From Blastococcus sp. TF02A-26 (GTDB lineage Bacteria; Actinomycetota; Actinomycetes; Mycobacteriales; Geodermatophilaceae): a stretch of 64,000 nt of DNA. Positions 1 to 64,000 of the stretch are shown here, in pieces; the first letter of the stretch is position 1; every line of letters starts with the position of its first letter. Position numbers and translations under genes: made by a program. The notes beneath the pieces are model-generated. The model ran no database searches, was not told where the DNA came from, and saw only the letters and a program-made list of their open reading frames with translations. The stretch spans positions 1 to 64,000 of the forward strand of contig NZ_QOHG01000001.1 of NCBI RefSeq assembly GCF_003319125.1. The letters run 5' to 3'.

Positions 1-106
1 CGACCAGCGCACGGCCGCCCTGGACGCCTGGCTGGAGCACTACAACACTGCCCGCAGCCACTCCGCCCTCAAAGGTCAGCCGCCGATCAGCCGCCTCGCC
101 GCGTGA
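1..106 (+). CDS. IS481-family transposase, C-terminal end (cut by window edge)
   Basis: The window opens inside a reading frame (first full codon at base 2) that ends at TGA 104-106 and encodes the last 34 residues of a DDE transposase. The visible tail, with W-x-x-x-Y-N, R-S-H-S-A-L and P-P-I-S-R-L, is the characteristic C-terminus of IS481-type transposases, which cut and rejoin the element ends. The catalytic DDE residues lie to the left of the window. Intactness of the whole gene cannot be judged, but this end has no frameshift and runs straight into the element terminus. Confidence 0.8.
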   Translation, partial: DQRTAALDAWLEHYNTARSHSALKGQPPISRLAA

Positions 107-133
107 ACAACCTGTCCGGTCACGACACCTAGG
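1..133 (+). mobile_element. Right end of an IS481-type element with CCTAGG target copy
   Basis: After the transposase stop, bases 107-127 read outward to ACGACA, so the inverse complement begins TGTCGT, the usual TGT start of IS481 inverted repeats. Directly outside it, 128-133 is CCTAGG. IS481 is known to insert at NCTAGN with a 6-base duplication, and CCTAGG fits exactly. The left end and the matching second copy of CCTAGG lie outside the window, so the boundary at 127/128 is inferred from motif fit. Confidence 0.65.
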
Positions 134-215
134 AGGTGCCTGCGCAGGGTCGCCGACGCCCGGCGTGTCCGCCGTCGCACCCCTCTCGGGTCGCCGCGGG
201 CCGGGGGGCGGGGGC

Positions 216-653
216 ATGGTGGAGGCCATGCACATCACCCCCGAGGTCCTCGAGCGGGAGTTCTCCCTCAGCACCGCCGCCACCCGCCTGGACTTCCTCA
301 GCCGGCGCGACAGCGGTGCGGCGACGCTCAACACCGTCGCTCCCGAGGACCCCGACGACTGGAGCTCCATCCGGGACGCGGAGACCACGCTCGACGTGCC
401 CGAGGCCCTGGAGCTGCTCGCCCTCGGCGAGGTCATCGCCCGCAAGGCGCGCGACAGCCAGCTGATCGGCATCCGCGCCGCGCTGCGCGGCGGAGCGGGC
501 TGGGACCAGATCGCCGCGGCTCTCGACGTCGCGCCCGACGAGGCCTGGACGGCCTACCACCGGCTCATCGAGCTCCAGGAGCGTTCCCGGGCGCTGGACC
601 CGGAGGCCGCCGGGGCCGCTCGTGACCTCGCCGGCGCCCGCCCCCGCCGCTAG
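216..653 (+). CDS. Hypothetical protein with helix-turn-helix-like C-terminal half
   Basis: A 145-residue soluble protein I do not recognise as a named family. The N-terminal part is acidic. Around residues 88-115 the pattern GWDQIAAALDV followed by DEAWTAYHRL looks like a small helix-turn-helix used by actinobacterial putative regulators, but that is only a resemblance. Starts at ATG 216 or ATG 228 are both possible: a GGAGG at 221-225 is too close to 228 to be ideal, and a G-rich stretch precedes 216. It ends tail-to-tail with the DUF427 gene, overlapping by four bases. Confidence 0.6.
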   Translation: MVEAMHITPEVLEREFSLSTAATRLDFLSRRDSGAATLNTVAPEDPDDWSSIRDAETTLDVPEALELLALGEVIARKARDSQLIGIRAALRGGAGWDQIAAALDVAPDEAWTAYHRLIELQERSRALDPEAAGAARDLAGARPRR

Positions 654-931
654 TGGACCTCCACGCCCTTCCAGAAGGCCACCCGGCCGGTGATCTCCTG
701 CGCGGCCGGCTTGGGCTCCGGGTAGTACCAGGCCGCGTCGGCGTTGGTCTGCCCGTCGACTTCCAGGGAGAAGTACGACGCCTCGCCCTTCCACGGGCAG
801 GTGGTGTGCGTGCTCGAGGGGCGCAGCACGTCCTCCCGCACCGACTCGCGCGGGAAGTAGGCGTTGCCCTCGACGGTCACGATGTCGTCGGACTCGGCGA
901 CGACGGTGCCGTTCCAGGTGGCGGTGGTCAT
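650..931 (-). CDS. DUF427 domain protein
   Basis: A 93-residue protein that is essentially one DUF427 domain. Family hallmarks are visible: W-N-G-T near the start, E-G-N-A-Y-F-P, a T-x-C-P-W-K-G-E-A-S-Y motif in the middle and W-Y-Y-P-E-P towards the end, with F-W-K-G at the C-terminus. The family is a small beta-rich fold of unknown biochemical role, common in actinobacteria. ATG 931 has a good AGGAGG-like ribosome site just upstream. It faces the preceding gene and overlaps its stop codon. Confidence 0.85.
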   Translation of the reverse strand: MTTATWNGTVVAESDDIVTVEGNAYFPRESVREDVLRPSSTHTTCPWKGEASYFSLEVDGQTNADAAWYYPEPKPAAQEITGRVAFWKGVEVH

Positions 932-971
932 GAGCCGATGATCCTCCTGCCGGCCGCCGGCCGCCGCGGGC

Positions 972-1355
972 TCAGGAGTGCAGCAGCGCGAACGTGGCGA
1001 CGGCGTGGGCGATCGCCGTCCCCTCCTGCTCGACGTCGGCCTCGCAGACGGTCAGGTGCTCGCCGCGGGTGCGCACGGAGGCGGTGACCGTGACGTGCCC
1101 CGGCTTCCCGGGCCGCAGGTAGGTGACCGTCAGCTGGCTGGTCGCCGGGACATCACCCTCGCCGGAGACCGTCCGCACGGCCTGGCCCATCGCGGTGTCG
1201 ACGAGGGTGGCGAGCACGCCGCCGTGCAGGGTGCCCGCCGGGTTGAGGTGCTCGTCGGTGACGTCGAGGCCCAGTCGCGCCCCGCCGTCGTCGGTGTCGT
1301 CCACCCGGATGCCCAGCGAGCCGGCGAAGCCGCCGGTCGTCGTGTCGTTCGCCAT
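972..1355 (-). CDS. PaaI-type hotdog-fold thioesterase
   Basis: A 127-residue single hotdog domain. The segment L-N-P-A-G-T-L-H-G-G-V-L-A-T-L-V-D at about residues 35-52 is the hotdog helix and catalytic loop of the PaaI/YbgC-like acyl-CoA thioesterases, with the HGG turn and Asp in place. Such enzymes hydrolyse aryl- or acyl-CoA esters in the cytoplasm, often rescuing CoA from dead-end intermediates; the substrate cannot be read here. It lies directly downstream of the MarR gene on the same strand (28-base gap), so MarR may control it. Confidence 0.85.
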   Translation of the reverse strand: MANDTTTGGFAGSLGIRVDDTDDGGARLGLDVTDEHLNPAGTLHGGVLATLVDTAMGQAVRTVSGEGDVPATSQLTVTYLRPGKPGHVTVTASVRTRGEHLTVCEADVEQEGTAIAHAVATFALLHS

Positions 1356-1383
1356 CGCCGGGCCGTACCCACCGGCCGAGGTC

Positions 1384-1803
1384 TCAGTCCGCGCCGTTCT
1401 CGGCCAGCGTGGCGAGCAGCCGGCGGAGGGTCCCCAGGTCGTCGTCCTCCAGACCGGCGGTCAGCCGGCCCTCGAAGGCGGCGGCGGCACGGCGCAGCCG
1501 GACGAAGAGGTCCTCGCCGGCGGCGGTGAGCAGCACCCGCTGCACCCGCCGGTTGTCCGGGTCCCGCCAGCGGGTCACCAGCCCGGCCCGCTCGAGCCCG
1601 TCCAGGTGGTGGGTCAGCGTGGGCTGCCGGACGCCGACGACGTCGGCGAGGTCGGCCTGCGTGCGGGCGTCGGTGCCCCGGACGGCCCGCAGCACCTGCC
1701 ACGTCGCGGCGCTGCCCCCGGCGGCGGCGAGCGCGTCGTCCAGCCCCCGTGCCACCGCCTTCGCCGTCCGGAGCAGCAGGTCCGAGACGGCAGAGGTGCT
1801 CAC
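1384..1803 (-). CDS. MarR-family transcriptional regulator
   Basis: A 139-residue winged-helix repressor. The recognition region (RTQADLADVVGVRQPTLTHHLD, about residues 66-87) is followed by the wing DPDNRRVQRVLLT, the classic MarR D-x-R-x-x-x-V-x-L-T signature. MarR dimers bind palindromes and release on binding small phenolic or other ligands. The GTG start at 1803 sits 6 bases below a TAAGGT -10 element that overlaps a 9-bp palindrome, which suggests autoregulation of a leaderless transcript. The downstream thioesterase is the likely co-regulated gene. Confidence 0.9.
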   Translation of the reverse strand: MSTSAVSDLLLRTAKAVARGLDDALAAAGGSAATWQVLRAVRGTDARTQADLADVVGVRQPTLTHHLDGLERAGLVTRWRDPDNRRVQRVLLTAAGEDLFVRLRRAAAAFEGRLTAGLEDDDLGTLRRLLATLAENGAD

Positions 1804-1809
1804 GGACCG

Positions 1810-1841
1810 ACCTTAGACGCCTCAGGGTTCGACGTCTAAGG
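1810..1841 (-). promoter_or_regulatory. MarR operator overlapping a leaderless -10 element
   Basis: Bases 1811-1819 (CCTTAGACG) and 1833-1841 (CGTCTAAGG) form a perfect 9-bp inverted repeat with a 13-base spacer. Reading the minus strand, TAAGGT (1810-1815) is a TANNNT -10 placed 6 bases before the GTG start of marR, so a protein on the palindrome would cover the promoter. The right arm also overlaps the stop codon of the gene upstream (1836). That MarR itself binds here is inferred from position. Confidence 0.6.
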
Positions 1842-2159
1842 CAGCCGCGCCAGCAGCACGCGGGCCAGGTCGACCAGTCCCGACGGCGGGCCCGGCTCGT
1901 CGGCGGCGGCGCGCAGAGCGGCCGCCAGCGGCGCCGCGACGGCGGGGGAGAGCGCCGCGATCCAGGCGCCGGAGGCCGCGCGCGCCTCGGCCACGTGCTC
2001 GGTGCTCCCGTCCGGGCGTCCGGCGACCACCTCAGGCCGGGAGGCCAGCAGGCCGGTGAGCCGCCAGTCCCCGGAGGTCGTGCGGGCGGCGAGCGCCTCG
2101 AGCCGCCCGGCGGCGGTGCGCAGCAGGTCGGCGGGGATGCCCTCGGGGTCGGGTGCCAC
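1836..2159 (-). CDS. Hypothetical protein, alanine-rich
   Basis: A 107-residue protein rich in Ala, Leu and Arg without a family signature I can name. It is probably helical throughout and carries no signal peptide or membrane segment. The start is GTG 2159, and CACGAT lies 6 bases upstream on the minus strand, the same arrangement as for the gene at 58216, so it may be leaderless. It lies immediately upstream of marR on the same strand and is divergent from the rhodopsin gene. Confidence 0.55.
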   Translation of the reverse strand: MAPDPEGIPADLLRTAAGRLEALAARTTSGDWRLTGLLASRPEVVAGRPDGSTEHVAEARAASGAWIAALSPAVAAPLAAALRAAADEPGPPSGLVDLARVLLARLP

Positions 2160-2248
2160 GGGGGGATCGTGCCTGCGGGCGGGTGTGGCGGCCGGGATCG
2201 GCGGGGACTGCCGGTGTGTCCGCCCCCGCCGTCCTCCGGAGCCGCCCC

Positions 2249-3133
2249 GTGGAGCCCACCGACAGCCGCGCCCCCGAGCTGCAGACGCTCACGCCGGGCC
2301 AGTTCGACGTCGTCCAGTTCGCCGTCCTGGGTGCGGGCTTCGCGCTGCTGGCCTACCTCCTGTACTCGTGGGCGAGCCGGGACGAGGTGTCGGCGCGCTA
2401 CCGCCCCTCGGCGTACGCGGCGATCTGCCTGGCGGCGGTGGCGACACTCGCCTATGCCGTCCTGTACTCCGACGTCGACAGCGGCTTCCGGCTCACCGGC
2501 GGGGTGTACGTGCCGACCGAGGAGGCGCGGACGACGGAGGGGACCCGGTACATCGACTGGTCGGTGACCGTCCCGCTGCTGACCGTCGAGCTGCTCGCGG
2601 TCTGCTCGCTGGCCGGTGCCCGGGCACGGCGGGTGCGGGCCGGGGCGATGGCGTCGGCGTTCCTGATGATCGTCACGGGCTACCTCGGCGCCCAGGTGGT
2701 GGGGGAGGGCCGGGACACCGTCGCCCTGGTCGTCTGGGGGCTGATCAGCACCGCCTTCTTCGCCTACCTCTACGTGGCGCTGATCGCGGCGGTCCGCGCG
2801 TCGCTGCCGACCATGGGGGAGGAGGCGGCGACCAGCCTGCGCAACGCCACGATCGTGCTGCTCAGCAGCTTCGGCATCTACCCGCTGGTCTACGCGGTGC
2901 CGGTCTTCGTCGACGTGACGGCGGCCTGGTACACCGCGATGCAGGTCTCGTACTCGATCGCCGACGTCATCGCCAAGATCGGTTTCGGCGTGCTCGTGCA
3001 CAAGGTGGCGAAGCTGCGTACGGCGGAGGACGTCGCGGCCGGCGTCGACACCCATCCCGAGCCGGTGTGGTCGAGCAACGTGCGCAAGAGCGAGGGTGTG
3101 CAGCCGGAGGTCCGCCGGATCGCCGAGCGGTGA
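2249..3133 (+). CDS. Microbial (type I) rhodopsin, proton-pump motif
   Basis: A 294-residue seven-helix protein. Helix C reads R100-Y-I-D103-W-S-V-T107-V-P-L-L111 and ends at E114, the D-T-E triad of proteorhodopsin-type outward proton pumps. L111 corresponds to the green/blue tuning position, where Leu predicts green absorption. K243 in helix G (codon 2975-2977, within DVIAKIGFG) is the retinal Schiff-base lysine. G164 in the WGLIST stretch of helix E may be the glycine that opens a carotenoid-binding fenestration. Helix B lacks the usual proteorhodopsin His. GTG 2249 was chosen because earlier in-frame starts run into the divergent gene and would add a non-membrane leader. No retinal-forming gene is adjacent. 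Confidence 0.9.
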   Translation: MEPTDSRAPELQTLTPGQFDVVQFAVLGAGFALLAYLLYSWASRDEVSARYRPSAYAAICLAAVATLAYAVLYSDVDSGFRLTGGVYVPTEEARTTEGTRYIDWSVTVPLLTVELLAVCSLAGARARRVRAGAMASAFLMIVTGYLGAQVVGEGRDTVALVVWGLISTAFFAYLYVALIAAVRASLPTMGEEAATSLRNATIVLLSSFGIYPLVYAVPVFVDVTAAWYTAMQVSYSIADVIAKIGFGVLVHKVAKLRTAEDVAAGVDTHPEPVWSSNVRKSEGVQPEVRRIAER

Positions 3134-3136
3134 GAC

Positions 3137-3586
3137 TCAGGCCGGTTCGCGCCGCATGGGCACGTGCGGGATGCCGTCCTCGTCGCAGCCGGGGCCGCTG
3201 CGCCGGAAGCCGAAGCGCTCGTACCAGCTCTCGAGGTGGGCCTGCGCGCCGAGCGTGATCGGGTACCCCGCGCAGAGGTCGATGCCGGCCTCGATGAGCC
3301 GGGCGGCATGGCCCGCGCCGCGGTGGGCCGGCGCGGTCGCGACCCGGCCGATCGCCCGGGTCGCGCCGTCGTCGAGCACCCGGATGGTGGCCGCCACCTC
3401 GCCGTCGACCTCCGTCCAGAGGTGCAGCGTGGCCGGCTCCACGTCCCGTCCGTCGAGCTCCGGATAGGGGCACTCCTGCTCCACGACGAAGACGTCGACC
3501 CGCAGCCGGCACAGCGCGTAGACCTCGAACGGGGTCAGGTCGGCGAAGCGGGCGGTGCGGAGGACGGGCGACGACGGGGCGGACAC
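3137..3586 (-). CDS. ElaA-like GNAT N-acetyltransferase
   Basis: A 149-residue GNAT enzyme. The N-terminal LCRLRVDVFVVEQECPYPELDGRD pattern is typical of the ElaA subgroup. R-V-A-T-A-P-A-H-R-G-A-G-H-A at about residues 90-103 is the acetyl-CoA pyrophosphate loop, and W-Y-E-R-F-G-F-R near the end is the C-terminal GNAT motif. It should acetylate a small amine from acetyl-CoA; the substrate is unknown. GTG 3586 gives the natural ElaA length; the open frame continues far upstream only because of GC richness. It is convergent with the rhodopsin gene, with 3 bases between them. Confidence 0.85.
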   Translation of the reverse strand: MSAPSSPVLRTARFADLTPFEVYALCRLRVDVFVVEQECPYPELDGRDVEPATLHLWTEVDGEVAATIRVLDDGATRAIGRVATAPAHRGAGHAARLIEAGIDLCAGYPITLGAQAHLESWYERFGFRRSGPGCDEDGIPHVPMRREPA

Positions 3587-3644
3587 CGTGCAGTTGTAGC
3601 CCACCGTCGTCCGGGGAGGTCCGCCACGTCGGGCACACTCGTGT

Positions 3645-3663
3645 TTAGGTGTGCCTCGCCTAC
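3645..3663 (+). promoter_or_regulatory. IdeR/DtxR iron box upstream of the ferric transporter
   Basis: The 19 bases beginning TTAGGT and containing GCCT and CCTA match the actinobacterial iron box (TTAGGTTAGGCTAACCTAA) at about 14 of 19 positions, with the left half perfect. It lies 16 bases before the GTG of the substrate-binding protein gene and upstream of its GGAGG, where a bound repressor would block transcription. The repressor is probably the IdeR encoded at 49868-50602. Confidence 0.7.
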
Positions 3664-3679
3664 ACCCTCTGGAGGATCC

Positions 3680-4699
3680 GTGAACACCGCCGGGCGCGTG
3701 ACCGCCGCCGTCCTCACCGCCGTCGCCGTGGCCGGCACGGTCGCCGGCTGCGGCTCCGACGACGCCGACGGCGACACCCTCACCGTCTACAGCGCCCAGC
3801 ACGAGAGCCTGGTGCGCACGATGCTCGAGGACTTCACCGAGGAGACCGGCATCGAGCTGGAGTTCCGCGAGGGCAACGACGCCGAGCTCGCCAACCAGAT
3901 CGTGCAGGAGGGCGAGGCCTCGCCGGCCGACGTGTTCCTCACCGAGAACAGCCCGGCGATCGACGTCCTGGACCGCGAGGGGCTGCTCGCGCCCCTGGAG
4001 CAGGCGACGCTGGACCAGGTCGGCGCGCAGTTCCGGCCCTCGTCGGGCACCTGGACCGGCTTCGCGGCGCGCTCGACGGTCCTGGTCTACAACCCGGCGC
4101 AGCTGCCGGAGTCCGAGCTGCCCGCGTCGATCCTCGACCTGGCCGACCCCGAGTGGGAGGGCCGCATCGGGATCGCGGCCGGTGGCGCGGACTTCCAGGC
4201 GATCGTCAGCGCCGTCCTCGCGCTGCGCGGGGAGGACGAGACCCGCGCCTGGCTCGAGGGCCTGGAGCGCAACGCCGACGTCTACCAGAGCAACACCGCG
4301 GTCATGACCGCCGCCGACGAGGGCGAGATCGACGCCGGGATCATGTACCACTACTACTGGTACCGGGACCAGGCCGAGAACGCCCTGCGCGGGGACGACG
4401 CGGCGCTGCACTTCTTCCGCAACGCCGACCCCGGTGCGTTCCTCAGCGTCTCCGGCGCCGGGGTCCTCGCCTCGTCCGACCAGCAGGAGCAGGCGCAGCG
4501 GCTGGTGGAGTACCTGACCAGCCCGGCGGCGCAGGAGCGGCTGGCCCGCAGCTCCGCCCTCGAGTACGCCGTCGGCACCGGGGTGGCGTCGGCCGAGGCG
4601 CTGCCGCCGCTGGACACCCTCGGCGCACCGGACGTCGACCCGGGTGGGCTGGACCAGCAGCGGGTCACCGAGCTGATGCAGGACGTGGGGCTGCTCTGA
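3680..4699 (+). CDS. fbpA: Ferric iron ABC transporter, substrate-binding lipoprotein
   Basis: A 339-residue extracellular solute-binding protein of the FbpA/SfuA type. A short signal peptide ends in V-A-G-C, a lipobox, so the mature protein is tethered to the outer face of the membrane. The segment Y223-H-Y225-Y226-W-Y holds the paired tyrosines that bind Fe3+ in FbpA proteins. GTG 3680 has an ideal GGAGG at 3671-3675. It is the first gene of a three-gene operon with permease and ATPase and sits behind an iron box. Iron as substrate is supported by the Tyr pair and the box together. Confidence 0.88.
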   Translation: MNTAGRVTAAVLTAVAVAGTVAGCGSDDADGDTLTVYSAQHESLVRTMLEDFTEETGIELEFREGNDAELANQIVQEGEASPADVFLTENSPAIDVLDREGLLAPLEQATLDQVGAQFRPSSGTWTGFAARSTVLVYNPAQLPESELPASILDLADPEWEGRIGIAAGGADFQAIVSAVLALRGEDETRAWLEGLERNADVYQSNTAVMTAADEGEIDAGIMYHYYWYRDQAENALRGDDAALHFFRNADPGAFLSVSGAGVLASSDQQEQAQRLVEYLTSPAAQERLARSSALEYAVGTGVASAEALPPLDTLGAPDVDPGGLDQQRVTELMQDVGLL

Positions 4700-6299
4700 G
4701 CACCCCGACGTCGCTCCCGGTCCCCGGGACGCCGGCCCCTCCGGCGCCCCGGGGACCGCGCGCGTCCGCGGGCGGCCTGCGCGAGCTGCGCCGCTCGCCG
4801 GTGACCGTGCTGCTGGCCACCGCCGTGGCGGCCCTCGCCCTGGTGCCGCTGGGCTACATCGTCACCGGCGCCCTGGACATCGGCTGGAGCGGGATCTCCG
4901 AGCTGGTGTTCCGCGAGCGGGTGGCCGAGCTGCTGTGGAACACCACCCGGCTCGTCGTCGGCACGGTCGTCGTCTGCGCCGTCCTCGGGGTGGGCGCGGC
5001 CTGGCTGGCGGAGCGCTCCGCGGTCCCCGGCCGCCGCGCGTGGCACGTGCTGCTCGTGGCGCCCCTGGCGGTGCCGGCCTTCGTCAACAGCTACGCGTGG
5101 ATCTCGCTGCTGCCGGGCCTGGACACCTATGGCGGCGCGCTGCTGGTGGTGTCCCTCTCCTACTTCCCGTTCGTCTACCTGCCGGCGGTCGCCGCCTTCC
5201 GCGGTCTGGACCCCGCGCTGGAGGACACCGCACGGGGACTGGGCCTCTCCACCTGGGCGGTCTTCCGGCGGGTCCAGCTGCCGCAGCTGCGGGTGGCGGT
5301 GCTCGGCGGCAGCCTGCTCATCGCCCTGCACGTCCTGGCGGAGTTCGGCGCCTTCGCCATGCTCCGCTACCCGACGTTCACCACGGCCATCTACGACCAG
5401 TACCGGGCGACCTTCAACGGCCCCGGCGCGACCGCCCTGGCCGGGGTGCTCGTGCTGCTGTGCCTGGCGCTCCTGGTGGCCGAGCTGCGGCTGCGCGGCT
5501 CGCGCGGCTACGCCCGCACCGGGGCCGGCGTCGCCCGCCCGTCGCGGCCGGTCCGCCTCGGCCGGCTCACCCTCCCGGCGCTGGCCGGGCTCGCCGCCCT
5601 GGTCGGCCTGGCCGTCGGCGTGCCGCTGGCCAGCCTGGGCACGTGGCTGGCCCGGGGTGCCTCGACCGCGCTGGACCTCGGGGAGCTCGCCACCACGACC
5701 GGCACCACGCTGGGCCTGGCCGCCGCGGCCGCCGCGGTCACCACGGCGATGGCCCTGCCCACCGGCTGGCTGGCGGTCCGCCGGCGCGGCCCGGTGAGCA
5801 CGCTGCTGGAGCGCAGCACCTACCTGGGCAGCGCCGTCCCGGGGATCGTCATCGCGCTGGCGCTGGTCACGGTGAGCATCCGGGCCACCCCCTGGCTGTA
5901 CCAGACCGTGCCGGTGCTGCTGGCCGCCTACGCGATCCTGTTCCTGCCCCGGGCGATCGTGACGGTGCGGGCGGCGGTGGAGCAGTCGCCCCGGCTCTAC
6001 GACGACATCGCCGCCTCCCTCGGGGCCTCGGCTCCCGACCGGCTGCGGCGGGTCACGCTGCCCCTGCTCGCGCCGGGCATCGGCGCGGGAGCGGCGCTGG
6101 TGTTCCTGGCCGTGGTCACCGAGCTCACCGCCACCCTGCTCCTGGCCCCGACCGGGACGACGACGCTGGCGACGGCGTTCTGGTCCTCCAGCAGCGCCCT
6201 GGAGTACGGCGCCGCCGCCCCGTACGCGGTGGTGATGGTGCTGCTGTCGGCTCCGGCTACCGTGCTGCTCTCCCGAGACGCCCGACGAGGTCTGACCAC

Positions 6300-6303
<4 letters not shown>
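4696..6303 (+). CDS. fbpB: Ferric iron ABC transporter, fused two-domain permease
   Basis: A roughly 535-residue inner-membrane permease of the FbpB/ThiP type with two homologous halves of about six helices each. Each half has an EAA coupling loop: LEDTARGLGLSTWAVFRRVQLP near residue 180 and YDDIAASLGASAPDRLRRVTLP near residue 440. No ATG, GTG or TTG stands at a sensible place. The frame enters at CTG 4696, which overlaps the upstream TGA as CTGA, so a CTG start with coupled translation is likely. The alternative, GTG near 4801, would begin right at the first helix. The stop overlaps the ATPase start. Confidence 0.85.
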
Positions 6304-7397
<1,094 letters not shown>

Positions 7398-7430
7398 CGC
7401 GATCCGGAGGAGCCGGGGTCCGGCCACGGG

Positions 7431-7449
7431 TTAGGTGTGCCTACGCTCA
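7431..7449 (+). promoter_or_regulatory. IdeR/DtxR iron box upstream of the aldolase gene
   Basis: This site begins TTAGGTGTGCCT, the same 12 bases as the box at 3645, then diverges in the right half. It ends 6 bases before the GTG start at 7456. A TACGCT that could serve as a -10 (7442-7447) lies inside the box, 8 bases before GTG, so the transcript may be leaderless and directly blocked by repressor. The right half is weaker than at the other two boxes. Confidence 0.6.
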
Positions 7450-7455
7450 CGCCTC

Positions 7456-8250
7456 GTGGACCTGTTCCTCTTCACCGTCGACCCCCGCTGGGGGCGGGAC
7501 GTCGTCGCCGCCGGCGCGGCCGGGATCGTCGTCGACTGGGAGCGCCGCGGCAAGCACCGCCGGCAGCGCGGCGAGGGCACCCAGATCAACGCCGACACCC
7601 TCGACGACCTCGTCCGCATGCGGGCGGCGACCGACGGCCGGCTCGTCTGCCGGATCAACGGCTACGGACCGTGGACCGCGGGCGAGGTGGCCGACGCGGT
7701 CGCCGCCGGCGCCGACGAGCTGTTCCTGCCCATGGTCCGCGGCACCGAGGAGGTCGACCGCACGCTCGACCTGGTGGCGGGCCGGTGCGGGCTCGGCATC
7801 CTGGTCGAGACCCAGGACGCCGTCGACCGGGTCGACGCCCTGGCCCGGCGGCCGCTGTCGCGGATCTACGTCGGTCTCAACGACCTGCGGATCGACCGGC
7901 GCAGCAGCTCGCTGTTCCAGCCCCTCGTCGACGGGACGGTCGAGGCGGTGCGGGCCGCCGTCGCGCAGCCGTTCGGCGTCGGCGGCCTGACGCTGCTGGA
8001 GGGCGGCTCGCCGGTGCCCAGCAGGCTGCTGGCGGCCGAGCTCGTACGGCTGCGGACGGACTTCACGTTCCTCCGCCGGTCGTTCACCGCCGACATGGCC
8101 GGCCGTGACCCGTCCACCGAGGTGCCGGCGCTGCTGGCCGGCCTGCGCGAGCTGGCGGCGGCCGACCCCGCCCTGGCCGGCGCGCGCCGCGACGACCTCG
8201 TCGCCGCGGTCACCGGCCAGGCGGACCCGTCGGTCGCCTCCCCGGCCTGA
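7456..8250 (+). CDS. HpcH/HpaI aldolase / citrate lyase beta-like protein
   Basis: A 264-residue TIM-barrel enzyme of the phosphoenolpyruvate/pyruvate superfamily. Visible active-site elements are the R-I-N strand near residue 70, F-L-P-M-V-R near 95, the metal-binding Glu in L-V-E-T-Q-D-A-V (about 117) and the Asp in V-G-L-N-D-L (about 140). Relatives cleave or form C-C bonds to pyruvate or acyl-CoA; the exact substrate cannot be read. GTG 7456 lies just below an iron box. It is followed after 11 bases by an epimerase-like gene and a glycosyltransferase, which suggests it makes a precursor for a glycan rather than degrading aromatics. Confidence 0.75.
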   Translation: MDLFLFTVDPRWGRDVVAAGAAGIVVDWERRGKHRRQRGEGTQINADTLDDLVRMRAATDGRLVCRINGYGPWTAGEVADAVAAGADELFLPMVRGTEEVDRTLDLVAGRCGLGILVETQDAVDRVDALARRPLSRIYVGLNDLRIDRRSSSLFQPLVDGTVEAVRAAVAQPFGVGGLTLLEGGSPVPSRLLAAELVRLRTDFTFLRRSFTADMAGRDPSTEVPALLAGLRELAAADPALAGARRDDLVAAVTGQADPSVASPA

Positions 8251-8261
8251 GGCGGACGCCG

Positions 8262-9119
8262 GTGCGTGCGCTCGTCACCGGAGCCGGCGGGTTCGTCGGC
8301 CGGCACCTCGTGCGGCGGCTGCGGTCCGACGGCTGGGACGTCGTCGCCCTGACCCGGCTCGACGTGGACCTGGCCGATCCGCTCGCCGGAGCCGCGGCGG
8401 TCCGGGCGGCCGATCCCGACGTGGTCTTCTCCCTGGCCGCCGGGCGGGCGAAGGCGACGCCCGCGGAGCGTGCCGCCACGCTGGCGGTGAACACCAGCCC
8501 GTGGCTGGTCGACGCGCTGCCCGACCGCTGCCGCGCCGTCGTCCGGCTCGGCTCCTCGACGGAGTACGCCGCCGGTCCGGCCCCCCTCGCCGAGGACGCG
8601 CCGCTGCGGCCCCGCGGGTTCTTCGGCGCGACCAAGGCCGCGGGCTCGCTGCTGCTGCAGGCCGCGGCGGCCGAGCGCGGGGTCCGCTCGGCGGTGCTGC
8701 GGGCCTTCCAGGTGTACGGCCCGGGCGACCACCCGACCCGGCTGGTGCCCGTCGTCCTCGCCGCGGCCCGCGACGGCGGCACCGTGCCCCTGCCGGCCGC
8801 GGTGAGCCGGCGCGACTGGGTGTGGGTCGGGGACGTGGTGGACGCCTGCGTGCGGGCCGCTCTGGCGGACGACCTCCCGCCGGGCCAGGTGCTGAACGTC
8901 GGCACCGGCGTGCAGACCAGCACCGAGGAGCTGGTGGCTGCCGCCGAGCGGGCCACCGGGCGGGCCATCGCCACCGCGCCCGGTGCGCATCCCGGGCGGT
9001 CGTGGGACACCGCCGACTGGGTCTGCGACCCGCGCGCGGCGGCGGAGCTGCTCGGCTGGCGGCCCACCGTCGCGCTGGACGAGGGACTGGCCCGCACGTG
9101 GGCGGAGGACCACGCGTGA
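8262..9119 (+). CDS. NAD-dependent epimerase/dehydratase-like protein, catalytic Tyr replaced by Phe
   Basis: A 285-residue extended SDR of the sugar-nucleotide epimerase/dehydratase type. The dinucleotide motif GAGGFVGRHL is at residues 7-16, the Ser/Thr segment LGSSTEYA near 105, and VYGPG and W-V-W-V-G-D-V-V-D-A later. The expected Y-x-x-x-K catalytic pair reads F-G-A-T-K (about residues 127-131): Lys is present but Tyr is Phe, read directly from TTC codons. It may be a reduced-activity or differently tuned enzyme. GTG start. The stop overlaps the next gene by four bases. Confidence 0.8.
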   Translation: MRALVTGAGGFVGRHLVRRLRSDGWDVVALTRLDVDLADPLAGAAAVRAADPDVVFSLAAGRAKATPAERAATLAVNTSPWLVDALPDRCRAVVRLGSSTEYAAGPAPLAEDAPLRPRGFFGATKAAGSLLLQAAAAERGVRSAVLRAFQVYGPGDHPTRLVPVVLAAARDGGTVPLPAAVSRRDWVWVGDVVDACVRAALADDLPPGQVLNVGTGVQTSTEELVAAAERATGRAIATAPGAHPGRSWDTADWVCDPRAAAELLGWRPTVALDEGLARTWAEDHA

Positions 9120-9790
9120 GCGGGCCGCGGGTGGCCGTCGTCGTCCCCGTCTACGGCAACGCCGACACGCTCCGGCCCCTGGCCGCCCGGCTGGGCGCGG
9201 CCCTCGGGGGACGGGACTGGCGGCTGCGCCTGGTCGTGGACGCCTCTCCCGACGACAGCGACCGCGTGGCGCACGAGCTCACCGGCGAGGACTCCCGCAT
9301 CGCCGCGACGCTGCTGATCGAGAACGTCGGCCAGCACGCCGCGCTGGCCTCCGGCCTGGCTGCCGAGCCGGACGCCGACGTGTGGGTGTGCATGGACGCC
9401 GACTTGCAGGACCCGCCGGAGGCCGTGCCCCTGCTGCTGGACCGGCTGGCGTCCGGGGACGTCGGTGCGGTCTTCGCCGGCCGGCGCGGTCGCTACACGT
9501 CCCCGCTGCGGCGGCTGACCGGTGGGCTGCACCGCCGGGTGGCCGCCCGCCTGACCGGTCTGCCCCCGGACGCGGGGGCGTTCCTCGCGATGGGGCCGGC
9601 GGTGCGCGCGGCGGTGCTCGCCGAGCAGGCGCCCAGCATCGTGCTCGCGGTGGGCCTGGCCGGGCACCCGGTGGCCAGCGTCCCGGTGGCGCGCGACGCC
9701 CGGCCCAGCGGGCGCTCGGCCTGGACCGCGCGGGCGCGGCTGGCGCAGTCGGTCCGCTCGCTGCGGTGGGCCCTGCGCCGCCGTCACTGA
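9116..9790 (+). CDS. GT2 glycosyltransferase of the dolichol/undecaprenyl-phosphate sugar type, no membrane tail
   Basis: A 224-residue family 2 glycosyltransferase. VVVPVYGNADTL starts the GT-A fold, N-V-G-Q-H-A-A-L-A-S-G follows, and M-D-A-D-L-Q-D-P-P-E (about residues 90-99) is the signature of DPM1/GtrB/ArnC enzymes that load a sugar onto polyprenyl phosphate. GtrB-type proteins usually add two C-terminal membrane helices; none is visible here. GTG 9116 overlaps the preceding TGA. The membrane GT-C enzyme at 10618 could use the lipid-linked sugar, though it is on the other strand. Confidence 0.8.
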   Translation: MSGPRVAVVVPVYGNADTLRPLAARLGAALGGRDWRLRLVVDASPDDSDRVAHELTGEDSRIAATLLIENVGQHAALASGLAAEPDADVWVCMDADLQDPPEAVPLLLDRLASGDVGAVFAGRRGRYTSPLRRLTGGLHRRVAARLTGLPPDAGAFLAMGPAVRAAVLAEQAPSIVLAVGLAGHPVASVPVARDARPSGRSAWTARARLAQSVRSLRWALRRRH

Positions 9791-10527
9791 GGGCGCGCGG
9801 CCCGCAGCGGCGCCGTCGTCCGGTCGGCGACGACCCGGCCGGCGACCAGGACCGAGACGCGGTCGGCGAGCCGGTCCGCCTCGTCCGGGTCGCGGGTGGA
9901 CAGCAGCACCGTCGTCCCGGCGCGGACGAGGGCGCGCAGCACCGCCGCCACCTCGGCCCGGCAGTGCGGGTCCAGGTCCTGCGTCGGCTCGTCGAGGAGC
10001 ACCAGTTCGGGCCGGACGACGATGCTCGCGGCCAGGTCGAGCCGCCGGCGCATGGCGGGGGACCAGGTAGCCAGCGGGCGCCCGGCGGCGTCGGAGAGCC
10101 CGAACCCGGCGAGCAGCTGGTCGGTGCGCTGCAGGGCCGCCGGCCGCGAGTAGCCGAGCAGCCGGGCCAGCCACAGGAGGTTCGCGCCGCCGCTCAGCTG
10201 CTCGTCGAAGCCGGCCGACCGCCCGGTGCGGCCCACGCGGGCGCGCACCTCGTCGGCCTCGGTGACGACGTCGGCGCCGAGCACCCGCACCGATCCGCCG
10301 GCCGGGCTCAGCCGGGCGGCGAGGACGTCCAGCAGCGTCGTCTTGCCGGCGCCTCCGGGTCCGCAGACCGCGTGCACGCAGCCGGCCGGGACGTGCAGGT
10401 CCACTCCGTCGAGCGCCCGCACCCCGCCGACCACGACGACCAGGCCGTCGGCCGCGACGGCCGGGCTCGCGCGCGGGGCGCCGGGCTCCTGCGCCGCCGC
10501 GAGCCGGCCGGGGACGTCCGGTGCCAC
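9784..10527 (-). CDS. Orphan ABC transporter ATP-binding protein with altered signature
   Basis: A 247-residue ATPase resembling the DrrA/ABC-2 export class. Walker A is GPGGAGKTT (about residues 56-64), Walker B LVLLDEPTQDLD, with D-P-D-E-A-D-R-L after the switch region. The ABC signature is T-W-S-P-A-M-R-R-R-L rather than LSGGQ, and the switch His is replaced by Arg in S-T-R-D. No permease is encoded beside it, so its partner must be elsewhere or it has a non-transport role. It is convergent with the GT2 gene, overlapping 7 bases. Confidence 0.75.
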   Translation of the reverse strand: MAPDVPGRLAAAQEPGAPRASPAVAADGLVVVVGGVRALDGVDLHVPAGCVHAVCGPGGAGKTTLLDVLAARLSPAGGSVRVLGADVVTEADEVRARVGRTGRSAGFDEQLSGGANLLWLARLLGYSRPAALQRTDQLLAGFGLSDAAGRPLATWSPAMRRRLDLAASIVVRPELVLLDEPTQDLDPHCRAEVAAVLRALVRAGTTVLLSTRDPDEADRLADRVSVLVAGRVVADRTTAPLRAARPQ

Positions 10528-10617
10528 GCGCCCACCTCCCGGTCCCCGTGCAGCGGGAGCCGCGCGGATACGACAGGGAGACGGCGGCCGGACCGGGAAC
10601 TCATCGCGCCGGGACCG

Positions 10618-12060
10618 TCACCGGGTCCACAGCTGCAGCACGAGGTCGGTCTTGCTGCCGCGGAACGACCACTCGCGGGTCACCGCGAGCCCCGCGTCGG
10701 TGAGCAGGTCGACGTCGTCGGTGCCGGAGTAGCCGCCCGGGATCTGCCGGCGGACCAGCCACACCCGGTCGGCGTCCGGCGGGGCGTCGTCGGGCGGGAG
10801 GAAGAGGTCGGCGCGCAGCTCCGGGACCTCGGTGCGCACGTAGTGGTCCAGCCCCATCGCCGAGCGCAGGTCGGCGCCCACGACCGGCTCGCCCGGACGG
10901 TGCAGGTCGGCGAGCACCTCGGCCAGCCGGTCGGCCTGCTCGCGGGGCTCCCGGTCGGCCATCGGAGCGCTCGCCAGGAGGGAGAAGCCGACGAGCAGGG
11001 CGCCGACGGCGGCCCGGGCGCCGCGCGGGAGGGCGAGCGCTCCGGCCGCGGCGAGGACGCCCAGCCCGAGCAGGCCGGCCAGCAGGTAGCGGGGCAGGAA
11101 CACCGGGCGGGCCAGCTCGGCGACCAGCAGCAGTCCCAGCGGCACGAGCACCCAGCAGGCGCCGAGGACCCGCGCGCCCCGCCCCCGCACCGCGCCCAGC
11201 ACCGCCAGCGCGACGGTGAGGTACAGCAGCGGGGTCCGGCCGCCGGCCCACGCCTCGAGGGCCAGCCGGACGAGGGCGCCGTCGGTGTCGCGCAGGTGCT
11301 CGGCGTTGCGGCTGCCGACGCCGTTGACCAGGTTCATCCCGACCAGGCCGACGGCCGGCAGGGCGGCCAGCGTGCCGACGACGGCGACCGGGAGCGCCCG
11401 CCGGCGACGGAGCACGAGCGCACCGACGACGAACGCGGCGAGCACCGTGACCGCGTACCAGTGCATGAGCCCCATGCCCGCGCCCGCGAGGCCGAAGAGG
11501 AGCAGCCCGCGGGGCGCGCCCTGGAGCCACCGGACGAGGCCGAGCAGGGCGCCGCTGGTGGCCAGCACGGCCAGGCCGTAGCTGCGCGCCTCGACGGACT
11601 GCTCCAGCAGCAGCGGGTTCGCGGCGAGCGCCAGGCCGGCCAGGACCCCGGTCGCCCGGCCGGCGAGGCGGCCGACCGCGCGGGTGACCAGGGCGATCCC
11701 GCCCGCCGTGGCGAGGAGGGAGAGCACGCGGAGGGAGGTGTCGCCGCCCAGGCCCGGCAGCAGCGTCCAGAGGTGGACGACGAGGTAGTACGGGGCGTTG
11801 TACGAGGGCGGGACGCCGGCCAGGTAGCTCGTCGTCGCCTCGCCGCTGGTCGCCGCGTGCACGATGTCGGCGAACGGCAGCCGGGCGACCTCGGCGGTGA
11901 ACAGCTCGTCGAACCACAGACCGTGCCCGGCGGAGAGCAGCACGGTGCCCAGGACCACCAGCAGCGCCGGTGGCAGCAGCTCCAGGAGCGGAGCCCAGCG
12001 GCGGCGGGCCGACGGCGGGGGAGGCGGCACCTGCGCTCCCTCGACCGTCGGCGCCGCCAC
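10618..12060 (-). CDS. GT39/ArnT-like membrane glycosyltransferase (GT-C fold)
   Basis: A 480-residue integral membrane protein with about ten to eleven hydrophobic helices and a soluble C-terminal part of about 110 residues. In the first outer loop, G-L-W-F-D-E-L-F-T carries the acidic pair used by GT-C enzymes to bind metal and polyprenyl-phosphate sugar. V-E-A-R-S-Y-G-L further on is also typical of the PMT/ArnT group. It should move a sugar from a lipid carrier to an acceptor outside the cytoplasmic membrane; the acceptor is unknown. GTG 12060 lies 6 bases from a TACCCT -10, indicating a leaderless message. Confidence 0.75.
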   Translation of the reverse strand: MAAPTVEGAQVPPPPPSARRRWAPLLELLPPALLVVLGTVLLSAGHGLWFDELFTAEVARLPFADIVHAATSGEATTSYLAGVPPSYNAPYYLVVHLWTLLPGLGGDTSLRVLSLLATAGGIALVTRAVGRLAGRATGVLAGLALAANPLLLEQSVEARSYGLAVLATSGALLGLVRWLQGAPRGLLLFGLAGAGMGLMHWYAVTVLAAFVVGALVLRRRRALPVAVVGTLAALPAVGLVGMNLVNGVGSRNAEHLRDTDGALVRLALEAWAGGRTPLLYLTVALAVLGAVRGRGARVLGACWVLVPLGLLLVAELARPVFLPRYLLAGLLGLGVLAAAGALALPRGARAAVGALLVGFSLLASAPMADREPREQADRLAEVLADLHRPGEPVVGADLRSAMGLDHYVRTEVPELRADLFLPPDDAPPDADRVWLVRRQIPGGYSGTDDVDLLTDAGLAVTREWSFRGSKTDLVLQLWTR

Positions 12061-12066
12061 GCAGGG

Positions 12067-12072
12067 AGGGTA
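12067..12072 (-). promoter_or_regulatory. Leaderless -10 (TACCCT) of the GT-C glycosyltransferase gene
   Basis: Minus strand TACCCT fits TANNNT and ends 6 bases before GTG 12060, so the start codon would be the first transcribed triplet. No clear -35 is seen. Confidence 0.5.
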
Positions 12073-12114
12073 GGCGAGGCCCGTGCGCGCGCCGCGGAGC
12101 CCACGGGTCCCCGG

Positions 12115-12615
12115 TCAGTCGCCCAGGCCGTCCCGGGCGCGCTGGACGACCGGGCTACCGATCCACAGCCAGCCCAGCAGGACGGCGACCAGACCGCCCA
12201 CCACCACCGCCAGCGGCAGGCCGAAGAGCACGTCGGTCACCAGCAGCACCGCGCAGACCAGCGCGAGCGCGAGGACCGAGAGCCCGAGGACGGCGTGGCG
12301 GTTGCTGCGCCGCAGCAGGTCCTCCTTGTCCGGCCGGCGGAACAGCGCCCGGTGCTGCGCTGCCGGGGCGATCAGCAGGGCGGTCGCCACGACGGCGGCC
12401 ACGAGCGTCACGAAGTAGACGTCGCGCTGGAAGCCGCTCATCTCCTCCGCGCCCTCCTGGAACGGGACGACGAGCAGGAACGCGAACAGGAACTGCACTC
12501 CGGGCAGGGCCACCCGCAGCTCGTTGAGCAGCTCCATCAGCTCGCGGTTGACCCGCTCCTCGCGGGTCTCCGCCGCGTCGCCGGAGCGGGCGCCTGCGGT
12601 CTCCTGGGTCGCCAT
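12115..12615 (-). CDS. DUF6328-like four-helix membrane protein
   Basis: A 166-residue protein with an acidic N-terminus of about 25 residues and four membrane helices. N-R-E-L-M-E-L-L-N-E-L-R-V-A-L-P-G-V-Q-F-L-F-A-F-L-L matches the start of the DUF6328 family of actinobacterial membrane proteins, followed by V-P-F and the acidic F-Q-R-D-V-Y-F turn. Function is unknown. ATG 12615 was chosen because the hydrophobic core begins about 45 residues later and upstream sequence is intergenic. It is divergent from the small acidic protein gene. Confidence 0.7.
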   Translation of the reverse strand: MATQETAGARSGDAAETREERVNRELMELLNELRVALPGVQFLFAFLLVVPFQEGAEEMSGFQRDVYFVTLVAAVVATALLIAPAAQHRALFRRPDKEDLLRRSNRHAVLGLSVLALALVCAVLLVTDVLFGLPLAVVVGGLVAVLLGWLWIGSPVVQRARDGLGD

Positions 12616-12727
12616 GGGGTCCTCCGCATCCTCCGCGGTCTCACCGGGGGCAGGTGTATGCCCACTGGTCACCTCGGCGTCACCTGGTCGCCCGTTCGGG
12701 TGGGCGGCACGCGGGTACCGCGCCGCC

Positions 12728-12946
12728 ATGTCGATGTCCGCGCCGCTCGAGCCGAATCTCCCCGAGACCCCTGACGACGGCATCCCCGCCGCGGACGCCG
12801 GTCGGGGAGCCCCGCCGCCCGCCGAGGGGTTCGGCATCGACGGCGAGGACCCCGACCGCGCCGAGGGAGAGCCGCGGACGCCGGAGGTGGAGCTGTCCGA
12901 CCCGCCGTTCCGCACGCCCGACCCGCGGGACGTGGGCCGCGACTGA
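12728..12946 (+). CDS. Small acidic, proline-rich hypothetical protein
   Basis: A 72-residue protein rich in Pro, Asp and Glu, with no hydrophobic core, probably largely disordered. It has two start-proximal Met codons (ATG 12728 and 12734). I recognise no family. Compositional drift alone could produce such a frame in GC-rich DNA, but it fills an otherwise unexplained gap between divergent genes and its codon third positions look coding. Confidence 0.45.
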   Translation: MSMSAPLEPNLPETPDDGIPAADAGRGAPPPAEGFGIDGEDPDRAEGEPRTPEVELSDPPFRTPDPRDVGRD

Positions 12947-13007
12947 ACGGTCGGTGAACACCCGCCGATCCGCGTGACCTGCGGGGATCCGGAGTCATTG
13001 AGGAGCC

Positions 13008-14672
13008 GTGACCACTCCGCTCCCCGCCGTCTCCCGGCGCCGCGTCCTGCAGGCCGGCGGTGCCCTGACCGGCGCCGCCGTCCTGGGGCTGGCGGCCGCC
13101 GACCCCGCCGCGGGCACCCCGGTCCGGCCCGCCTTCGCCCACGGTGTGGCGTCCGGTGACCCGTTGCCCACCGCCGTCCTCCTCTGGACCCGTGTCACGC
13201 CGACGCCCTCGGCCACGCCCGGCTCGGGCGCGGGTCCGGTCGTGCCGGTCGACTGGGAGGTGGCGACCGACGACCGCTTCCGCCAGGTCGTCCGCCGCGG
13301 GACGGTGCGCACCGGCCCCGACCGCGACCACACCGTCAAGGTCGACGCCACCGGCCTGACCCCCGGCCGCACCTACTGGTACCGCTTCCGCTGCCAGGGG
13401 GTGCTCTCGCCGGCCGGGCGCACCCGCACCGCGCCCGCCGACGACGCCGCCGTCCCGCGGCTGCGGATGGCCGTCGTCTCCTGCGCCAACCTGCAGGCGG
13501 GGTGGTTCGGCGCGTACCGGAGCCTCGCGGCCCGCACCGACCTCGACCTCGTGCTGCACCTGGGCGACTACCTGTACGAGTACGCGCCGGGGGAGTACCA
13601 GGCGCGCGACGTCGTCGTCCGCCCGCACGACCCGCCGCGGGAGATGGTGACGCTCGCCGACTACCGCCGCCGGCACGCCCAGTACAAGGCGGACCCGGAC
13701 CTGCAGGCCCTGCACGCGGTCGCGCCCTGGGTGGTCACCTGGGACGACCACGAGTCGGCCAACGATGCGTGGTCCGGCGGCGCGGAGAACCACACGCCCG
13801 GCGGCGAGGGCGAGTGGACGTCGCGGCGGGCGGCGGCGCAGCGCGCCTACGCCGAGTGGATGCCGGTGCGCTACGAGGCCGGCGGCCGGCTGTACCGGCG
13901 ATTCCGCTGCGGCCGCCTGGCCAGCCTCTCGATGCTCGACCTGCGCACGTACCGCTCGGAGCAGGTCTCCTCGCCGGTGGACCCCGCGCTCGGCGATCCC
14001 GGCCGGACGATCACCGGAGCCGAGCAGATGGACTTCCTCCTGGAGGGCCTGGCCGACCCGGCGGTGCAGTGGAAGCTGGTCGGCAACCCCGTGATGGTCG
14101 CGCCGGTGCAGTTCCCGAGCACGCTCGACGCCCGAGCCCTCCAGGGCCTGGAGGCGCTGCTGGGGGTCGACCTGCCCGACCAGGTCGGGGGGCTGCCGTA
14201 CAACGTCGACCAGTGGGACGGATACCCCGCCGAGCGGGCCGGGGTGCTGGGCCACCTGCGCGACCGCGGCATCCGCGACACGGTGTTCCTCACCGGCGAC
14301 ATCCACTCCGGGTGGGCGGCGGAGCTCCCGTCGGACCCGCTGACCTATCCCGTGACCGGCGACAGCCTGGGGGTCGAACTCGTGTGCACCTCGGTGACCA
14401 GCGACAACCTCGACGACATCGTCGGATCTCCACCGCGGACGACGTCGCGGGCGGTGGAGACGGTCATCAAGGGAGCCAATCCGCACGTGAAGTACCTGGA
14501 CTTCGACTCCCACGGCTACTCGGTGCTCGAGGTGACCCCGGCGCACGTGCAGATGGACTGGTTCGTGCTGCTGGACCGGACGAACCGGAGCTCCGGCGCG
14601 GTGTGGTCGACCTCCTGGCGGGTCGCCGCGGGTTCGTCGAGGGTCATCCCGGCCGCGCGGCGGCTGTCGTGA
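13008..14672 (+). CDS. phoD: Tat-exported PhoD-type alkaline phosphatase/phosphodiesterase
   Basis: A 554-residue secreted phosphoesterase. The signal S-R-R-R-V-L-Q at residues 8-14 is a twin-arginine motif, so it is exported folded with its metals. An N-terminal Fn3-like PhoD domain (HGVASGDPLPTAVLLWTRV) precedes the catalytic part. Metal ligands are visible in V-V-S-C-A-N, L-H-L-G-D-Y-L-Y-E-Y, W-D-D-H-E-S-A-N-D-A and L-T-G-D-I-H-S-G-W. PhoD enzymes hydrolyse phosphodiesters and monoesters outside the cell, with Fe3+/Ca2+ known for the family. GTG start with TGAGGAG upstream. The stop overlaps the next gene. Confidence 0.92.
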   Translation: MTTPLPAVSRRRVLQAGGALTGAAVLGLAAADPAAGTPVRPAFAHGVASGDPLPTAVLLWTRVTPTPSATPGSGAGPVVPVDWEVATDDRFRQVVRRGTVRTGPDRDHTVKVDATGLTPGRTYWYRFRCQGVLSPAGRTRTAPADDAAVPRLRMAVVSCANLQAGWFGAYRSLAARTDLDLVLHLGDYLYEYAPGEYQARDVVVRPHDPPREMVTLADYRRRHAQYKADPDLQALHAVAPWVVTWDDHESANDAWSGGAENHTPGGEGEWTSRRAAAQRAYAEWMPVRYEAGGRLYRRFRCGRLASLSMLDLRTYRSEQVSSPVDPALGDPGRTITGAEQMDFLLEGLADPAVQWKLVGNPVMVAPVQFPSTLDARALQGLEALLGVDLPDQVGGLPYNVDQWDGYPAERAGVLGHLRDRGIRDTVFLTGDIHSGWAAELPSDPLTYPVTGDSLGVELVCTSVTSDNLDDIVGSPPRTTSRAVETVIKGANPHVKYLDFDSHGYSVLEVTPAHVQMDWFVLLDRTNRSSGAVWSTSWRVAAGSSRVIPAARRLS

Positions 14673-15955
14673 CGGCGCAGCGGCCGGCGCTGGACCGGCG
14701 TGCGTTCCTGCGGCTCACCGCCGCGAGCGGTGCGGCCGTCGTCCTCTCCACGGCGGTCGGCATCCCGGCCGCGCGGGCGACGACGGGAGGTCTGCGGGTC
14801 TACGTCGTGGTCACCGACGGGATGCGCCCGGAGGAGATCAGCCCGCTGCTCACCCCGCGGCTGCACCGGCTGAAGACCGAGGGCACCTGGTTCCCGTCCG
14901 CGCGGTCGCTGCCGGTGATGGAGACGATCCCCAACCACGTGATGATGATGACGGGGGTCCGCCCCGACCGGTCCGGCGTCCCGGCCAACTCGGTCTACGA
15001 CCGCGCCGAGCGCGTCGTCCGCGACCTCGACCGGCCCACCGATCTCCGCTTCCCCACGGTTCTCGAGCGGCTCCGCGCGGCCGGGCGCACGACCGGGACG
15101 GTGCTGTCGAAGGACTACCTCTACGGCATCTTCGGCGAGCGGGCGGACCACCGCTGGGAGCCCTTCCCGCTGCTGCCGGTCACCGACCACGCGCCGGACG
15201 CCGCGACGATGGACGCGATGCTCGCCATGGTCGACCGGTTCGACCCCGACTTCGTGTTCACCAACCTCGGCGACGTCGACCGGGTCGGGCACAGCGACCT
15301 GAGCGGCACCACGCTCCGGCTCGCCCGCACCGCCGCGCTCGCCTCGACCGACCTGCAGATCGGCCGGCTGGTGGACCACCTGCGGGCCACCGGCCGGTGG
15401 GAGCGCACCGCCCTCGTGGTCCTCGCCGACCACTCGATGGACTGGTCGCTGCCGACCAACCTGGTCTCCGTCAGCACGGTCCTGCGGGCCCGCCCGGACC
15501 TGCGGGGGTCCATCCAGATCGCCCAGAACGGCGGAGCCGACCTGCTGTACTGGACCGGTCCGGCGGCGTCCCGGCAGGCGGGCCTGGCCGAGGTGCGGCG
15601 GCTGGTCGCGGCGCACCCGGGCGTGGCCTCGGTCCACCAGCCGCGCGAGCTGCGGCTCGGACCGGAGGCCGGCGACCTGGTCGCCTACTGCCGGGCGGGC
15701 TGGCGGTTCACCGACCCCACACCCCTGTCCAACCCCATCCCGGGCAACCACGGCCACCCGGTCACCGAGCCCATCCCGTTCCTCGTGGCGGGCGGGCACC
15801 CGCAGCTGCCCCGGGGTGCGGTGTCGAACCTGGCCGTGCGCACGATCGACGTGGCACCGGCGGTCGGCGCCGCCTTCGGACTGGGGGCCCCGCGCGGCGG
15901 CTACGACAGCTCCGTGTCCGCCGACTCCCTGCGCTGGCTGATCCCGCGGAGGTGA
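14669..15955 (+). CDS. Tat-exported nucleotide pyrophosphatase/phosphodiesterase
   Basis: A 428-residue protein of the alkaline-phosphatase superfamily, NPP branch. L-D-R-R-A-F-L-R-L near residue 7 is a Tat signal. Zinc ligands appear in V-V-V-T-D-G-M, N-L-G-D-V-D-R-V-G-H, L-A-D-H-S-M-D and G-N-H-G-H-P. The nucleophile is the Thr of M-E-T-I-P-N-H-V (about residue 88). NPPs cleave nucleotide and phosphodiester bonds. The GTG overlaps phoD TGA by four bases, so the two exported phosphoesterases are made together, probably for organic phosphate scavenging. Confidence 0.85.
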   Translation: MTAQRPALDRRAFLRLTAASGAAVVLSTAVGIPAARATTGGLRVYVVVTDGMRPEEISPLLTPRLHRLKTEGTWFPSARSLPVMETIPNHVMMMTGVRPDRSGVPANSVYDRAERVVRDLDRPTDLRFPTVLERLRAAGRTTGTVLSKDYLYGIFGERADHRWEPFPLLPVTDHAPDAATMDAMLAMVDRFDPDFVFTNLGDVDRVGHSDLSGTTLRLARTAALASTDLQIGRLVDHLRATGRWERTALVVLADHSMDWSLPTNLVSVSTVLRARPDLRGSIQIAQNGGADLLYWTGPAASRQAGLAEVRRLVAAHPGVASVHQPRELRLGPEAGDLVAYCRAGWRFTDPTPLSNPIPGNHGHPVTEPIPFLVAGGHPQLPRGAVSNLAVRTIDVAPAVGAAFGLGAPRGGYDSSVSADSLRWLIPRR

Positions 15956-15970
15956 CCTGCGCCCTCCTCG

Positions 15971-15976
15971 TACCGT
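15971..15976 (+). promoter_or_regulatory. Leaderless -10 (TACCGT) of map
   Basis: TACCGT fits TANNNT and lies 7 bases before GTG 15984, which supports that start over GTG 15975 inside the element itself. Confidence 0.55.
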
Positions 15977-15983
15977 GGGGCCC

Positions 15984-16766
15984 GTGGAGACGACGACCTT
16001 CGCCAGCCGTACCACCCTCGAGCTGGACGCCATGCGGGACGCCGGGCGGGTGGTCGCCGAGACCCTCGCCGCGGTGCGGGCCGCCGCGGTGCCGGGGGTG
16101 AAGCTGCGCGACCTCGACGACCTGGCGCAGACCTGCATCCGCGAGGCGGGCGCCACGTCGTCGTTCCTCGGCTACAAGCCGGCGTGGGCGCCGACCGCCT
16201 ACAACGGCGCACTCTGCCTCTCGCCGAACGAGGTCGTCGTGCACGGCCGGCCCAGTGGCCGACGGCTGCACGAGGGCGACGTGCTGAGCATCGACTGCGG
16301 CGCGATCGTCGACGGCTGGAACGGCGACGCGGCGATCACGCTGCTGGTGGGGGAGCAGGTCAGCGAGGACGACGCCCGGCTGGTGCGCGCCACCGAGGAG
16401 GCGCTGGCCGCGGGGATCGCCGCGTCGGTGCCCGGGGCCACCCTGCTCGACGTCGCGACGGCGATCGACGCGGTGGCCCGCTCGTACGGCTTCGCGCACC
16501 TGCCCGACCACGGCGGTCACGGGATCGGCCGGTCGATGCACGAGCCGCCGTTCGTGCCGAACAAGCCGATGACCGGGCTGGACCGCGTGCGGCTCCAGGC
16601 GGGCAGCACGCTGGCGATCGAGCCGATGCTCCTGGCCGGCGAGGAGCGCTACAAGCACAAGAAGGACGGCTGGGCGGTGGTCACGGCCGACGGCCGGCGC
16701 GCGGCCCACGTCGAGCACACCGTCGCGGTGACCGACGACGGCCCGGTGGTGCTCACCACGACCTGA
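15984..16766 (+). CDS. map: Methionine aminopeptidase, type I
   Basis: A 260-residue pita-bread metalloprotease that removes the initiator Met from new proteins. The five metal ligands are visible: Asp in S-I-D-C-G, Asp in N-G-D-A-A, His in G-G-H-G-I-G-R, Glu in A-I-E-P-M and Glu in H-V-E-H-T-V. The length fits class Ia/Ic without the N-terminal zinc extension. GTG 15984 is favoured over the in-frame GTG 15975 because the latter lies within the apparent -10 element. A strong hairpin terminator follows the stop. Confidence 0.93.
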   Translation: METTTFASRTTLELDAMRDAGRVVAETLAAVRAAAVPGVKLRDLDDLAQTCIREAGATSSFLGYKPAWAPTAYNGALCLSPNEVVVHGRPSGRRLHEGDVLSIDCGAIVDGWNGDAAITLLVGEQVSEDDARLVRATEEALAAGIAASVPGATLLDVATAIDAVARSYGFAHLPDHGGHGIGRSMHEPPFVPNKPMTGLDRVRLQAGSTLAIEPMLLAGEERYKHKKDGWAVVTADGRRAAHVEHTVAVTDDGPVVLTTT

Positions 16767-16772
16767 GGCGGA

Positions 16773-16805
16773 GTGCGGGAGCGCAGGATCCCTGCGCTCC
16801 CGCAC
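16773..16805. terminator. Perfect 15-bp hairpin, bidirectional terminator
   Basis: Bases 16773-16787 (starting GTGCGGGAGCGC) pair without mismatch with 16791-16805 around the 3-base loop ATC. It sits between the stops of map (+) and the facing membrane protein gene (-), so it should end both transcripts. No U tract is present, as is common in actinobacteria. Confidence 0.8.
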
Positions 16806-16810
16806 CCCGC

Positions 16811-17326
16811 TCAGCTGCCGATGCCCAGGGCGGTCGTCGCCTTGTCGACCAGCTGGAAGTGGGCCACGGCCCAGAAGAAGGCGACGCCGGCCATGACCAG
16901 GCCGCCCACGGTGACCACCGTCGAGCTGACCGGGTGCTGCTTGGCGTGCTCCCAGGTGGCGACGGCCTTGCGGCGGAAGCCGGCGAACAGCCGGCGGGCC
17001 CAGTCGAACTCCGTCGACCACACCCACAGGCCGAGCAGCACCGGGGGGATGGTCAGCGGTCCGGGGAGCGCCGTCAGCGCCACACCCAGCAGGACGAACA
17101 GCAGGCCGGCGGTGAAGACGGCGCCCCGCCACGCCAGGTGCGTCGTCCGCTTGGCCCGGATCCGCCCGCGCCACGAGTCCGGGTCGACCTCGGCCGGCTT
17201 GCCGAGGCCGTCGGTGCAGTCGGGGCACACGGTGGCGCCGCGGCCGGTGTCCCGGTGCCGGTCGCCGTGCTCGGCCGCGGTGTTGCCGCTGAACGTGATG
17301 CTGCGGGTGTCGGTGCTGCGGGTCAT
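16811..17326 (-). CDS. PGPGW-like membrane protein with N-terminal CxxC
   Basis: A 171-residue protein. The first 50 residues are polar and contain C-P-D-C. Hydrophobic segments follow at about residues 72-92, 95-105 and 140-160. A-L-P-G-P-L-T-I-P-P-V-L-L-G-L-W-V-W-S-T-E-F-D-W-A resembles the PGPGW / TIGR02611 group, in which a Pro-Gly turn joins two helices; here the canonical PGPGW is loosened to PGPLT. Function is unknown. It is the terminal gene of a minus-strand group and ends at the 15-bp hairpin. Confidence 0.6.
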   Translation of the reverse strand: MTRSTDTRSITFSGNTAAEHGDRHRDTGRGATVCPDCTDGLGKPAEVDPDSWRGRIRAKRTTHLAWRGAVFTAGLLFVLLGVALTALPGPLTIPPVLLGLWVWSTEFDWARRLFAGFRRKAVATWEHAKQHPVSSTVVTVGGLVMAGVAFFWAVAHFQLVDKATTALGIGS

Positions 17327-17361
17327 GGGGTCCCCCCGTGGTCTCCTGCGTGCGGTGCGGG

Positions 17362-17895
17362 TCAGCGGGCGGCGATGCCGCGCGCGACCTCGCCGGGACG
17401 CTGCTGCTCGCCGGCGTAGGAGCTGACGACCACCAGCGCACCGGTCAGCGCGGGGATGACCCACTGCAGCCGGTCGAGCTGCTCCTGGGCGGCGGCGACG
17501 TCGCTCCGGGTGCGCTTGCTGGGCTTCGTGCCCGACTTGGCGGAGGTGTTGCCGCCGCTGTCGACGATCTTGCCCAGGCCGCGGCTGTAGGCCGTGACGC
17601 CGAGGGCGGCGATGGTCAGCGCCGTCTTCAGCGTCGACATCCCGGCCACGCCCTGCTGCTGGGCGACCCGGTCCTTGTGCGCGGTGAGCTGGCCGACGCT
17701 GCCGACGAGGTGCGCGCCGATGGCCGCGGCGTTGACCGGGGTCCACCGGTTCCAGCCCGCGTTGGCGACGGCGCCGGTGTTCCCACCGGCCTCGGCGGCG
17801 GCGGCGTTCAGGGCGACGGCGTTGGCCAGCGTGCCGCCGAACCAGGCGGACAGGCCGAGGTCGTGCAGTGAGCGGGAGAGCGTGTTGCGCGCCAT
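17362..17895 (-). CDS. Hypothetical membrane-associated protein
   Basis: A 177-residue protein with Ala-rich helices. Hydrophobic stretches occur near residues 20-35, 92-102 and 145-160, with a polar Lys/Ser linker (KSGTKPSKRTRSD) between. G-W-N-R-W-T-P-V-N-A-A-A-I-G-A-H-L-V-G recalls a family of actinobacterial proteins of unknown function. I cannot assign a role. ATG 17895 is the natural start. The next gene downstream on this strand begins 36 bases later, so the two may be co-transcribed. Confidence 0.55.
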   Translation of the reverse strand: MARNTLSRSLHDLGLSAWFGGTLANAVALNAAAAEAGGNTGAVANAGWNRWTPVNAAAIGAHLVGSVGQLTAHKDRVAQQQGVAGMSTLKTALTIAALGVTAYSRGLGKIVDSGGNTSAKSGTKPSKRTRSDVAAAQEQLDRLQWVIPALTGALVVVSSYAGEQQRPGEVARGIAAR

Positions 17896-17976
17896 GGGGG
17901 ACTCCAAGTGTGGGGAGCCCGTCACCTACCCCCGGACGCCGACCCCCATGCCCGTTGCGCGCAATCGATCTTCGGC

Positions 17977-18246
17977 TCAGCCGCCGTAGCGGGCCGCCGA
18001 CCGGGCCCGGGCCTTGGCCGCCTCGACCTCCCGGTCCTTGGGCGGCGCGGTGGTGACCAGCGCGTCCAGCAGCCGGGCGGACGCGGCGGCCACCTCGGCG
18101 ACGGCGCGGTCGAAGGCCTCGGTGTTGACCCGGGCCGGCTTCGTCGTCCCACTGATCTTGCGGACGTACTGCAGCGCGGCGGCCGAGACCTCCTCCTCCG
18201 TCGCCGGGGGCGCGAAGTTCGACAGCGGGCGGATGTTGCGGCACAT
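17977..18246 (-). CDS. DUF2277 protein
   Basis: An 89-residue protein beginning M-C-R-N-I-R-P-L, the invariant start of DUF2277. A-A-L-Q-Y-V-R-K-I-S-G follows at about residue 27 and a basic R-A-R-S tail closes it. The family is widespread in actinobacteria and its role is unknown; the N-terminal Cys is conserved. ATG 18246 lies 7 bases below a TAGAGT -10, so the mRNA appears leaderless. Confidence 0.85.
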   Translation of the reverse strand: MCRNIRPLSNFAPPATEEEVSAAALQYVRKISGTTKPARVNTEAFDRAVAEVAAASARLLDALVTTAPPKDREVEAAKARARSAARYGG

Positions 18247-18253
18247 GCCGCGG

Positions 18254-18259
18254 ACTCTA
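18254..18259 (-). promoter_or_regulatory. Leaderless -10 (TAGAGT) of the DUF2277 gene
   Basis: Minus strand TAGAGT ends 7 bases before ATG 18246. The same hexamer and spacing precede the glycosyltransferase start at 45479. Confidence 0.55.
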
Positions 18260-18266
18260 GGAGCGC

Positions 18267-18694
18267 TCAGCGCGCTCGGGAACTGCGCATCGCGCGGACG
18301 ACGGTCACCGGCGCGCCGCTGCCGGGCACCCGCCCGGCCGCGAACTCGGCGTACTCCGGGGTCTCCCGGCCGACCAGCGCGAGGCGGCCCTCGGCGTCGG
18401 CGTGCAACCCCCAGCCGTAGCGCTTGCCCAGGGGCGAGGCCCGCAGGCACGCCTGGCTCCTCGCGTAGAAGGCGCGCCGCGCCTCGGGTCGCTCCTCCTC
18501 GGGGATCCCGGCCCGGTCGGCGTGCACCGCGAGATCACGTCGGCCGAGGTGAGCTCGTAGGGCCGGCCGTCGAGCAGGGCGTGGCTCAGCGCGGCCACCG
18601 ACGGCTTCGCCGTCACCGGCGGCACGGTGCCGGCCTCGGCGGGGCAGTCCTCGGCGACGGCGATGAACGTGTCGGCGTAGTCCACCTTCTCCAC
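18267..18694 (-). pseudogene. DUF6157 gene broken by a single-base frameshift
   Basis: Two frames together make one DUF6157 protein of about 142 residues. The first (from GTG 18694) gives D-T-F-I-A-V-A-E-D-C-P through R-P-Y-E-L-T-S-A-D-V-I. The second continues A-V-H-A-D-R-A-G through R-A-S-P-L-G-K-R-Y-G-W-G to R-A-M-R-S-S-R. The join is at about 18531, where the text reads ATC-TCGCG-GTG-CAC and one extra base would restore the frame. Either the gene is inactive or the base is an assembly error. A good -10 (TAGCCT) still precedes the start, so decay would be recent. Confidence 0.75.
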
Positions 18695-18701
18695 GCCGGG
18701 G

Positions 18702-18707
18702 AGGCTA
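18702..18707 (-). promoter_or_regulatory. Leaderless -10 (TAGCCT) of the frameshifted DUF6157 gene
   Basis: Minus strand TAGCCT lies 7 bases before GTG 18694, matching the TANNNT rule seen elsewhere in the window. Confidence 0.5.
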
Positions 18708-18738
18708 AGGGGTGGGGGCGACGGAACGGAGGGTGTCG

Positions 18739-19140
18739 GTGACGGTGCTGCTGGTCGACGTCGCCAACGTGCTCGGCGCCCGGCCCGACGGCTGGTGGCG
18801 CGACCGGGCCGGGGCGACGGCGCGGCTGCTGGCGCGCTTCGCGGCCCTCCCCGGCACGACCGTCCCCGGGCCGGACGGCGGACCGCTGACGTGCACCGGG
18901 CTGACCGCGGTGGTCGAGGGGGCGGCCCGCGACGTCACCGGGCCCCCCGGCGTCCGGCTCGTCCGGGCGACCGGCAGCGGGGACGACGCCCTGGCGGCCG
19001 AGGCGCAGGCCGCGGCCGGGCCCCTGCTCGTCGTCACCGCCGACCGGGGCCTGCGTGCCCGGCTGCCGCCCGGGACCGCCGTCGCCGGGCCGGGCTGGCT
19101 GCTCGGGGTGCTGCCGAGTGGAGCGCCCCCCACCGGGTAG
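18739..19140 (+). CDS. NYN/PIN-like domain hypothetical protein
   Basis: A 133-residue protein beginning with a buried strand and acidic end, L-L-V-D-V-A-N-V-L-G, followed later by S-G-D-D-A-L-A and L-L-V-V-T-A-D-R-G-L-R-A-R-L. This spacing of Asp residues resembles NYN/PIN-type nuclease folds (YacP-like), but a nuclease role is only a suggestion. GTG 18739 is preferred over GTG 18712 and 18733 because GGAGGG at 18728-18733 is correctly spaced. It is divergent from the frameshifted DUF6157 gene and 10 bases from the SDR gene. Confidence 0.6.
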   Translation: MTVLLVDVANVLGARPDGWWRDRAGATARLLARFAALPGTTVPGPDGGPLTCTGLTAVVEGAARDVTGPPGVRLVRATGSGDDALAAEAQAAAGPLLVVTADRGLRARLPPGTAVAGPGWLLGVLPSGAPPTG

Positions 19141-19150
19141 GGCACGACCC

Positions 19151-20065
19151 ATGACCGGCCCCGCGGAGAGCACCGCGACCCCCACCGCGTCCCCGTCCGT
19201 CCTCGTCACCGGCGCCTCCAGCGGCATCGGCCGCGCCACCGTCCTCCGGTTCGCCCGCCGCGGCAGCGCGCTGCTGCTCGTCGCCCGGGGGCGCGAGGCG
19301 CTGGAGGACACCGCCCGCGAGGCCCGCGAGGCCGGCGCCGCGCAGGTGCTGGTCTGCCCGGCCGACGTCACCGACGCCGACGCGGTCCAGCAGGCGGTGG
19401 AGACGGCGGTCGCGCGCTTCGGCCGCCTCGACGTCGTCGTCCACGCGGCGCAGGTGATGGCCTACGGACGCGTGGAGGACGTGCCGCGCGAGGTCTACGA
19501 GGCCGTCGTCGACACCGCCCTGCACGGCACCGCGAACGTCGCCCGCTCGGTGCTGCCGGTGTTCCGGGAGCAGCGCGCCGGGGACCTGGTGGTCATCAGC
19601 TCCCTGCTGGCCGAGGTCACCGCGCCGCTGATGGGCAGCTACGTGGCCGCCAAGTGGGGCCAGCTCGGACTGGTGCGCACCCTGCAGCAGGAGATCCGGG
19701 ACCTGCCCGACGTGCACGTCTCCGCCGTCGCGCCCGGCGGGGTGAACACCCCGATCTACTACCAGGGCGCGACGTACGCCGGACGGGCCGGGCGGCCGCC
19801 GATCCCCGTCTACTCCGCCGACCGGGTCGCCCGCGCCGTCCTGGCCCGGCTCGACCGGCCGCGCCGGCTGGTCCACTCCGGCTTCGCCAACCCGGTGGTC
19901 GTGGCCGGGTTCCGGCTGTTCCCCGCCGTCTACGACGCGCTGGTGGGGCCCCTGCTCAAGGTCTTCGCGCTGGCCGACGACGACCGCCGCGAGCCCACCG
20001 AGGGGAACGTCTTCCGATCGCAGCCCCGTGCCAACGCCACCGACGGGCGCTGGCGCGGGATCTGA
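19151..20065 (+). CDS. Classical short-chain dehydrogenase/reductase
   Basis: A 304-residue SDR. T-G-A-S-S-G-I-G (about residues 20-27) binds the cofactor, A-D-V-T follows at 65-70, the catalytic Ser is in V-V-I-S-S-L-L and the Y-V-A-A-K pair is intact near 165. A C-terminal extension of about 55 residues with L-V-H-S-G-F and F-R-L-F-P-A-V-Y-D-A-L resembles membrane-associated SDRs of the SDR7-like type. The substrate is unknown. The start is ATG 19151. It is convergent with the GAF-ANTAR gene, one base apart. Confidence 0.85.
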   Translation: MTGPAESTATPTASPSVLVTGASSGIGRATVLRFARRGSALLLVARGREALEDTAREAREAGAAQVLVCPADVTDADAVQQAVETAVARFGRLDVVVHAAQVMAYGRVEDVPREVYEAVVDTALHGTANVARSVLPVFREQRAGDLVVISSLLAEVTAPLMGSYVAAKWGQLGLVRTLQQEIRDLPDVHVSAVAPGGVNTPIYYQGATYAGRAGRPPIPVYSADRVARAVLARLDRPRRLVHSGFANPVVVAGFRLFPAVYDALVGPLLKVFALADDDRREPTEGNVFRSQPRANATDGRWRGI

Positions 20066-20066
20066 C

Positions 20067-20801
20067 TCACCAGCGCGGGGAGCCGCCCTCGGGCAGCGCG
20101 GACTGGAAGGCCTCGACGATGCCGGCGGCCACCTCCCGCAGCTTCACGTTCCGCCGCTGGGAGGCCAGCGTGAGCAGCCGGAACGCCTCCTCGGCCGAGC
20201 AGCGCTCCTGCGCCATGAGCAGGCCCACGGCCTGACCGATCGTGGTGCGGGTGTCCATCCCGCCGAGCAGCTGCTCGGCCCGCTCGTGGCCGTCGGCGAT
20301 CCGCAGGGCCACGGCGAGGGCCCCGGTGGCCTGGGCGGCCCAGCGGGTCGCGAGCTCCTCGTCGCGGTCGGTGAAGGAGCCCGTCCCGGTGGAGTAGAAG
20401 TTCAGCGCTCCCCGGCTGCGGTCCTCCACCACCAGCGGGATCGACAGCGACGAGCGGACGCCGACCTGGGCCGCGAGCGAGGGGTAGGGCCCCCAGCGGT
20501 CATCGGAGCGCATGTCGGCCACCCGGACCACCACCCCCTCGCGCATGGCCTGCAGGCACGGGCCGTCGTCCACCTGGTACTGCCGCTCGTCGGCGCGGGC
20601 GGCGAGCTCGCCGCTGGCCGCGACGGTCACCCCACCGGACGTGCGGGCGAGCGTGAGCCCGCACGCCTGGGCGCTGGGCGTCTGCCGGGCGGCCACGCGG
20701 ACGAGATCGGCCAGGAACGCGTTCAGGTCACCGGCGGCGGCGAGGAGGGCGAGGAGGTCGGCGTCATCGGGGACAGTCGTGTCCCCGAGGGTGTCCACCA
20801 C
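20067..20801 (-). CDS. GAF-ANTAR RNA-binding regulator
   Basis: A 244-residue cytoplasmic protein. A GAF sensor domain spans about residues 30-170 (Y-Q-V-D-D-G-P-C-L-Q-A and S-L-S-I-P-L-V). An ANTAR domain at about 180-235 follows (I-G-Q-A-V-G-L-L-M-A, A-F-R-L-L and the helix ending near E-A-F). ANTAR domains bind paired RNA hairpins and prevent termination; in Firmicutes one controls the ethanolamine genes. Here the gene is divergent from an ethanolamine operon, so a link is possible. Such proteins are numerous in this group of actinobacteria, so adjacency may be chance. Confidence 0.88.
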   Translation of the reverse strand: MVDTLGDTTVPDDADLLALLAAAGDLNAFLADLVRVAARQTPSAQACGLTLARTSGGVTVAASGELAARADERQYQVDDGPCLQAMREGVVVRVADMRSDDRWGPYPSLAAQVGVRSSLSIPLVVEDRSRGALNFYSTGTGSFTDRDEELATRWAAQATGALAVALRIADGHERAEQLLGGMDTRTTIGQAVGLLMAQERCSAEEAFRLLTLASQRRNVKLREVAAGIVEAFQSALPEGGSPRW

Positions 20802-20960
20802 GGTCGTACTGCTCCTGGAGGGGCCGAGCTGAGGCGGCCCACCCTTGGACCGTCGAGGAGTTTACGTCGTAACCGGGGCGGCGCCGTCGCGGGTGTGAAC
20901 AGCGTGTTCCGATGCGTCGCCGCCCGTTGACCCCACGTCCGTCCCGGCGACACGCTGGCT

Positions 20961-20991
20961 CCTCCCGACCCCGGGGGGCACGACCGGGAGG
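20961..20991 (+). promoter_or_regulatory. SD-masking hairpin in the leader of the ethanolamine operon
   Basis: CCTCCCG (20961-20967) is fully complementary to CGGGAGG (20985-20991). The latter includes the ribosome-binding GGGAGG placed 5 bases before ATG 20997. The 17-base loop contains CCCC and GGGG runs that can pair further. Folding would hide the ribosome site, so something must open it for the permease to be made. Regulation is inferred; only the pairing is seen. Confidence 0.45.
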
Positions 20992-20996
20992 CCGCC

Positions 20997-22436
20997 ATGC
21001 CCGCGGAGCCGCACGTCCGCACCACGCACCCCACCACGGCGACCGAGGCGGTGGACCCGGGGTACCTGGACCGGCGGCGGCTCCGGTCGGGGACCGCCGG
21101 CTGGGTGCTGCTGGCCGGTCTCGGCGTCGCCGCGGTGATCTCCGGTGACTACGCCGGGTGGAACTTCGGCCTCGCCGAGGGCGGCTTCGGCGGGCTGCTG
21201 ATCGCGACGGTCCTCATGGGGGTCATGTACACCGCGATGGTGTTCGGGCTGGCCGAGCTCGGCGCCGCCCTGCCGACCGCCGGCGGCGGGTACACCTTCG
21301 CCCGCCGGGCGCTCGGCCCCTGGGGTGGCTACGCGGCAGGGGTCGCCGTGCTCATCGAGTACGCGATCGCGCCCGCGGCCATCGCCACCTTCACCGGCGG
21401 CTACGTGGAGTCGCTCGGCCTGTTCGGCATCACCGACGGCTGGTGGGTCTACCTCGCCGTCTACGCGCTCTTCATCGGCATCCACCTGATGGGCGTCGGC
21501 GAGGCGCTCAAGGTCGTGCTCGCCATCGCCGCCGTGGCCGTCCTCGGCCTGGTGCTGTTCCTCCTCGGCGCGATCGGCGACTTCGACGCGGCGAACCTGA
21601 CCGACATCGCGCCCACCGACGCCGTGGGGGCCTCGGAGTTCCTGCCGTTCGGCCTGCTCGGGATCTGGGCGGCGTTCCCCTTCGCGATCTGGTTCTTCCT
21701 GGCCGTCGAGTGCGTGCCGCTGGCCGCCGAGGAGGCGAAGGACCCGGCCCGGTCGATGCCCCGCGGCATCGTCGCGGCGATGGGCGTGCTGGCCGTCCTG
21801 GCGGTGCTCATGCTCGTCTTCACCACCGGCGCCGGGGGCGCGCAGGTCATCTCGGAGAGCGCGAACCCGCCGGTCGACGCCCTCCAGGAGGGCGGCCTGC
21901 GGACCGTCGTCAACTACATGGGCCTGGTCGGGCTGGTCGCGAGCTTCTTCTCCATCGTCTACGCCTACAGCCGGCAGACCTTCGCGCTGTCGCGGGCGGG
22001 CTACCTGCCGCGGGCGCTGTCGGTGACCAACGGCCGCAAGGCCCCGGTGCTGGCACTGGTCGTGCCCGGCGCGATCGGCTTCCTGCTCACCCTCACCGGG
22101 CAGGGCGCGGTGCTGCTCAACATGGCGGTCTTCGGCGCGACGGTGTCCTACGTCCTGATGATGACCAGCCACATCGTGCTGCGCCGGCGCGAGCCGGACC
22201 TGGAGCGGCCGTACCGCACGCCCGGCGGGACGGCGACGACGGGCGTCGCCCTCGTGCTGGCCGCGCTCGCCGTGGTCGCGACGTTCCTGGTCGACCCGCT
22301 GGCGGCGGTCCTGACGCTGGGTGCCTACGCGCTGTTCCTCGCCTACTTCGCGGTCTACAGCCGCCACCACCTCGTCGCCGCGGCGCCGGAGGAGGAGTTC
22401 GCCGCGCTCGCGGCCGCCGAGGAGGACCTGCGGTGA
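20997..22436 (+). CDS. eat: Ethanolamine permease (APC family)
   Basis: A 479-residue amino-acid/polyamine/organocation transporter with about twelve helices. G-D-Y-A-G-W-N-F-G-L-A-E-G-G-F-G near residue 50 and A-A-L-P-T-A-G-G-G-Y-T-F-A-R-R are characteristic of ethanolamine/ethylamine permeases. The downstream overlap with eutB and eutC confirms the substrate. It brings ethanolamine across the cytoplasmic membrane. The ATG lies 5 bases after GGGAGG, which can be masked by a hairpin. Confidence 0.9.
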   Translation: MPAEPHVRTTHPTTATEAVDPGYLDRRRLRSGTAGWVLLAGLGVAAVISGDYAGWNFGLAEGGFGGLLIATVLMGVMYTAMVFGLAELGAALPTAGGGYTFARRALGPWGGYAAGVAVLIEYAIAPAAIATFTGGYVESLGLFGITDGWWVYLAVYALFIGIHLMGVGEALKVVLAIAAVAVLGLVLFLLGAIGDFDAANLTDIAPTDAVGASEFLPFGLLGIWAAFPFAIWFFLAVECVPLAAEEAKDPARSMPRGIVAAMGVLAVLAVLMLVFTTGAGGAQVISESANPPVDALQEGGLRTVVNYMGLVGLVASFFSIVYAYSRQTFALSRAGYLPRALSVTNGRKAPVLALVVPGAIGFLLTLTGQGAVLLNMAVFGATVSYVLMMTSHIVLRRREPDLERPYRTPGGTATTGVALVLAALAVVATFLVDPLAAVLTLGAYALFLAYFAVYSRHHLVAAAPEEEFAALAAAEEDLR

Positions 22437-23845
22437 CCGCCCGCCGCGCCTCGCTGGGCGGGCACGCGTACGAGTTCCCCTCGCTGGTGGAGCTCATGGC
22501 GAAGGCGACGCCGGCCCGCTCCGGGGACGTGCTCGCCGGGTGCGCCGCGGAGTCCGAGGCCGAGCGGGTGGCCGCGCAGACCGTGCTCGCCGACCTGCCG
22601 CTGACGACCTTCCTCGACGAGCAGGTCGTCGGCTACGACGAGGACGACGTCACGCGGCTGGTCCTCGACGGCCACGACCCCGCGGCCTTCGCCCCGGTGC
22701 GCTCGCTCACGGTCGGGGCGTTCCGCGAGTGGCTGCTCGCCCGCGCCGCGGAGGGGGACGAGGCGGCGATCTCCGGACTGGCCCGCGGGCTGACGCCGGA
22801 GATGGTCGCCGCGGTCTGCAAGCTCATGCGCAACGCCGACCTGGTCGCCGTCGGCCGGCGGACCCGCGTGGTCACCGGGCTGCGCTCCACCCTCGGCCTG
22901 CCCGGCCGGCTGGCCTCCCGGCTGCAGCCCAACCACCCCACGGACGATCCCGTCGGCGTCACCGCCTCGATCCTCGACGGCCTGCTGCACGGTTGCGGCG
23001 ACGCGGTGATCGGGATCAACCCGGCCACCGACTCGCCGGCGCAGACGATCGCGCTGCTGGAACTGGTGGACGCGGTCATCGCCCGGTACGAGATCCCGAC
23101 CCAGTCGTGCGTGCTGGCGCACGTGACCACGACCCTGCGCGCGCTGGACGCCGGCGCGCCGGTCGACCTGGTCTTCCAGTCCGTGGCCGGCACGCAGGGC
23201 GGCAACGAGGGGTTCGGCGTGACGCTGGGACAGCTCGCCGAGGCCCGGGCGGGCGCGCTCGAGCTCGGCCGCGGCACGGTGGGCCGCAACGTCACCTACT
23301 TCGAGACCGGGCAGGGGTCGGCGCTGTCGGCCGGGGCGCACCTCGGCGTCGGCGGGCGCCCGGTCGACCAGCAGACGCTGGAGTGCCGGGCGTACGGCGT
23401 GGCCCGGGCGTTCGACCCGCTGCTGGTCAACACCGTCGTCGGCTTCATCGGCCCGGAGTACCTCTACGACGGCAAGCAGGTGGTCCGCGCCGGCCTGGAG
23501 GACCACTTCTGCGGCAAGCTGCTCGGCCTGCCGATGGGGGTCGACGTCTGCTACACGAACCACACCGACGTCGACGGGGACGACACCGACACCCTCACCC
23601 TGCTGCTCGGTGCGGCGGGCTGCTCGTTCGTCATCGCCGTCCCGGGATCGGACGACGTGATGCTGCACTACCAGTCGCTGTCGTTCCAGGACGTGCTCAC
23701 CGCCCGGCAGGTGCTCGACCTGCGGCCGGCGCCGGAGTTCGAGACCTGGCTGCAGCGGATGGACCTGGTCGACGATGCCGGCCGGGTCCGGGCGCTCGCG
23801 CCGGACGCGCCGCAGGCGAGGGCGCTGCTGGCGGCGGCGCGATGA
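22433..23845 (+). CDS. eutB: Ethanolamine ammonia-lyase large subunit
   Basis: A 470-residue adenosylcobalamin-dependent subunit that, with EutC, converts ethanolamine to acetaldehyde and ammonia. Family segments include V-C-K-L-M-R-N-A-D-L, R-S-T-L-G-L-P-G-R-L-A-S-R-L-Q-P-N-H-P, G-I-N-P-A-T-D and S-V-A-G-T-Q-G-G-N-E-G-F-G-V; F-E-T-G-Q-G-S-A and V-C-Y-T-N-H support it further. GTG 22433 overlaps the permease stop by four bases. No microcompartment or aldehyde dehydrogenase gene is nearby, so acetaldehyde handling must be encoded elsewhere. Confidence 0.96.
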   Translation: MTARRASLGGHAYEFPSLVELMAKATPARSGDVLAGCAAESEAERVAAQTVLADLPLTTFLDEQVVGYDEDDVTRLVLDGHDPAAFAPVRSLTVGAFREWLLARAAEGDEAAISGLARGLTPEMVAAVCKLMRNADLVAVGRRTRVVTGLRSTLGLPGRLASRLQPNHPTDDPVGVTASILDGLLHGCGDAVIGINPATDSPAQTIALLELVDAVIARYEIPTQSCVLAHVTTTLRALDAGAPVDLVFQSVAGTQGGNEGFGVTLGQLAEARAGALELGRGTVGRNVTYFETGQGSALSAGAHLGVGGRPVDQQTLECRAYGVARAFDPLLVNTVVGFIGPEYLYDGKQVVRAGLEDHFCGKLLGLPMGVDVCYTNHTDVDGDDTDTLTLLLGAAGCSFVIAVPGSDDVMLHYQSLSFQDVLTARQVLDLRPAPEFETWLQRMDLVDDAGRVRALAPDAPQARALLAAAR

Positions 23846-24603
23846 GCGGGCTGACCGGCGCCGACCCGTGGGCGGTGCTGCGCGGCGCGACGCGGGCGCG
23901 GGTGGCGCTGGGCCGCGCCGGGGACGGGCTGCCCACCTCCCGGCTGCTGGAGTTCAGGGCGGCGCACGCGGCCGCCCGCGACGCCGTCCACGCCTCCCTC
24001 GACGTCGCCGCGCTCCGCGGGGCGCTGCGGGCGGCGGGGGTCGCCGCCGACGTCGTCGACGGGCTGGTCGAGGTGCACTCCGCCGCTCCCGACCGCGCGA
24101 CCTACCTGCAGCGGCCCGACCTCGGCCGCCGCCTCGCCGACGGCACCGACCTGCCGGCGGGGGAGTGCGACCTGGCGATCGTGATCGCCGACGGGCTCTC
24201 CCCGCGGGCCGTGCAGGACCACGCCGCCGGCCTCGTCGCGGCGGTGCTGGACCGGCTGGCCGGCTGGACCGTGGCCCCGCTGGTGCTCGCGGCGCAGGCG
24301 CGGGTGGCGCTGGGTGACCCGGTCGGTGCGGCGCTGGGTGCCCGGGCGGTCGTCGTCGCGATCGGCGAGCGGCCGGGCCTGTCCAGCGCCGACAGCCTCG
24401 GGCTCTACATGACCTTCGCGCCCCGGCCGGGGAGGGCCGACAGCGAGCGCAACTGCATCTCCAACGTCCGACCGCCGCACGGGCTGGGCTACGCCGAGGC
24501 CGCCGGCACGCTGGTCGCCCTGCTCACCGCCGCCCGGGAGCTCGGGGCCTCCGGCGTCGCGCTCAAGGACGAGGGTCCGGCGCTGCCGCCCGGCGCCGGA
24601 TGA
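23842..24603 (+). CDS. eutC: Ethanolamine ammonia-lyase small subunit
   Basis: A 253-residue cobalamin-binding partner of EutB. Recognisable elements are R-A-R-V-A-L-G-R-A-G near residue 18, L-L-E-F-R-A-A-H-A-A-A-R-D-A-V, L-A-I-V-I-A-D-G-L-S, I-G-E-R-P-G-L-S-S-A-D-S-L-G and the end S-E-R-N-C-I-S-N-V-R-P-P-H-G-L, all conserved in EutC. ATG 23842 overlaps eutB TGA. The last 41 bases overlap the end of a convergent small gene on the minus strand. Confidence 0.95.
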   Translation: MSGLTGADPWAVLRGATRARVALGRAGDGLPTSRLLEFRAAHAAARDAVHASLDVAALRGALRAAGVAADVVDGLVEVHSAAPDRATYLQRPDLGRRLADGTDLPAGECDLAIVIADGLSPRAVQDHAAGLVAAVLDRLAGWTVAPLVLAAQARVALGDPVGAALGARAVVVAIGERPGLSSADSLGLYMTFAPRPGRADSERNCISNVRPPHGLGYAEAAGTLVALLTAARELGASGVALKDEGPALPPGAG

Positions 24604-24844
24604 GCCGGCCGATCCGCCCGCGCAGGCCCCGGGCGGGCTCCGCCGCCGGGGTCGGCTCAGGGTCGGGGACCGCGGCCAGCGTCGCGTGCCGCTCGTGCAG
24701 CCGGCTGCGGACGTCGTCGGGCGTGTAGGCGCGGCGCTGGCGCTCGTTGCGGGCCAGCACCGCCCCGGTGGCGGCGACACCGGCCAGGCCGGCGAGTCCG
24801 AGGAGCTTCCAGACCGGCTTCCGGTTCCGTGGCGCAGGGGGCAC
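24563..24844 (-). CDS. Small single-pass membrane protein
   Basis: A 93-residue protein with a basic N-terminus, one membrane helix (about residues 12-31, LLGLAGLAGVAATGAVL) and a polar basic tail with Y-T-P-D-D-V-R-S-R-L-H-E-R-H. This layout (one helix, then a short tail) is common among uncharacterised actinobacterial proteins. The GTG start at 24844 lies 8 bases from a minus-strand TACGTT. Its 3' end overlaps eutC by 41 bases, which constrains both sequences. Confidence 0.6.
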   Translation of the reverse strand: MPPAPRNRKPVWKLLGLAGLAGVAATGAVLARNERQRRAYTPDDVRSRLHERHATLAAVPDPEPTPAAEPARGLRGRIGRLIRRRAAAPDPRP

Positions 24845-24851
24845 GGTCGCC

Positions 24852-24858
24852 TAACGTA
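24852..24858. promoter_or_regulatory. Overlapping back-to-back -10 elements (TAACGTA)
   Basis: On the plus strand TAACGT (24852-24857) stands 6 bases before GTG 24864. On the minus strand TACGTT (complement of 24853-24858) stands 8 bases before GTG 24844. The two -10 hexamers share five bases, so polymerase can occupy only one orientation at a time and both transcripts would be leaderless. Confidence 0.5.
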
Positions 24859-24863
24859 GCCGC

Positions 24864-25502
24864 GTGTCCCCGCCCCGCGCGCTCCCGTTCGCCGAGGCCG
24901 TCGAGCTGACCCGCACCGGCGACGTCTGGGTCTTCCGCGGCGCCTCGATCGCCGACCGCGCGATCCGGGCCGTCACCAACGCGCCGGTCAACCACGTCGG
25001 CATGGCCGTGGTGCTCGAGGACCTGCCGCCGCTGCTGTGGCACGCCGAGCTCGGCCGGTCGCTGCCCGACGTGTGGACCGGGCAGCACCAGCGCGGCGTG
25101 CAGCTGCACGACCTCGCCGACGCCGTCTGCACCTGGAAGCAGCGCTACGGCCAGTCCGCGTGGCTGCGCCAGCTCGTCGGCCCGGCCGACGACGGCGGGG
25201 TGACGGCGGAGATGGAGGACGCCGTCCTGCGCACCGTCGCCCGCTTCGACGGCCGGCCCTTCCCGACCACCCGCGGGCTGGTGTCGGGCTGGGTGAACGG
25301 CCGGCTGCGGCGCGGCACCGCGGCCGAGACCGTGTTCTGCGCCGAGCTGGTGGCGGCCACCTACACGGCGATGGGACTGCTCGCCGACGACCGCCCGCGC
25401 AACGCCTACGACCCGGGCAGCTTCTGGTCCGGCGACGACCTCCCGCTGCTGAAGGGCGCCACCCTGGGGCCGGAGATCCCGGTCGACGTCCCCGCCGCCT
25501 GA
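24864..25502 (+). CDS. Permuted papain-like (YiiX/YaeF type) hydrolase
   Basis: A 212-residue protein of the circularly permuted NlpC/P60-like group. G-D-V-W-V-F-R-G opens the fold, the catalytic His is in N-H-V-G-M (about residue 46), and the nucleophile Cys is in V-F-C-A-E-L-V-A (about residue 158), so His precedes Cys as in YiiX-type amidases/lipases. No signal peptide is seen. The substrate is unknown; relatives act on lipids or peptide amide bonds. GTG 24864 follows a leaderless -10. Confidence 0.7.
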   Translation: MSPPRALPFAEAVELTRTGDVWVFRGASIADRAIRAVTNAPVNHVGMAVVLEDLPPLLWHAELGRSLPDVWTGQHQRGVQLHDLADAVCTWKQRYGQSAWLRQLVGPADDGGVTAEMEDAVLRTVARFDGRPFPTTRGLVSGWVNGRLRRGTAAETVFCAELVAATYTAMGLLADDRPRNAYDPGSFWSGDDLPLLKGATLGPEIPVDVPAA

Positions 25503-25509
25503 GCGGCGG

Positions 25510-28500
25510 TCAGCCGACCGGGGCGGGCGCCGTCGCGTCCAGCCGCACGACCCGGTCGCCGGGAGCGGCCAGCGCGTCGTCGTGGGTCACGCAGACCACG
25601 ACCCGGCCGGCCAGCGCGGTCCGCAGGTCGGCGACGAGCGCGGCGGCGGTCGGCGGGTCCAGGTGCGCGGTCGGCTCGTCGAGCAGTACGACGTCGCGGT
25701 CGGCCAGCAGCGCGCGGGCCGCGGCCAGCCGCCGGCGCTCCCCGCCGGACAGCGCGGTCCCGCCGGCGCCGACCGGGGTGTCCAGCCCGTCGGGCAGCGT
25801 GGTGAGCAGCCCGCCGAGGCCGGCCGCGGTCAGCGCGGCGCGCATCCGGGCCTCACCGGCCGGCCCCGACAGCTCGCCGCGCGGCGCGGCGAGCGCCAGG
25901 TTGGCGCGGATGGTCGAGGCGAAGACGTGCGCCTCCTGCGGGAGCCAGGCCATCGGCGCGCGGACGTCGGCACCGGTCAGCCGGGCGGTGTCGGCGCCGC
26001 CCAGTTCGTAGCGCCCGCCGAGGGGGCGCAGCGCGGCCAAGAGGACGGCGAGCAGCGTCGACTTCCCGGAGCCGGAGGGCCCGCGCACGATCAGCCAGCC
26101 GTCGGTGTCGGCCCGGGCATCGAGGTCGCGCAGCACGTCGGGACCGCCGGGCCAGCCGGCGCGCAGCGCGGTCACCTCGAGGTCGCGGACCTCCGCGGGC
26201 GCCGGCGCCGGGTCGGCCGGGTCTGCGGGGACCGGCGCGGCGAGGACGGCGTCCAGGCGGCGGTGCGCGTCGGCGAGGGCACCGCGCCGCTGCAGCGCTC
26301 CGACCAGGCCGGCCAGCGGCTCGGCGAGGGCGAGCGGGGCGAGGGCGAGCACTGCCAGGGACGGTCCGGCGACGCCCTCCGCGGCGGCGACCGCGGCCGC
26401 GGCGACGGCGGCGGATCCGGTGCTGAGGCCGACCAGCGCGGTGCCGAGCGCGGCCGCGCGGCCGGCGGTGGCGGAGGCCCGCCCGCGGTGGCGGGCGAGG
26501 GTCCCGAGGTCGTCGGCGGTCCGGGCGGCGAGGCCGTGGGCGCGCAGGTCGGCCGCGCCGGCCAGCGCCGTCGTGGTGTCGTGCAGCGCCTGCACCCGCA
26601 GGTCGCCCTCGGTCCGGGCAGCTCCGGCGTCCACCCGGCGGTGCGCGGCCAGCACCCCCAGCACCGTCAGGCCCAGCACCGCCGCGGCCACCCCGGCGGC
26701 GGCGGGGGAGACGAGCGCCAGGGCGGCGACGGTGCCGGTCGTGACGGTGCCGGCGACCAGCGCCGGCGGCACCACCCGCACGGAGAGGTCCTGCACCAGG
26801 CCGACGTCCCCGACGACGCGCGCGAGCGCGGTGCCCGGCGTCCGCTCCGCGGCGATGCCCTGGGCGGCCAGCGCCCGCCACACCCGAACCCGCAGGCCGG
26901 CGGCCTGGCGGAGCGCGGCGTCGTGCGCGGCCATCCGCTCCAGCCACCGCAGCAGCGCCCGGCCCACCCCGAAGAACCGGACCCCGGCGGTCGCCACCAG
27001 CAGGGTGAGGATCGGCGGCATCTCGGCGGCCCGGACGATGAGGAAGCCCGACAGCGCGGTGAGGGCGACGCCCGCCCCGGCCGAGGCGGTCCCGGCGACG
27101 ACCGCCCGCAGCAGCGCTCGCCGCGGCCAGCCTCGACCGGGTTCCACGCCCGGTCCTCCGCCGAGATCGGCGATCTCGGCGGCATCGGCGTCCGCAGGCG
27201 CTGAGATCGGCGCCGCGGTGGGGGCGGGGACGGCAGCAGCGGGGGCGACAGCGGTCGCGGGAGCAGCAGGCGCGGGCAGCTCGACCGTGCGGTCGGCGAG
27301 CGCGGCCAGCACCGGGTCATGCGTCACCAGGACGACGGTGACCGTGCCGCGCAGCGCCGCGAGGACGGCGGCGACCCGGTCGGCCGTCGCGGCGTCGAGG
27401 TGCGCGGTCGGCTCGTCGAGCAGCAGCAGCCGGGCACCGCGGCGGACCCGCACGAGGGCGCGGGCCATCGCCACGCGCTGCAGCTCGCCGGGGGAGAGGG
27501 TCTCGCACGCCCGCCCGGCGAGCGGGGCCGCGTCGACCCGGGCCAGCGCCTCGATGACGTACGCCTCCGCGACGAGCTCGTCGACCCCGGGCTCGGCACC
27601 GGCGTGGCGGCGCAGCTCGTCGGCGACCGTGGCACCGGTGGTGCGCGGGTGCTGGGGCACCCAGGCGACGCCCCCGGCCGGCAGGCCGCCCACCGTGCCG
27701 GCGACCTCGGCCGCGGGGGACAGCACGCCGGCGAGGACGGCCAGCAGCGTGGACTTGCCCGATCCGCTGGCGCCGCGCAGCGCGACCAGCTCGCCGGGCC
27801 GCACGTCCAGGTCCGCCGGGGAGAGGGCGGGCACCCCGCGGCCGGGGAAGCGCACGGTCAGGCCGCGGACGGTGAGGTCGGCGCCGCGCGGGTCGTCGCC
27901 GGGGCCCGCCGCCGCGACGGTCCCGGCCTTGCCGTCGTCGGCGGCGAGCACCGCGCGGGCCTCGGCGGCGGCGAGCGTGGCGGCCTCGTTGGCGTGGTGC
28001 GCCGAGCCGAGCGCGCGCAGCGGTGCGAACGCCTCCGGCGCGAGGAGCAGGGCCGTCAGGGCCAGGGTCAGCGGCAGGTCGCCGTCGACCAGCCGCACCC
28101 CGGCGGTGACGGCCACCAGGGCCACCGAGAGGGTGGCGATGAGCTCCAGGACGAGCGAGGAGAGGAACGCCAGGCGCAGGGTGGCGAGCGTCCGGCGGCG
28201 GGACGCCTCGCCCAGCTCGGCCAGCGCGGTCACCTGGTCCGCGGCCCGGCCGAGGCCGACCAGCACCGGCAGCCCCCGGACCAGCTCGGCGACGTGGGCG
28301 GCGATGCGGTCCAGCGCCCGCGCCGAGGCCGTCGTCCCGTCCCGGGTGGTCAGGCCGACCAGGACCATGAACAGCGGCACCAGCGGCAGGGTGACCGCCA
28401 CGAGCGCCGCCGAGAGCAGGTCGGTGGCGGCGAGCACGGCCAGCAGCGCCGGGGGCACCACCAGCGTCGAGGCCAGCGCCGGCAGGTAGGTCGTCAGGCC

Positions 28501-28887
28501 GGGGGCGAGGTCGGCCAGCCGGGTCGTGGCGAGGACGGCGGCCGGACCGGCACCGCCGGCGGCCTCGACGGCGGCCGGGGAGGCGGCCAGCCGGGCGAGC
28601 AGCCGCTCGCGCAGCTGCTGCTCCGCGCGCCGGGCGTCGCGGGCGGCGAGCAGCTCGCCCACCGCGCCGGCGACCGACCGCAGCACCGCGCCGCCCGCGG
28701 CCACGGCGAGGGGCACGACCACCGACCCCTCGGCGGAGCCCGCGGCCCGGGCGACGGCGTGCGCCAGGCCCGCGGCCAGCAGGACCAGCCCCGCCGTCTG
28801 CACCAGGGCGGTCAGCGCCGAGCGGACAAGCGTGCCGCGCAGCCCGGGGACGCCCTCCAGCGCCGCGAGCGGCCCCCGGGAGCTCAC
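25510..28887 (-). CDS. cydDC: Fused CydD-CydC ABC exporter for cytochrome bd assembly
   Basis: An 1125-residue fusion of the two half-transporters that are separate in E. coli. The N-terminal half has a membrane domain (about 1-310), Walker A GASGSGKST, signature LSPGELQR and LLLLDEPTAHLD. An Ala/Pro-rich linker (about 530-590) joins a second membrane domain and a second ATPase with GPSGSGKST, LSGGERRR and VVLLDEPTAHLD. Both ATP sites look intact. CydDC exports thiols (glutathione/cysteine in E. coli) and is needed to assemble cytochrome bd. GTG 28887 overlaps the cydB stop by four bases. Confidence 0.92.
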   Translation of the reverse strand: MSSRGPLAALEGVPGLRGTLVRSALTALVQTAGLVLLAAGLAHAVARAAGSAEGSVVVPLAVAAGGAVLRSVAGAVGELLAARDARRAEQQLRERLLARLAASPAAVEAAGGAGPAAVLATTRLADLAPGLTTYLPALASTLVVPPALLAVLAATDLLSAALVAVTLPLVPLFMVLVGLTTRDGTTASARALDRIAAHVAELVRGLPVLVGLGRAADQVTALAELGEASRRRTLATLRLAFLSSLVLELIATLSVALVAVTAGVRLVDGDLPLTLALTALLLAPEAFAPLRALGSAHHANEAATLAAAEARAVLAADDGKAGTVAAAGPGDDPRGADLTVRGLTVRFPGRGVPALSPADLDVRPGELVALRGASGSGKSTLLAVLAGVLSPAAEVAGTVGGLPAGGVAWVPQHPRTTGATVADELRRHAGAEPGVDELVAEAYVIEALARVDAAPLAGRACETLSPGELQRVAMARALVRVRRGARLLLLDEPTAHLDAATADRVAAVLAALRGTVTVVLVTHDPVLAALADRTVELPAPAAPATAVAPAAAVPAPTAAPISAPADADAAEIADLGGGPGVEPGRGWPRRALLRAVVAGTASAGAGVALTALSGFLIVRAAEMPPILTLLVATAGVRFFGVGRALLRWLERMAAHDAALRQAAGLRVRVWRALAAQGIAAERTPGTALARVVGDVGLVQDLSVRVVPPALVAGTVTTGTVAALALVSPAAAGVAAAVLGLTVLGVLAAHRRVDAGAARTEGDLRVQALHDTTTALAGAADLRAHGLAARTADDLGTLARHRGRASATAGRAAALGTALVGLSTGSAAVAAAAVAAAEGVAGPSLAVLALAPLALAEPLAGLVGALQRRGALADAHRRLDAVLAAPVPADPADPAPAPAEVRDLEVTALRAGWPGGPDVLRDLDARADTDGWLIVRGPSGSGKSTLLAVLLAALRPLGGRYELGGADTARLTGADVRAPMAWLPQEAHVFASTIRANLALAAPRGELSGPAGEARMRAALTAAGLGGLLTTLPDGLDTPVGAGGTALSGGERRRLAAARALLADRDVVLLDEPTAHLDPPTAAALVADLRTALAGRVVVCVTHDDALAAPGDRVVRLDATAPAPVG

Positions 28888-29912
28888 GCCGCCACCTGCT
28901 CCTCGGCGTGCTCCGGCCCCGGGTGCTGGGGCTCGGCGGTCAGCCGCTTGCGGAACACCCAGTACGTCCAGGCCTGGTAGCCGAGCACCACGGGGAGCCC
29001 GATGCCGGCGGCCCACGTCATGACGGTGAGGGTGTAGTCGCTGACCGAGGCGTCGGCGACGGTGACGTCGAAGGCCGCGTCGATCGTCGAGGGGACGACG
29101 ACGGGGTAGGCCGCGCCGAAGATCGTGGCGGCCGCGGCGACCAGCATCGCGCCCCAGGCGGCGAAGGCCTGACCCTCGCGGCCGACCCGCAGCCGCGCCC
29201 AGGCCACCACCACCGACAGCGCGGCCACCAGCCACAGCACCGCGGTGAACGGCGTGCCGTACCGCAGGTGCGTGATGCCCGCCCAGGCCAGCAGCGGCAG
29301 CGCGGCCACCGGGGCCCAGCGCAGCGCGAAGGCGTGCGCCGCCGCACGGATCGGCCCGTCGGTCTTGAGTGCCAGGAACACCGCGCCGTGCACGACGGAG
29401 AACGCCAGCACCGCGACCGCGCCGAGCAGCGCCGACCAGCCGACGCCGGCGAACGGGCCGCCGACCCGGTTGCCGTCGGCGTCGATCGGCAGGCCGAGGG
29501 TCGTGGCGCCGAGGGCCGCGCCGACGCCGAGGGCGGCGATGAGCGAGCCGGCGGTGATGACGCGGGTCCAGGTCGTGTCCCAGGCCGCGGTGTGGTGCGA
29601 GTGCCGCCACTCGAAGGCCACGGCCCGGATGATCAGGCCGAACAGCACGAGCACGAAGGGCAGGTAGAGCGCCGGCAGCCAGGTGGCGTACCAGCCGGGG
29701 AAGGCGGCGAACACCGCGCCGGCGGCGGTGATCAGCCACACCTCGTTGCCGTCCCACACCGGGCCGATCGTGCGCAGCATGAGGTGCCGGTCGGCCGTAC
29801 GGCGGCCGAGCACCGGCAGCAGCGCGGCGACGCCGAAGTCGAAGCCCTCCAGCAGGAGGAAGCCGATCCAGAGCACCGCGACGGCGGCGAACCAGAGGGT
29901 CTGCAGGTCCAT
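28884..29912 (-). CDS. cydB: Cytochrome bd ubiquinol oxidase subunit II
   Basis: A 342-residue subunit with about eight membrane helices. L-E-G-F-D-F-G-V-A-A-L-L-P near residue 22, R-T-I-G-P-V-W-D-G-N-E-V-W-L-I near 48 and A-F-E-W-R-H near 99 are diagnostic of CydB. It pairs with CydA to form the high-affinity, proton-non-pumping terminal oxidase. ATG 29912 is 27 bases after cydA. The stop overlaps the start of the CydDC fusion, so the order cydA-cydB-cydDC forms one operon. Confidence 0.96.
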   Translation of the reverse strand: MDLQTLWFAAVAVLWIGFLLLEGFDFGVAALLPVLGRRTADRHLMLRTIGPVWDGNEVWLITAAGAVFAAFPGWYATWLPALYLPFVLVLFGLIIRAVAFEWRHSHHTAAWDTTWTRVITAGSLIAALGVGAALGATTLGLPIDADGNRVGGPFAGVGWSALLGAVAVLAFSVVHGAVFLALKTDGPIRAAAHAFALRWAPVAALPLLAWAGITHLRYGTPFTAVLWLVAALSVVVAWARLRVGREGQAFAAWGAMLVAAAATIFGAAYPVVVPSTIDAAFDVTVADASVSDYTLTVMTWAAGIGLPVVLGYQAWTYWVFRKRLTAEPQHPGPEHAEEQVAA

Positions 29913-29939
29913 GGTCAGTGTCTTCCTGGGTCCGGTCGC

Positions 29940-31511
29940 TCAGTACGCGAAGGAGAGGACGTCGTCGTCGGTGCGGTCCCGCGGCGGGCCGCCGGGGTCG
30001 TCGTCGCCGTCCCGCTGCGAGGGCAGGGTCACCGGGGTGGGGGAGCCGTCCCCGGTCGTGATCCCGCGGCGGACGAAGCGGGTGATGAGCCACAGCTCGA
30101 CGACGGCGAGCACGCCGTAGACGAGCGTCAGGCCGATCAGCGAGGTCCACACCTCACCGGTGCTGACGCCGGGGGAGACGGCCTGGGCGGTGAAGAAGTA
30201 CACCTGCTCGCCGACCGGCACGTCGGGGTTCGGGTAGACGACGAAGGGCTGGCGGCCCATCTCGGTGAAGATCCACCCCGTCGCGTTGGCGACGAAGGGC
30301 GCGGCGACGGCGAGCAGGGAGCCGTACACGCCGATCCGCGAGGTCGGCACCCGGCCGCGCCGCGTGGACCACAGGGCGTAGGCGGCGACCCCGGCCGAGA
30401 CCAGGCCCATGCCGATCATGAGCCGGAAGCTCCAGTAGGTGACCGCCAGCAGTGGCGTGTAGTCGATCTCGCCGCCGGCGCGCTCCCCGAACGACGGGTC
30501 GTCGGGGTAGGTCTCGCCGTAGACGGCGGCGTACTCCTCCTGCAGCTCGTTCACGCCGGGGACGGCGGTCTCGAAGTCGCTGTGCGCGAGGAAGGAGAGC
30601 AGGCCCGGGACGGTCCAGGAGTGGACGTCGTCGCACTCGTTGGACCCGAGCTTGCCGAACGCGAAGATCGAGAACGGCGCCGGCGCCTCGGTCTCGCAGA
30701 GCGCCTCGGCCGAGCTCATCTTCAGCGGCTGCTGCTCGTACATGAGCTTGGCCTGGAAGTCGCCGGTGACCGCGACGAGGACGAAGGCCACCAGCGACAC
30801 CCACCCGCCCAGGCGCACCGACTTCCGCCAGACGGCGTGATCGACGTCGGTCACCGGCTGGTCCGCCAGCTTCCGCTTCCGCAGGTGCCACAGGCCGATG
30901 CCGACCAGCAGCGCGCCGGCGACCATCGTGGCCGCGGCGAGCGTGTGGCTGTAGGCGGCCAGGGCGGTGTTGTTGGTCAGGACGGCGCCGAAGTCGACCT
31001 GCACCGGCCGGCCGTCCGTGCCCACCTCGACACCGACCGGGTGCTGCATCCACGAGTTGGCGGCGATGATGAAGTACGCGCTGATCCAGGAGCCGATGAC
31101 GGCGGCCCACAGCGACGCCAGGTGCAGCTTCTTCGGGATCCGGCCCCAGCCGAAGATCCACAGGCCGAGGAAGGTCGACTCGAGGAAGAAGGCGAGCAGG
31201 GCCTCGAGCGCCAGCAGCGAGCCGAAGACGTCACCGACGAAGCGGGAGTACTCGCTCCAGGCCAGGCCGAACTGGAACTCCTGGACCAGGCCGGTGGCCA
31301 CGCCCAGCGCGAAGTTGATCAGGAAGATGCGGCCCCAGAAGCGGGTCATCCGCAGCCACTCGGGCCTGTTCGTGCGCACCCACAGGGTGTGCATCACCGC
31401 GACCAGGAGCCCCAGCCCCAGGGTCAGCGGCACCATCAGGAAGTGGTAGACGGTCGTGATCCCGAACTGCCAGCGGGCGACGTCCAACGTATCCAGGCCG
31501 AGCACGTCCAC
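29940..31511 (-). CDS. cydA: Cytochrome bd ubiquinol oxidase subunit I
   Basis: A 523-residue subunit carrying the haems. V-A-R-W-Q-F-G-I-T-T-V-Y-H-F near residue 11 includes a haem-ligand His, Y-S-H-T-L-A-A has another, and I-F-T-E-M-G-R-Q-P-F contains the Met ligand and the conserved GRQP. The Q-loop is present and of the short type. It oxidises quinol and reduces O2 at the membrane. GTG 31511 has a good GGAGGAG. Upstream lie two palindromes shared with the divergent blaI-type gene. Confidence 0.96.
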   Translation of the reverse strand: MDVLGLDTLDVARWQFGITTVYHFLMVPLTLGLGLLVAVMHTLWVRTNRPEWLRMTRFWGRIFLINFALGVATGLVQEFQFGLAWSEYSRFVGDVFGSLLALEALLAFFLESTFLGLWIFGWGRIPKKLHLASLWAAVIGSWISAYFIIAANSWMQHPVGVEVGTDGRPVQVDFGAVLTNNTALAAYSHTLAAATMVAGALLVGIGLWHLRKRKLADQPVTDVDHAVWRKSVRLGGWVSLVAFVLVAVTGDFQAKLMYEQQPLKMSSAEALCETEAPAPFSIFAFGKLGSNECDDVHSWTVPGLLSFLAHSDFETAVPGVNELQEEYAAVYGETYPDDPSFGERAGGEIDYTPLLAVTYWSFRLMIGMGLVSAGVAAYALWSTRRGRVPTSRIGVYGSLLAVAAPFVANATGWIFTEMGRQPFVVYPNPDVPVGEQVYFFTAQAVSPGVSTGEVWTSLIGLTLVYGVLAVVELWLITRFVRRGITTGDGSPTPVTLPSQRDGDDDPGGPPRDRTDDDVLSFAY

Positions 31512-31548
31512 CGTGCAGCTCCTCCGGTCGTACGATCGACGTGTTCTT

Positions 31549-31565
31549 TTCTACGCCATGTAGAA
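31549..31565. promoter_or_regulatory. BlaI-type operator 1 (cydA/blaI intergenic)
   Basis: TTCTAC (31549-31554) and GTAGAA (31560-31565) form a perfect 6-bp inverted repeat with a 5-base spacer. BlaI/MecI/CopY repressors bind short TAC-GTA dyads of this kind. It lies between the divergent cydA and blaI-like starts. Confidence 0.6.
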
Positions 31566-31572
31566 GACAAAG

Positions 31573-31589
31573 TTCTACGTCTCGTAGAC
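31573..31589. promoter_or_regulatory. BlaI-type operator 2 (cydA/blaI intergenic)
   Basis: TTCTAC (31573-31578) and GTAGAC (31584-31589) repeat the first operator with one mismatch and the same 5-base spacer. The two centres are 24 bases apart, a spacing compatible with two dimers bound on nearly the same DNA face. Confidence 0.6.
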
Positions 31590-31624
31590 AATCGGCGTGT
31601 GAGACGTCGGACAGGGAGGGACCT

Positions 31625-31984
31625 TTGGCCTCATTAGGGGATCTCGAAAGGACCGTCATGGACCGCCTCTGGTCCTCCGACGGTCCGCTGTCGGCGACCC
31701 AGCTGCGCGACGCCCTGGCCGACCGCGGCCTGGCGCTCACCACCGTGCACACGGTGCTCGGCCGGCTGGAGCAGAAGGGCTTCGTCGCCCACGACGAGGC
31801 GCGCCCCCGCCGGTTCCGGCCGACCGCCACCCGCGAGCAGCACGCGGCGGAGCTGATGCACGAGGTGCTCGGGCAGGCTCCCGACCGGCAGGCGGTGCTC
31901 GCCCGGTTCGTCGGCAGCGTCGACGCCGAGGAGGCGGCGCTGCTGCGCCGGCTGCTCGCCGGCACGGACCCCACCCCCGCCTGA
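31625..31984 (+). CDS. BlaI/MecI/CopY-family repressor
   Basis: A 119-residue winged-helix regulator. L-G-D-L-E-R-T-V-M-D-R-L-W opens the fold, T-T-V-H-T-V-L-G-R-L-E-Q-K-G-F-V is the recognition helix and beginning of the wing, and the C-terminal half carries the dimerising L-L-R-R-L-L. TTG 31625 is chosen for its GGGAGGG ribosome site 4 bases upstream. It is followed one base later by an M56 peptidase that probably inactivates it on a signal. The shared operators with cydA suggest it also governs the cytochrome bd operon. Confidence 0.88.
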   Translation: MASLGDLERTVMDRLWSSDGPLSATQLRDALADRGLALTTVHTVLGRLEQKGFVAHDEARPRRFRPTATREQHAAELMHEVLGQAPDRQAVLARFVGSVDAEEAALLRRLLAGTDPTPA

Positions 31985-31985
31985 C

Positions 31986-32921
31986 GTGCTGCCCGCCACG
32001 GCGGTCGCCCTCGCGGTGCTCGCGGCGCTGCTGGCGTGGCCGGTGCCGGCGCTGCTCGGCCGGGCCCGCTGGCCGGGGCGCGACCCGCTGGCCGCGCTGG
32101 TCTGCTGGCAGGCGGTCGGCCTGGCCGGTGGCCTGTCGATCGTCGGCGCCCTGCTGGTGCACGGCCTGGCGCCGTGGGGCCACTCGCTGCCCGAGGCGGT
32201 GGGGCACGTGCTCACCGGCACCCCGGCGACCGAGCGGGTGCGGGGTGACCACTGGGTGACGCTGACCCTCGCCGGCGTGCTGCTCGCCGAGCTCCTCGGG
32301 GTGCTCGCGCTGTCGTGGTGGCGGACCGCGCGGACCCGCCGGCGGCACCGCGAGCTGCTGGAGATCGTCGTCCGGCCGGCCGACAGCGTGCCCGACGCCC
32401 GGTTGCTCGACACCCCCGCACCGGTGGCCTTCTGCATCCCCGGTGCCCGGCCGCTGCTGGTGCTCTCGTCCGGCATGGTCGCCGAGCTGGACGAGGACCA
32501 GCTCGCCGCCGTCGTCGCGCACGAGCGGGCGCACCTGCGCGAGCACCACCACCTCTACCTGCTGCCGTTCGTGGCCTGGGAGGCGGCGCTGCCGGTGCTG
32601 CCCGCGGCCGGCCGCGCGCACGCGGCGGTGCGGACCCTGGTGGAGATGCGCGCCGACGACGTCGCCCTCGCCGCGCTCCCGGGGCGCGATCCCCGGCGCA
32701 CCCTCGCCCGGGCCATCGTGGCGGCGGGCGCGCACGGTGGCGGGGACGGCGTGCCCTCCGGCGCCCTGGCCGTCGCCGAGAGCGCCGTCACCGCCCGGGT
32801 GCGGCGGCTGCTCGACCCGCCCGCGCCGCTGCCGGCCGTCGCGCGCGCCGCCGTCCTCACCGCGGCCGCGCTGCTGCTGGCCGTCCCGACGGCGCTGCTG
32901 CTGCTCCCCGCGGTCGTCTGA
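31986..32921 (+). CDS. M56 family (BlaR1-like) membrane metallopeptidase
   Basis: A 311-residue membrane protease with three N-terminal helices, a cytoplasmic zinc site V-A-H-E-R-A-H-L (about residues 178-185, HExxH) and a final helix near 280-310. The partner acid is likely in E-M-R-A-D-D. Unlike BlaR1 it lacks a penicillin-binding sensor domain, so the signal is not simply beta-lactam binding. M56 proteins cleave the cognate BlaI to release its targets. GTG 31986 follows the blaI stop by one base, so the two genes are coupled. Confidence 0.88.
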   Translation: MLPATAVALAVLAALLAWPVPALLGRARWPGRDPLAALVCWQAVGLAGGLSIVGALLVHGLAPWGHSLPEAVGHVLTGTPATERVRGDHWVTLTLAGVLLAELLGVLALSWWRTARTRRRHRELLEIVVRPADSVPDARLLDTPAPVAFCIPGARPLLVLSSGMVAELDEDQLAAVVAHERAHLREHHHLYLLPFVAWEAALPVLPAAGRAHAAVRTLVEMRADDVALAALPGRDPRRTLARAIVAAGAHGGGDGVPSGALAVAESAVTARVRRLLDPPAPLPAVARAAVLTAAALLLAVPTALLLLPAVV

Positions 32922-32954
32922 CGCGCGTCCGCGAGCCCCTCGGCGCCCGGGTGG

Positions 32955-35249
32955 CTATGCCGACCGGGCGTAGGCGGGGTCGGCCGGACGGCCCTCGGGC
33001 AGCGGCAGGGCGGCGTCCCGGTTCTCGGCCAGCGGCGCGAAGCCGCGCAGCCGCAGGCTGTTGGTCACCACGAACACCGAGCTGAACGCCATCGCGGCGC
33101 CGGCGATCATCGGGTTGAGCAGACCGGCCACCGCCAGCGGGATCGCCGCCACGTTGTAGGCGAAGGCCCAGAACAGGTTCCCCTTGATCACGGCGAGCGT
33201 GCGACGGGCCAGCCGGATCGCGTCGGCGGCGGCGCGCAGGTCGCCGCGGACCAGCGTCAGGTCGCTGGCCTCGATGGCGACGTCGGTACCGGTGCCCATG
33301 GCCAGGCCGAGGTCGGCCTGGGCCAGGGCGGCGGCGTCGTTCACGCCGTCACCGACCATGGCGACCGTGCGGCCATCGGCCTGCAGCCGGCGGACGACGT
33401 CCACCTTGTCGGCCGGCAGCACCTCGGCGACGACCTCGTCGATGCCCACCTCCGCGGCCACGGCGCGGGCGGCGCGCTCGTTGTCACCGGTCAGCAGCAC
33501 CGGGCGCAGACCGAGGTCGCGCAGCTGCCGGACGGCGGCGGCCGAGGTCGGCTTCACCGTGTCGGCGACGACGAGCAGACCGCGGGCGGCGCCGTCCCAG
33601 GCCACCGCCACCGCCGTGCGACCGGCCGCCTCGGCGGCGAGCCGGGCGGCATCGAGCCCCGCCGGCAGCGGCACCGACCAGTCGGCGAGCAACCGCGGGC
33701 GGCCGACGACGACCGCATGCCCGTCGACCGTGCCGGTGACGCCCAGGCCCTCGACGTTGGCGAACCCCTCGACCGGCGGGAGCGCGCCCGTCCGCTCGAC
33801 GGCCGCCCGCGCCACGGCCTGGGCGATCGGGTGCTCGGACGCCGTCTCCAGTGCGCCGGCGAGCCGCAGCACGGTGCCGGCGTCCTCCCCGCGGGCCGCC
33901 ACGACGTCGGAGAGGGTCATCTGCCCGGTGGTCACCGTGCCGGTCTTGTCCAGGACGACCGTGTCGGCCCGGCGGGTGGACTCCAGGACCTCGGGGCCCT
34001 TCACCAGGATGCCCAGCTGGGCCCCGCGGCCGGTGCCCACCATCAGGGCGGTCGGCGTCGCCAGCCCGAGCGCGCACGGACAGGCGATGATCAGGACGGC
34101 GACCGCGGCGGTGAACGCGGCGGGCAGCCCGCCGCCCGCGCCGATCCAGAAGCCGAGGGTCGCCACCGCCAGGGCCAGCACGATCGGCACGAAGACCGCG
34201 GAGATCCGGTCGGCCAGGCGCTGCACCTCGGCCTTGCCGTTCTGCGCGTCCTCGACCAGGCGGGCCATCTGCGCCAGCTGGGTGTCGGCGCCGACCCGGG
34301 TGGCCCGGACGACGAGCCGGCCACCGGCGTTCACCGTGCCGCCGGTGACCGGGTCGTCCACGGTGACCTCGACCGGCACCGGCTCGCCGGTGAGCATCGA
34401 GGCGTCGACGGCGGAGCGGCCCTCGGTCACCACGCCGTCCGTCGCGATCTTCTCCCCGGGGCGGACGACGAACAGGTCGCCGACGGCGAGCTGGTCGGCC
34501 GGGACCCGGCGCTCGGTGCCGCCCCGGAGGACGGTCACCTCCTTGGCGCCGAGCTCGAGCAGCGCCCGCAGCGCCGCACCGGACCGCCGCTTGGAGCGGG
34601 CCTCGGCGTAGCGGCCGGCGAGCAGGAACGCCGTCACGCCGGCGGCGGCCTCGAGGTAGATGTTGGCGCTGCCGTCGCCGCGCTCGACGGTGAAGGAGAA
34701 GGGGTGGGTCATGCCCGGCGTGCCGGCGGTCCCCCAGAACAGCGCGTACAGCGACCAGGCGAAGGCCGCCAGGGTGCCGAGGGAGACCAGCGTGTCCATG
34801 GTCGCGGCGCCGTGTCGCAGGTTGGTCCAGGCGGCGCGGTGGAACGGCAGGCCGCCCCACACCACGACCGGCGCGGCCAGGGTGAGCGAGAGCCACTGCC
34901 AGTACTCGACCTGCAGCGCCGGGACCATCGCCATCGCGACGACCGGCACGCTCAGGCCGACCGAGACCAGCAACCGCGTCCGCAGCGCCCGGTCGGGATC
35001 GACCTCGGCCTCCGGCGGCGCCTCGGGCCGTGGGAGCTCCGCCGTGTAGCCGGTCTTCTCCACCGTGGCGATCAGGTCGTCGGTCGACACGTCGCCCTCG
35101 ACGGTCACCCGGGCCTTCTCGGTCGCGTAGTTGACGGTGGCGGTGACGCCGTCCATCCGGTTGAGCTTCTTCTCGACCCGGGCGGCGCAGGAGGCGCAGG
35201 TCATGCCGCCGATGAGCAGCTCGACCTGGGTGGGGGCCTGCTCAGGCAT
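32955..35249 (-). CDS. copA: Copper-exporting P1B-type ATPase
   Basis: A 764-residue heavy-metal pump. An N-terminal metal-binding domain carries M-T-C18-A-S-C21. The membrane C-P-C motif is in A-C-P-C-A-L-G, phosphorylation at D-K-T-G-T, the nucleotide-domain S-E-H-P-I and the hinge G-D-G-V-N-D. CPC, with Asn/Tyr and Met-Ser residues in later helices (F-A-Y-N, A-M-A-F-S-S), fits the Cu+ class. It exports copper across the cytoplasmic membrane. ATG 35249 overlaps the upstream gene end by 8 bases, within the csoR-copZ operon. Confidence 0.94.
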
Positions 35250-36168
35250 GGGGGTCCTCCACGGCAACGGTGAACTCCGCCGTCCGGACGACGTCGCCGT
35301 GGCGGAAGTCGAGGAAGAGCCGGTGGGTGCCGGCGGCGGGGGGAGTGGTGGCGAAGACGACGTGCGGCCCGGGTGCGGCGGCGGTGCCGGGCACGGCGTC
35401 GACGGGGTGGACGTGCAGGTAGGCGAGGTCACCGGCGCGCAGCACGACCAGGTGGCCGTAGGCGCCCAGGTAGGGCTGCAGGTCGGTGATCGGGACGCCG
35501 TCGCGGCTGATGCTGAGCTGCAGTTCGCTCTCCTCGCCGGCGGTCAGGTGCCCGGTCAGGACGACGGTGTAGCCGTCGACCTCGGCGGTGGCCGCGGCCG
35601 GCGGGAGCTCCCGCGGCTCGAAGTCGCCGGGGACCGACAGGTCGGCGCCGAGGACGAGACCCTCGCCCAGCTCGGTGGGGGTGGCGTCGGCGACGACGCG
35701 CCAGCTGCCCGGGGTCAGGTCGAGCGGGACGGTCCAGGTGCCGTCGGGCGCGAGCTCGGGGTGCACGTGCTGGTACCCGCTGAGGTCGCGGCGGACGGCG
35801 ACCAGGTGCAGGTCCTCCTCGTGCTCCACGTCGAAGGCGGTGACCGGAGCGCCGTCGGGGCCGAGCACCCGGAAGGCCAGCGTCGAGGTGCCGGCGGGGA
35901 GGGTGTCGGTCAGCAGGTCGAGGGTGTGCCCGGACTCGCTGACGGCCAGGCCGCCCACGCCCGGTCCGGCGGCGGCCGGGTCGTGGCCGGCGTCGTCGTG
36001 CGCTCCGCCGGTCCCGGGAGGCCCGTCGTCCGCGTGCCCACCGTCGGTGTGGTCGTCGGCGGCCGGCTCGGCGTCCACCGGGCCGACCGCCGCGCCGACG
36101 CCCAGGCTGGCGCCGAACACGGCGGTCAGGCCGAGGGCGAAGGCGGCGACCCTGGCGGGGGTGTTCAT
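35242..36168 (-). CDS. Exported His/Asp-rich protein of the copper operon
   Basis: A 308-residue protein with an N-terminal signal-like helix (about residues 5-28). A low-complexity His/Asp/Gly stretch (about 36-65, several D-H and G-H pairs) should bind metal. Two beta-rich repeats follow, each ending in a Y-x-H-V-H-P motif (G-Y-Q-H-V-H-P-E and A-Y-L-H-V-H-P-V). The same pattern occurs in secreted proteins near actinobacterial copper pumps, so a periplasm-side copper-binding or delivery role is likely. It lies between copZ and copA and is translationally coupled to copA. Confidence 0.7.
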
Positions 36169-36189
36169 CGGGGTGCGCTCATCGGAGGA

Positions 36190-36399
36190 TCAGCGCCCGG
36201 CCAGCTCGTAGCCGGCCTCCTCGACGGCGGCGGCCACGGCCGCGTCGTCGAGCGGGGTGTCGCTGGTGACGGTCACCGCGCCGGTGGGCAGGTCGACCTG
36301 GACCTCGGTGACGCCGGGCAGGGCGCCGACCTCCTCGGACACCGCGGAGACGCAGTGGCCGCAGGTCATGCCGGTGACGGTGTAGGTGCTGGTGCTCAC
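36190..36399 (-). CDS. copZ: Copper chaperone (HMA domain)
   Basis: A 69-residue single heavy-metal-associated domain. M-T-C13-G-H-C16 binds Cu+, and the fold ends with E-E-A-G-Y-E-L. It carries copper in the cytoplasm to CopA and may also present it to CsoR. The start is GTG 36399. It sits 27 bases after csoR on the same strand and is the second gene of the operon. Confidence 0.93.
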   Translation of the reverse strand: MSTSTYTVTGMTCGHCVSAVSEEVGALPGVTEVQVDLPTGAVTVTSDTPLDDAAVAAAVEEAGYELAGR

Positions 36400-36426
36400 G
36401 TGGGCTCCTCGGGGTGGTGGTGGTGC

Positions 36427-36732
36427 TCAGCTGCGGACGAGCCGGGCGATGGCGGCCGAGGCCTCGCGGACCTTCTCCTCGGCCTCGGGGCCGCCGGCCT
36501 GCGCCGCCGCGACGACGCAGTGGGACATGTGCTCCTCGAGCAGCCCCAGGGCGACCGACTGCAGGGCGCTGGTCATGGCCGAGACCTGGGTGAGGATGTC
36601 GATGCAGTACTTCTCGTCCTCGACCATCCGCTGCAGGCCCCGCGCCTGGCCCTCGATGCGGCGCAGCCGCTTGAGGTAGTCGTCCTTGCGGGAGATGTAC
36701 CCGTGCGGGGCGTGCGCCGTGCCGTCGTCCAT
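36427..36732 (-). CDS. csoR: Copper-sensing repressor CsoR
   Basis: A 101-residue all-helical DUF156 repressor. The Cu+ ligands C43, H68 and C72 are present with the exact family spacing (C-x24-H-x3-C). Y-L-K-R-L-R-R-I-E-G-Q-A-R-G-L is the conserved DNA-binding helix. Apo-CsoR blocks its operator and releases when Cu+ binds. ATG 36732 lies 6 bases from a TATGGT -10 inside the operator region, so the operon mRNA starts at the ATG. It heads csoR-copZ-His-rich protein-copA. Confidence 0.95.
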   Translation of the reverse strand: MDDGTAHAPHGYISRKDDYLKRLRRIEGQARGLQRMVEDEKYCIDILTQVSAMTSALQSVALGLLEEHMSHCVVAAAQAGGPEAEEKVREASAAIARLVRS

Positions 36733-36738
36733 GGGTGA

Positions 36739-36767
36739 ACCATACCCCCGTTGGGTATGTCTGTCAG
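36739..36767 (-). promoter_or_regulatory. csoR promoter with CsoR operator between -35 and -10
   Basis: On the minus strand, CTGACA (36762-36767) and TATGGT (36739-36744) are separated by 17 bases and the ATG is 6 bases further. CATACCC (36741-36747) and GGGTATG (36753-36759) form a 7-bp inverted repeat with a 5-base spacer, the usual CsoR box, covering the spacer and the -10. The -35 overlaps the stop codon of the upstream merR-like gene. Confidence 0.8.
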
Positions 36768-37147
36768 CCCCCGGCGGTCGGTGGGTCCGTCCGGTCGCGC
36801 TCCGCGCGGAGCCGGTCGACGGTCCCCTGGAGCCGGGCGGCGTCCTCGCGGGCGGAGGCGAGCTCGTCCTGCAGGCCGGCGATGACCTCGGCCGAGGCGA
36901 GGCTGTGTCCCTGGTCGAGCAGCGTGCGCAGCCGCGCGGCCTGGGTGAGCTGGGTCCGGGAGTAGCGACGGTGCCCACCGGGGGAGCGGTGCGGCTGGAG
37001 GGCGCCGGATCCGTCGAGGCTGCGGAGGAAGGCCGCCTGCACCCCGAGGAGGTCGGCGGCCTGGCTCATGGTCAGCGCCGGGTAGTCCGGGTCGTCGAGC
37101 CGGCGCAGGGGGTCGGCCGGCGCCGCGTCGTCCGCCGGGATCTCCAT
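36764..37147 (-). CDS. MerR-family regulator (HspR-like)
   Basis: A 127-residue protein. Y-P-A-L-T-M-S-Q-A-A-D-L-L-G-V near residue 22 and P-H-R-S-P-G-G-H-R-R-Y-S-R form the MerR winged helix. A coiled-coil follows (L-R-T-L-L-D-Q-G-H-S and the long E-L-A-S-A-R-E-D helix). No C-terminal ligand domain is visible, as in HspR-type proteins. It lies downstream of hsp20 behind a terminator and is the best candidate to bind the palindrome at the hsp20 promoter. The start is ATG 37147. Confidence 0.8.
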   Translation of the reverse strand: MEIPADDAAPADPLRRLDDPDYPALTMSQAADLLGVQAAFLRSLDGSGALQPHRSPGGHRRYSRTQLTQAARLRTLLDQGHSLASAEVIAGLQDELASAREDAARLQGTVDRLRAERDRTDPPTAGG

Positions 37148-37169
37148 CGTCGTCCCCCTCCTGATGCGA

Positions 37170-37199
37170 CGGGGGCCGGACCTCGCGGTCCGGCCCCCG
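37170..37199. terminator. 13-bp hairpin between hsp20 and merR
   Basis: CGGGGGCCGGACC (37170-37182) pairs perfectly with GGTCCGGCCCCCG (37187-37199) around the loop TCGC. It should end most hsp20 transcripts and let only read-through reach the merR-like gene. Confidence 0.75.
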
Positions 37200-37221
37200 G
37201 TCCTGCGGATCGGATCGGTCG

Positions 37222-37722
37222 TCAGCTCTCGACGGCCCGCTGCTCCGACCCGGCGTGCTCGCCCTCGATGGTCCGCGCCTCGACGGCGGCGGGCGCGTCG
37301 GCCCGCGTCACGGTGATCTTGCGCGCCTTGGCCTTCTCGGCCACCGGGATGCTCACCGTGAGGACGCCGTCGTGGTAGCTGGCGTCCAGCCGGTCGGTGT
37401 CCAGGCTCCTGCCGAGCACCAGCTGGCGGGTGTAGCTGCCGAACGGCCGCTCCGCGACGGTCCACTCCGCACCCTCGAGCTGCGGTACCGAGCGCTCCGC
37501 GCTGATGGTGAGCGTGTTGCCCTCGATCGACAGGTCGATCGACCCCGGGTCGACGCCCGGCAGGTCGAAGTGGGCGACGAAGTTGTCGCCGACGCGGTAG
37601 GCGTCCATCGGCATGCCCGACAGCGGTCGGGCGGTGGCGGAACCCGCGCGGCCGGTGAGCTGGTCCAGCGCCCGGAAGGCGGCGGACGTGGCGGCGAACG
37701 GGTCGTAGGCGGTCAGCATCAT
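37222..37722 (-). CDS. Hsp20/alpha-crystallin small heat-shock protein
   Basis: A 166-residue chaperone. The alpha-crystallin domain (about residues 40-140) begins M-D-A-Y-R-V-G-D-N-F-V-A-H-F-D-L-P-G-V and ends with A-S-Y-H-D-G-V-L-T-V-S-I-P, the A-x-x-x-x-G-V-L motif. The I-x-I tail motif appears as I-T-V. It holds unfolding proteins in a refoldable state without ATP. ATG 37722 has AGGAGG upstream; ATG 37719 follows directly. A strong sigma-A-like promoter with a palindrome lies about 60 bases upstream. Confidence 0.93.
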   Translation of the reverse strand: MMLTAYDPFAATSAAFRALDQLTGRAGSATARPLSGMPMDAYRVGDNFVAHFDLPGVDPGSIDLSIEGNTLTISAERSVPQLEGAEWTVAERPFGSYTRQLVLGRSLDTDRLDASYHDGVLTVSIPVAEKAKARKITVTRADAPAAVEARTIEGEHAGSEQRAVES

Positions 37723-37776
37723 GGCTGGTCAACCTCCTGGTCGTGCTCTGTTCGTGTTCGCTGCCCGAGGTGGAAC

Positions 37777-40582
<2,806 letters not shown>

Positions 40583-40585
40583 CCC

Positions 40586-41485
40586 TCAGCTGACGTACCT
40601 GCGGGCGGTCGACCGCCGCTGCGCCTCGTCGAGTGCGGCGAACCGTGCCTCGGCGTGCGGGGGCAGCACCCGGCGCTCGCGCACCACCCAGGGGATCCCG
40701 CGCGCGGCGGCCAGCAGCCCATGCGCGGTGACGCGGTCCCGCGGCAGGGAGTGCAGCAGGTGCGCGGTGCGGCGCAGCGCCGGCAGCACCGGGCGGCGCA
40801 GCCACGTCGTCCAGAGGGTGTTGCGGATGCCGTCGCGGCGCCGCCGGTGCGGGTCGCGCGCCCGGCTGGCCTGGTGGTGCACGGTGAGCTCGGGCAGGTA
40901 GCAGAGCTCCCAGCCGCGGGCGGCCAGGTCGCCGGCCATCAGCTCCTCCTCGCCGCCCAGCCACAGCCGCTCGGAGAACCCGCCCACCTCCTCGAACGCC
41001 GCGCGGCGAACCACCGACGCCCCGGCGAGGAACGAGCCCAGCGCCGGACCGGGCAGCCACGGGGCACCGCGCACGGGGGAGTCCCGCAGCTCCGGGACGA
41101 TCGGGTCCTCGGTCCCGCCCGGCTCCACCAGGATGCGGGCGGTGACCACGGCCAGCCGCGGATGGGCGTCGAGGACGTCCGCCGCCGTCGTCAGCGAGCC
41201 CGGCTCCCACCAGGTGTCGTCGTCGCAGAAGGCGACGTAGGGGGTGTCCACCCGGGCGACGCCGACGTTGCGGCCGGTCGCGCCGAGGTTCTCCGGGCTC
41301 GCCACCAGCTCGACCTGCGGGAACCGCCCGCGGACGGCGCCGGCGGTGCCGTCGGTCGAGCCGTTGTCGACGACCACGACGTGCGGTTGCTCGGGCAGGG
41401 CCAGCAGCCGCTCCAGGGCCAGCAGCAGCTCGTCGCGCCGCTCGTGGGTGATGACGACGACGGCGACCCGCGGGTCGCGGCTCAC
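40586..41485 (-). CDS. GT2 glycosyltransferase, paralogue A
   Basis: A 299-residue GT-A fold enzyme. V-A-V-V-V-I-T-H-E-R-R begins the nucleotide fold, V-V-V-D-N-G-S-T-D-G-T follows, and Y-V-A-F-C-D-D-D-T-W-W holds the D-x-D metal site. W-L-G-G-E-E-E-L-M-A-G-D-L-A is the usual catalytic acidic motif. The C-terminal 80 residues are basic and helical. It is one of two adjacent related GT2 genes. GTG 41485 overlaps the stop of the neighbour by four bases. Donor and acceptor are unknown. Confidence 0.85.
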   Translation of the reverse strand: MSRDPRVAVVVITHERRDELLLALERLLALPEQPHVVVVDNGSTDGTAGAVRGRFPQVELVASPENLGATGRNVGVARVDTPYVAFCDDDTWWEPGSLTTAADVLDAHPRLAVVTARILVEPGGTEDPIVPELRDSPVRGAPWLPGPALGSFLAGASVVRRAAFEEVGGFSERLWLGGEEELMAGDLAARGWELCYLPELTVHHQASRARDPHRRRRDGIRNTLWTTWLRRPVLPALRRTAHLLHSLPRDRVTAHGLLAAARGIPWVVRERRVLPPHAEARFAALDEAQRRSTARRYVS

Positions 41486-42330
41486 GCCCGCCCCTCGAGC
41501 AGACGGCGACGGGCCAGGACCTCGGCCGGGACCGGCCGCCGGCGGCCCACCGCCCCGGGGAGGTCCCGCAGCGCCCGCAGCACACCGCGACGCTCGGGCG
41601 CCCCGGCCCGGACCGCGGCGACCACCACGCGGAGGACGTCGGACAGCGGCAGCCGCATCACGGCGGTGAGCAGCCGGGACCGCCAGATCGCCGCCCGCCG
41701 GGCGGCCGGGTCGTGCCGGCGGGTCGACGGGTGGTGGTGCACGGTCACCTCGTCGACGTAGGCCAGGCCCCACCCCGCCGTCGCCAGGTCCAGGCTCAGC
41801 CGCTCCTCCTCGCCGGGGAAGCGGACCACCGGGTCGAAGCCGCCGACGGCGAGGAACGCCTCGGTGCGCACCATCGCCCCGCAGGCGACGAACCCGAGCA
41901 ACGACGGTCCGGGCAGGTCGGGGTCGGTGCCCAGCGGGCTCGCCGCCATCTCGGCGCAGACGGGGTCCAGCCGCTCCTCGGGGCCGACCAGGATGCGCGC
42001 GTTCAGCACGGCCAGCCGGGGGTGGTCGCGCATGATCGCCGCGGCCCGGGCCAGGTCGCCCGACGCCCACCACGAGTCGTCGTCGGCGAAGGCGACGTAC
42101 GGCGTGCCGGCGTGCTCGGCCCCGATCGTGCGGGCCCGGGCCCCGACGTTCTCGCCCAGCGGCAGCACGGTCACGTCCGGGTGGTTCGCGCGCACCGCCT
42201 CGACGGAGCCGTCGGTCGAGCCGTTGTCGACGAAGACGACCGGTGCCTCGTGCCGGGGCATCGACGCGATGAGGTCGTCTCGCCGGTCGCGGCTCATGAC
42301 GACGACGGTGACGTCGTGGGGTGTGTTCAC
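41482..42330 (-). CDS. GT2 glycosyltransferase, paralogue B
   Basis: A 282-residue GT2 enzyme closely related in plan to its neighbour. F-V-D-N-G-S-T-D-G-S, G-E-N-V-G-A-R-A-R-T-I-G and Y-V-A-F-A-D-D-D-S-W-W align with paralogue A, and P-G-E-E-E-R-L-S-L-D-L supplies the catalytic acid region. The pair probably arose by tandem duplication and then diverged. GTG 42330 follows the gene for the alpha/alpha-barrel protein by 9 bases on the same strand. Confidence 0.85.
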   Translation of the reverse strand: MNTPHDVTVVVMSRDRRDDLIASMPRHEAPVVFVDNGSTDGSVEAVRANHPDVTVLPLGENVGARARTIGAEHAGTPYVAFADDDSWWASGDLARAAAIMRDHPRLAVLNARILVGPEERLDPVCAEMAASPLGTDPDLPGPSLLGFVACGAMVRTEAFLAVGGFDPVVRFPGEEERLSLDLATAGWGLAYVDEVTVHHHPSTRRHDPAARRAAIWRSRLLTAVMRLPLSDVLRVVVAAVRAGAPERRGVLRALRDLPGAVGRRRPVPAEVLARRRLLEGRA

Positions 42331-42339
42331 GGGGGAGTC

Positions 42340-43410
42340 CTACCCCGCGCGGGGCTCGAACTCCTCGTCCGCCTCGACCGGCGGCAGCGCGGCGGGGTCG
42401 GCGAACAGGCCCGAGGCGCCGGTGGCGCCGGTCAGCGCGTCCGCGGCGAGGACGACGGCCGCGGCGGTCCAGGTGGTGCGCTCGATCGGCCAGCGCTTCC
42501 CGTCGGCGAAGACCAGGCCGGTCCAGTAGGCGCCGTCGTCGTCGCGCAGGTGCTGCATGGCGGCCACCTGCTCGAGGGCGTCGTCGGGGCGGCCCGCGGC
42601 GGTCAGCGCCAGGGCCAGCTCGCACGTCTCCGCGCCGGTCACCCAGGGCCGGTCGGAGACGCAGCGGATGCCGAGCCCGGGGACGACGAAGGTCTCCCAG
42701 CCCCAGGCGATCCGGTCGTCCGCGGCGTCGCCGGTCAGCGCTCCGCCGAGGACGGGGTAGTACCAGTCCATCGAGTAGCGGGACCGGTCGGCGAAGCCGT
42801 CGGGACGGGTGCGCAGCGCCGTCCCCAGGTCGACCGCGGCCAGCTCCCAGTCCGGCTGCGGATCGCCCTGCAGCGCGGCGAGGGCCACGCCGCAGCGCAG
42901 CGCCTGGAACAGGCTGGAGTTGCCGGTCAGCAGGGCGGTGGCGTCCGGGGTGCCGTCGGGCCGCTGCGCCCACCCGATCGCGCCGCCGGGCAGCTGCATG
43001 CGGGTGACCAGGTCCAGGCCGCGGCGCACCGCCGGCCAGAGCTCGGTCACCAGCGCGTCGTCCCCGGTGACCAGCCAGCGGTGCCACAGACCGACGGCCA
43101 GGTAGCCGGCGTGGTTGCTCTCGACCCCGGCGGAGGTCTCCGACCAGGCCCCGGTCGGGGCCAGGTACTCCGCGGCCCAGGAGCCGTCGGGTCGCTGCCT
43201 CCCGGCCAGCCAGCGGTAGGCCGCCGCGGCTCGGTCGTGACGGCCGCCGACGTCGAGGGCCATGGCCGCCTCGACGGAGTCCCACGGGTCGAGCTGGCCG
43301 CCGCGGAACCACGGCAGCGCGCCGTCGGCGTCCTGCTGGTCGGCGATCCAGTCGACGGTCTGGCGCACCTGCCCACCGGTGAGGACCCCCGGCAGCTCCG
43401 GCAGGAGCAC
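42340..43410 (-). CDS. Prenyltransferase/squalene-cyclase-like alpha-barrel protein
   Basis: A 356-residue protein built of repeated helical hairpins. Q-Q-D-A-D-G-A-L-P-W-F, R-Q-R-P-D-G-S-W and D-D-D-G-A-Y-W-T-G are QW-like repeats of the alpha/alpha(6) barrel used by terpene cyclases, prenyltransferase subunits and some glycan-active enzymes. No D-D-x-D cyclase motif is obvious, so a glycan-binding or hydrolase-like role fits the neighbours better. GTG 43410 starts 4 bases past the methyltransferase stop; ATG 43485 is an alternative that would overlap it by about 70 bases. Confidence 0.6.
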   Translation of the reverse strand: MLLPELPGVLTGGQVRQTVDWIADQQDADGALPWFRGGQLDPWDSVEAAMALDVGGRHDRAAAAYRWLAGRQRPDGSWAAEYLAPTGAWSETSAGVESNHAGYLAVGLWHRWLVTGDDALVTELWPAVRRGLDLVTRMQLPGGAIGWAQRPDGTPDATALLTGNSSLFQALRCGVALAALQGDPQPDWELAAVDLGTALRTRPDGFADRSRYSMDWYYPVLGGALTGDAADDRIAWGWETFVVPGLGIRCVSDRPWVTGAETCELALALTAAGRPDDALEQVAAMQHLRDDDGAYWTGLVFADGKRWPIERTTWTAAAVVLAADALTGATGASGLFADPAALPPVEADEEFEPRAG

Positions 43411-43414
43411 CGGC

Positions 43415-44200
43415 TCAGCGGGCAGCGGCCCGCTCCCGGTCCAGGGAGCCCGACCCGGCCGACCAGCGGCGCGCGGCGGGCGCATCGGCCACGGCGGGCT
43501 TGTCCGCGTAGACGACGAAGCTCTTGCCGATCAGCGGGTCGAGCACCTTCTCGGCTGTCCGGGTCAGCCACGGCCGCGTCGTCAGGTCCCAGACCAGCAG
43601 CCGGTGGTAGGCGCGGACGGCGGCGTTGTCGCGCTCGACCCCCGTGGCGCACTTGAGCCACCAGAACGGGGCGTGCAGGGAGTGCGCGTGGTGGGTCGGG
43701 CCCGGCTCCAGCCCCACGGCGGAGAGCCGGTCGCGCAGGTCGTCGCCGCGGTAGATGCGGATGTGCCCGCCCTCGTTGGCGTGGTACTGGTCGGACAGCG
43801 CCCAGCAGATCCGTTCCGGCAGCCACCGCGGCACGCTGACGGCCACCCGCCCGCCGGGCTTGAGCACCCGGGCGATCTCGGCCATGGCGGCGGCGTCGTC
43901 GGGGATGTGCTCGAGGACCTCGGCGGCGATGATCCGGTCGACGCTGGCATCGGGGACCGGCAGGTGCAGCAGGTCGCCCCGGATCGACGTGGCCGCGGCA
44001 CCGGCGGGCGCCTCGCCGGCCTCGCCGATGGCGGTCAGCCACCTCTGCGTCGTCCGGACCTCGTCGACGCCCCAGTCGAGGGCGACCACCCGGGCACCGC
44101 GCCGGTAGGCCTCGAAGGAGTGCCGCCCCTCGCCGCAGCCCAGGTCGAGCAGGGTCATGCCCGGCCGCAGGTCCAGCAGGTCGTAGTCGACGGTCAGCAC
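43415..44200 (-). CDS. Class I SAM-dependent methyltransferase
   Basis: A 261-residue methyltransferase_11-type enzyme. L-L-D-L-G-C-G-E-G-R-H-S near residue 17 binds SAM, V-V-A-L-D-W-G-V is motif II, and A-A-E-V-L-E-H-I-P-D-D and L-K-P-G-G-R-V-A-V-S-V-P complete the fold. The C-terminal part is longer than usual and carries H-S-L-H-A-P-F-W-W-L. GTG 44200 has GAGGA 7 bases upstream and lies 10 bases past the GT4 stop. It probably methylates a sugar or lipid of the same cluster. Confidence 0.85.
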   Translation of the reverse strand: MLTVDYDLLDLRPGMTLLDLGCGEGRHSFEAYRRGARVVALDWGVDEVRTTQRWLTAIGEAGEAPAGAAATSIRGDLLHLPVPDASVDRIIAAEVLEHIPDDAAAMAEIARVLKPGGRVAVSVPRWLPERICWALSDQYHANEGGHIRIYRGDDLRDRLSAVGLEPGPTHHAHSLHAPFWWLKCATGVERDNAAVRAYHRLLVWDLTTRPWLTRTAEKVLDPLIGKSFVVYADKPAVADAPAARRWSAGSGSLDRERAAAR

Positions 44201-44210
44201 GAACGGGTCC

Positions 44211-45479
44211 TCACTGGTCGGTCCTCTTCCGGTCGAGCACCTCGGCGTACCAGGCGGCGGTGCGCTCGGCCGCGGACCGCCAGGTGTAGGAGGCCAGGAC
44301 ACGCCGCCGCCCCGCCCGGCCCAGCTGCTCCTGCAGCGACGGCGAGTCCAGCACCAGCCGCAGCGCCGCGGTCAGCTCGTCGACGTCCCCGGCCCTGACC
44401 CGCAGCCCGGCCTGGCTGCCGACGACCTCGGGGAGGGCTCCGGCGTCGGTCGTGACGAGCGGGGTGCCGCAGGCCATGGCCTCGATCGCCGGCAGCGAGA
44501 AGCCCTCGTAGAGGGAGGGGATGGCGACCACGGCGGCCTGCTGGAGCAGGCGGACCAGCTCGGCCTCGGGGACCGGGCCGGTGAAGGTGACGGCGTCGTG
44601 CAGCGCGAGGCGGTCCAGTGCCGTCTCCGCCGGGCCACCGGGACGGGCGCTGCCGACGACGGTCAGCGCGACCGTCCGCTCGGTGCGCAGCTTCGCCACG
44701 GCCTCGAGCAGGTGCACGAGGCCCTTGAGCGGGACGTCGGCGCTGGTCACCACCACGATGCGGTCCGGGTCGCGCGGCCGGTCCGCCGGCGGGGGCGTGA
44801 AGACGTCGGGGTCGATCCCGACCGGGATGACGTCGATCCGGTCGGCCGGCACGCCCAGGTGGGTGCCGATGTCGGCGCGGGAGTTCTCCGAGACCGTGGT
44901 GATCGCGTCGAGCCGGGGTGCCACGCGGGCCTGCATGCGGGTGAAGGCGTACCAGCGGCGCAGCGTGAGCTTCCGGTACGCCGAGGGCGCGGCCTTCAGG
45001 TCCAGCTCCCGGTCGATGGCGACCGGGTGGTGCACGGTGGCGACGGTCGGCACGCCCGCCCTGACCAGCCGGAGCAGCCCGTACCCGAGGCTCTGGTTGT
45101 CGTGGACGATGTCGAAGGGCGCCTGGCCGGACTCCTCGCGCCGGGCCAGCAGCAGGCGGGCGGCGCGGAGGCTGAAGGTCAGCGGCTCGGGGAACCCGGC
45201 GACGGCCATGGTCGCCCACTCGGCGACGTCGATCCAGTCGCGGATCTCCGACGGGCGGACGATCCGGAACGGGTCGGGCTCCCGGTACAGGTCGAGGCTG
45301 GGCACCTGCACGAGCGGGACGCCCTCGTCGAGCTCGGGGTAGGGCTGGCCGCTGAGGACCTGCACGTCGTGCCCGAGGCCGGTGAGCTCGCGGGAGAGGG
45401 CCCGGACGTAGATGCCCTGGCCACCGCTGTGCGGCTTGCTGCGGTAGGACAGCAGTGCGATGCGCAGAGGCCGTCCCAT
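44211..45479 (-). CDS. GT4 glycosyltransferase
   Basis: A 422-residue GT-B enzyme. S-G-G-Q-G-I-Y-V-R-A-L-S-R-E-L at about residues 18-32 starts the acceptor domain. E-G-F-S-L-P-A-I-E-A-M-A-C-G-T-P-L-V (about 325-342) is the E-x7-E donor-binding signature of family 4. It transfers a hexose from a nucleotide sugar with retention. ATG 45479 lies 7 bases from a TAGAGT -10, so it heads the five-gene minus-strand cluster as a leaderless message. Confidence 0.9.
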   Translation of the reverse strand: MGRPLRIALLSYRSKPHSGGQGIYVRALSRELTGLGHDVQVLSGQPYPELDEGVPLVQVPSLDLYREPDPFRIVRPSEIRDWIDVAEWATMAVAGFPEPLTFSLRAARLLLARREESGQAPFDIVHDNQSLGYGLLRLVRAGVPTVATVHHPVAIDRELDLKAAPSAYRKLTLRRWYAFTRMQARVAPRLDAITTVSENSRADIGTHLGVPADRIDVIPVGIDPDVFTPPPADRPRDPDRIVVVTSADVPLKGLVHLLEAVAKLRTERTVALTVVGSARPGGPAETALDRLALHDAVTFTGPVPEAELVRLLQQAAVVAIPSLYEGFSLPAIEAMACGTPLVTTDAGALPEVVGSQAGLRVRAGDVDELTAALRLVLDSPSLQEQLGRAGRRRVLASYTWRSAAERTAAWYAEVLDRKRTDQ

Positions 45480-45486
45480 GCCCCGG

Positions 45487-45492
45487 ACTCTA
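45487..45492 (-). promoter_or_regulatory. Leaderless -10 (TAGAGT) of the glycan cluster
   Basis: Minus strand TAGAGT ends 7 bases before ATG 45479 and would drive the GT4, methyltransferase, alpha-barrel and two GT2 genes. Confidence 0.55.
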
Positions 45493-45564
45493 ACGACCCG
45501 GTGTGGCGGCCCGGGATCACCCGGTCGGATGCGGGCTGGTCAGGAGGGCTGGGAGGCTGTGGCC

Positions 45565-45858
45565 ATGCTGCGCCACGTGGTCGTGTTCACCTGGAACGAC
45601 GATGCCGACGAGGAGCGCCGGGCCGCCACGCTCGCCGAGCTCCGCCGCCTCCCGGAGACCGTCGGCGGGATGACCTCCTTCGCCATCGGGCCCGACGCCG
45701 GCCTCCGCGCCGGCAACGCCCACGCGGCGCTGGTCGCCGACTTCCCGGACGCCGACGCCTGGCGCCGCTACGCCGAGGACCCGGTCCACCTGCAGGTCAT
45801 CGCCGAGCACGTGACGCCCATCCTCGCCGCCCGCACGGCGGTCCAGTACGAGGTCTGA
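45565..45858 (+). CDS. Dabb-domain (stress-responsive A/B barrel) protein
   Basis: A 97-residue dimeric alpha/beta-barrel domain. M-L-R-H-V-V-V-F-T-W begins the first strand with the conserved H-x-V-x-F, and D-A-D-A-W-R-R-Y-A-E-D-P-V-H and the final strand T-A-V-Q-Y-E-V fit Dabb. The biochemical role is not defined for most members. ATG 45565 has GGGAGG upstream. The next gene starts directly after the stop, so the two form a pair. Confidence 0.85.
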   Translation: MLRHVVVFTWNDDADEERRAATLAELRRLPETVGGMTSFAIGPDAGLRAGNAHAALVADFPDADAWRRYAEDPVHLQVIAEHVTPILAARTAVQYEV

Positions 45859-46575
45859 GTGGCTCCGGTCCGTCGCGTCCTGCCCGCGCTGACCGTGGCC
45901 GGACTGCTGCTGACCGGCTGCGCGGGGGACGGCGGGGCGGACACCGCGGCCGGGCCGTCGGCCCCGTCCTCGCCGGGTGGCGGCGGCACCGACCTCGCTC
46001 CGGGCCTGCTGCCCGCCGACGCCTTCGGGGCCGGCGCGCAGCTGCGGCCGCTGACCGAGCAGCAGCTGCGCCAGGGGGCCGCCGCGGTCCTGGGCGAGGC
46101 CTCCGGCGCGGAGATCTCGCCGCCGGACTGCGCCGCCGCGCTGCAGGCGACCGAGCCGGTCGCCGCCCGGTACGAGGAGGTGGCCGGGCAGGCGGTCACC
46201 GCCGGCTCGACGGTGACCGCGGAGGTGCTGCTCTCCGGCGGCCCGCCGGTGGACCTCGACGCGGTGGAGGCGCAGCTGTCGGCCTGCATGCAGGTGCGGC
46301 TGACGGTGCCCGGCCGGGGCAGCGCCGCCGTGGCCGTGACGCCGCTCGACCTGCCGCCCGTCGGCGACCGGGTCCTCGGCCTGTCGGTGCTGACGACGAC
46401 GGTCGCAGCCGACGGGCAGGACCGCACGGTGCCGGGCCTGATCGCCGTCGTGGTGGACGGCGACCGCGTCCTCACCCTCTTCCGCACCGACACCGGTGGG
46501 GGGTCGTTGGACCCGGCCGCCTTCGCGGACCTGACCGGACGGGCGGCCGCCACCGCAGCCGACGCGCTGGACTGA
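45859..46575 (+). CDS. Secreted lipoprotein of unknown function
   Basis: A 238-residue lipoprotein: basic start, hydrophobic stretch and lipobox L-T-G-C at about residues 18-21, then a Gly/Ser/Pro linker. The mature domain has two Cys (S-P-P-D-C-A-A and L-S-A-C-M-Q), which probably form a disulfide, and a layout like actinobacterial sensor-type lipoproteins (DUF5642-like). GTG 45859 starts on the base after the previous stop. No ligand can be assigned. Confidence 0.7.
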   Translation: MAPVRRVLPALTVAGLLLTGCAGDGGADTAAGPSAPSSPGGGGTDLAPGLLPADAFGAGAQLRPLTEQQLRQGAAAVLGEASGAEISPPDCAAALQATEPVAARYEEVAGQAVTAGSTVTAEVLLSGGPPVDLDAVEAQLSACMQVRLTVPGRGSAAVAVTPLDLPPVGDRVLGLSVLTTTVAADGQDRTVPGLIAVVVDGDRVLTLFRTDTGGGSLDPAAFADLTGRAAATAADALD

Positions 46576-46675
46576 CCCACCGACGGACGGGCCGACGCCG
46601 TCCACAGGGGGCCGTCGGGTCCACAGCTCCGCTCCCACCGCCGTGCCGCGGGCTCCGGCGCAGCACGGTCGGGGC

Positions 46676-47704
46676 ATGGACGAACCCCCGCGCTCCCCGG
46701 TGCGCGTCTCCGACCCCGGCGAGATGGCCGCCGCGCTGCCCGCCCTGGTGGGCTTCCTCCCGCACGAGTCGGTCGTGCTCGTCGCGTTGGGTGGCGCCGG
46801 TGGCCGGCGGGTCGTCCTCACCGCTCGGGCGGACCTCCCCGCCGGCGCCGGATCGGCGTCCCCGGTCCGGCAGCTGGTGCACGCGGTCGGAGCCGAGCAG
46901 CCGACCGGGGTGCTGCTCTACGTGGTCTCCGAGGCCGCCGACGATCAGGAGCTCCTGGCGTTCGGGCCCCCCGGAGAGGTGCTGACCGGACTGCCGCACC
47001 GGGCGCTCGTGCACGACCTGGTCCGGGCCCTGGCCGGCGGCGACGTGCGGGTGCACGACGCGCTCCTCGTCCGCGGCGGCCGTTGGTGGTCCTACGACTG
47101 CCCGCGCCCGTGCTGCGCCCCCGGGGCCGGGACACCGCTGCCGGGTGGGGTGTCGGAGGTCGAGGTCGCCGCGGTCGCCGCCGGGGCGGTGGTCGAGACG
47201 AGCCGGGGGGCCCTGGCCGAGCGGATCGCGCGCGTCGCGGGCCTGGCCACCCGGGCCGGCGCCGGCCGTCCCGTCGGGCCCGGGCTGGCCGTCGAGGACG
47301 GGTGGCCGGCGGTCCTGGCGGCTCTGCGGCTGTGCCGTCCCGGGAGCGTCGAGCCCCTGCCCGATGCCGCGCTCACGGCCGTCGTGTGGGCGCTGACCGA
47401 CCTGGCGGTGCGCGACCGCGCGCTCGGCCTGGCACTCGGCGCGGACGCCGCCGCGGCGGAGGTGCTGTGGACCGAGTGCACCCGCCGCGCGCCGGCGCCG
47501 CTCGACGCCGCGCCCGCCACGCTGCTGGCGACCGCCGCCTGGCTGCGGGGCGACGGGGCCATGGCCAACGTCGCCCTGGAACGGGCGCTGACCTCCCGCC
47601 CCGGTTACCGGCTCGCCGAGCTGCTGGCGGACTGCCTGGCCGCCCGGGTCCACCCGTCGGAGCTGCGCGGCCTCATCGCCGACGTGGTGGGTGGACCCGG
47701 GTGA
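46676..47704 (+). CDS. DUF4192 protein
   Basis: A 342-residue cytoplasmic protein. The start, R-V-S-D-P-G-E-M-A-A-A-L-P-A-L-V-G-F-L-P-H-E-S-V-V-L-V-A-L, is the defining opening of DUF4192, a family found in most actinobacteria. A further conserved region is W-W-S-Y-D-C-P-R-P-C-C near residue 140. The C-terminal helices (T-L-L-A-T-A-A-W-L-R-G-D-G-A-M-A) look repeat-like. Function is unknown. ATG 46676 has CACGGT 6 bases upstream, possibly a weak leaderless -10. Confidence 0.88.
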   Translation: MDEPPRSPVRVSDPGEMAAALPALVGFLPHESVVLVALGGAGGRRVVLTARADLPAGAGSASPVRQLVHAVGAEQPTGVLLYVVSEAADDQELLAFGPPGEVLTGLPHRALVHDLVRALAGGDVRVHDALLVRGGRWWSYDCPRPCCAPGAGTPLPGGVSEVEVAAVAAGAVVETSRGALAERIARVAGLATRAGAGRPVGPGLAVEDGWPAVLAALRLCRPGSVEPLPDAALTAVVWALTDLAVRDRALGLALGADAAAAEVLWTECTRRAPAPLDAAPATLLATAAWLRGDGAMANVALERALTSRPGYRLAELLADCLAARVHPSELRGLIADVVGGPG

Positions 47705-47707
47705 GCG

Positions 47708-49777
47708 TCAGAGGAGCTCGGGGCGCTGCCAGTCCTGACCCAGGACGTGCTCGGCGAGGAAGGACAGCACCGTCTCGTACCAGACCGTGGCGTTGCCGGG
47801 GGTGAGCACCCAGTGGTTCTCGTCGGGGAAGTACAGGAACTTCGACGGGACGCCGCGCTTCTGCAGGCCGTACCAGAGCTGCAGCGCCTCGCCGATGGGC
47901 ACGCGGAAGTCCCGGTCGCCGTGGATCACCAGCACCGGCGTCCGGATGGCGTCGACGAAGCGGTGCGGCGAGTGCTGCTCGTAGCGGCGCGGCTCGGTGA
48001 ACGGGTCGCCCCACTCCTTCTCCCAGTAGTAGGCCGCGTCGGTGGTGCCGACGAAGGAGTCGAGGTTCCACAGGCTGGCGTGGGTGACGATCGCGCGGAA
48101 CCGGTCGGTCTGGGTGGCGATCCAGTTGGCCATGTAACCGCCGAACGACCCGCCCATGGCCGCCGTGCGCTCGGCGTCGAGGTCGGGCCTCTCCAGCGCG
48201 GCGTCGACCGCGGCCATGAGGTCGGTGTACGGCGCCTCGCCCCAGGACCCCCAGCCCCGGCGCACGAAGTCCTGGCCGAAGCCCTGCGACAGGGCCGGGT
48301 TGGGCAGGAGGACGGCGTATCCGCGGGCGGCCATGACCCACGGGTTCCACCGCCAGGACCACGAGTTCCAGCTCATCAGCGGACCGCCGTGGATCCACAG
48401 CAGCAGCGGGGCGGGGGAGTCCGCGGAGGCGCCCTCGGGGAGCACCAGCCAGGACTGGACCGAGGTCCCGTCGGCGGCGGTGGCCACGACCTCGGTCAGC
48501 GTCCCGGGCAGGGGGCCGAGGGCACCGGGGGAGGGGAGGGCGGGCGGCTGCTGCAGCGGGGCCTCGGGGTCGAGGCGGACCGGCGCCGGCGGCTCGTCGT
48601 AGGCCGAGCGCAGCGCGAACAGCGCGCTGCCGTCGCGGGCGACCCGCAGGTCGCTGTACGCCCCGTCGGCGGTCAGCCGGACCGGCTCGCCGCCGTTCAC
48701 GGGCACCCGGAACAGCGCGTGCCGGCCGCCGTCGTCGGCGAGGAAGTAGACGGCCGAGCCGTCGGCGGCGAACTGCGGCGCGCTCGGCCAGCGGTCGAAG
48801 CCCGGGGTGAGGTCGCGGATCTCACCGGTGGCCACGTCGACGTGCAGCAGCGTGTAGTCCGGCGGCTCGGCGTAGCTGGACAGGGCCTCGCGGACGCAGA
48901 CGACGGCGGTGCCGTCGGGGGAGAAGCGGGCGGCGTAGACGTCGGCCAGCGGGTCGTCGACCAGCGGCCGCGACTGCCCGGTCGCCGTGTCCACGAGGGC
49001 GACGCGGCTGCGCTGTCCGGCCGGGCCGTCGGGCACCGACTCCCCGACGAGCAGCAGCGCGCCGTCCGGGGAGAGCGAGGGGTCCTCGCCGCCGCCCGCG
49101 GGCGGACGCGCGTCGGGGGTCAGGTCGCGGAGCTCGACCGGCTCGGCGCGCGCGCCGGTCGGGTCCTCGGCGGGGAGCCGGCCGGCCCAGAAGAGGTGCG
49201 TGGTGTCCGGGCCGAGGTCGTGGTCCCAGTAGCGGACCGGGTAGCGCTCGTGCAGCACGGCCGTGACGCCGGCGTCCTTGCGGGCCTTGCGCCGGGCGGC
49301 CTCGTCCTCGGCGTCGGCCGCCCCGGGCATCGCCGACGCCGCGACGACGACGTCCCCGCTGTCGGCGGCGACCGTCACGCCGCCGATCCCGCCGGGGTGG
49401 CCGACCACGAGCCGGGCCTCGCCACCGTCGGCGGGCAGGCTCCACAGCGCGGGTCGCGGATCGCCGGCGTCGGCTGCCGCGGCGGGGTCCGGCCGCGCGG
49501 AGGTGAACAGCAGCGAGCCGTCGGGGGCGAACACCGGCGCGGACTCCCCGGGCGCGCTGCGGGTCAGCCGGCGGGGTGGCCGCTGCCCTTCGGGGTCGAC
49601 CTCCCACAGCGCCGACACCCACTTCTTCCCCTCGGGGTCCAGGGTCTGCACCGAGACCGCGAGCCGCCGGGCGTCCGGCGACAGCGCCAGGCCGGTCACG
49701 CGGGGCAGCGTCGCGAAGGCGGCGAGATCGGCGAACGGGCTGCTGGGAGGGGTGCTGGCGGCGTCGGGCGAGCTCAC
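47708..49777 (-). CDS. S9 family prolyl oligopeptidase/acylaminoacyl peptidase
   Basis: A 689-residue serine peptidase. The first ~410 residues form a beta-propeller with repeated P-D-G/S-x-L segments that filter substrates by size. The alpha/beta-hydrolase domain has G-G-S-F-G-G-Y-M (nucleophile Ser, about residue 532), Asp in H-G-D-R-D-F-R-V and His in E-N-H-W-V. No signal peptide is visible, so it degrades peptides in the cytoplasm. GTG 49777 lies 7 bases from TAACGT, a leaderless arrangement; an earlier in-frame start would include the promoter. Confidence 0.9.
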   Translation of the reverse strand: MSSPDAASTPPSSPFADLAAFATLPRVTGLALSPDARRLAVSVQTLDPEGKKWVSALWEVDPEGQRPPRRLTRSAPGESAPVFAPDGSLLFTSARPDPAAAADAGDPRPALWSLPADGGEARLVVGHPGGIGGVTVAADSGDVVVAASAMPGAADAEDEAARRKARKDAGVTAVLHERYPVRYWDHDLGPDTTHLFWAGRLPAEDPTGARAEPVELRDLTPDARPPAGGGEDPSLSPDGALLLVGESVPDGPAGQRSRVALVDTATGQSRPLVDDPLADVYAARFSPDGTAVVCVREALSSYAEPPDYTLLHVDVATGEIRDLTPGFDRWPSAPQFAADGSAVYFLADDGGRHALFRVPVNGGEPVRLTADGAYSDLRVARDGSALFALRSAYDEPPAPVRLDPEAPLQQPPALPSPGALGPLPGTLTEVVATAADGTSVQSWLVLPEGASADSPAPLLLWIHGGPLMSWNSWSWRWNPWVMAARGYAVLLPNPALSQGFGQDFVRRGWGSWGEAPYTDLMAAVDAALERPDLDAERTAAMGGSFGGYMANWIATQTDRFRAIVTHASLWNLDSFVGTTDAAYYWEKEWGDPFTEPRRYEQHSPHRFVDAIRTPVLVIHGDRDFRVPIGEALQLWYGLQKRGVPSKFLYFPDENHWVLTPGNATVWYETVLSFLAEHVLGQDWQRPELL

Positions 49778-49784
49778 CCCGGCC

Positions 49785-49790
49785 ACGTTA
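49785..49790 (-). promoter_or_regulatory. Leaderless -10 (TAACGT) of the S9 peptidase gene
   Basis: Minus strand TAACGT ends 7 bases before GTG 49777. The same hexamer serves the gene at 24864. Confidence 0.55.
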
Positions 49791-49867
49791 GCGATCCGCC
49801 CCGACATGCGCCGGAGCCGCCGTCCGGGAGGGGACGGCGGCTCCGGGGTCGTGCTGCGGAGGCGGCG

Positions 49868-50602
49868 TCAGAGCCGCGGCGCCGCCTGGGCGGGGGTCAG
49901 CTCCTCGTCGAGGGCGTTCACGAAGACGTGCTGCGCGACGCCGGCCGGGAGCAGCTCGCCGTCGACGCTGACGCTGTCCCGCTCGGCGCGGGCGGTGACC
50001 GTCGCGCCGGGGCGCAGCCCCTGCTCGGCGAGCGAGCGGATGAGGTCGGTGTCCTCCTGCAGCTGCTCGCTGATCCGCCGGATCTCGACCCGGCGGCCGT
50101 CCGGCGTCGCCGTCGTGGACAGCAGCGTCAGGGCGTCGAGCACCGCGGAGGTCTCCCCGCCGATGGGCACCGCGGGGGACTCCCCGCCGAGCTGGTCCAG
50201 ACCCGGGATCGGGTTGCCGAAGGGGGAGACCGTCGGGTTGCCGAGCAGCGCGAGCAGCTTCTTCTCCACCGCCTCGCTCATGACGTGCTCCCACCGGCAC
50301 GCCTCCTCGTGGACGTCGGCGTACTCCAGGCCGATGACGTCGACGAGCAGGCACTCGGCCAGTCGGTGCTTGCGCATGACGGCGGTGGCCAGGCGACGGC
50401 CCTCGTCCGAGAGCTGCAGGTGCCGGTCGCCCTCGACCGTGAGCAGGCCGTCGCGCTCCATCCGGGCCACCGTCTGGCTGACGGTCGGGCCGCTCTGGTG
50501 CAGCCGCTCCGCGATGCGGGCACGGAGGGGGACGACGCCCTCCTCCTCCAGCTCGAAGATCGTCCGGAGGTACATCTCCGTGGTGTCGATCAGATCGTTC
50601 AC
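49868..50602 (-). CDS. ideR: Iron-dependent repressor IdeR/DtxR
   Basis: A 244-residue three-domain metalloregulator. The winged helix (about 1-72) has the recognition helix [11 protein letters not shown]. Metal ligands fall at the same numbers as in DtxR/IdeR: M10, H79, E83, H98, C102, E105, H106. A C-terminal SH3-like domain follows from about residue 165. With Fe2+ bound it represses genes carrying TTAGGT-type boxes, three of which I find in this window. GTG 50602 has GAGGAG upstream. It is divergent from acuC. Confidence 0.95.
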
Positions 50603-50764
50603 AACTCTCCTCGGTGTCACCGCTCATCGTACGGGCGGGGGGCGACTTCCCAGGTTTGCCGCAGCAGGGGAACGGTGCCACGCTGCTCCGGATTCCCGGC
50701 GGTAGCGTCGGGGGGTGAGGATCGGGGCCCCACCGGCCGGCAGGACAGCGAGCGGGGAGAGAGC

Positions 50765-51946
50765 GTGAGCGACTCGGTCGCGGTCGTCTGGGACGACGCA
50801 CTGCTGGGCTACACCATGGGCGGCGAGCACCCCATGCACCCCGTGCGGCTGGATCTGACCATCCAGCTGGCCGACAGCCTCGGCGTCCTGGCCAACGACC
50901 GCGTCACGGTCGTGAAGCCCGAGCCGGCCGGCGCCGACCTGCTCACGCTGGTGCACGACCCCGCCTACCTGGAGGCCGTGCGGCGGGCGCCGGACGACCA
51001 CGGCGTCGGCCACGGGCTCGGCACCGACGACAACCCGATCTTCCCGGGCATGTTCGACGCGGCGGCCCTCATCACCGGCGGCAGCGTGCAGGCCGCGCGG
51101 ATGGTCCACGAGGGCACCAGCCAGCACGCGATCAACATCTCCGGCGGGCTGCACCACGCGATGCGCGACCGCGCCGCCGGGTTCTGCGTGTTCAACGACG
51201 CCGCGGTGGCGATCGCCTGGCTGCTGGCCCAGGGGCACGAGCGGATCGCCTACGTCGACATCGACGTCCACCACGGCGACGGCGTCCAGGCCGCCTTCTA
51301 CGACGACCCCCGGGTGCTGACGATCAGCGTCCACCAGACGCCGCTGACCCTCTTTCCCGGGACCGGCTTCCCCGAGGAGACCGGCGACCCCGACAAGGCC
51401 CTCGGCAGCGCGGTGAACCTGGCGCTGCCCAACGGCACCGACGACTCCGCGTGGCTGCGGGCGTTCCACGCGGTGGTGCCCGGCGCGCTCAAGGCGTTCC
51501 AGCCGCAGATCCTGGTGACCCAGTGCGGGTGCGACGCCCACCACGAGGACCCGATGGCCGACCTCGGGCTCACCGTCGACGGGCAGCGGGCCAGCTACCG
51601 GGCCCTGCACGACCTCGCCCACCAGCTGACCGACGGCCGCTGGATCGCCCTCGGCGGTGGCGGGTACGGGCTGGTGCGGTGCGTGCCGCGCGCCTGGACG
51701 CACCTGATCGCCGAGGCGTCCGGCGACCGGCTGGACCCCGCGACGGAGATCCCCGAGTCCTGGCGGGAGGACGTCGTCCGCCGCGGGCTGCGGGCGCGGC
51801 CACCGACGCACATGACCGAGGGCGGCTACACCGGCTTCGCGCACTGGGACCCGTTCACCGAGTCCCGGGTGGACCGGGCCATCCTGCGGACCCGGCACGC
51901 CTCCTACCCCTACCTCGGCCTCGACCCGGACGACCCTCGTGACTGA
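50765..51946 (+). CDS. acuC: AcuC-type lysine deacetylase (HDAC fold)
   Basis: A 393-residue zinc-dependent deacetylase. G-G-L-H-H-A-M-R-D-R-A-A-G-F-C-V-F-N-D contains the tandem catalytic His, Y-V-D-I-D-V-H-H-G-D-G-V the zinc ligands, and L-G-G-G-G-Y-G-L the catalytic Tyr. AcuC reverses acetylation of acetyl-CoA synthetase. It overlaps by 8 bases the gene for a GNAT/acyl-CoA-synthetase-like acetyltransferase, giving a writer and eraser in one operon. GTG 50765 follows GGGGAGAGAG. Confidence 0.93.
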   Translation: MSDSVAVVWDDALLGYTMGGEHPMHPVRLDLTIQLADSLGVLANDRVTVVKPEPAGADLLTLVHDPAYLEAVRRAPDDHGVGHGLGTDDNPIFPGMFDAAALITGGSVQAARMVHEGTSQHAINISGGLHHAMRDRAAGFCVFNDAAVAIAWLLAQGHERIAYVDIDVHHGDGVQAAFYDDPRVLTISVHQTPLTLFPGTGFPEETGDPDKALGSAVNLALPNGTDDSAWLRAFHAVVPGALKAFQPQILVTQCGCDAHHEDPMADLGLTVDGQRASYRALHDLAHQLTDGRWIALGGGGYGLVRCVPRAWTHLIAEASGDRLDPATEIPESWREDVVRRGLRARPPTHMTEGGYTGFAHWDPFTESRVDRAILRTRHASYPYLGLDPDDPRD

Positions 51947-54641
51947 GCAGCAGAGCGCACCCGAGTCCCCCGAGCCGCAGCCGCCGGCGCACTGGGAGGC
52001 CGACATCGTGGCCGCCGACGGCGGCACCGTGCACCTGCGGCCCATCTGCCCGGACGACGCCGAGGGTCTCACCGGGCTCATGGAGCGCAGCTCCGACCAG
52101 ACCCGCTACTACCGGTTCTTCGGCCCGATGAAGCGATTGAGCGAGAAGGACCTGCGCCGCTTCACCCACGTCGACCACGACAACCGGGTCGCGTTCGTGC
52201 TGCTGCTGGGCGACCAGTTGATCGGCGTCGGTCGCTACGACCGCTACCCCGGGACCGACGACGCCGAGGTCGCCTTCCTGATCGAGGACGCCCACCAGGG
52301 CCGGGGACTGGGCTCGGTGCTGCTCGAGCACCTCGCCGCCGCCGCCCTGGAGCGCGGGATCAAGCAGTTCGTCGCCGAGGTGCTGGCGCAGAACAACCGC
52401 ATGGTCCGGGTCTTCCTCGACGCCGGGTACACGCCCACCCGGACCTACGAGGAGGGCGTGGTCCACCTCTCCTTCCCGATCGCGCCGACCGCGACCGCAC
52501 TCGCGGTGGCCTCGGAGCGCGAGCAGCGCAGCGAGTCCCGCTCCATCGCCCGGCTGCTGACGCCGTCCTCGGTCGCCGTGGTGGGCGCCAGCAACGACGA
52601 GAGCAAGATCGGCAACGCCGTCCTGCGGCACCTGCTCGGGTACGGGTTCGACGGCCCGATCTACCCGGTGAACCCCGGCGCCCGGCACGTCCGAGGCGTG
52701 CCCGCCTACGCCGGGCTGGAGGACATCCCCGGCGACGTCGACCTGGCCGTGGTCGCGGTCCCGGCCGACGAGGTCGCCGCCGTGGTGGAGGCCGCCCGAC
52801 GCAAGAAGGTGCACGGCCTGGTCGTCATCTCCGGCGGGTTCGGCGAGTCCGGAGACGAGGGCCGGGCCCGCGAGCGGGCGCTGGTGCTCGCCGCGCGGGC
52901 GTCGGGGATGCGCGTGGTCGGCCCGAACTGCCTGGGCATCGTGAGCACCGACCCCGCCGTCCGGCTCAACGCCAGCCTCGCCCCGCAGGTCCCCGGCCGC
53001 GGGCGGGTGGGCTTCTTCGCCCAGTCCGGCGCACTCGGGGGAGCGCTGCTGGAGCGGGCGCGGGCGCGCAACATCGGGCTGTCCAGCTTCGTGTCCGCCG
53101 GCAACCGGGCCGACGTCAGCGGCAACGACCTCCTCCAGTTCTGGGCCACCGACCCCGGCACCGAGGTGGTGCTGCTGCACCTGGAGAGCTTCGGCAACCC
53201 GCGCAAGTTCGCTCGCCTGGCCCGCTCGGTGGGCCGCACCAAGCCCGTGGTCGCGGTGAAGAGCGGCCGGCACGTGCGGATGACCGCCGGCCTGGCCGGC
53301 ACGTCGGTCGCGGTGCCCGAGGAGTCGGTGGCGGCGCTGTTCGCCTCGGCCGGCGTCATCCGGGTCGAGACGCTGGCCCAGCTCTTCGACGTCGGCACCC
53401 TGCTGGCCCACCAGCCGCTGCCGGCCGGCGACCGGGTGGCGATCGTGGGCAACTCCACGGCACTCGGCGTGCTCGTCGCCGACGCCGTCCTCGAGGAGGG
53501 CCTCGTGCTGGCCCACGACGCGCCGGTCGACGTCGGCACCACCGCCGGCCCCGAGGCCTTCGGCGCGGCGCTGCAGCGCGAGATCGACGACGACGCGGTG
53601 GACGCGGTCGTCGCGGTCTTCCTCCCGCCGCTGGCGCAGCGCGTGGAGCAGTTCGGGCACGCGCTGCTCGAGGTCGCCCGGAACTCGTCCAAGCCCGTGG
53701 TGGCGACCTTCCTGTCGAGCGAGGGCATCCCGCCCGAGCTCACCGTGCCCGGCGAGGACGGCACCCCGGCCCGCGGCTCGGTCCCGTCGTTCTCGACGCC
53801 GGAGCGGGCCGTCATCGCCCTGGCCAAGGTCGCCCAGTACGCGCGGTGGCGCCGTCGGCCGGTGGGCGAGCTGCCGGACCTCACCGACGTCGACGAGCCG
53901 GCCGCCCGCGCGCTCGTGCAGACGGTGCTGGCCGAGGGGCCCGAGGGGCGTTCCCTCACCGACGACGAGCTGATCCGGCTCCTGGGCGCCTACGGGCTCC
54001 CGCTGCTGCGGACGCACTCGGCCACCAGCGAGGAGGAGGCCGTCGCCGCGGCCGAGGCGATCGGCTACCCCGTGGTGCTCAAGTCGACCGCGCCCTGGTT
54101 GCGGCACCGCACCGACCTCGGTGGGGTCCGGATGGACCTGGCCGACGACGCCGCGGTCCGGACGGCGTTCGCCGCGATCCCGGCCGGCGACCCGGTGATC
54201 GTGCAGGAGATGGCCGCGCCGGGGGTGGCCACGGTGGTCGAGATCGTCGACGACCCCTCGTTCGGTGCGCTGGTGAGCTTCGGCGTCGGCGGCGTGGCGA
54301 CCGACCTGCTGGGGGACCGGGCCTACCGGACGCTCCCGCTGACCGACCTGGACGCCGCCGAGCTCGTCCGGGCGCCGCGGGCCTGGCCGCTGCTCAACGG
54401 CTACCGCGGCTCGGAGCCGGTCGACGTCGCGGCGCTGGAGGACCTGCTGCTCCGGGTGGCCCGGCTGGCCGACGACCTGCCCGAGGTGCTGTCGCTGACG
54501 CTGGACCCGGTGATCGTCGGGCCTCCCGACCCGTGGCACGGCGGACGGTCGCTGGTCATCGCCGGCGCGATGGCCCGGGTGGGGCAGCCGACCGCACGCG
54601 TCGACCCCGGTCCGCGCAAGATGCGCAGCCCCGGCGTCTGA
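51939..54641 (+). CDS. Pat-type protein lysine acetyltransferase, GNAT domain at the N-terminus
   Basis: A 900-residue protein. The GNAT domain (about 25-180, with D-A-H-Q-G-R-G-L-G-S-V-L-L-E-H as the CoA loop) comes first. A CoA-binding domain (L-T-P-S-S-V-A-V-V-G-A-S-N, about 205-300), a succinyl-CoA-ligase-like region and a C-terminal ATP-grasp domain follow. In classic Pat the GNAT is C-terminal. The H-T-G motif of active ADP-forming acetyl-CoA synthetases is missing (the region reads G-R-H-V-R-M-T-A-G-L-A-G-T-S), so the synthetase half is probably a sensor. It likely acetylates Acs, opposed by AcuC. Confidence 0.88.
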   Translation: MTEQQSAPESPEPQPPAHWEADIVAADGGTVHLRPICPDDAEGLTGLMERSSDQTRYYRFFGPMKRLSEKDLRRFTHVDHDNRVAFVLLLGDQLIGVGRYDRYPGTDDAEVAFLIEDAHQGRGLGSVLLEHLAAAALERGIKQFVAEVLAQNNRMVRVFLDAGYTPTRTYEEGVVHLSFPIAPTATALAVASEREQRSESRSIARLLTPSSVAVVGASNDESKIGNAVLRHLLGYGFDGPIYPVNPGARHVRGVPAYAGLEDIPGDVDLAVVAVPADEVAAVVEAARRKKVHGLVVISGGFGESGDEGRARERALVLAARASGMRVVGPNCLGIVSTDPAVRLNASLAPQVPGRGRVGFFAQSGALGGALLERARARNIGLSSFVSAGNRADVSGNDLLQFWATDPGTEVVLLHLESFGNPRKFARLARSVGRTKPVVAVKSGRHVRMTAGLAGTSVAVPEESVAALFASAGVIRVETLAQLFDVGTLLAHQPLPAGDRVAIVGNSTALGVLVADAVLEEGLVLAHDAPVDVGTTAGPEAFGAALQREIDDDAVDAVVAVFLPPLAQRVEQFGHALLEVARNSSKPVVATFLSSEGIPPELTVPGEDGTPARGSVPSFSTPERAVIALAKVAQYARWRRRPVGELPDLTDVDEPAARALVQTVLAEGPEGRSLTDDELIRLLGAYGLPLLRTHSATSEEEAVAAAEAIGYPVVLKSTAPWLRHRTDLGGVRMDLADDAAVRTAFAAIPAGDPVIVQEMAAPGVATVVEIVDDPSFGALVSFGVGGVATDLLGDRAYRTLPLTDLDAAELVRAPRAWPLLNGYRGSEPVDVAALEDLLLRVARLADDLPEVLSLTLDPVIVGPPDPWHGGRSLVIAGAMARVGQPTARVDPGPRKMRSPGV

Positions 54642-54645
54642 GACG

Positions 54646-54683
54646 CCAGGAGGCCCGCCCCCGGGTGGGGACGGGCCTCCTGG
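54646..54683. terminator. 12-bp hairpin between the convergent pat and sigB genes
   Basis: CCAGGAGGCCCG (54646-54657) pairs perfectly with CGGGCCTCCTGG (54672-54683), and the loop can extend pairing through CCCC/GGGG. It lies between two facing stops and should end both transcripts. Confidence 0.8.
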
Positions 54684-54694
54684 GAGGTGGTGCG

Positions 54695-55678
54695 TCAGGC
54701 CAGGTAGTCGCGCAGGGCGTCGGCGCGCTGCGGGTCGCGCAGCTTGGCCATCGTCTCCCGCTCGATCTGCCGGACCCGCTCGCGGGACAGACCGAACTGC
54801 TTGCCGATCTGCTCCAGCGTGCGCGGCTGGCCGCCGTCGAGGCCGAAGCGGAGGACGACGACGTCGCGCTCGCGCTCCTCGAGGGTCTGCAGCACGTTCC
54901 GGACGTCGCCCTTCATCATCTGGAAGGCGACGGCGTCCTCGGCGACCGCGGCGTCGGCGTCCTCGATGAAGTCACCGAGCCGGGACTCCTCGTCGGCGCC
55001 GACGGTCTGGTCCAGGCTGACCAGGTCGCGGCTGTACTCCAGCAGCTCGGTGATCCGCTCCGGGGTCATGTCGAGCTCCAGGCCCAGCTCCTCGGCGGTG
55101 GGCTCCCGCTCCAGCTCCTGGTGGATCCGGCGACGGGTGCGCACCACCTTGTTGACCTGCTCGGCCAGGTGGACGGGCAGCCGGATGGTCCGGCCGGAGT
55201 CGGCCATGGCGCGGGTGATGGCCTGGCGGATCCACCACGTCGCGTAGGTCGAGAACTTGAAGCCCTTGGTGTAGTCGAACTTCTCGACCGCACGGATCAG
55301 GCCGACGTTCCCCTCCTGGATGAGGTCGAGGAAGGTCATGCCGTGGCCGGTGTAGCGCTTGGCCACCGAGACCACGAGCCGGAGGTTGGCCTCCAGCAGG
55401 TGGCGCTTGGCGGCCTTGCCGTCGGCGGCGAGAGCCGTGTAGTCGCGCTTGACCGCGGGCGTCAGCTGGCGCTCGCCCAGGAGCCGCTCGGCGTACAACC
55501 CCGCCTCGATGCGCTTGGCCAGCTCGACCTCCTGCTCGGCCGTGAGCAGGGCGGTCTTGCCGATGGTGTTCAGGTACACCCGGACGAGGTCGGTGGACAC
55601 CAGGCCGCTGGTGTCGGGCTCGCGACGGGGCGAGCGGACCTCGAGGGCGTCGTCGGGGGAAGACTGCAGCAGCGTCAC
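54695..55678 (-). CDS. sigB: Group 2 sigma factor SigB (RpoD/HrdB-related)
   Basis: A 327-residue sigma factor. Region 1.2 begins [11 protein letters not shown], region 2 has [23 protein letters not shown] and [10 protein letters not shown], and region 4 ends with [10 protein letters not shown]. The large acidic N-terminal region 1.1 of the primary sigma factor is absent, which fits SigB. It directs polymerase under stress and stationary phase. GTG 55678. An ECF-type promoter lies about 145 bases upstream. The ideR-sigB neighbourhood is shared with mycobacteria. Confidence 0.92.
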
Positions 55679-55820
55679 GATGTGTCTTCGTCCTTGCCTC
55701 TGGTTCGGATGCCCCAGCCGGACGTCGATGTCGGCGGGGCGACCGGGCGTCGATGTGAGGGTCCCGGTGCCGGCCGGCGGCCCTCGCTCTATCTCGTCTG
55801 TCTGTGTGGTACGCCCTGTC

Positions 55821-55848
55821 CAACGGCCACGACGGGGCCGGGTGTTCC
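55821..55848 (-). promoter_or_regulatory. ECF-type promoter of sigB (GGAACA-N17-CGTTG)
   Basis: On the minus strand, GGAACA (55843-55848) and CGTTG (55821-55825) are 17 bases apart, matching the SigE/SigH-type consensus GGAAYA-N17-20-cGTTg that drives sigB in mycobacteria. The transcript would have a leader of roughly 135 bases. The rest of 55679-55949 shows nothing else I can name. Confidence 0.6.
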
Positions 55849-55949
55849 ACGTCGGGGCCCTTCACAGCCAACCCACAGGGCGTGTGTTGCGTCACCCGTC
55901 CCTACCCGGTCGCGGCCGGGTCGAACTACAGCCGTGGAAGTCCGGCGGA

Positions 55950-56381
55950 TCAGACCTCGAGCAACAGCGTCATCGGCCCGTCGTTGACCGACGAGACGAG
56001 CATGCGGGCGCCGAACCGCCCGGTGGCGACCTCCGCGCCCCGGCGACGGAGCTCGGCCACCACCTCGTCGACCAGCGGCTCGGCCACCTCTCCCGGCGCG
56101 GCGTCGGTCCAGGACGGACGACGTCCCTTCCTCGTGTCGCCGTAGAGAGTGAACTGGCTGATCACGAGCACCGGCAGGCCGAGGTCCGCGGCCGAGGTCG
56201 CACCGTCCTCACCAGCGAAGACCCGCAGCTCGTGCACCTTGCGGGCGAGCGTGCGGGCCGCGTCGACGTCGTCCTCGCGACCCACGCCGACCAACGCCAG
56301 CAGCCCGCGGCCGATCTCGCCGACGACGACGTCGTCCACCGTTACAGCCGCTGTAGCGACCCTGCTCACGACCGCGCGCAC
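55950..56381 (-). CDS. dtd: D-aminoacyl-tRNA deacylase
   Basis: A 143-residue proofreading enzyme that removes D-amino acids from mischarged tRNA. M-R-A-V-V-S-R-V at the start, V-I-S-Q-F-T-L-Y-G (catalytic Thr region) and V-N-D-G-P-M-T-L (the Gly-cisPro motif) identify it. The length is normal. GTG 56381 begins 4 bases after the upstream GNAT stop, so it is co-transcribed with the two preceding minus-strand genes. Confidence 0.95.
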   Translation of the reverse strand: MRAVVSRVATAAVTVDDVVVGEIGRGLLALVGVGREDDVDAARTLARKVHELRVFAGEDGATSAADLGLPVLVISQFTLYGDTRKGRRPSWTDAAPGEVAEPLVDEVVAELRRRGAEVATGRFGARMLVSSVNDGPMTLLLEV

Positions 56382-56385
56382 GTGC

Positions 56386-57198
56386 TCAGCCCGCGCCCGG
56401 GAGGTCCCTGCGCATGTACCCGTAGGCGTAGGCGGGGGAGTAGCCCGCGCGGCGGTAGGCCCGCTTGGCCGCGTCGTTGCCCGCGCCGACCTGCAGGTAG
56501 CTCCGTGCGGCGCCGCGGGACCGGCCCCAGGCCGCGATCTCCCGGACGACGGTCCCGATCAGCCCCCGACCGCGGTACTCCACCGCGGTCGCGCAGTTGA
56601 AGACCCCCAGCAGGCCGCCGGAGGTGGTGCCGCGCCCGACGGCCGCCGGCACGCCGTCCACCCGCACCGTCACGCCGAGGCCGGGCATGGCGACCAGGTC
56701 CAGCGAGCGGCCCAGGACCGCGGTGCGCTCCTCGTCCTCCGCCGTCACCGCCCGCCAGTCCTCGAGCCACTCCGCCGTGGGGGGGCAGTCCACGCGGACC
56801 CTGGGCTCACCGGCCCGGCCGGACGCGGCCAGCTCGGCGACCTCGCCGGTGAAGACGTCCGAGGGGACGGCGAAGGTGTAGCCCCGTCCGGCCAGCAGCT
56901 CGGCCAGGTCGTCGGTGACCCCGTGGACGACCTGGACGGCCACGGGCAGGTCACGGGCCCGGTAGAACTCCTCGACCATCGCCAGGTCGGTCGCCAGCTG
57001 CTCGCCGTCGGGGGGCGGGTCCAGGGGTGGCAGTGCGGAGTTCGGCCGGGTGTTGTGGTCGCGCTCGAGGTGGCGCAGGTGCCAGCCGCGCACCGCGACC
57101 GTCTCCAGCGCCGGCCAGGACGCGTCGGCGTGGTGCTCCAGCACGGCGATCCCGGCCGGGGTCGGCGCCGGCCCGGTCACGACGTCGCGGTCAGGCAT
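56386..57198 (-). CDS. GNAT N-acetyltransferase with N-terminal extension
   Basis: A 270-residue protein. The C-terminal GNAT domain (about 150-265) has V-E-Y-R-G-R-G-L-I-G-T-V-V-R as the CoA loop and A-K-R-A-Y-R-R-A-G-Y-S as the end motif. The N-terminal 130 residues look like a degenerate second GNAT lobe, as in tandem-GNAT proteins. The substrate is unknown. ATG 57198 overlaps the preceding stop by 8 bases. Confidence 0.85.
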   Translation of the reverse strand: MPDRDVVTGPAPTPAGIAVLEHHADASWPALETVAVRGWHLRHLERDHNTRPNSALPPLDPPPDGEQLATDLAMVEEFYRARDLPVAVQVVHGVTDDLAELLAGRGYTFAVPSDVFTGEVAELAASGRAGEPRVRVDCPPTAEWLEDWRAVTAEDEERTAVLGRSLDLVAMPGLGVTVRVDGVPAAVGRGTTSGGLLGVFNCATAVEYRGRGLIGTVVREIAAWGRSRGAARSYLQVGAGNDAAKRAYRRAGYSPAYAYGYMRRDLPGAG

Positions 57199-58093
57199 CG
57201 GCCGTCTGCGCCGCGGCGCCGGGCGCCACCCACTCGCCCCGGCGCTTCAGGCTCTCGAACCGCTCCATGGTCCTGCGGATGTCCCCTTCGTTCTCGCTGT
57301 GCACGTAGCGCGTCGTCCGGCCGTCGCGGCCGACCTGGTCGCGGTGCATCGCGCGCGACCCGGGGACCTGCCAGTCGAAGATCGTGACGTTCTCACACAG
57401 CTCGCCGGGGCAGGTGGTGCGGTCCACGAGCCAGCACTGGACGCCGATGGCGCGGTGCTCCTCGGCCAGCCGGCGCATGTCCTCCTCGCAGTGGGGGTCG
57501 GTCAGGAACACCCGCTCGACCTGGAAACCGCGCTGGATCTTCTCCTCGTGCGCCGCCAGGAACGCGCGTCCCTTCTCCGGGGTACGCCACCACTCGAGGT
57601 CCCCGCTGTCGGTGACGGCGTGCAGCGTCCGGGTCGCGGCGGCCAGCTTCTGCTTGAGCCAGGCCGGCCCCGGCTGGCTCTCGAAGCGCCCGGAGGCCAG
57701 CTCCCGGAGTTCCCGCTCCGCCTCGTGCAGGGCCGTCAGCGCGGCCTTCTGGAGCTGGGGGGAGTAGGCGCGGACGCCCTTCTGGTACTCGAGCACCCGC
57801 ACCACGAGCTCGCTGACCTCGGGCCGGTGCTCGCGCGGCAGGTCGTTCAGGGCGATCTCGACGTTGCTGCGGATGTCCAGCCGCAGCACCAGCTCCAGGC
57901 ACAGCCCCAGGACGACGCCCAGCAGACCCAGGCCGAGCGTCGAGAGGTTGACCAGGCCGCTGAGGTCGACCCCGTCCTGGACGGACTGCGGGGACAGCGC
58001 GGTCGTCAGGACACCCAGCCCGACACCGGAGACGGCGCCGATGCCGGTCACCATCCACGCGGCCCGGCCCTCGCGCAGGCGCAGTGTGCGCAT
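57191..58093 (-). CDS. Two-helix membrane protein with large cytoplasmic domain
   Basis: A 300-residue protein I cannot place. Two hydrophobic helices (about 13-32 and 47-68) are followed by about 230 soluble residues. V-E-R-V-F-L-T-D-P-H-C-E-E-D-M-R-R-L-A-E-E-H and Q-C-W-L-V-D-R-T-T-C-P look like an alpha/beta fold with paired Cys, faintly like degenerate phospholipase-D-type sensor domains, but no H-x-K-x4-D motif is present. ATG 58093 has a GAGGGGGGA ribosome site. It heads the operon with the GNAT and dtd genes. Confidence 0.6.
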   Translation of the reverse strand: MRTLRLREGRAAWMVTGIGAVSGVGLGVLTTALSPQSVQDGVDLSGLVNLSTLGLGLLGVVLGLCLELVLRLDIRSNVEIALNDLPREHRPEVSELVVRVLEYQKGVRAYSPQLQKAALTALHEAERELRELASGRFESQPGPAWLKQKLAAATRTLHAVTDSGDLEWWRTPEKGRAFLAAHEEKIQRGFQVERVFLTDPHCEEDMRRLAEEHRAIGVQCWLVDRTTCPGELCENVTIFDWQVPGSRAMHRDQVGRDGRTTRYVHSENEGDIRRTMERFESLKRRGEWVAPGAAAQTADA

Positions 58094-58203
58094 CGTCCCC
58101 CCTCGCTCCGGTGACTCCCCGTGGTGTCCTCCTCCGTGTAACGGCACGATCCCGGCCCGCATCCATCCCTCGGAGGGGTGGTTGCCCCGACGCGGGGCTG
58201 CGG

Positions 58204-58209
58204 CACGAT
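58204..58209 (+). promoter_or_regulatory. Possible leaderless -10 (CACGAT) of the HhH-GPD-like gene
   Basis: CACGAT, one mismatch from TANNNT, ends 6 bases before GTG 58216. The gene at 2159 has the same CACGAT and spacing on the minus strand. Confidence 0.35.
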
Positions 58210-58215
58210 CTCCCC

Positions 58216-58800
58216 GTGCCCACCCTGACGCTCACCCAGGACCCCGTCGCCGACGAGCTGCTGAGCCGCGACCCGCTCGCCCTGCTGCTGGGCATGCTGT
58301 TCGACCAGCAGTTCCCGATGGAGCGCGCCTTCGCCGGCCCGCGGCTGCTGGCCGAGCGGATGGGGGTCGAGACCCTCTCGGCGGCGCAGCTGGCCGACGC
58401 CGACCCGGAGCAGGTCGCCGCGTGGTTCCAGGGGCCGCCCGCCGTCCACCGTTACCCGGGCTCGATGGCCGCACGTGCCCAGGCGGTGTGCCGGCTGCTG
58501 GTCGAGCGCTACGACGGCCGCGCCGAGGCGCTGTGGGCCGATGCCCCGGACGGGAAGACGCTGCTGGAGCGGATCGGGGAGCTGCCGGGCTTCGGCGCCC
58601 AGAAGGCGAAGATCTTCGTGGCGCTGCTCGGCAAGCAGTACGGCGTGACGCCGCCGGGCTGGCGGGAGGCCGCCGGCGAGTACGGCGAGGAGGGCTCGCG
58701 GCGGTCGGTCGCCGACATCACCGGGCCCGAGTCGCTGGCCGAGGTTCGGCGGACGAAGCAGGAGAAGAAGCAGGCCGCGAAGGCCGCCGCCGGCTCCTGA
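58216..58800 (+). CDS. HhH-GPD family protein (DNA glycosylase-like)
   Basis: A 194-residue helical protein of the HhH-GPD type. G-M-L-F-D-Q-Q-F-P-M-E-R-A-F begins the fold and L-P-G-F-G-A-Q-K-A-K-I-F is the helix-hairpin-helix. The downstream catalytic Asp of true glycosylases is not obvious, and the C-terminus is a Lys-rich tail (K-Q-E-K-K-Q-A-A-K-A). It may bind DNA without base excision or act on an unusual lesion. GTG 58216. It is divergent from the two-helix protein gene. Confidence 0.75.
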   Translation: MPTLTLTQDPVADELLSRDPLALLLGMLFDQQFPMERAFAGPRLLAERMGVETLSAAQLADADPEQVAAWFQGPPAVHRYPGSMAARAQAVCRLLVERYDGRAEALWADAPDGKTLLERIGELPGFGAQKAKIFVALLGKQYGVTPPGWREAAGEYGEEGSRRSVADITGPESLAEVRRTKQEKKQAAKAAAGS

Positions 58801-58936
58801 GCGGGTCCCGGCGGGTGCCTGCATCGTGCGCGATCCGGTGGCACGATGGGCGCCAGGAGCCGGGGGGCTCCGGGGGCCGACGGACCGCTCGCCGACTCCT
58901 CCCCACCACCCCCGGCCGGTCCAGGGAAGGGCACCC

Positions 58937-59290
58937 GTGGCCTTCAGCCAGCAGTCCGCACGATCCCGGCGAGCAGAGTCGGTCCTCATCACCGAGGCCG
59001 CGCCGAGCCTCGCCGAGCAGCACGCCGCCCGGAAACGCCGGTACGTCATCACGATGCTGATCCGCATCGTGAGCGTGGTCCTGGCGGCGGCGTTCTACCA
59101 GACCCTGTGGCTGGCGATCATCTTCGCGGTGCTCGGCACCGTGCTGCCGTGGGTCGCGGTCGTCATGGCCAACGACCGGCCGCCGAAGAAGAAGCTCGAC
59201 CCGCACCGCTACCGTCCGCCGGCGCCGGACCGGATCCTCACCGAGCCGGTGCGCCGCGCGATCGAGCCCGGGCGGGTCATCGAGCACTGA
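58937..59290 (+). CDS. DUF3099 membrane protein
   Basis: A 117-residue protein with two membrane helices (about 37-56 and 60-80). It carries the conserved R-K-R-R-Y-V-I-T-M-L-I-R-I and a final basic/proline tail (P-P-K-K-K-L-D-P-H-R-Y). V-L-I-T-E-A near residue 16 is the family opening. Function is unknown. GTG 58937 has AGGGAAGG upstream. It is convergent with the siderophore ATPase gene, 7 bases apart. Confidence 0.85.
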   Translation: MAFSQQSARSRRAESVLITEAAPSLAEQHAARKRRYVITMLIRIVSVVLAAAFYQTLWLAIIFAVLGTVLPWVAVVMANDRPPKKKLDPHRYRPPAPDRILTEPVRRAIEPGRVIEH

Positions 59291-59301
59291 CCCGGGGTCA
59301 G
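59287..59301. terminator. Short palindrome spanning both convergent stops
   Basis: CTGACC (59287-59292) and GGTCAG (59296-59301) pair around a 3-base loop. They contain the TGA of the DUF3099 gene and the stop of the facing ATPase gene. The stem is only 6 bp, so termination is uncertain. Confidence 0.35.
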
Positions 59302-60125
59302 CCGCGGGGAGCGACCTCGGCCGGTGCCGTCACGTGGTGGCGGCCCAGCGGCAGCATCAGCGGGGCGCCCGAGGTCGGGTCGACGATCACCGTGCTGTCG
59401 AGGCCGAACACCGCGCGCACGCAGTCCTCGGTGAGCACCTCGGCGGGCGTGCCGACGGCGTGCACCCGCCCCCCGGCGAGCGCCACCAGGTGGTCGGCGT
59501 AGCGCGCGGCGAGGTTCAGGTCGTGCAGCACCATCACGATCGTCGTCCCGCGGGTGCGGTTGAGGTCGGTGAGCAGGTCCAGCACCTCGACCTGGTGGGC
59601 GACGTCCAGGAACGTCGTCGGCTCGTCGAGCAGCAGCAGGTCGGTCTGCTGGGCCAGCGCCATCGCGATCCAGACCCGCTGCCGCTGCCCGCCGGAGAGC
59701 TCGTCCACGGCGCGGTCGGCGAGCTCGGTCGTGTGCGTCGCCTCCAGGGCGGCGGCCACCGCGGCGTCGTCCTCCCGGCTCCACCGGGAGAACACGCCCT
59801 GGTGCGGGTGCCGGCCACGGCCCACCAGGTCGGCGACGGTGATGCCCTCGGGGGCGATCGGGGACTGGGGGAGCAGGCCGAGCGTGCGGGCCAGCTCCTT
59901 GGCCGGCATCCGGTGCACCGCGCGGCCGTCGAGCAGGACCTGACCGGCCCGGGGGGACAGCAGCCGCGACATCGACCGCAGCAGGGTCGACTTGCCGCAG
60001 GCGTTCGCCCCCACGATCGCGGTGATCCGCCCCGCCGGGACGACCAGGTCCAGGCCCTCGATCACCGTGCGCTCGCCGTACGCGAGCGACAGCCCCTCCG
60101 CCGTCAGCGAGTGGGTCGTCGTCAC
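59298..60125 (-). CDS. Fe-siderophore ABC transporter, ATP-binding protein
   Basis: A 275-residue FepC/FecE-type ATPase. Walker A G-A-N-A-C-G-K-S-T (about 40-48), L-P-Q as Q-loop, signature L-S-G-G-Q-R-Q-R-V, Walker B L-L-L-L-D-E-P-T-T and L-H-D-L-N as switch. The G-R-x-P-H segment (V-G-R-G-R-H-P-H) is typical of the siderophore class. GTG 60125 overlaps the permease stop by four bases. It is the last gene of the four-gene operon. Confidence 0.93.
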   Translation of the reverse strand: MTTTHSLTAEGLSLAYGERTVIEGLDLVVPAGRITAIVGANACGKSTLLRSMSRLLSPRAGQVLLDGRAVHRMPAKELARTLGLLPQSPIAPEGITVADLVGRGRHPHQGVFSRWSREDDAAVAAALEATHTTELADRAVDELSGGQRQRVWIAMALAQQTDLLLLDEPTTFLDVAHQVEVLDLLTDLNRTRGTTIVMVLHDLNLAARYADHLVALAGGRVHAVGTPAEVLTEDCVRAVFGLDSTVIVDPTSGAPLMLPLGRHHVTAPAEVAPRG

Positions 60126-61177
60126 AGGGAGCCTCCGGCGCGGTTTGTGCGGACGATCAGGTAGATCAGGTACGGCGCCCCGAGCACGCCCGTGACGACG
60201 CCGACGGGGTAGCGCGTCCCGAGGCCGAACTGCCCCACGAGGTCGGCGACGAGCACCAGCAGGGCGCCGACCAGGGCGGCCGGGACGAGCAGCGAGCCGT
60301 TCGGCCCGACGATGCGCGCGGCGATCGGGCCGGCGAGGAACGACACGAACGCGATCGGCCCGCAGGCCGCGGTGGCGAAGGCGACCAGGCCGACCGCGCA
60401 CACGATGGCGATCAGCCGCGTGCGCTCCACCCGCACGCCCAGCGCCGCGGCGGTGTCGTCCCCGAGCTGCAGCGTCGAGAGGTTGCGGGTCTGCCCGAGC
60501 AGGACCGGCCCCAGCACGGCCAGCGCGACCAGAGCCGGCGCCACCGCCGACCAGGTGGTGCCGTTGAGGCTGCCGGTCAGCCAGCGCAGCGCCTCCTGGT
60601 AGTCCCACTGCCCGGCCTTGGTCAGGACGTACTGGATGACGCTGTTGAGCATGGCGCCGACGCCGATCCCGATGAGGATCAGCCGGGTGCCGGCCACGCC
60701 GCCCTTGTAGGCGAGGCCGTAGATGACCATCGCGACGCCCAGGGCGGCGACGACGGCGAGCGTCGAGACGGTCGCGCCGTCCAGCGACAGGACGACGATG
60801 CCGAACACCGCGGCCGCGCTGGCGCCGGAGCTGATGCCGATGACGTCCGGGCTGGCCAGCGGGTTCCGCAGCATCGTCTGGAAGGCGACACCGGCCAGGC
60901 CGAAGCTCAGCCCGGCGACGACGGCGAGCACGGCACGGGGGAGCCGCAGCCGCCCGACGGTGAACGTCGCGCCGGGCACCTGCTCGCCCAGGACGACCCG
61001 GACGACCTCGTCGATCGGGTAGAAGGTGCGCCCGATCATCAGGGAGGCGACGAACCCGGCGACGACCAGCACCGAGAGCACGGTGATCACCAGGCGCCGG
61101 CGGGTCGAGCGGCGCACGCGGTCCCGGGCGACCCGGTCGACGGTGCCTGCGGCCGGGGGCGTTCCGACGGCGGTCAC
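60122..61177 (-). CDS. Fe-siderophore ABC transporter permease 2 (FecD/FepG type)
   Basis: A 351-residue BtuC-family permease with about ten helices. R-L-R-L-P-R-A-V-L-A-V-V-A-G near residue 80, R-N-P-L-A-S-P-D-V-I-G-I-S-S-G-A near 110 and G-P-I-A-F-V-S-F-L-A-G-P-I-A-A-R in the coupling region are diagnostic. With its partner it forms a heterodimeric channel. GTG 61177 overlaps the upstream stop by four bases. Confidence 0.93.
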   Translation of the reverse strand: MTAVGTPPAAGTVDRVARDRVRRSTRRRLVITVLSVLVVAGFVASLMIGRTFYPIDEVVRVVLGEQVPGATFTVGRLRLPRAVLAVVAGLSFGLAGVAFQTMLRNPLASPDVIGISSGASAAAVFGIVVLSLDGATVSTLAVVAALGVAMVIYGLAYKGGVAGTRLILIGIGVGAMLNSVIQYVLTKAGQWDYQEALRWLTGSLNGTTWSAVAPALVALAVLGPVLLGQTRNLSTLQLGDDTAAALGVRVERTRLIAIVCAVGLVAFATAACGPIAFVSFLAGPIAARIVGPNGSLLVPAALVGALLVLVADLVGQFGLGTRYPVGVVTGVLGAPYLIYLIVRTNRAGGSL

Positions 61178-62217
61178 AGCTCGCGCACCTTCTGCCGGCG
61201 GACGACGGCGATGAAGAACGGGGCCCCGACGAGGGCGGTGATGATGCCGACGTCGAGCTCGCTGGGGCGGGCCACGATCCGGCCGATCACGTCGGAGGCG
61301 ACGAGCAGGCAGGCACCGGTCAGGGCGGAGAAGGGCAGCAGCCAGCGGTGGTCTACGCCGACCAGGAGCCGGCACAGGTGCGGCACGACGAGCCCGACGA
61401 ACCAGATGGGGCCGGCGACCGCGGTGGCCGCGCCGCAGAGCAGCACCGAGCCCAGCGCCGCGAGGCCGCGGGCGAGGGCGACGCGCTCCCCGAGCCCGGC
61501 CGCGAGCTCGTCGCCCAGCGCCAGGGAGTTGAGGCTGCGCGCCGAGAGCAGGCTGATGACCAGGCCGGCGGCGAGGAAGGGCAGCACCGGCGTGATGGTC
61601 GCGAAGGTCGCGCCACCCACGCCGCCGACCTGGAACGACTGCACGCTGGCGGCGATGTCGCCGCGGGGCAGGGCGATCGCGGTGATGAACGACGTCAGCG
61701 CCGCCGACGTGGCGGCGCCGGCCAGGGCCAGCTTCAGCGGCGTCGGACCGCCGCGGCCCAGGGAGCCGACGGCGTAGACGAACACCGCGGCGAGCGCGGC
61801 TCCGAAGATCGCCGTGAAGATGATGCTGGTCGCGCTGAACAGCCCGAACCAGGCGATGCCGGCGACCACGGCCAGCGAGGCGCCCATGTTGATGCCGAGG
61901 ACGCCCGGGTCGGCCAGCGGGTTGCGCGTCACGCCCTGCATCACCGCGCCGGCCAGCCCGAGTGCCGCGCCGACGAGGACGGCCAGCACGGTGCGGGGGA
62001 TGCGCTTGGTGACCGCTGCCTCCTCGATGGTCTCCTCGGAGCCACCGAGGGCGGCCCAGATGTCGGACCAGCCGACGCCGCGCGAGCCGATCGCCACCGA
62101 CGCGGCGAAGAGCAGCGCGAGGACCGCCAGGACCACGACCAGCCAGAGGAACCGGACCGACCCCGGACGTCGCCGCGGGGCGACGTCCGGGGTCGGGACG
62201 GGGTGGACCGAGGTCAC
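61174..62217 (-). CDS. Fe-siderophore ABC transporter permease 1 (FecC/FepD type)
   Basis: A 347-residue BtuC-family permease. R-I-P-R-T-V-L-A-V-L-V-G-A-A-L-G-L-A-G-A and R-N-P-L-A-D-P-G-V-L-G-I-N-M-G-A mark the family, with the coupling segment G-P-I-W-F-V-G-L-V-V-P-H-L-C-R. It has about ten helices. GTG 62217 lies 37 bases from the stop of the binding protein gene, so it belongs to the same iron-boxed operon. Confidence 0.93.
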   Translation of the reverse strand: MTSVHPVPTPDVAPRRRPGSVRFLWLVVVLAVLALLFAASVAIGSRGVGWSDIWAALGGSEETIEEAAVTKRIPRTVLAVLVGAALGLAGAVMQGVTRNPLADPGVLGINMGASLAVVAGIAWFGLFSATSIIFTAIFGAALAAVFVYAVGSLGRGGPTPLKLALAGAATSAALTSFITAIALPRGDIAASVQSFQVGGVGGATFATITPVLPFLAAGLVISLLSARSLNSLALGDELAAGLGERVALARGLAALGSVLLCGAATAVAGPIWFVGLVVPHLCRLLVGVDHRWLLPFSALTGACLLVASDVIGRIVARPSELDVGIITALVGAPFFIAVVRRQKVREL

Positions 62218-62254
62218 GGGGGAGTGACCGCGGTGCCGGTGGGGGAGCCGATCG

Positions 62255-63274
62255 TCACGAGGCCGGGGAGCCGGCCTTGTCGGCGGCCTCGGCCAGCATG
62301 CTCACGTAGTCCTCGAGCACCCAGGAGATCGCCAGCGGGGTCGGGTTGGCCGCCGTGCCCAGCGGGGTGTCGGGCAGCAGCACGATGGCACCATTGGCCA
62401 CGGCCGGCATCCGCGACAGCAGCGGGTCGGCGCTGAGCGCGTCGACGAGCTCCTGGTCGCCGTAGGTCACGATGACCTCGACGTCGTCGAGGGTGTCGAT
62501 CTGCTCGGCGCTGATCGTGCCGGAGAACTGCTCCTCGTCGGTGGAGGCGTCCGCGACGCTCGGCGGGGTGGCCAGGCCGAGGTCCTCGAAGAAGGCGGCC
62601 CGGGTGTCGAAGGGTGTGTAGTAGCTGACCTCGCTGAGGTCCGTGGTGTCCACGTGGGTCAGGAACATCGTGTTCCGCCCCTCGAGCTGCGGGAACTCGC
62701 CGACCGTCTCGGCCATCTCCTGCTCGAGGTCGGCGACGAGCTGCTCGCCCTCCTCGGCCATGCCCATTCCGGCGGCGTTGATCTCGATCATCTCGCGCCA
62801 CGGGGTCGCCCAGGGCGCCTCGGGGAAGGCGATGGTCGGCGCGATCTCGCTGAGGGTCTCGTAGTCCTCCTCGGTGAGACCGGAGTAGCCGGCGAGGATG
62901 ACGTCGGGCTCGGTGTCGGCGACGGCCTCGAAGTCGATGCCGTCGGTCTCGTCGAACAGCACCGGCGTCTCGGCGTCGAGCTCCTCGAGCCGCTCGGAGA
63001 CCCAGGGGAGCAGGCCGTCGCCGTCGTCGTCACCGAAGTTGGCCGCGGCCATGCCGACGGGGACGACGCCGAGGGCCAGCGGCACCTCGTGGTTGGCCCA
63101 GGCGACCGTGGCGACCCGCTCGGGCTTCCCCTCGATCGTCGTCGTGCCGAACGCGTGCTCGACGGTGAAGCTGTCGCCGCTCGCGCTGTCGTCGGAGTCG
63201 TCGCCGCAGGCGGCGAGGCCGCCGACGAGGAGCGCGGCGGTGGTCAGGGCGGCCAGTCGCGAGGCGCGGCGCAT
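62255..63274 (-). CDS. Fe-siderophore ABC transporter, substrate-binding lipoprotein
   Basis: A 339-residue FecB/FepB-type binding protein. The signal ends in L-A-A-C-G, a lipobox near residues 20-23. V-E-H-A-F-G-T-T-T-I-E-G-K-P-E-R-V-A-T-V is the typical opening of the mature domain, and the two lobes are joined by one long helix, as in class III binding proteins. The ligand (hydroxamate, catecholate or haem) cannot be told from sequence alone. It is the first gene of the operon, directly below an iron box. Confidence 0.92.
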   Translation of the reverse strand: MRRASRLAALTTAALLVGGLAACGDDSDDSASGDSFTVEHAFGTTTIEGKPERVATVAWANHEVPLALGVVPVGMAAANFGDDDGDGLLPWVSERLEELDAETPVLFDETDGIDFEAVADTEPDVILAGYSGLTEEDYETLSEIAPTIAFPEAPWATPWREMIEINAAGMGMAEEGEQLVADLEQEMAETVGEFPQLEGRNTMFLTHVDTTDLSEVSYYTPFDTRAAFFEDLGLATPPSVADASTDEEQFSGTISAEQIDTLDDVEVIVTYGDQELVDALSADPLLSRMPAVANGAIVLLPDTPLGTAANPTPLAISWVLEDYVSMLAEAADKAGSPAS

Positions 63275-63310
63275 GGTGTCCTTCCGGTCGGGGGTGCCTC
63301 GGCGAGAGTG

Positions 63311-63329
63311 CCAGGTGAGGCTTGCCTTA
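63311..63329 (-). promoter_or_regulatory. IdeR/DtxR iron box of the Fe-siderophore operon
   Basis: On the minus strand the site begins TAAGGCAAGCCT and continues CACCT, matching the iron-box consensus at about 15 of 19 positions. It ends 36 bases before the ATG at 63274. It is the best of the three boxes in the window. Confidence 0.75.
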
Positions 63330-63394
63330 CCGAACTTAGGGTGTCCTTGCCACTTCGTTGGTCACGATCGCGTCACGGTTGCCGAGACGGCGTC

Positions 63395-64000
63395 TCATCG
63401 CGCGCCGGGCCGGGCCACGGCGGTGGCCGCGAGTGCCAGCCCGGCGTCCAGCAGCCCGGCGGGGGTGGGCTGCTCGTCGGCCAACCACGCGGCCAGCAGG
63501 CCGGCGGTGAAGGCGTCGCCCGCCCCGGTGGTGTCGACGACCTCGGTGGGCAGTGCCGGCCGGTGCACGAGGACGTCCCCGGAGCACCACAGCGCACCCT
63601 CGGCGCCGAGGGTGACCGCCACGGCCGGGTGGCGGGCGGCCAGCGCCCGCGCAGCGTCGGCGACGTCCGCGCAGCCGGTCAGCAGGCGGGCCTCGTCGGC
63701 GTTGGGCAGCACCAGCGTCACGCCGGCGGTGTCGGCCAGCCACCGGTCGACGCCGTAGGCGGTCAGCGGTCCGGTGGAGGCCGGGTCCAGCGAGGTGGTG
63801 GCGCCGGCTGCCGCGGCGGACGCCAGGGCGGCCAGGCCGGCGGGTCGCGGACGGGGGTCCAGCAACGTGTAGCCGGAGAGGTGGAGGTGCTCGCCGGACG
63901 CCGGCGCCGGCACGTCCCCGGGCGCGAGGTCGAGGTTGGCCCCGCGGTCGGCGAGCATGCTGCGTTGCCCGCCGGGCTCGACCAGGCTCACGATCGTGCC
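63395..64000 (-). CDS. PfkB/ribokinase-family sugar kinase, N-terminus cut by window edge
   Basis: The last 201 residues of a carbohydrate kinase. T-T-G-A-G-D-A-F-T-A-G (about 45 residues before the stop) is the PfkB signature 2 with the catalytic Asp and anion-hole glycines. V-L-P-N-A-D-E-A-R-L-L-T-G is the conserved mid-domain segment. The protein phosphorylates a sugar or nucleoside; the substrate-binding N-terminus lies outside. A short GAGACG-G-CGTCTC palindrome overlaps its stop codon. Confidence 0.88.
   Translation of the reverse strand, partial: GTIVSLVEPGGQRSMLADRGANLDLAPGDVPAPASGEHLHLSGYTLLDPRPRPAGLAALASAAAAGATTSLDPASTGPLTAYGVDRWLADTAGVTLVLPNADEARLLTGCADVADAARALAARHPAVAVTLGAEGALWCSGDVLVHRPALPTEVVDTTGAGDAFTAGLLAAWLADEQPTPAGLLDAGLALAATAVARPGAR

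Follow-up and report, generated by a model that had tools for sequence, protein, structure and literature searches.

A putative iron-repressed glycosylation cassette inherited together with a ferric transporter in Blastococcus and related actinobacteria

Results

A group of four genes in Blastococcus sp. TF02A-26, termed here ALD, SDR, GT2 and GT-C (Table 1), is rather likely to be an iron-repressed glycosylation cassette that loads an unusual sugar on a lipid carrier and travels with an FbpABC-type ferric transporter. The DNA analysed (the window) comprises positions 1 to 64,000 of contig NZ_QOHG01000001.1 (GCF_003319125.1; 4.68-Mb genome), and the gene order, the co-occurrence of the genes, the iron boxes and the altered active sites are evident at the sequence level. 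An earlier note on this DNA had described three closely spaced genes; indeed, ALD, SDR and GT2 lie on the plus strand with a gap of 11 nt between ALD and SDR and a 4 nt overlap of the SDR and GT2 reading frames. While those genes were real, the cassette had been drawn too small, the convergent GT-C gene having been missed.

Table 1. Positions in the window of the cassette, the ferric transporter and the presumed regulator
Feature	Position	Strand	Basis
Iron box of the ferric transporter operon, IdeR/DtxR-type	3645..3663	+	TTAGGTGTGCCTCGCCTAC; genome-wide pattern search and matrix
Ferric-iron-binding lipoprotein, FbpA/SfuA-type	3680..4699	+	match to 8k7n
ABC permease (start codon not fixed)	4699..6303	+	PF00528, E 1.6e-23
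ABC ATPase with TOBE domain	6300..7397	+	PF00005, E 5.9e-34; PF08402, E 8.3e-10
Iron box of the cassette, IdeR-type	7431..7449	+	pattern, matrix, phylogenetic footprint
Probable -10 element TACGCT	7442..7447	+	sequence and conserved columns
ALD, C-C lyase/aldolase-like TIM-barrel enzyme, PEP/pyruvate superfamily	7456..8250	+	Pfam, AF2 model, fold matches
SDR, extended sugar-nucleotide type, catalytic Tyr to Phe	8262..9119	+	Pfam, alignment, MoeE5 match
GT2, polyprenyl-phosphate-type, without membrane tail	9116..9790	+	solved relatives ArnC and sll0501
GT-C, multi-spanning PMT_2-like glycosyltransferase, convergent	10618..12060	-	PF13231 and co-occurrence with ALD
DtxR/IdeR-family gene, presumed regulator	49868..50620	-	PF02742, E 1.7e-27

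The order ALD-SDR-GT2 was held in all 40 named loci, which excludes the alternative that these genes are scattered in relatives, and GT-C was present at 38 of them, the remaining two stopping at contig ends. Across 112 family genomes, the presence and absence of ALD and GT-C were identical (54 with both, 58 with neither); some of the genomes without the cassette are incomplete, and among the more complete ones ALD and GT-C were found in 53 of 96. Co-inheritance of GT-C strengthens the lipid-carrier glycosylation route that had been proposed. The cassette occurred in 2/3, 20/23, 8/16 and 22/26 genomes of four genera, and this mixed presence within each of them suggests several gains or losses. 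Three neighbouring genes were considered apart. A GNAT gene (3137-3556, minus strand) is a frequent neighbour, but it was not found at loci L064, L065, L066 or L068 and was therefore left out. An orphan ABC ATPase gene (9784-10527, minus strand), which L031, L032 and L034 also have between GT2 and GT-C and at whose position L041 carries a 59% relative, was not counted as a member. At locus L080, an ORF on the minus strand (2800-3795) occupies the GT-C position; since profile comparison disclosed no likeness to GT-C, L080 was taken as an ALD-SDR-GT2 locus only.

The transporter reported just upstream of the cassette is indeed of the FbpABC/SfuABC ferric type, its binding protein matching the solved structures 8k7n ("ferric iron ABC transporter, iron-binding protein") at E 1.9e-103 and SfuA at 4.4e-103. 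A 2-aminoethylphosphonate transporter, named by NCBIfam models below their cut-off, was dropped in favour of the ferric one after this comparison. The ferric-binding gene was present at an identity of at least 73% in the same 54 family genomes as ALD; relatives of 61-66% were found in nine genomes without ALD and of 36-42% in 11 further ones, 74 genomes in total carrying the gene or a relative. The transporter is thus independent of the cassette, as in those nine genomes a binding protein related at 61-66% occurs and the cassette does not.

The cassette box (TTAGGTGTGCCTACGCTCA) and the transporter box agree in their first 12 bases, as had been noticed. For TTAGGTGTGCC with at most one mismatch, two occurrences were found in the window against 0.26 expected, and at least two appeared in 4 of 100 shuffles. 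The pattern TTAGGN4CCTA matches two places in the genome, one of them the cassette box, and because its reversed control was equally frequent (one forward and one reverse match) the count by itself indicates rarity and not enrichment; similarly, a 19-base box pattern gave 11 sites genome-wide against 10 for its reversed control. Eight further boxes in this genome, close to ORFs read as FecB-like, FecCD, FTR1 and siderophore-interacting genes, served to build the scoring matrix. The cassette box was not in the training set, and from the 11 pattern sites we omitted the transporter box plus C37:854 and C48:10501, which had been judged unlike iron boxes before their genes were inspected. With this matrix the transporter box scored 21.67, the highest value in the window, and the cassette box 16.84, ranking third behind the boxes of two iron-uptake operons, a score reached at no position in 40 simulated 64-kb windows. 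Across the 40 loci, 78 sites scored at least 14, of which 38 were at ALD, 35 at the transporter, five at GT-C and none elsewhere. Shuffles, matrix rank, simulated windows and locus-wide placement together rule out a chance origin of the cassette box.

A footprint of 45 distinct upstream regions displayed conserved arms and a mostly variable spacer, and matrix, locus scan and footprint agree on an IdeR-like site conserved in related genomes, in support of the iron box read in the earlier note. The 3' half of the box, weaker in the Blastococcus window than in most relatives, overlaps the -10 element (TAAGCT in most relatives). As this element lies only 8 nt before the start codon, the ALD mRNA is probably leaderless, a reading that leans on what is generally known of actinobacterial promoters. 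Judged on its bases and their conservation, the box before ALD is an IdeR/DtxR-like site placed over a probable -10 element, and as for members of an IdeR/DtxR regulon the genome carries both this promoter box and a DtxR-family gene, the latter being the sole PF02742 match genome-wide at E<=0.001. The box before ALD recurs in three distant actinobacterial contigs, L064, L065 and L066 (scores 26.8, 25.5 and 17.1), where no transporter was found. Upstream of ALD it was not found in L068 and L071 (best scores 4.6 and -5.4), nor was one visible by eye in L080, so iron control does not extend to every cassette. In the window, the GT-C gene has no iron box of its own (score -6.9), and the GT-C genes of 16 of 38 relatives score below 10.

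ALD matched PF03328 (HpcH_HpaI) at E 6.5e-4 and 19.5 bits, below the curated cut-off of 25 bits that its relatives L079 (40.1 bits) and P0001 (39.7 bits) exceed. Its AF2 model (pLDDT 91.8) matched HpaI and an acyl-CoA lyase at a TM of about 0.6, while in a second structural comparison all 50 matches listed were pyruvate kinases (Z 20.3-21.0); non-aldolases thus have this fold too, and that HpaI and the acyl-CoA lyase do not appear among those 50 is no evidence against them. E118, D143 and R66 align with L109, a record annotated as 2,4-dihydroxyhept-2-ene-1,7-dioate aldolase, and the regions around E118 and D143 align with HpaI too; we take these residues to be the metal-ligand Glu/Asp and the substrate Arg of HpcH/HpaI enzymes. 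The His of the DxEH motif (DCEH in L109), presumably catalytic in canonical HpcH/HpaI, is replaced by R, W, Y or I in 7/7 aligned subfamily members. The HpcH/HpaI-like description thus stands as to the distant family match and the kept metal site, but the protein lies below the family cut-off, and with its His replaced the alignment gives no support to a pyruvate-aldol reaction; we infer a metal-dependent barrel enzyme distantly related to HpcH/HpaI. The pairing of such an aldolase with glycosyltransferases had also been called rare. The ALD subfamily does not follow that rule, as relatives were found in glycan clusters of three other lineages, the polysaccharide or nonulosonate clusters being on a Clostridiales contig, two Rhodobacterales plasmids (with one region in common) and, within the same phylum, a distant contig.

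SDR matched Epimerase (PF01370) at E 2.4e-38 and 132.3 bits (cut-off 20.9), carries TGAGGFVG, which fits the TGxxGFxG nucleotide motif, and gave a whole-length fold match to MoeE5 (34% identity, Z 34.5). The changed catalytic residue is a fixed trait: F121, within FFGATK, occupies the position of the catalytic Tyr in 70/70 rows (the copy in the window is counted, and some genomes are represented more than once), in all of which the Lys of the YxxxK pair is kept and the Tyr absent. At that position the distant L080 SDR has R and the GDP_Man_Dehyd-type SDR of L079 has Y. Glu101 was considered as a candidate stand-in base.

GT2 matched PF00535 (E 6.4e-14, 52.7 bits against a cut-off of 23.3), and its core D94-A-D-L-Q-D-P-P is kept in 40 or 41 of 41 rows. 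Although ArnC is, with sll0501, its best solved relative, GT2 scored 64.8 bits with the ArnC equivalog NF007986 (cut-off 529). The lack of a membrane tail is borne out: the protein ends at residue 224 with a single weakly hydrophobic stretch (174-192) inside the domain, and no C-terminal membrane helices follow the domain in the window GT2 and six relatives, whose hydrophobic stretches end at or before residue 192. GT-C reached E 6.8e-5 and 23.6 bits with PF13231 (PMT_2), below the curated cut-off of 26.1 bits; nine of 13 members matched at E<=0.01 (best 2.1e-7), hydropathy gave 7 to 9 segments in seven GT-C proteins, and a search with the GT-C profile at E<=0.1 returned no relative of solved structure.

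Discussion

The following model is consistent with these results. Under iron-replete conditions, IdeR-Fe2+ bound to the box would cover the -10 site and the leaderless ALD-SDR-GT2 mRNA would not be made, whereas iron starvation would allow its synthesis. Starting from a sugar nucleotide or from a small acyl/keto precursor, ALD and the Tyr-less SDR together may then produce an activated sugar of an unusual kind, which GT2 would load onto polyprenyl phosphate at the inner membrane face; after flipping, GT-C could pass it to an outside acceptor, either a cell-wall glycan or an exported lipoprotein. The likely purpose would be an envelope modification by which ferric iron reaches, or stays near, the FbpA lipoprotein. 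This suggests that members of the Blastococcus–Geodermatophilus family, soil and rock bacteria, alter their surface sugars at low iron. In a more specific version, which we regard as speculative, SDR would keep the sugar nucleotide in a keto/activated state while ALD attaches or cleaves off a carbon unit that bears a carboxylate, and GT2/GT-C would display the resulting branched sugar acid as a metal-binding surface glycan feeding ferric iron to FbpA; if true, this would be iron uptake without a secreted siderophore, by way of a new ALD/SDR enzyme pair.

The cassette could instead serve iron sparing, an envelope sugar being swapped for a less iron-costly one or the wall being toughened, without iron capture and with the transporter nearby only as a fellow IdeR target. 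We hold this to be possible but unlikely. It would account for the boxed cassettes of the distant contigs, where no transporter was found within 8 kb upstream in L064 or on the available stretch in L065 and L066 (with under 2 kb of upstream sequence each); however, all 54 ALD-bearing family genomes have the transporter binding protein, and L068, an Acidimicrobiia contig, holds transporter and cassette together in a different arrangement, with the transporter on the opposite side of the GT-C gene.

The iron-box type in common and the tight co-inheritance with the transporter would also fit a cassette product that is a secreted, glycosylated, siderophore-like iron ligand imported by that transporter. 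Yet the GT2/GT-C pair implies membrane polyprenyl-phosphate chemistry, no siderophore synthetase was recognised among the genes followed across the cassette loci, and FbpA/SfuA-type proteins bind ferric iron without a siderophore, so that we give this explanation little credence. Just as improbable, in our opinion, is a constitutive cassette whose box is a strong leaderless promoter motif resembling half an iron box: the 3' arm (CCTAAGCT) includes a -10 element of the form TAnnnT, and a similar CCTAaCCT core is seen in many GT-C promoters, but the TTAGG arm upstream of the -10 is kept in 43-45 of 45 regions while three of four spacer positions vary, and the L064 and L065 upstream regions contain full 19-bp palindromes.

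Iron starvation induces uptake systems and ligands. If the iron-repressed cassette is confirmed, a dedicated route of lipid-carrier glycosylation that stands behind an IdeR-type box and is inherited with a ferric transporter would link surface sugars to iron supply. Moreover, in two of its enzymes a textbook catalytic residue is consistently lost (the SDR Tyr, now Phe, and the HpcH-type His, now other residues), and their chemistry can be assayed directly. The part of the open-access literature covered gave no match to an ALD-SDR-GT2-GT-C cassette, and the nearest systems are each only partly similar. ALD shares with HpcH/HpaI class II aldolases the barrel fold, the Glu and Asp taken as metal ligands, and the Arg, but the window protein is below the Pfam cut-off, lacks the DxEH His and has an extra E-x3-K-x2-R-Q motif. 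SDR has across its full length the fold of MoeE5 and of UDP-glucose and UDP-glucuronate 4-epimerases, whereas it carries a natural Phe where those enzymes use Tyr; in the B. cereus UDP-GlcA 4-epimerase, an engineered Y149F lowers activity about 1200-fold, according to PMC7984243. At the level of the pathway, the cassette resembles the Arn system (ArnA/ArnC/ArnT, 4-amino-arabinose on lipid A), with a sugar-nucleotide SDR, an ArnC-like GT2 and a multi-spanning transferase, which outside the membrane would draw on the lipid-linked sugar (apart from the GT2/ArnC similarity, the Arn details are general background), but it adds ALD and the iron box, its SDR has no Tyr and its GT2 no membrane tail. 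Actinobacterial Ppm1/Pmt protein O-mannosylation likewise combines a polyprenol-phosphate sugar donor with a PMT-type transferase (PMC5882110); here, in contrast, GT-C is a weak PMT_2 match and the cassette carries sugar-modifying enzymes and an iron box.

Gene order and inheritance

The window opens contig C16 in a genome of 4.68 Mb, and its features are collected in the table. The genes for an aldolase-like protein (ALD), a sugar-nucleotide SDR and a GT2 glycosyltransferase are closely spaced, as the earlier note had described, or overlap, and they form a unit. The closest named records by ALD identity are from Blastococcus endophyticus and related strains, and by these records the window is assigned to the Geodermatophilaceae. 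Order and strand were the same in 70 of 71 gathered loci, the sole exception being L071, a distant Clostridiales contig. Since the window's own copy and repeated genomes are among the 71, counts were taken on 40 named records (L031-L070). All 40 carry the three genes in order, and 38 have the membrane glycosyltransferase gene (GT-C) downstream on the opposite strand; the remaining two (L058 and L061) stop at contig ends. An ABC ATPase gene occupies the same position in L031, L032 and L034 as in the window, which shows no adjoining permease, and L041 has a 59% relative there.

Features of the window
Feature	Coordinates	Strand	Remarks
GNAT acetyltransferase gene	3137-3556	-	divergent from ferric transporter
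ALD box	7431-7449		IdeR/DtxR-like
ALD	7456-8250		GTG start; closely spaced with SDR
SDR	8262-9119		overlaps GT2 start
GT2	9116-9790		overlaps SDR end
ABC ATPase gene	9784-10527	-	between GT2 and GT-C
GT-C	10618-12060	-	convergent
DtxR/IdeR-family gene	49868-50620	-	sole genome match by PF02742
FecCD-type permease	61174-62217	-	after FecB-like gene; sequence reading
FecB-like siderophore-binding protein	62255-63274	-	sequence reading
Strong iron box	63311-63329		before FecB-like gene; score 21.2

A three-gene ABC transporter lies immediately upstream in 36 of the 40 records. Its label of "ferric" is well founded, because comparison of its binding protein with solved structures gave ferric-binding proteins (8k7n, E 1.9e-103; SfuA, 4.4e-103). 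No such transporter occurs within 8 kb upstream in L064, nor was one found in the 9.5-9.9 kb of sequence of L065 and L066, less than 2 kb of it upstream; in L068 (Acidimicrobiia) it lies past the GT-C gene in opposite orientation. In L065 (74-856) and L066 (59-880), labelled Frankiales and Frankiaceae, a gene for cytochrome c assembly (PF01578) lies close to the cassette, which has its own iron box. A relative of the GNAT gene is found past the GT-C gene instead in L033, L038, L039, L042, L047 and L053.

Co-inheritance was surveyed for ALD, GT-C and the ferric-binding gene in 112 Geodermatophilaceae genomes. ALD is present in 54, and GT-C in exactly the same 54 (Fisher p 3e-33, kinship ignored); among genomes at least 90% complete, each is present in 53 of 96. 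The ferric-binding gene was detected in 74 genomes at E<=1e-20; these include all 54 with ALD, where its identity is at least 73% (split across two contigs in G010, and with an additional copy of 37% identity in G016). Nine genomes without ALD carry a relative of 61-66% identity, and 11 others, likewise without ALD, one of 36-42%. Both presence and absence of the cassette are found within four genera, some absences being incomplete genomes, which makes a single ancestral event unlikely as the source of the cassette-transporter link. In a phylum-wide sample of 396 genomes ALD occurred in three, the source genome among them.

The iron box

Six bases separate the operator-like ALD box, TTAGGTGTGCCTACGCTCA, from the ALD start codon, and its first 12 bases are, as claimed before, those of the transporter box, TTAGGTGTGCCTCGCCTAC. 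The pattern TTAGGN4CCTA occurs at two places genome-wide, one of them the ALD box (one place being a palindrome visible on both strands), and its reversed control gave one forward and one reverse match. With one mismatch, TWAGGN9CCTWA yielded 11 genome sites versus 10 for its reversed control, so that this count by itself proves nothing. A matrix was trained on eight of the 11 sites, omitting the transporter box and two sites that did not look like iron boxes. Next to the training sites, the ORFs, read from the sequence with no family search, included two FecB-like binding proteins, a FecCD-type permease, an FTR1-like permease, a siderophore-interacting protein, a PLP-dependent decarboxylase and two similar proteins of about 259 residues. 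In the window the transporter box ranked highest (21.67), followed by the 63311 site (21.23) and the ALD box (16.84); no position in 40 simulated first-order Markov windows reached 16.84, the mean maximum being 9.25.

Among 50 distinct ALD upstream regions, window included, 45 scored at least 14 and 36 at least 16.84. Those below 14 were L020 (13.9), L021 (10.8), L054 (8.7, though it carries TTAGGACAACCTAAGCT), L068 (4.6) and L071 (-5.4). The 40 named loci contained 78 sites of at least 14, of which 38 precede ALD, 35 the binding-protein gene and five GT-C, with none elsewhere. Across 45 distinct upstream regions from the family, the TTAGG and GCCTA columns were each kept in 43-45, and three of four spacer columns in 23-25. 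Two conserved arms around a mostly free spacer resemble a protein-binding site, and the boxes of L064 (26.8) and L065 (25.5) are full 19-bp palindromes. A few bases ahead of the ALD start codon is a TAnnnT element that shares sequence with the 3' arm, an arrangement suggestive of a leaderless promoter, which would be blocked by a repressor bound at the box. GT-C promoters scored at least 10 in 22 of 38 loci versus 0.6% of random window stretches, unlike that of the window (-6.9).

The only DtxR/IdeR gene found in the genome by PF02742 shares the window with three iron boxes, and a second iron-uptake operon was read at 61174-63329. Elsewhere, in the 1642 region of L107 (G000:C40:331841), an iron-box-like site lies between a ribosomal protein S4-like ORF, possibly a low-iron S4 paralogue, and a divergent 258-residue ORF.

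Enzymes and proposed function

The AF2 model of ALD (pLDDT 91.8) retrieved pyruvate kinases, HpaI and an acyl-CoA lyase with Foldseek (TM about 0.6), and a second structural comparison gave pyruvate kinase (Z 21.0, rmsd 3.3, 217 aligned); by these fold matches, ALD is a barrel of the PEP/pyruvate superfamily. Its active site is altered: aligned with L109, an annotated HpcH-type aldolase, it keeps D27, E29, R66, E118 and D143, the DxEH His is Arg, and a K-x2-R-Q motif present in all seven subfamily members is not in L109. GT2 is ArnC-like and, in agreement with the earlier note, has no membrane tail. GT-C matched PMT_2 weakly, and a profile search for its solved relatives found none.

Gene neighbourhoods in other lineages support the involvement of the ALD subfamily in the synthesis of a glycan building block. 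In L071 (uncultured Clostridiales) ALD sits amid a run of glycosyltransferase-like genes, with a sugar-phosphate transferase-like ORF on one side and a D-2-hydroxyacid dehydrogenase on the other, the latter alone of these names being assigned by family search. In two Rhodobacterales plasmids, which have the ALD region in common, it belongs to a polysaccharide cluster, where it is flanked by asparagine synthase and an N-acetylneuraminate synthase family gene. In L079 it adjoins a class IV aminotransferase, a PLP decarboxylase and a GDP-mannose-dehydratase-type SDR, and L080 has ALD (39-43% identity), SDR (30-32%) and GT2 (41%) in the same order. We propose that IdeR would regulate the cassette through the iron box, and that its enzymes may carry out sugar-nucleotide chemistry, the sugar being carried on a polyprenyl carrier and transferred to an acceptor outside, which could be beneficial in iron starvation.

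The SDR belongs to the Pfam family Epimerase, and its nearest solved structure is MoeE5 (Z 34.5, rmsd 2.3, 275 aligned, 34% identity). It retains Ser98 and Lys125, and the changed catalytic residue reported previously holds throughout, with Phe at the Tyr position in 70 of 70 rows; the distant L080 SDR has Arg there. By analogy with the UDP-GlcA 4-epimerase of B. cereus, in which, according to PMC7984243, an engineered Tyr-to-Phe change cuts activity about 1200-fold, the SDR is unlikely to act as a plain epimerase.
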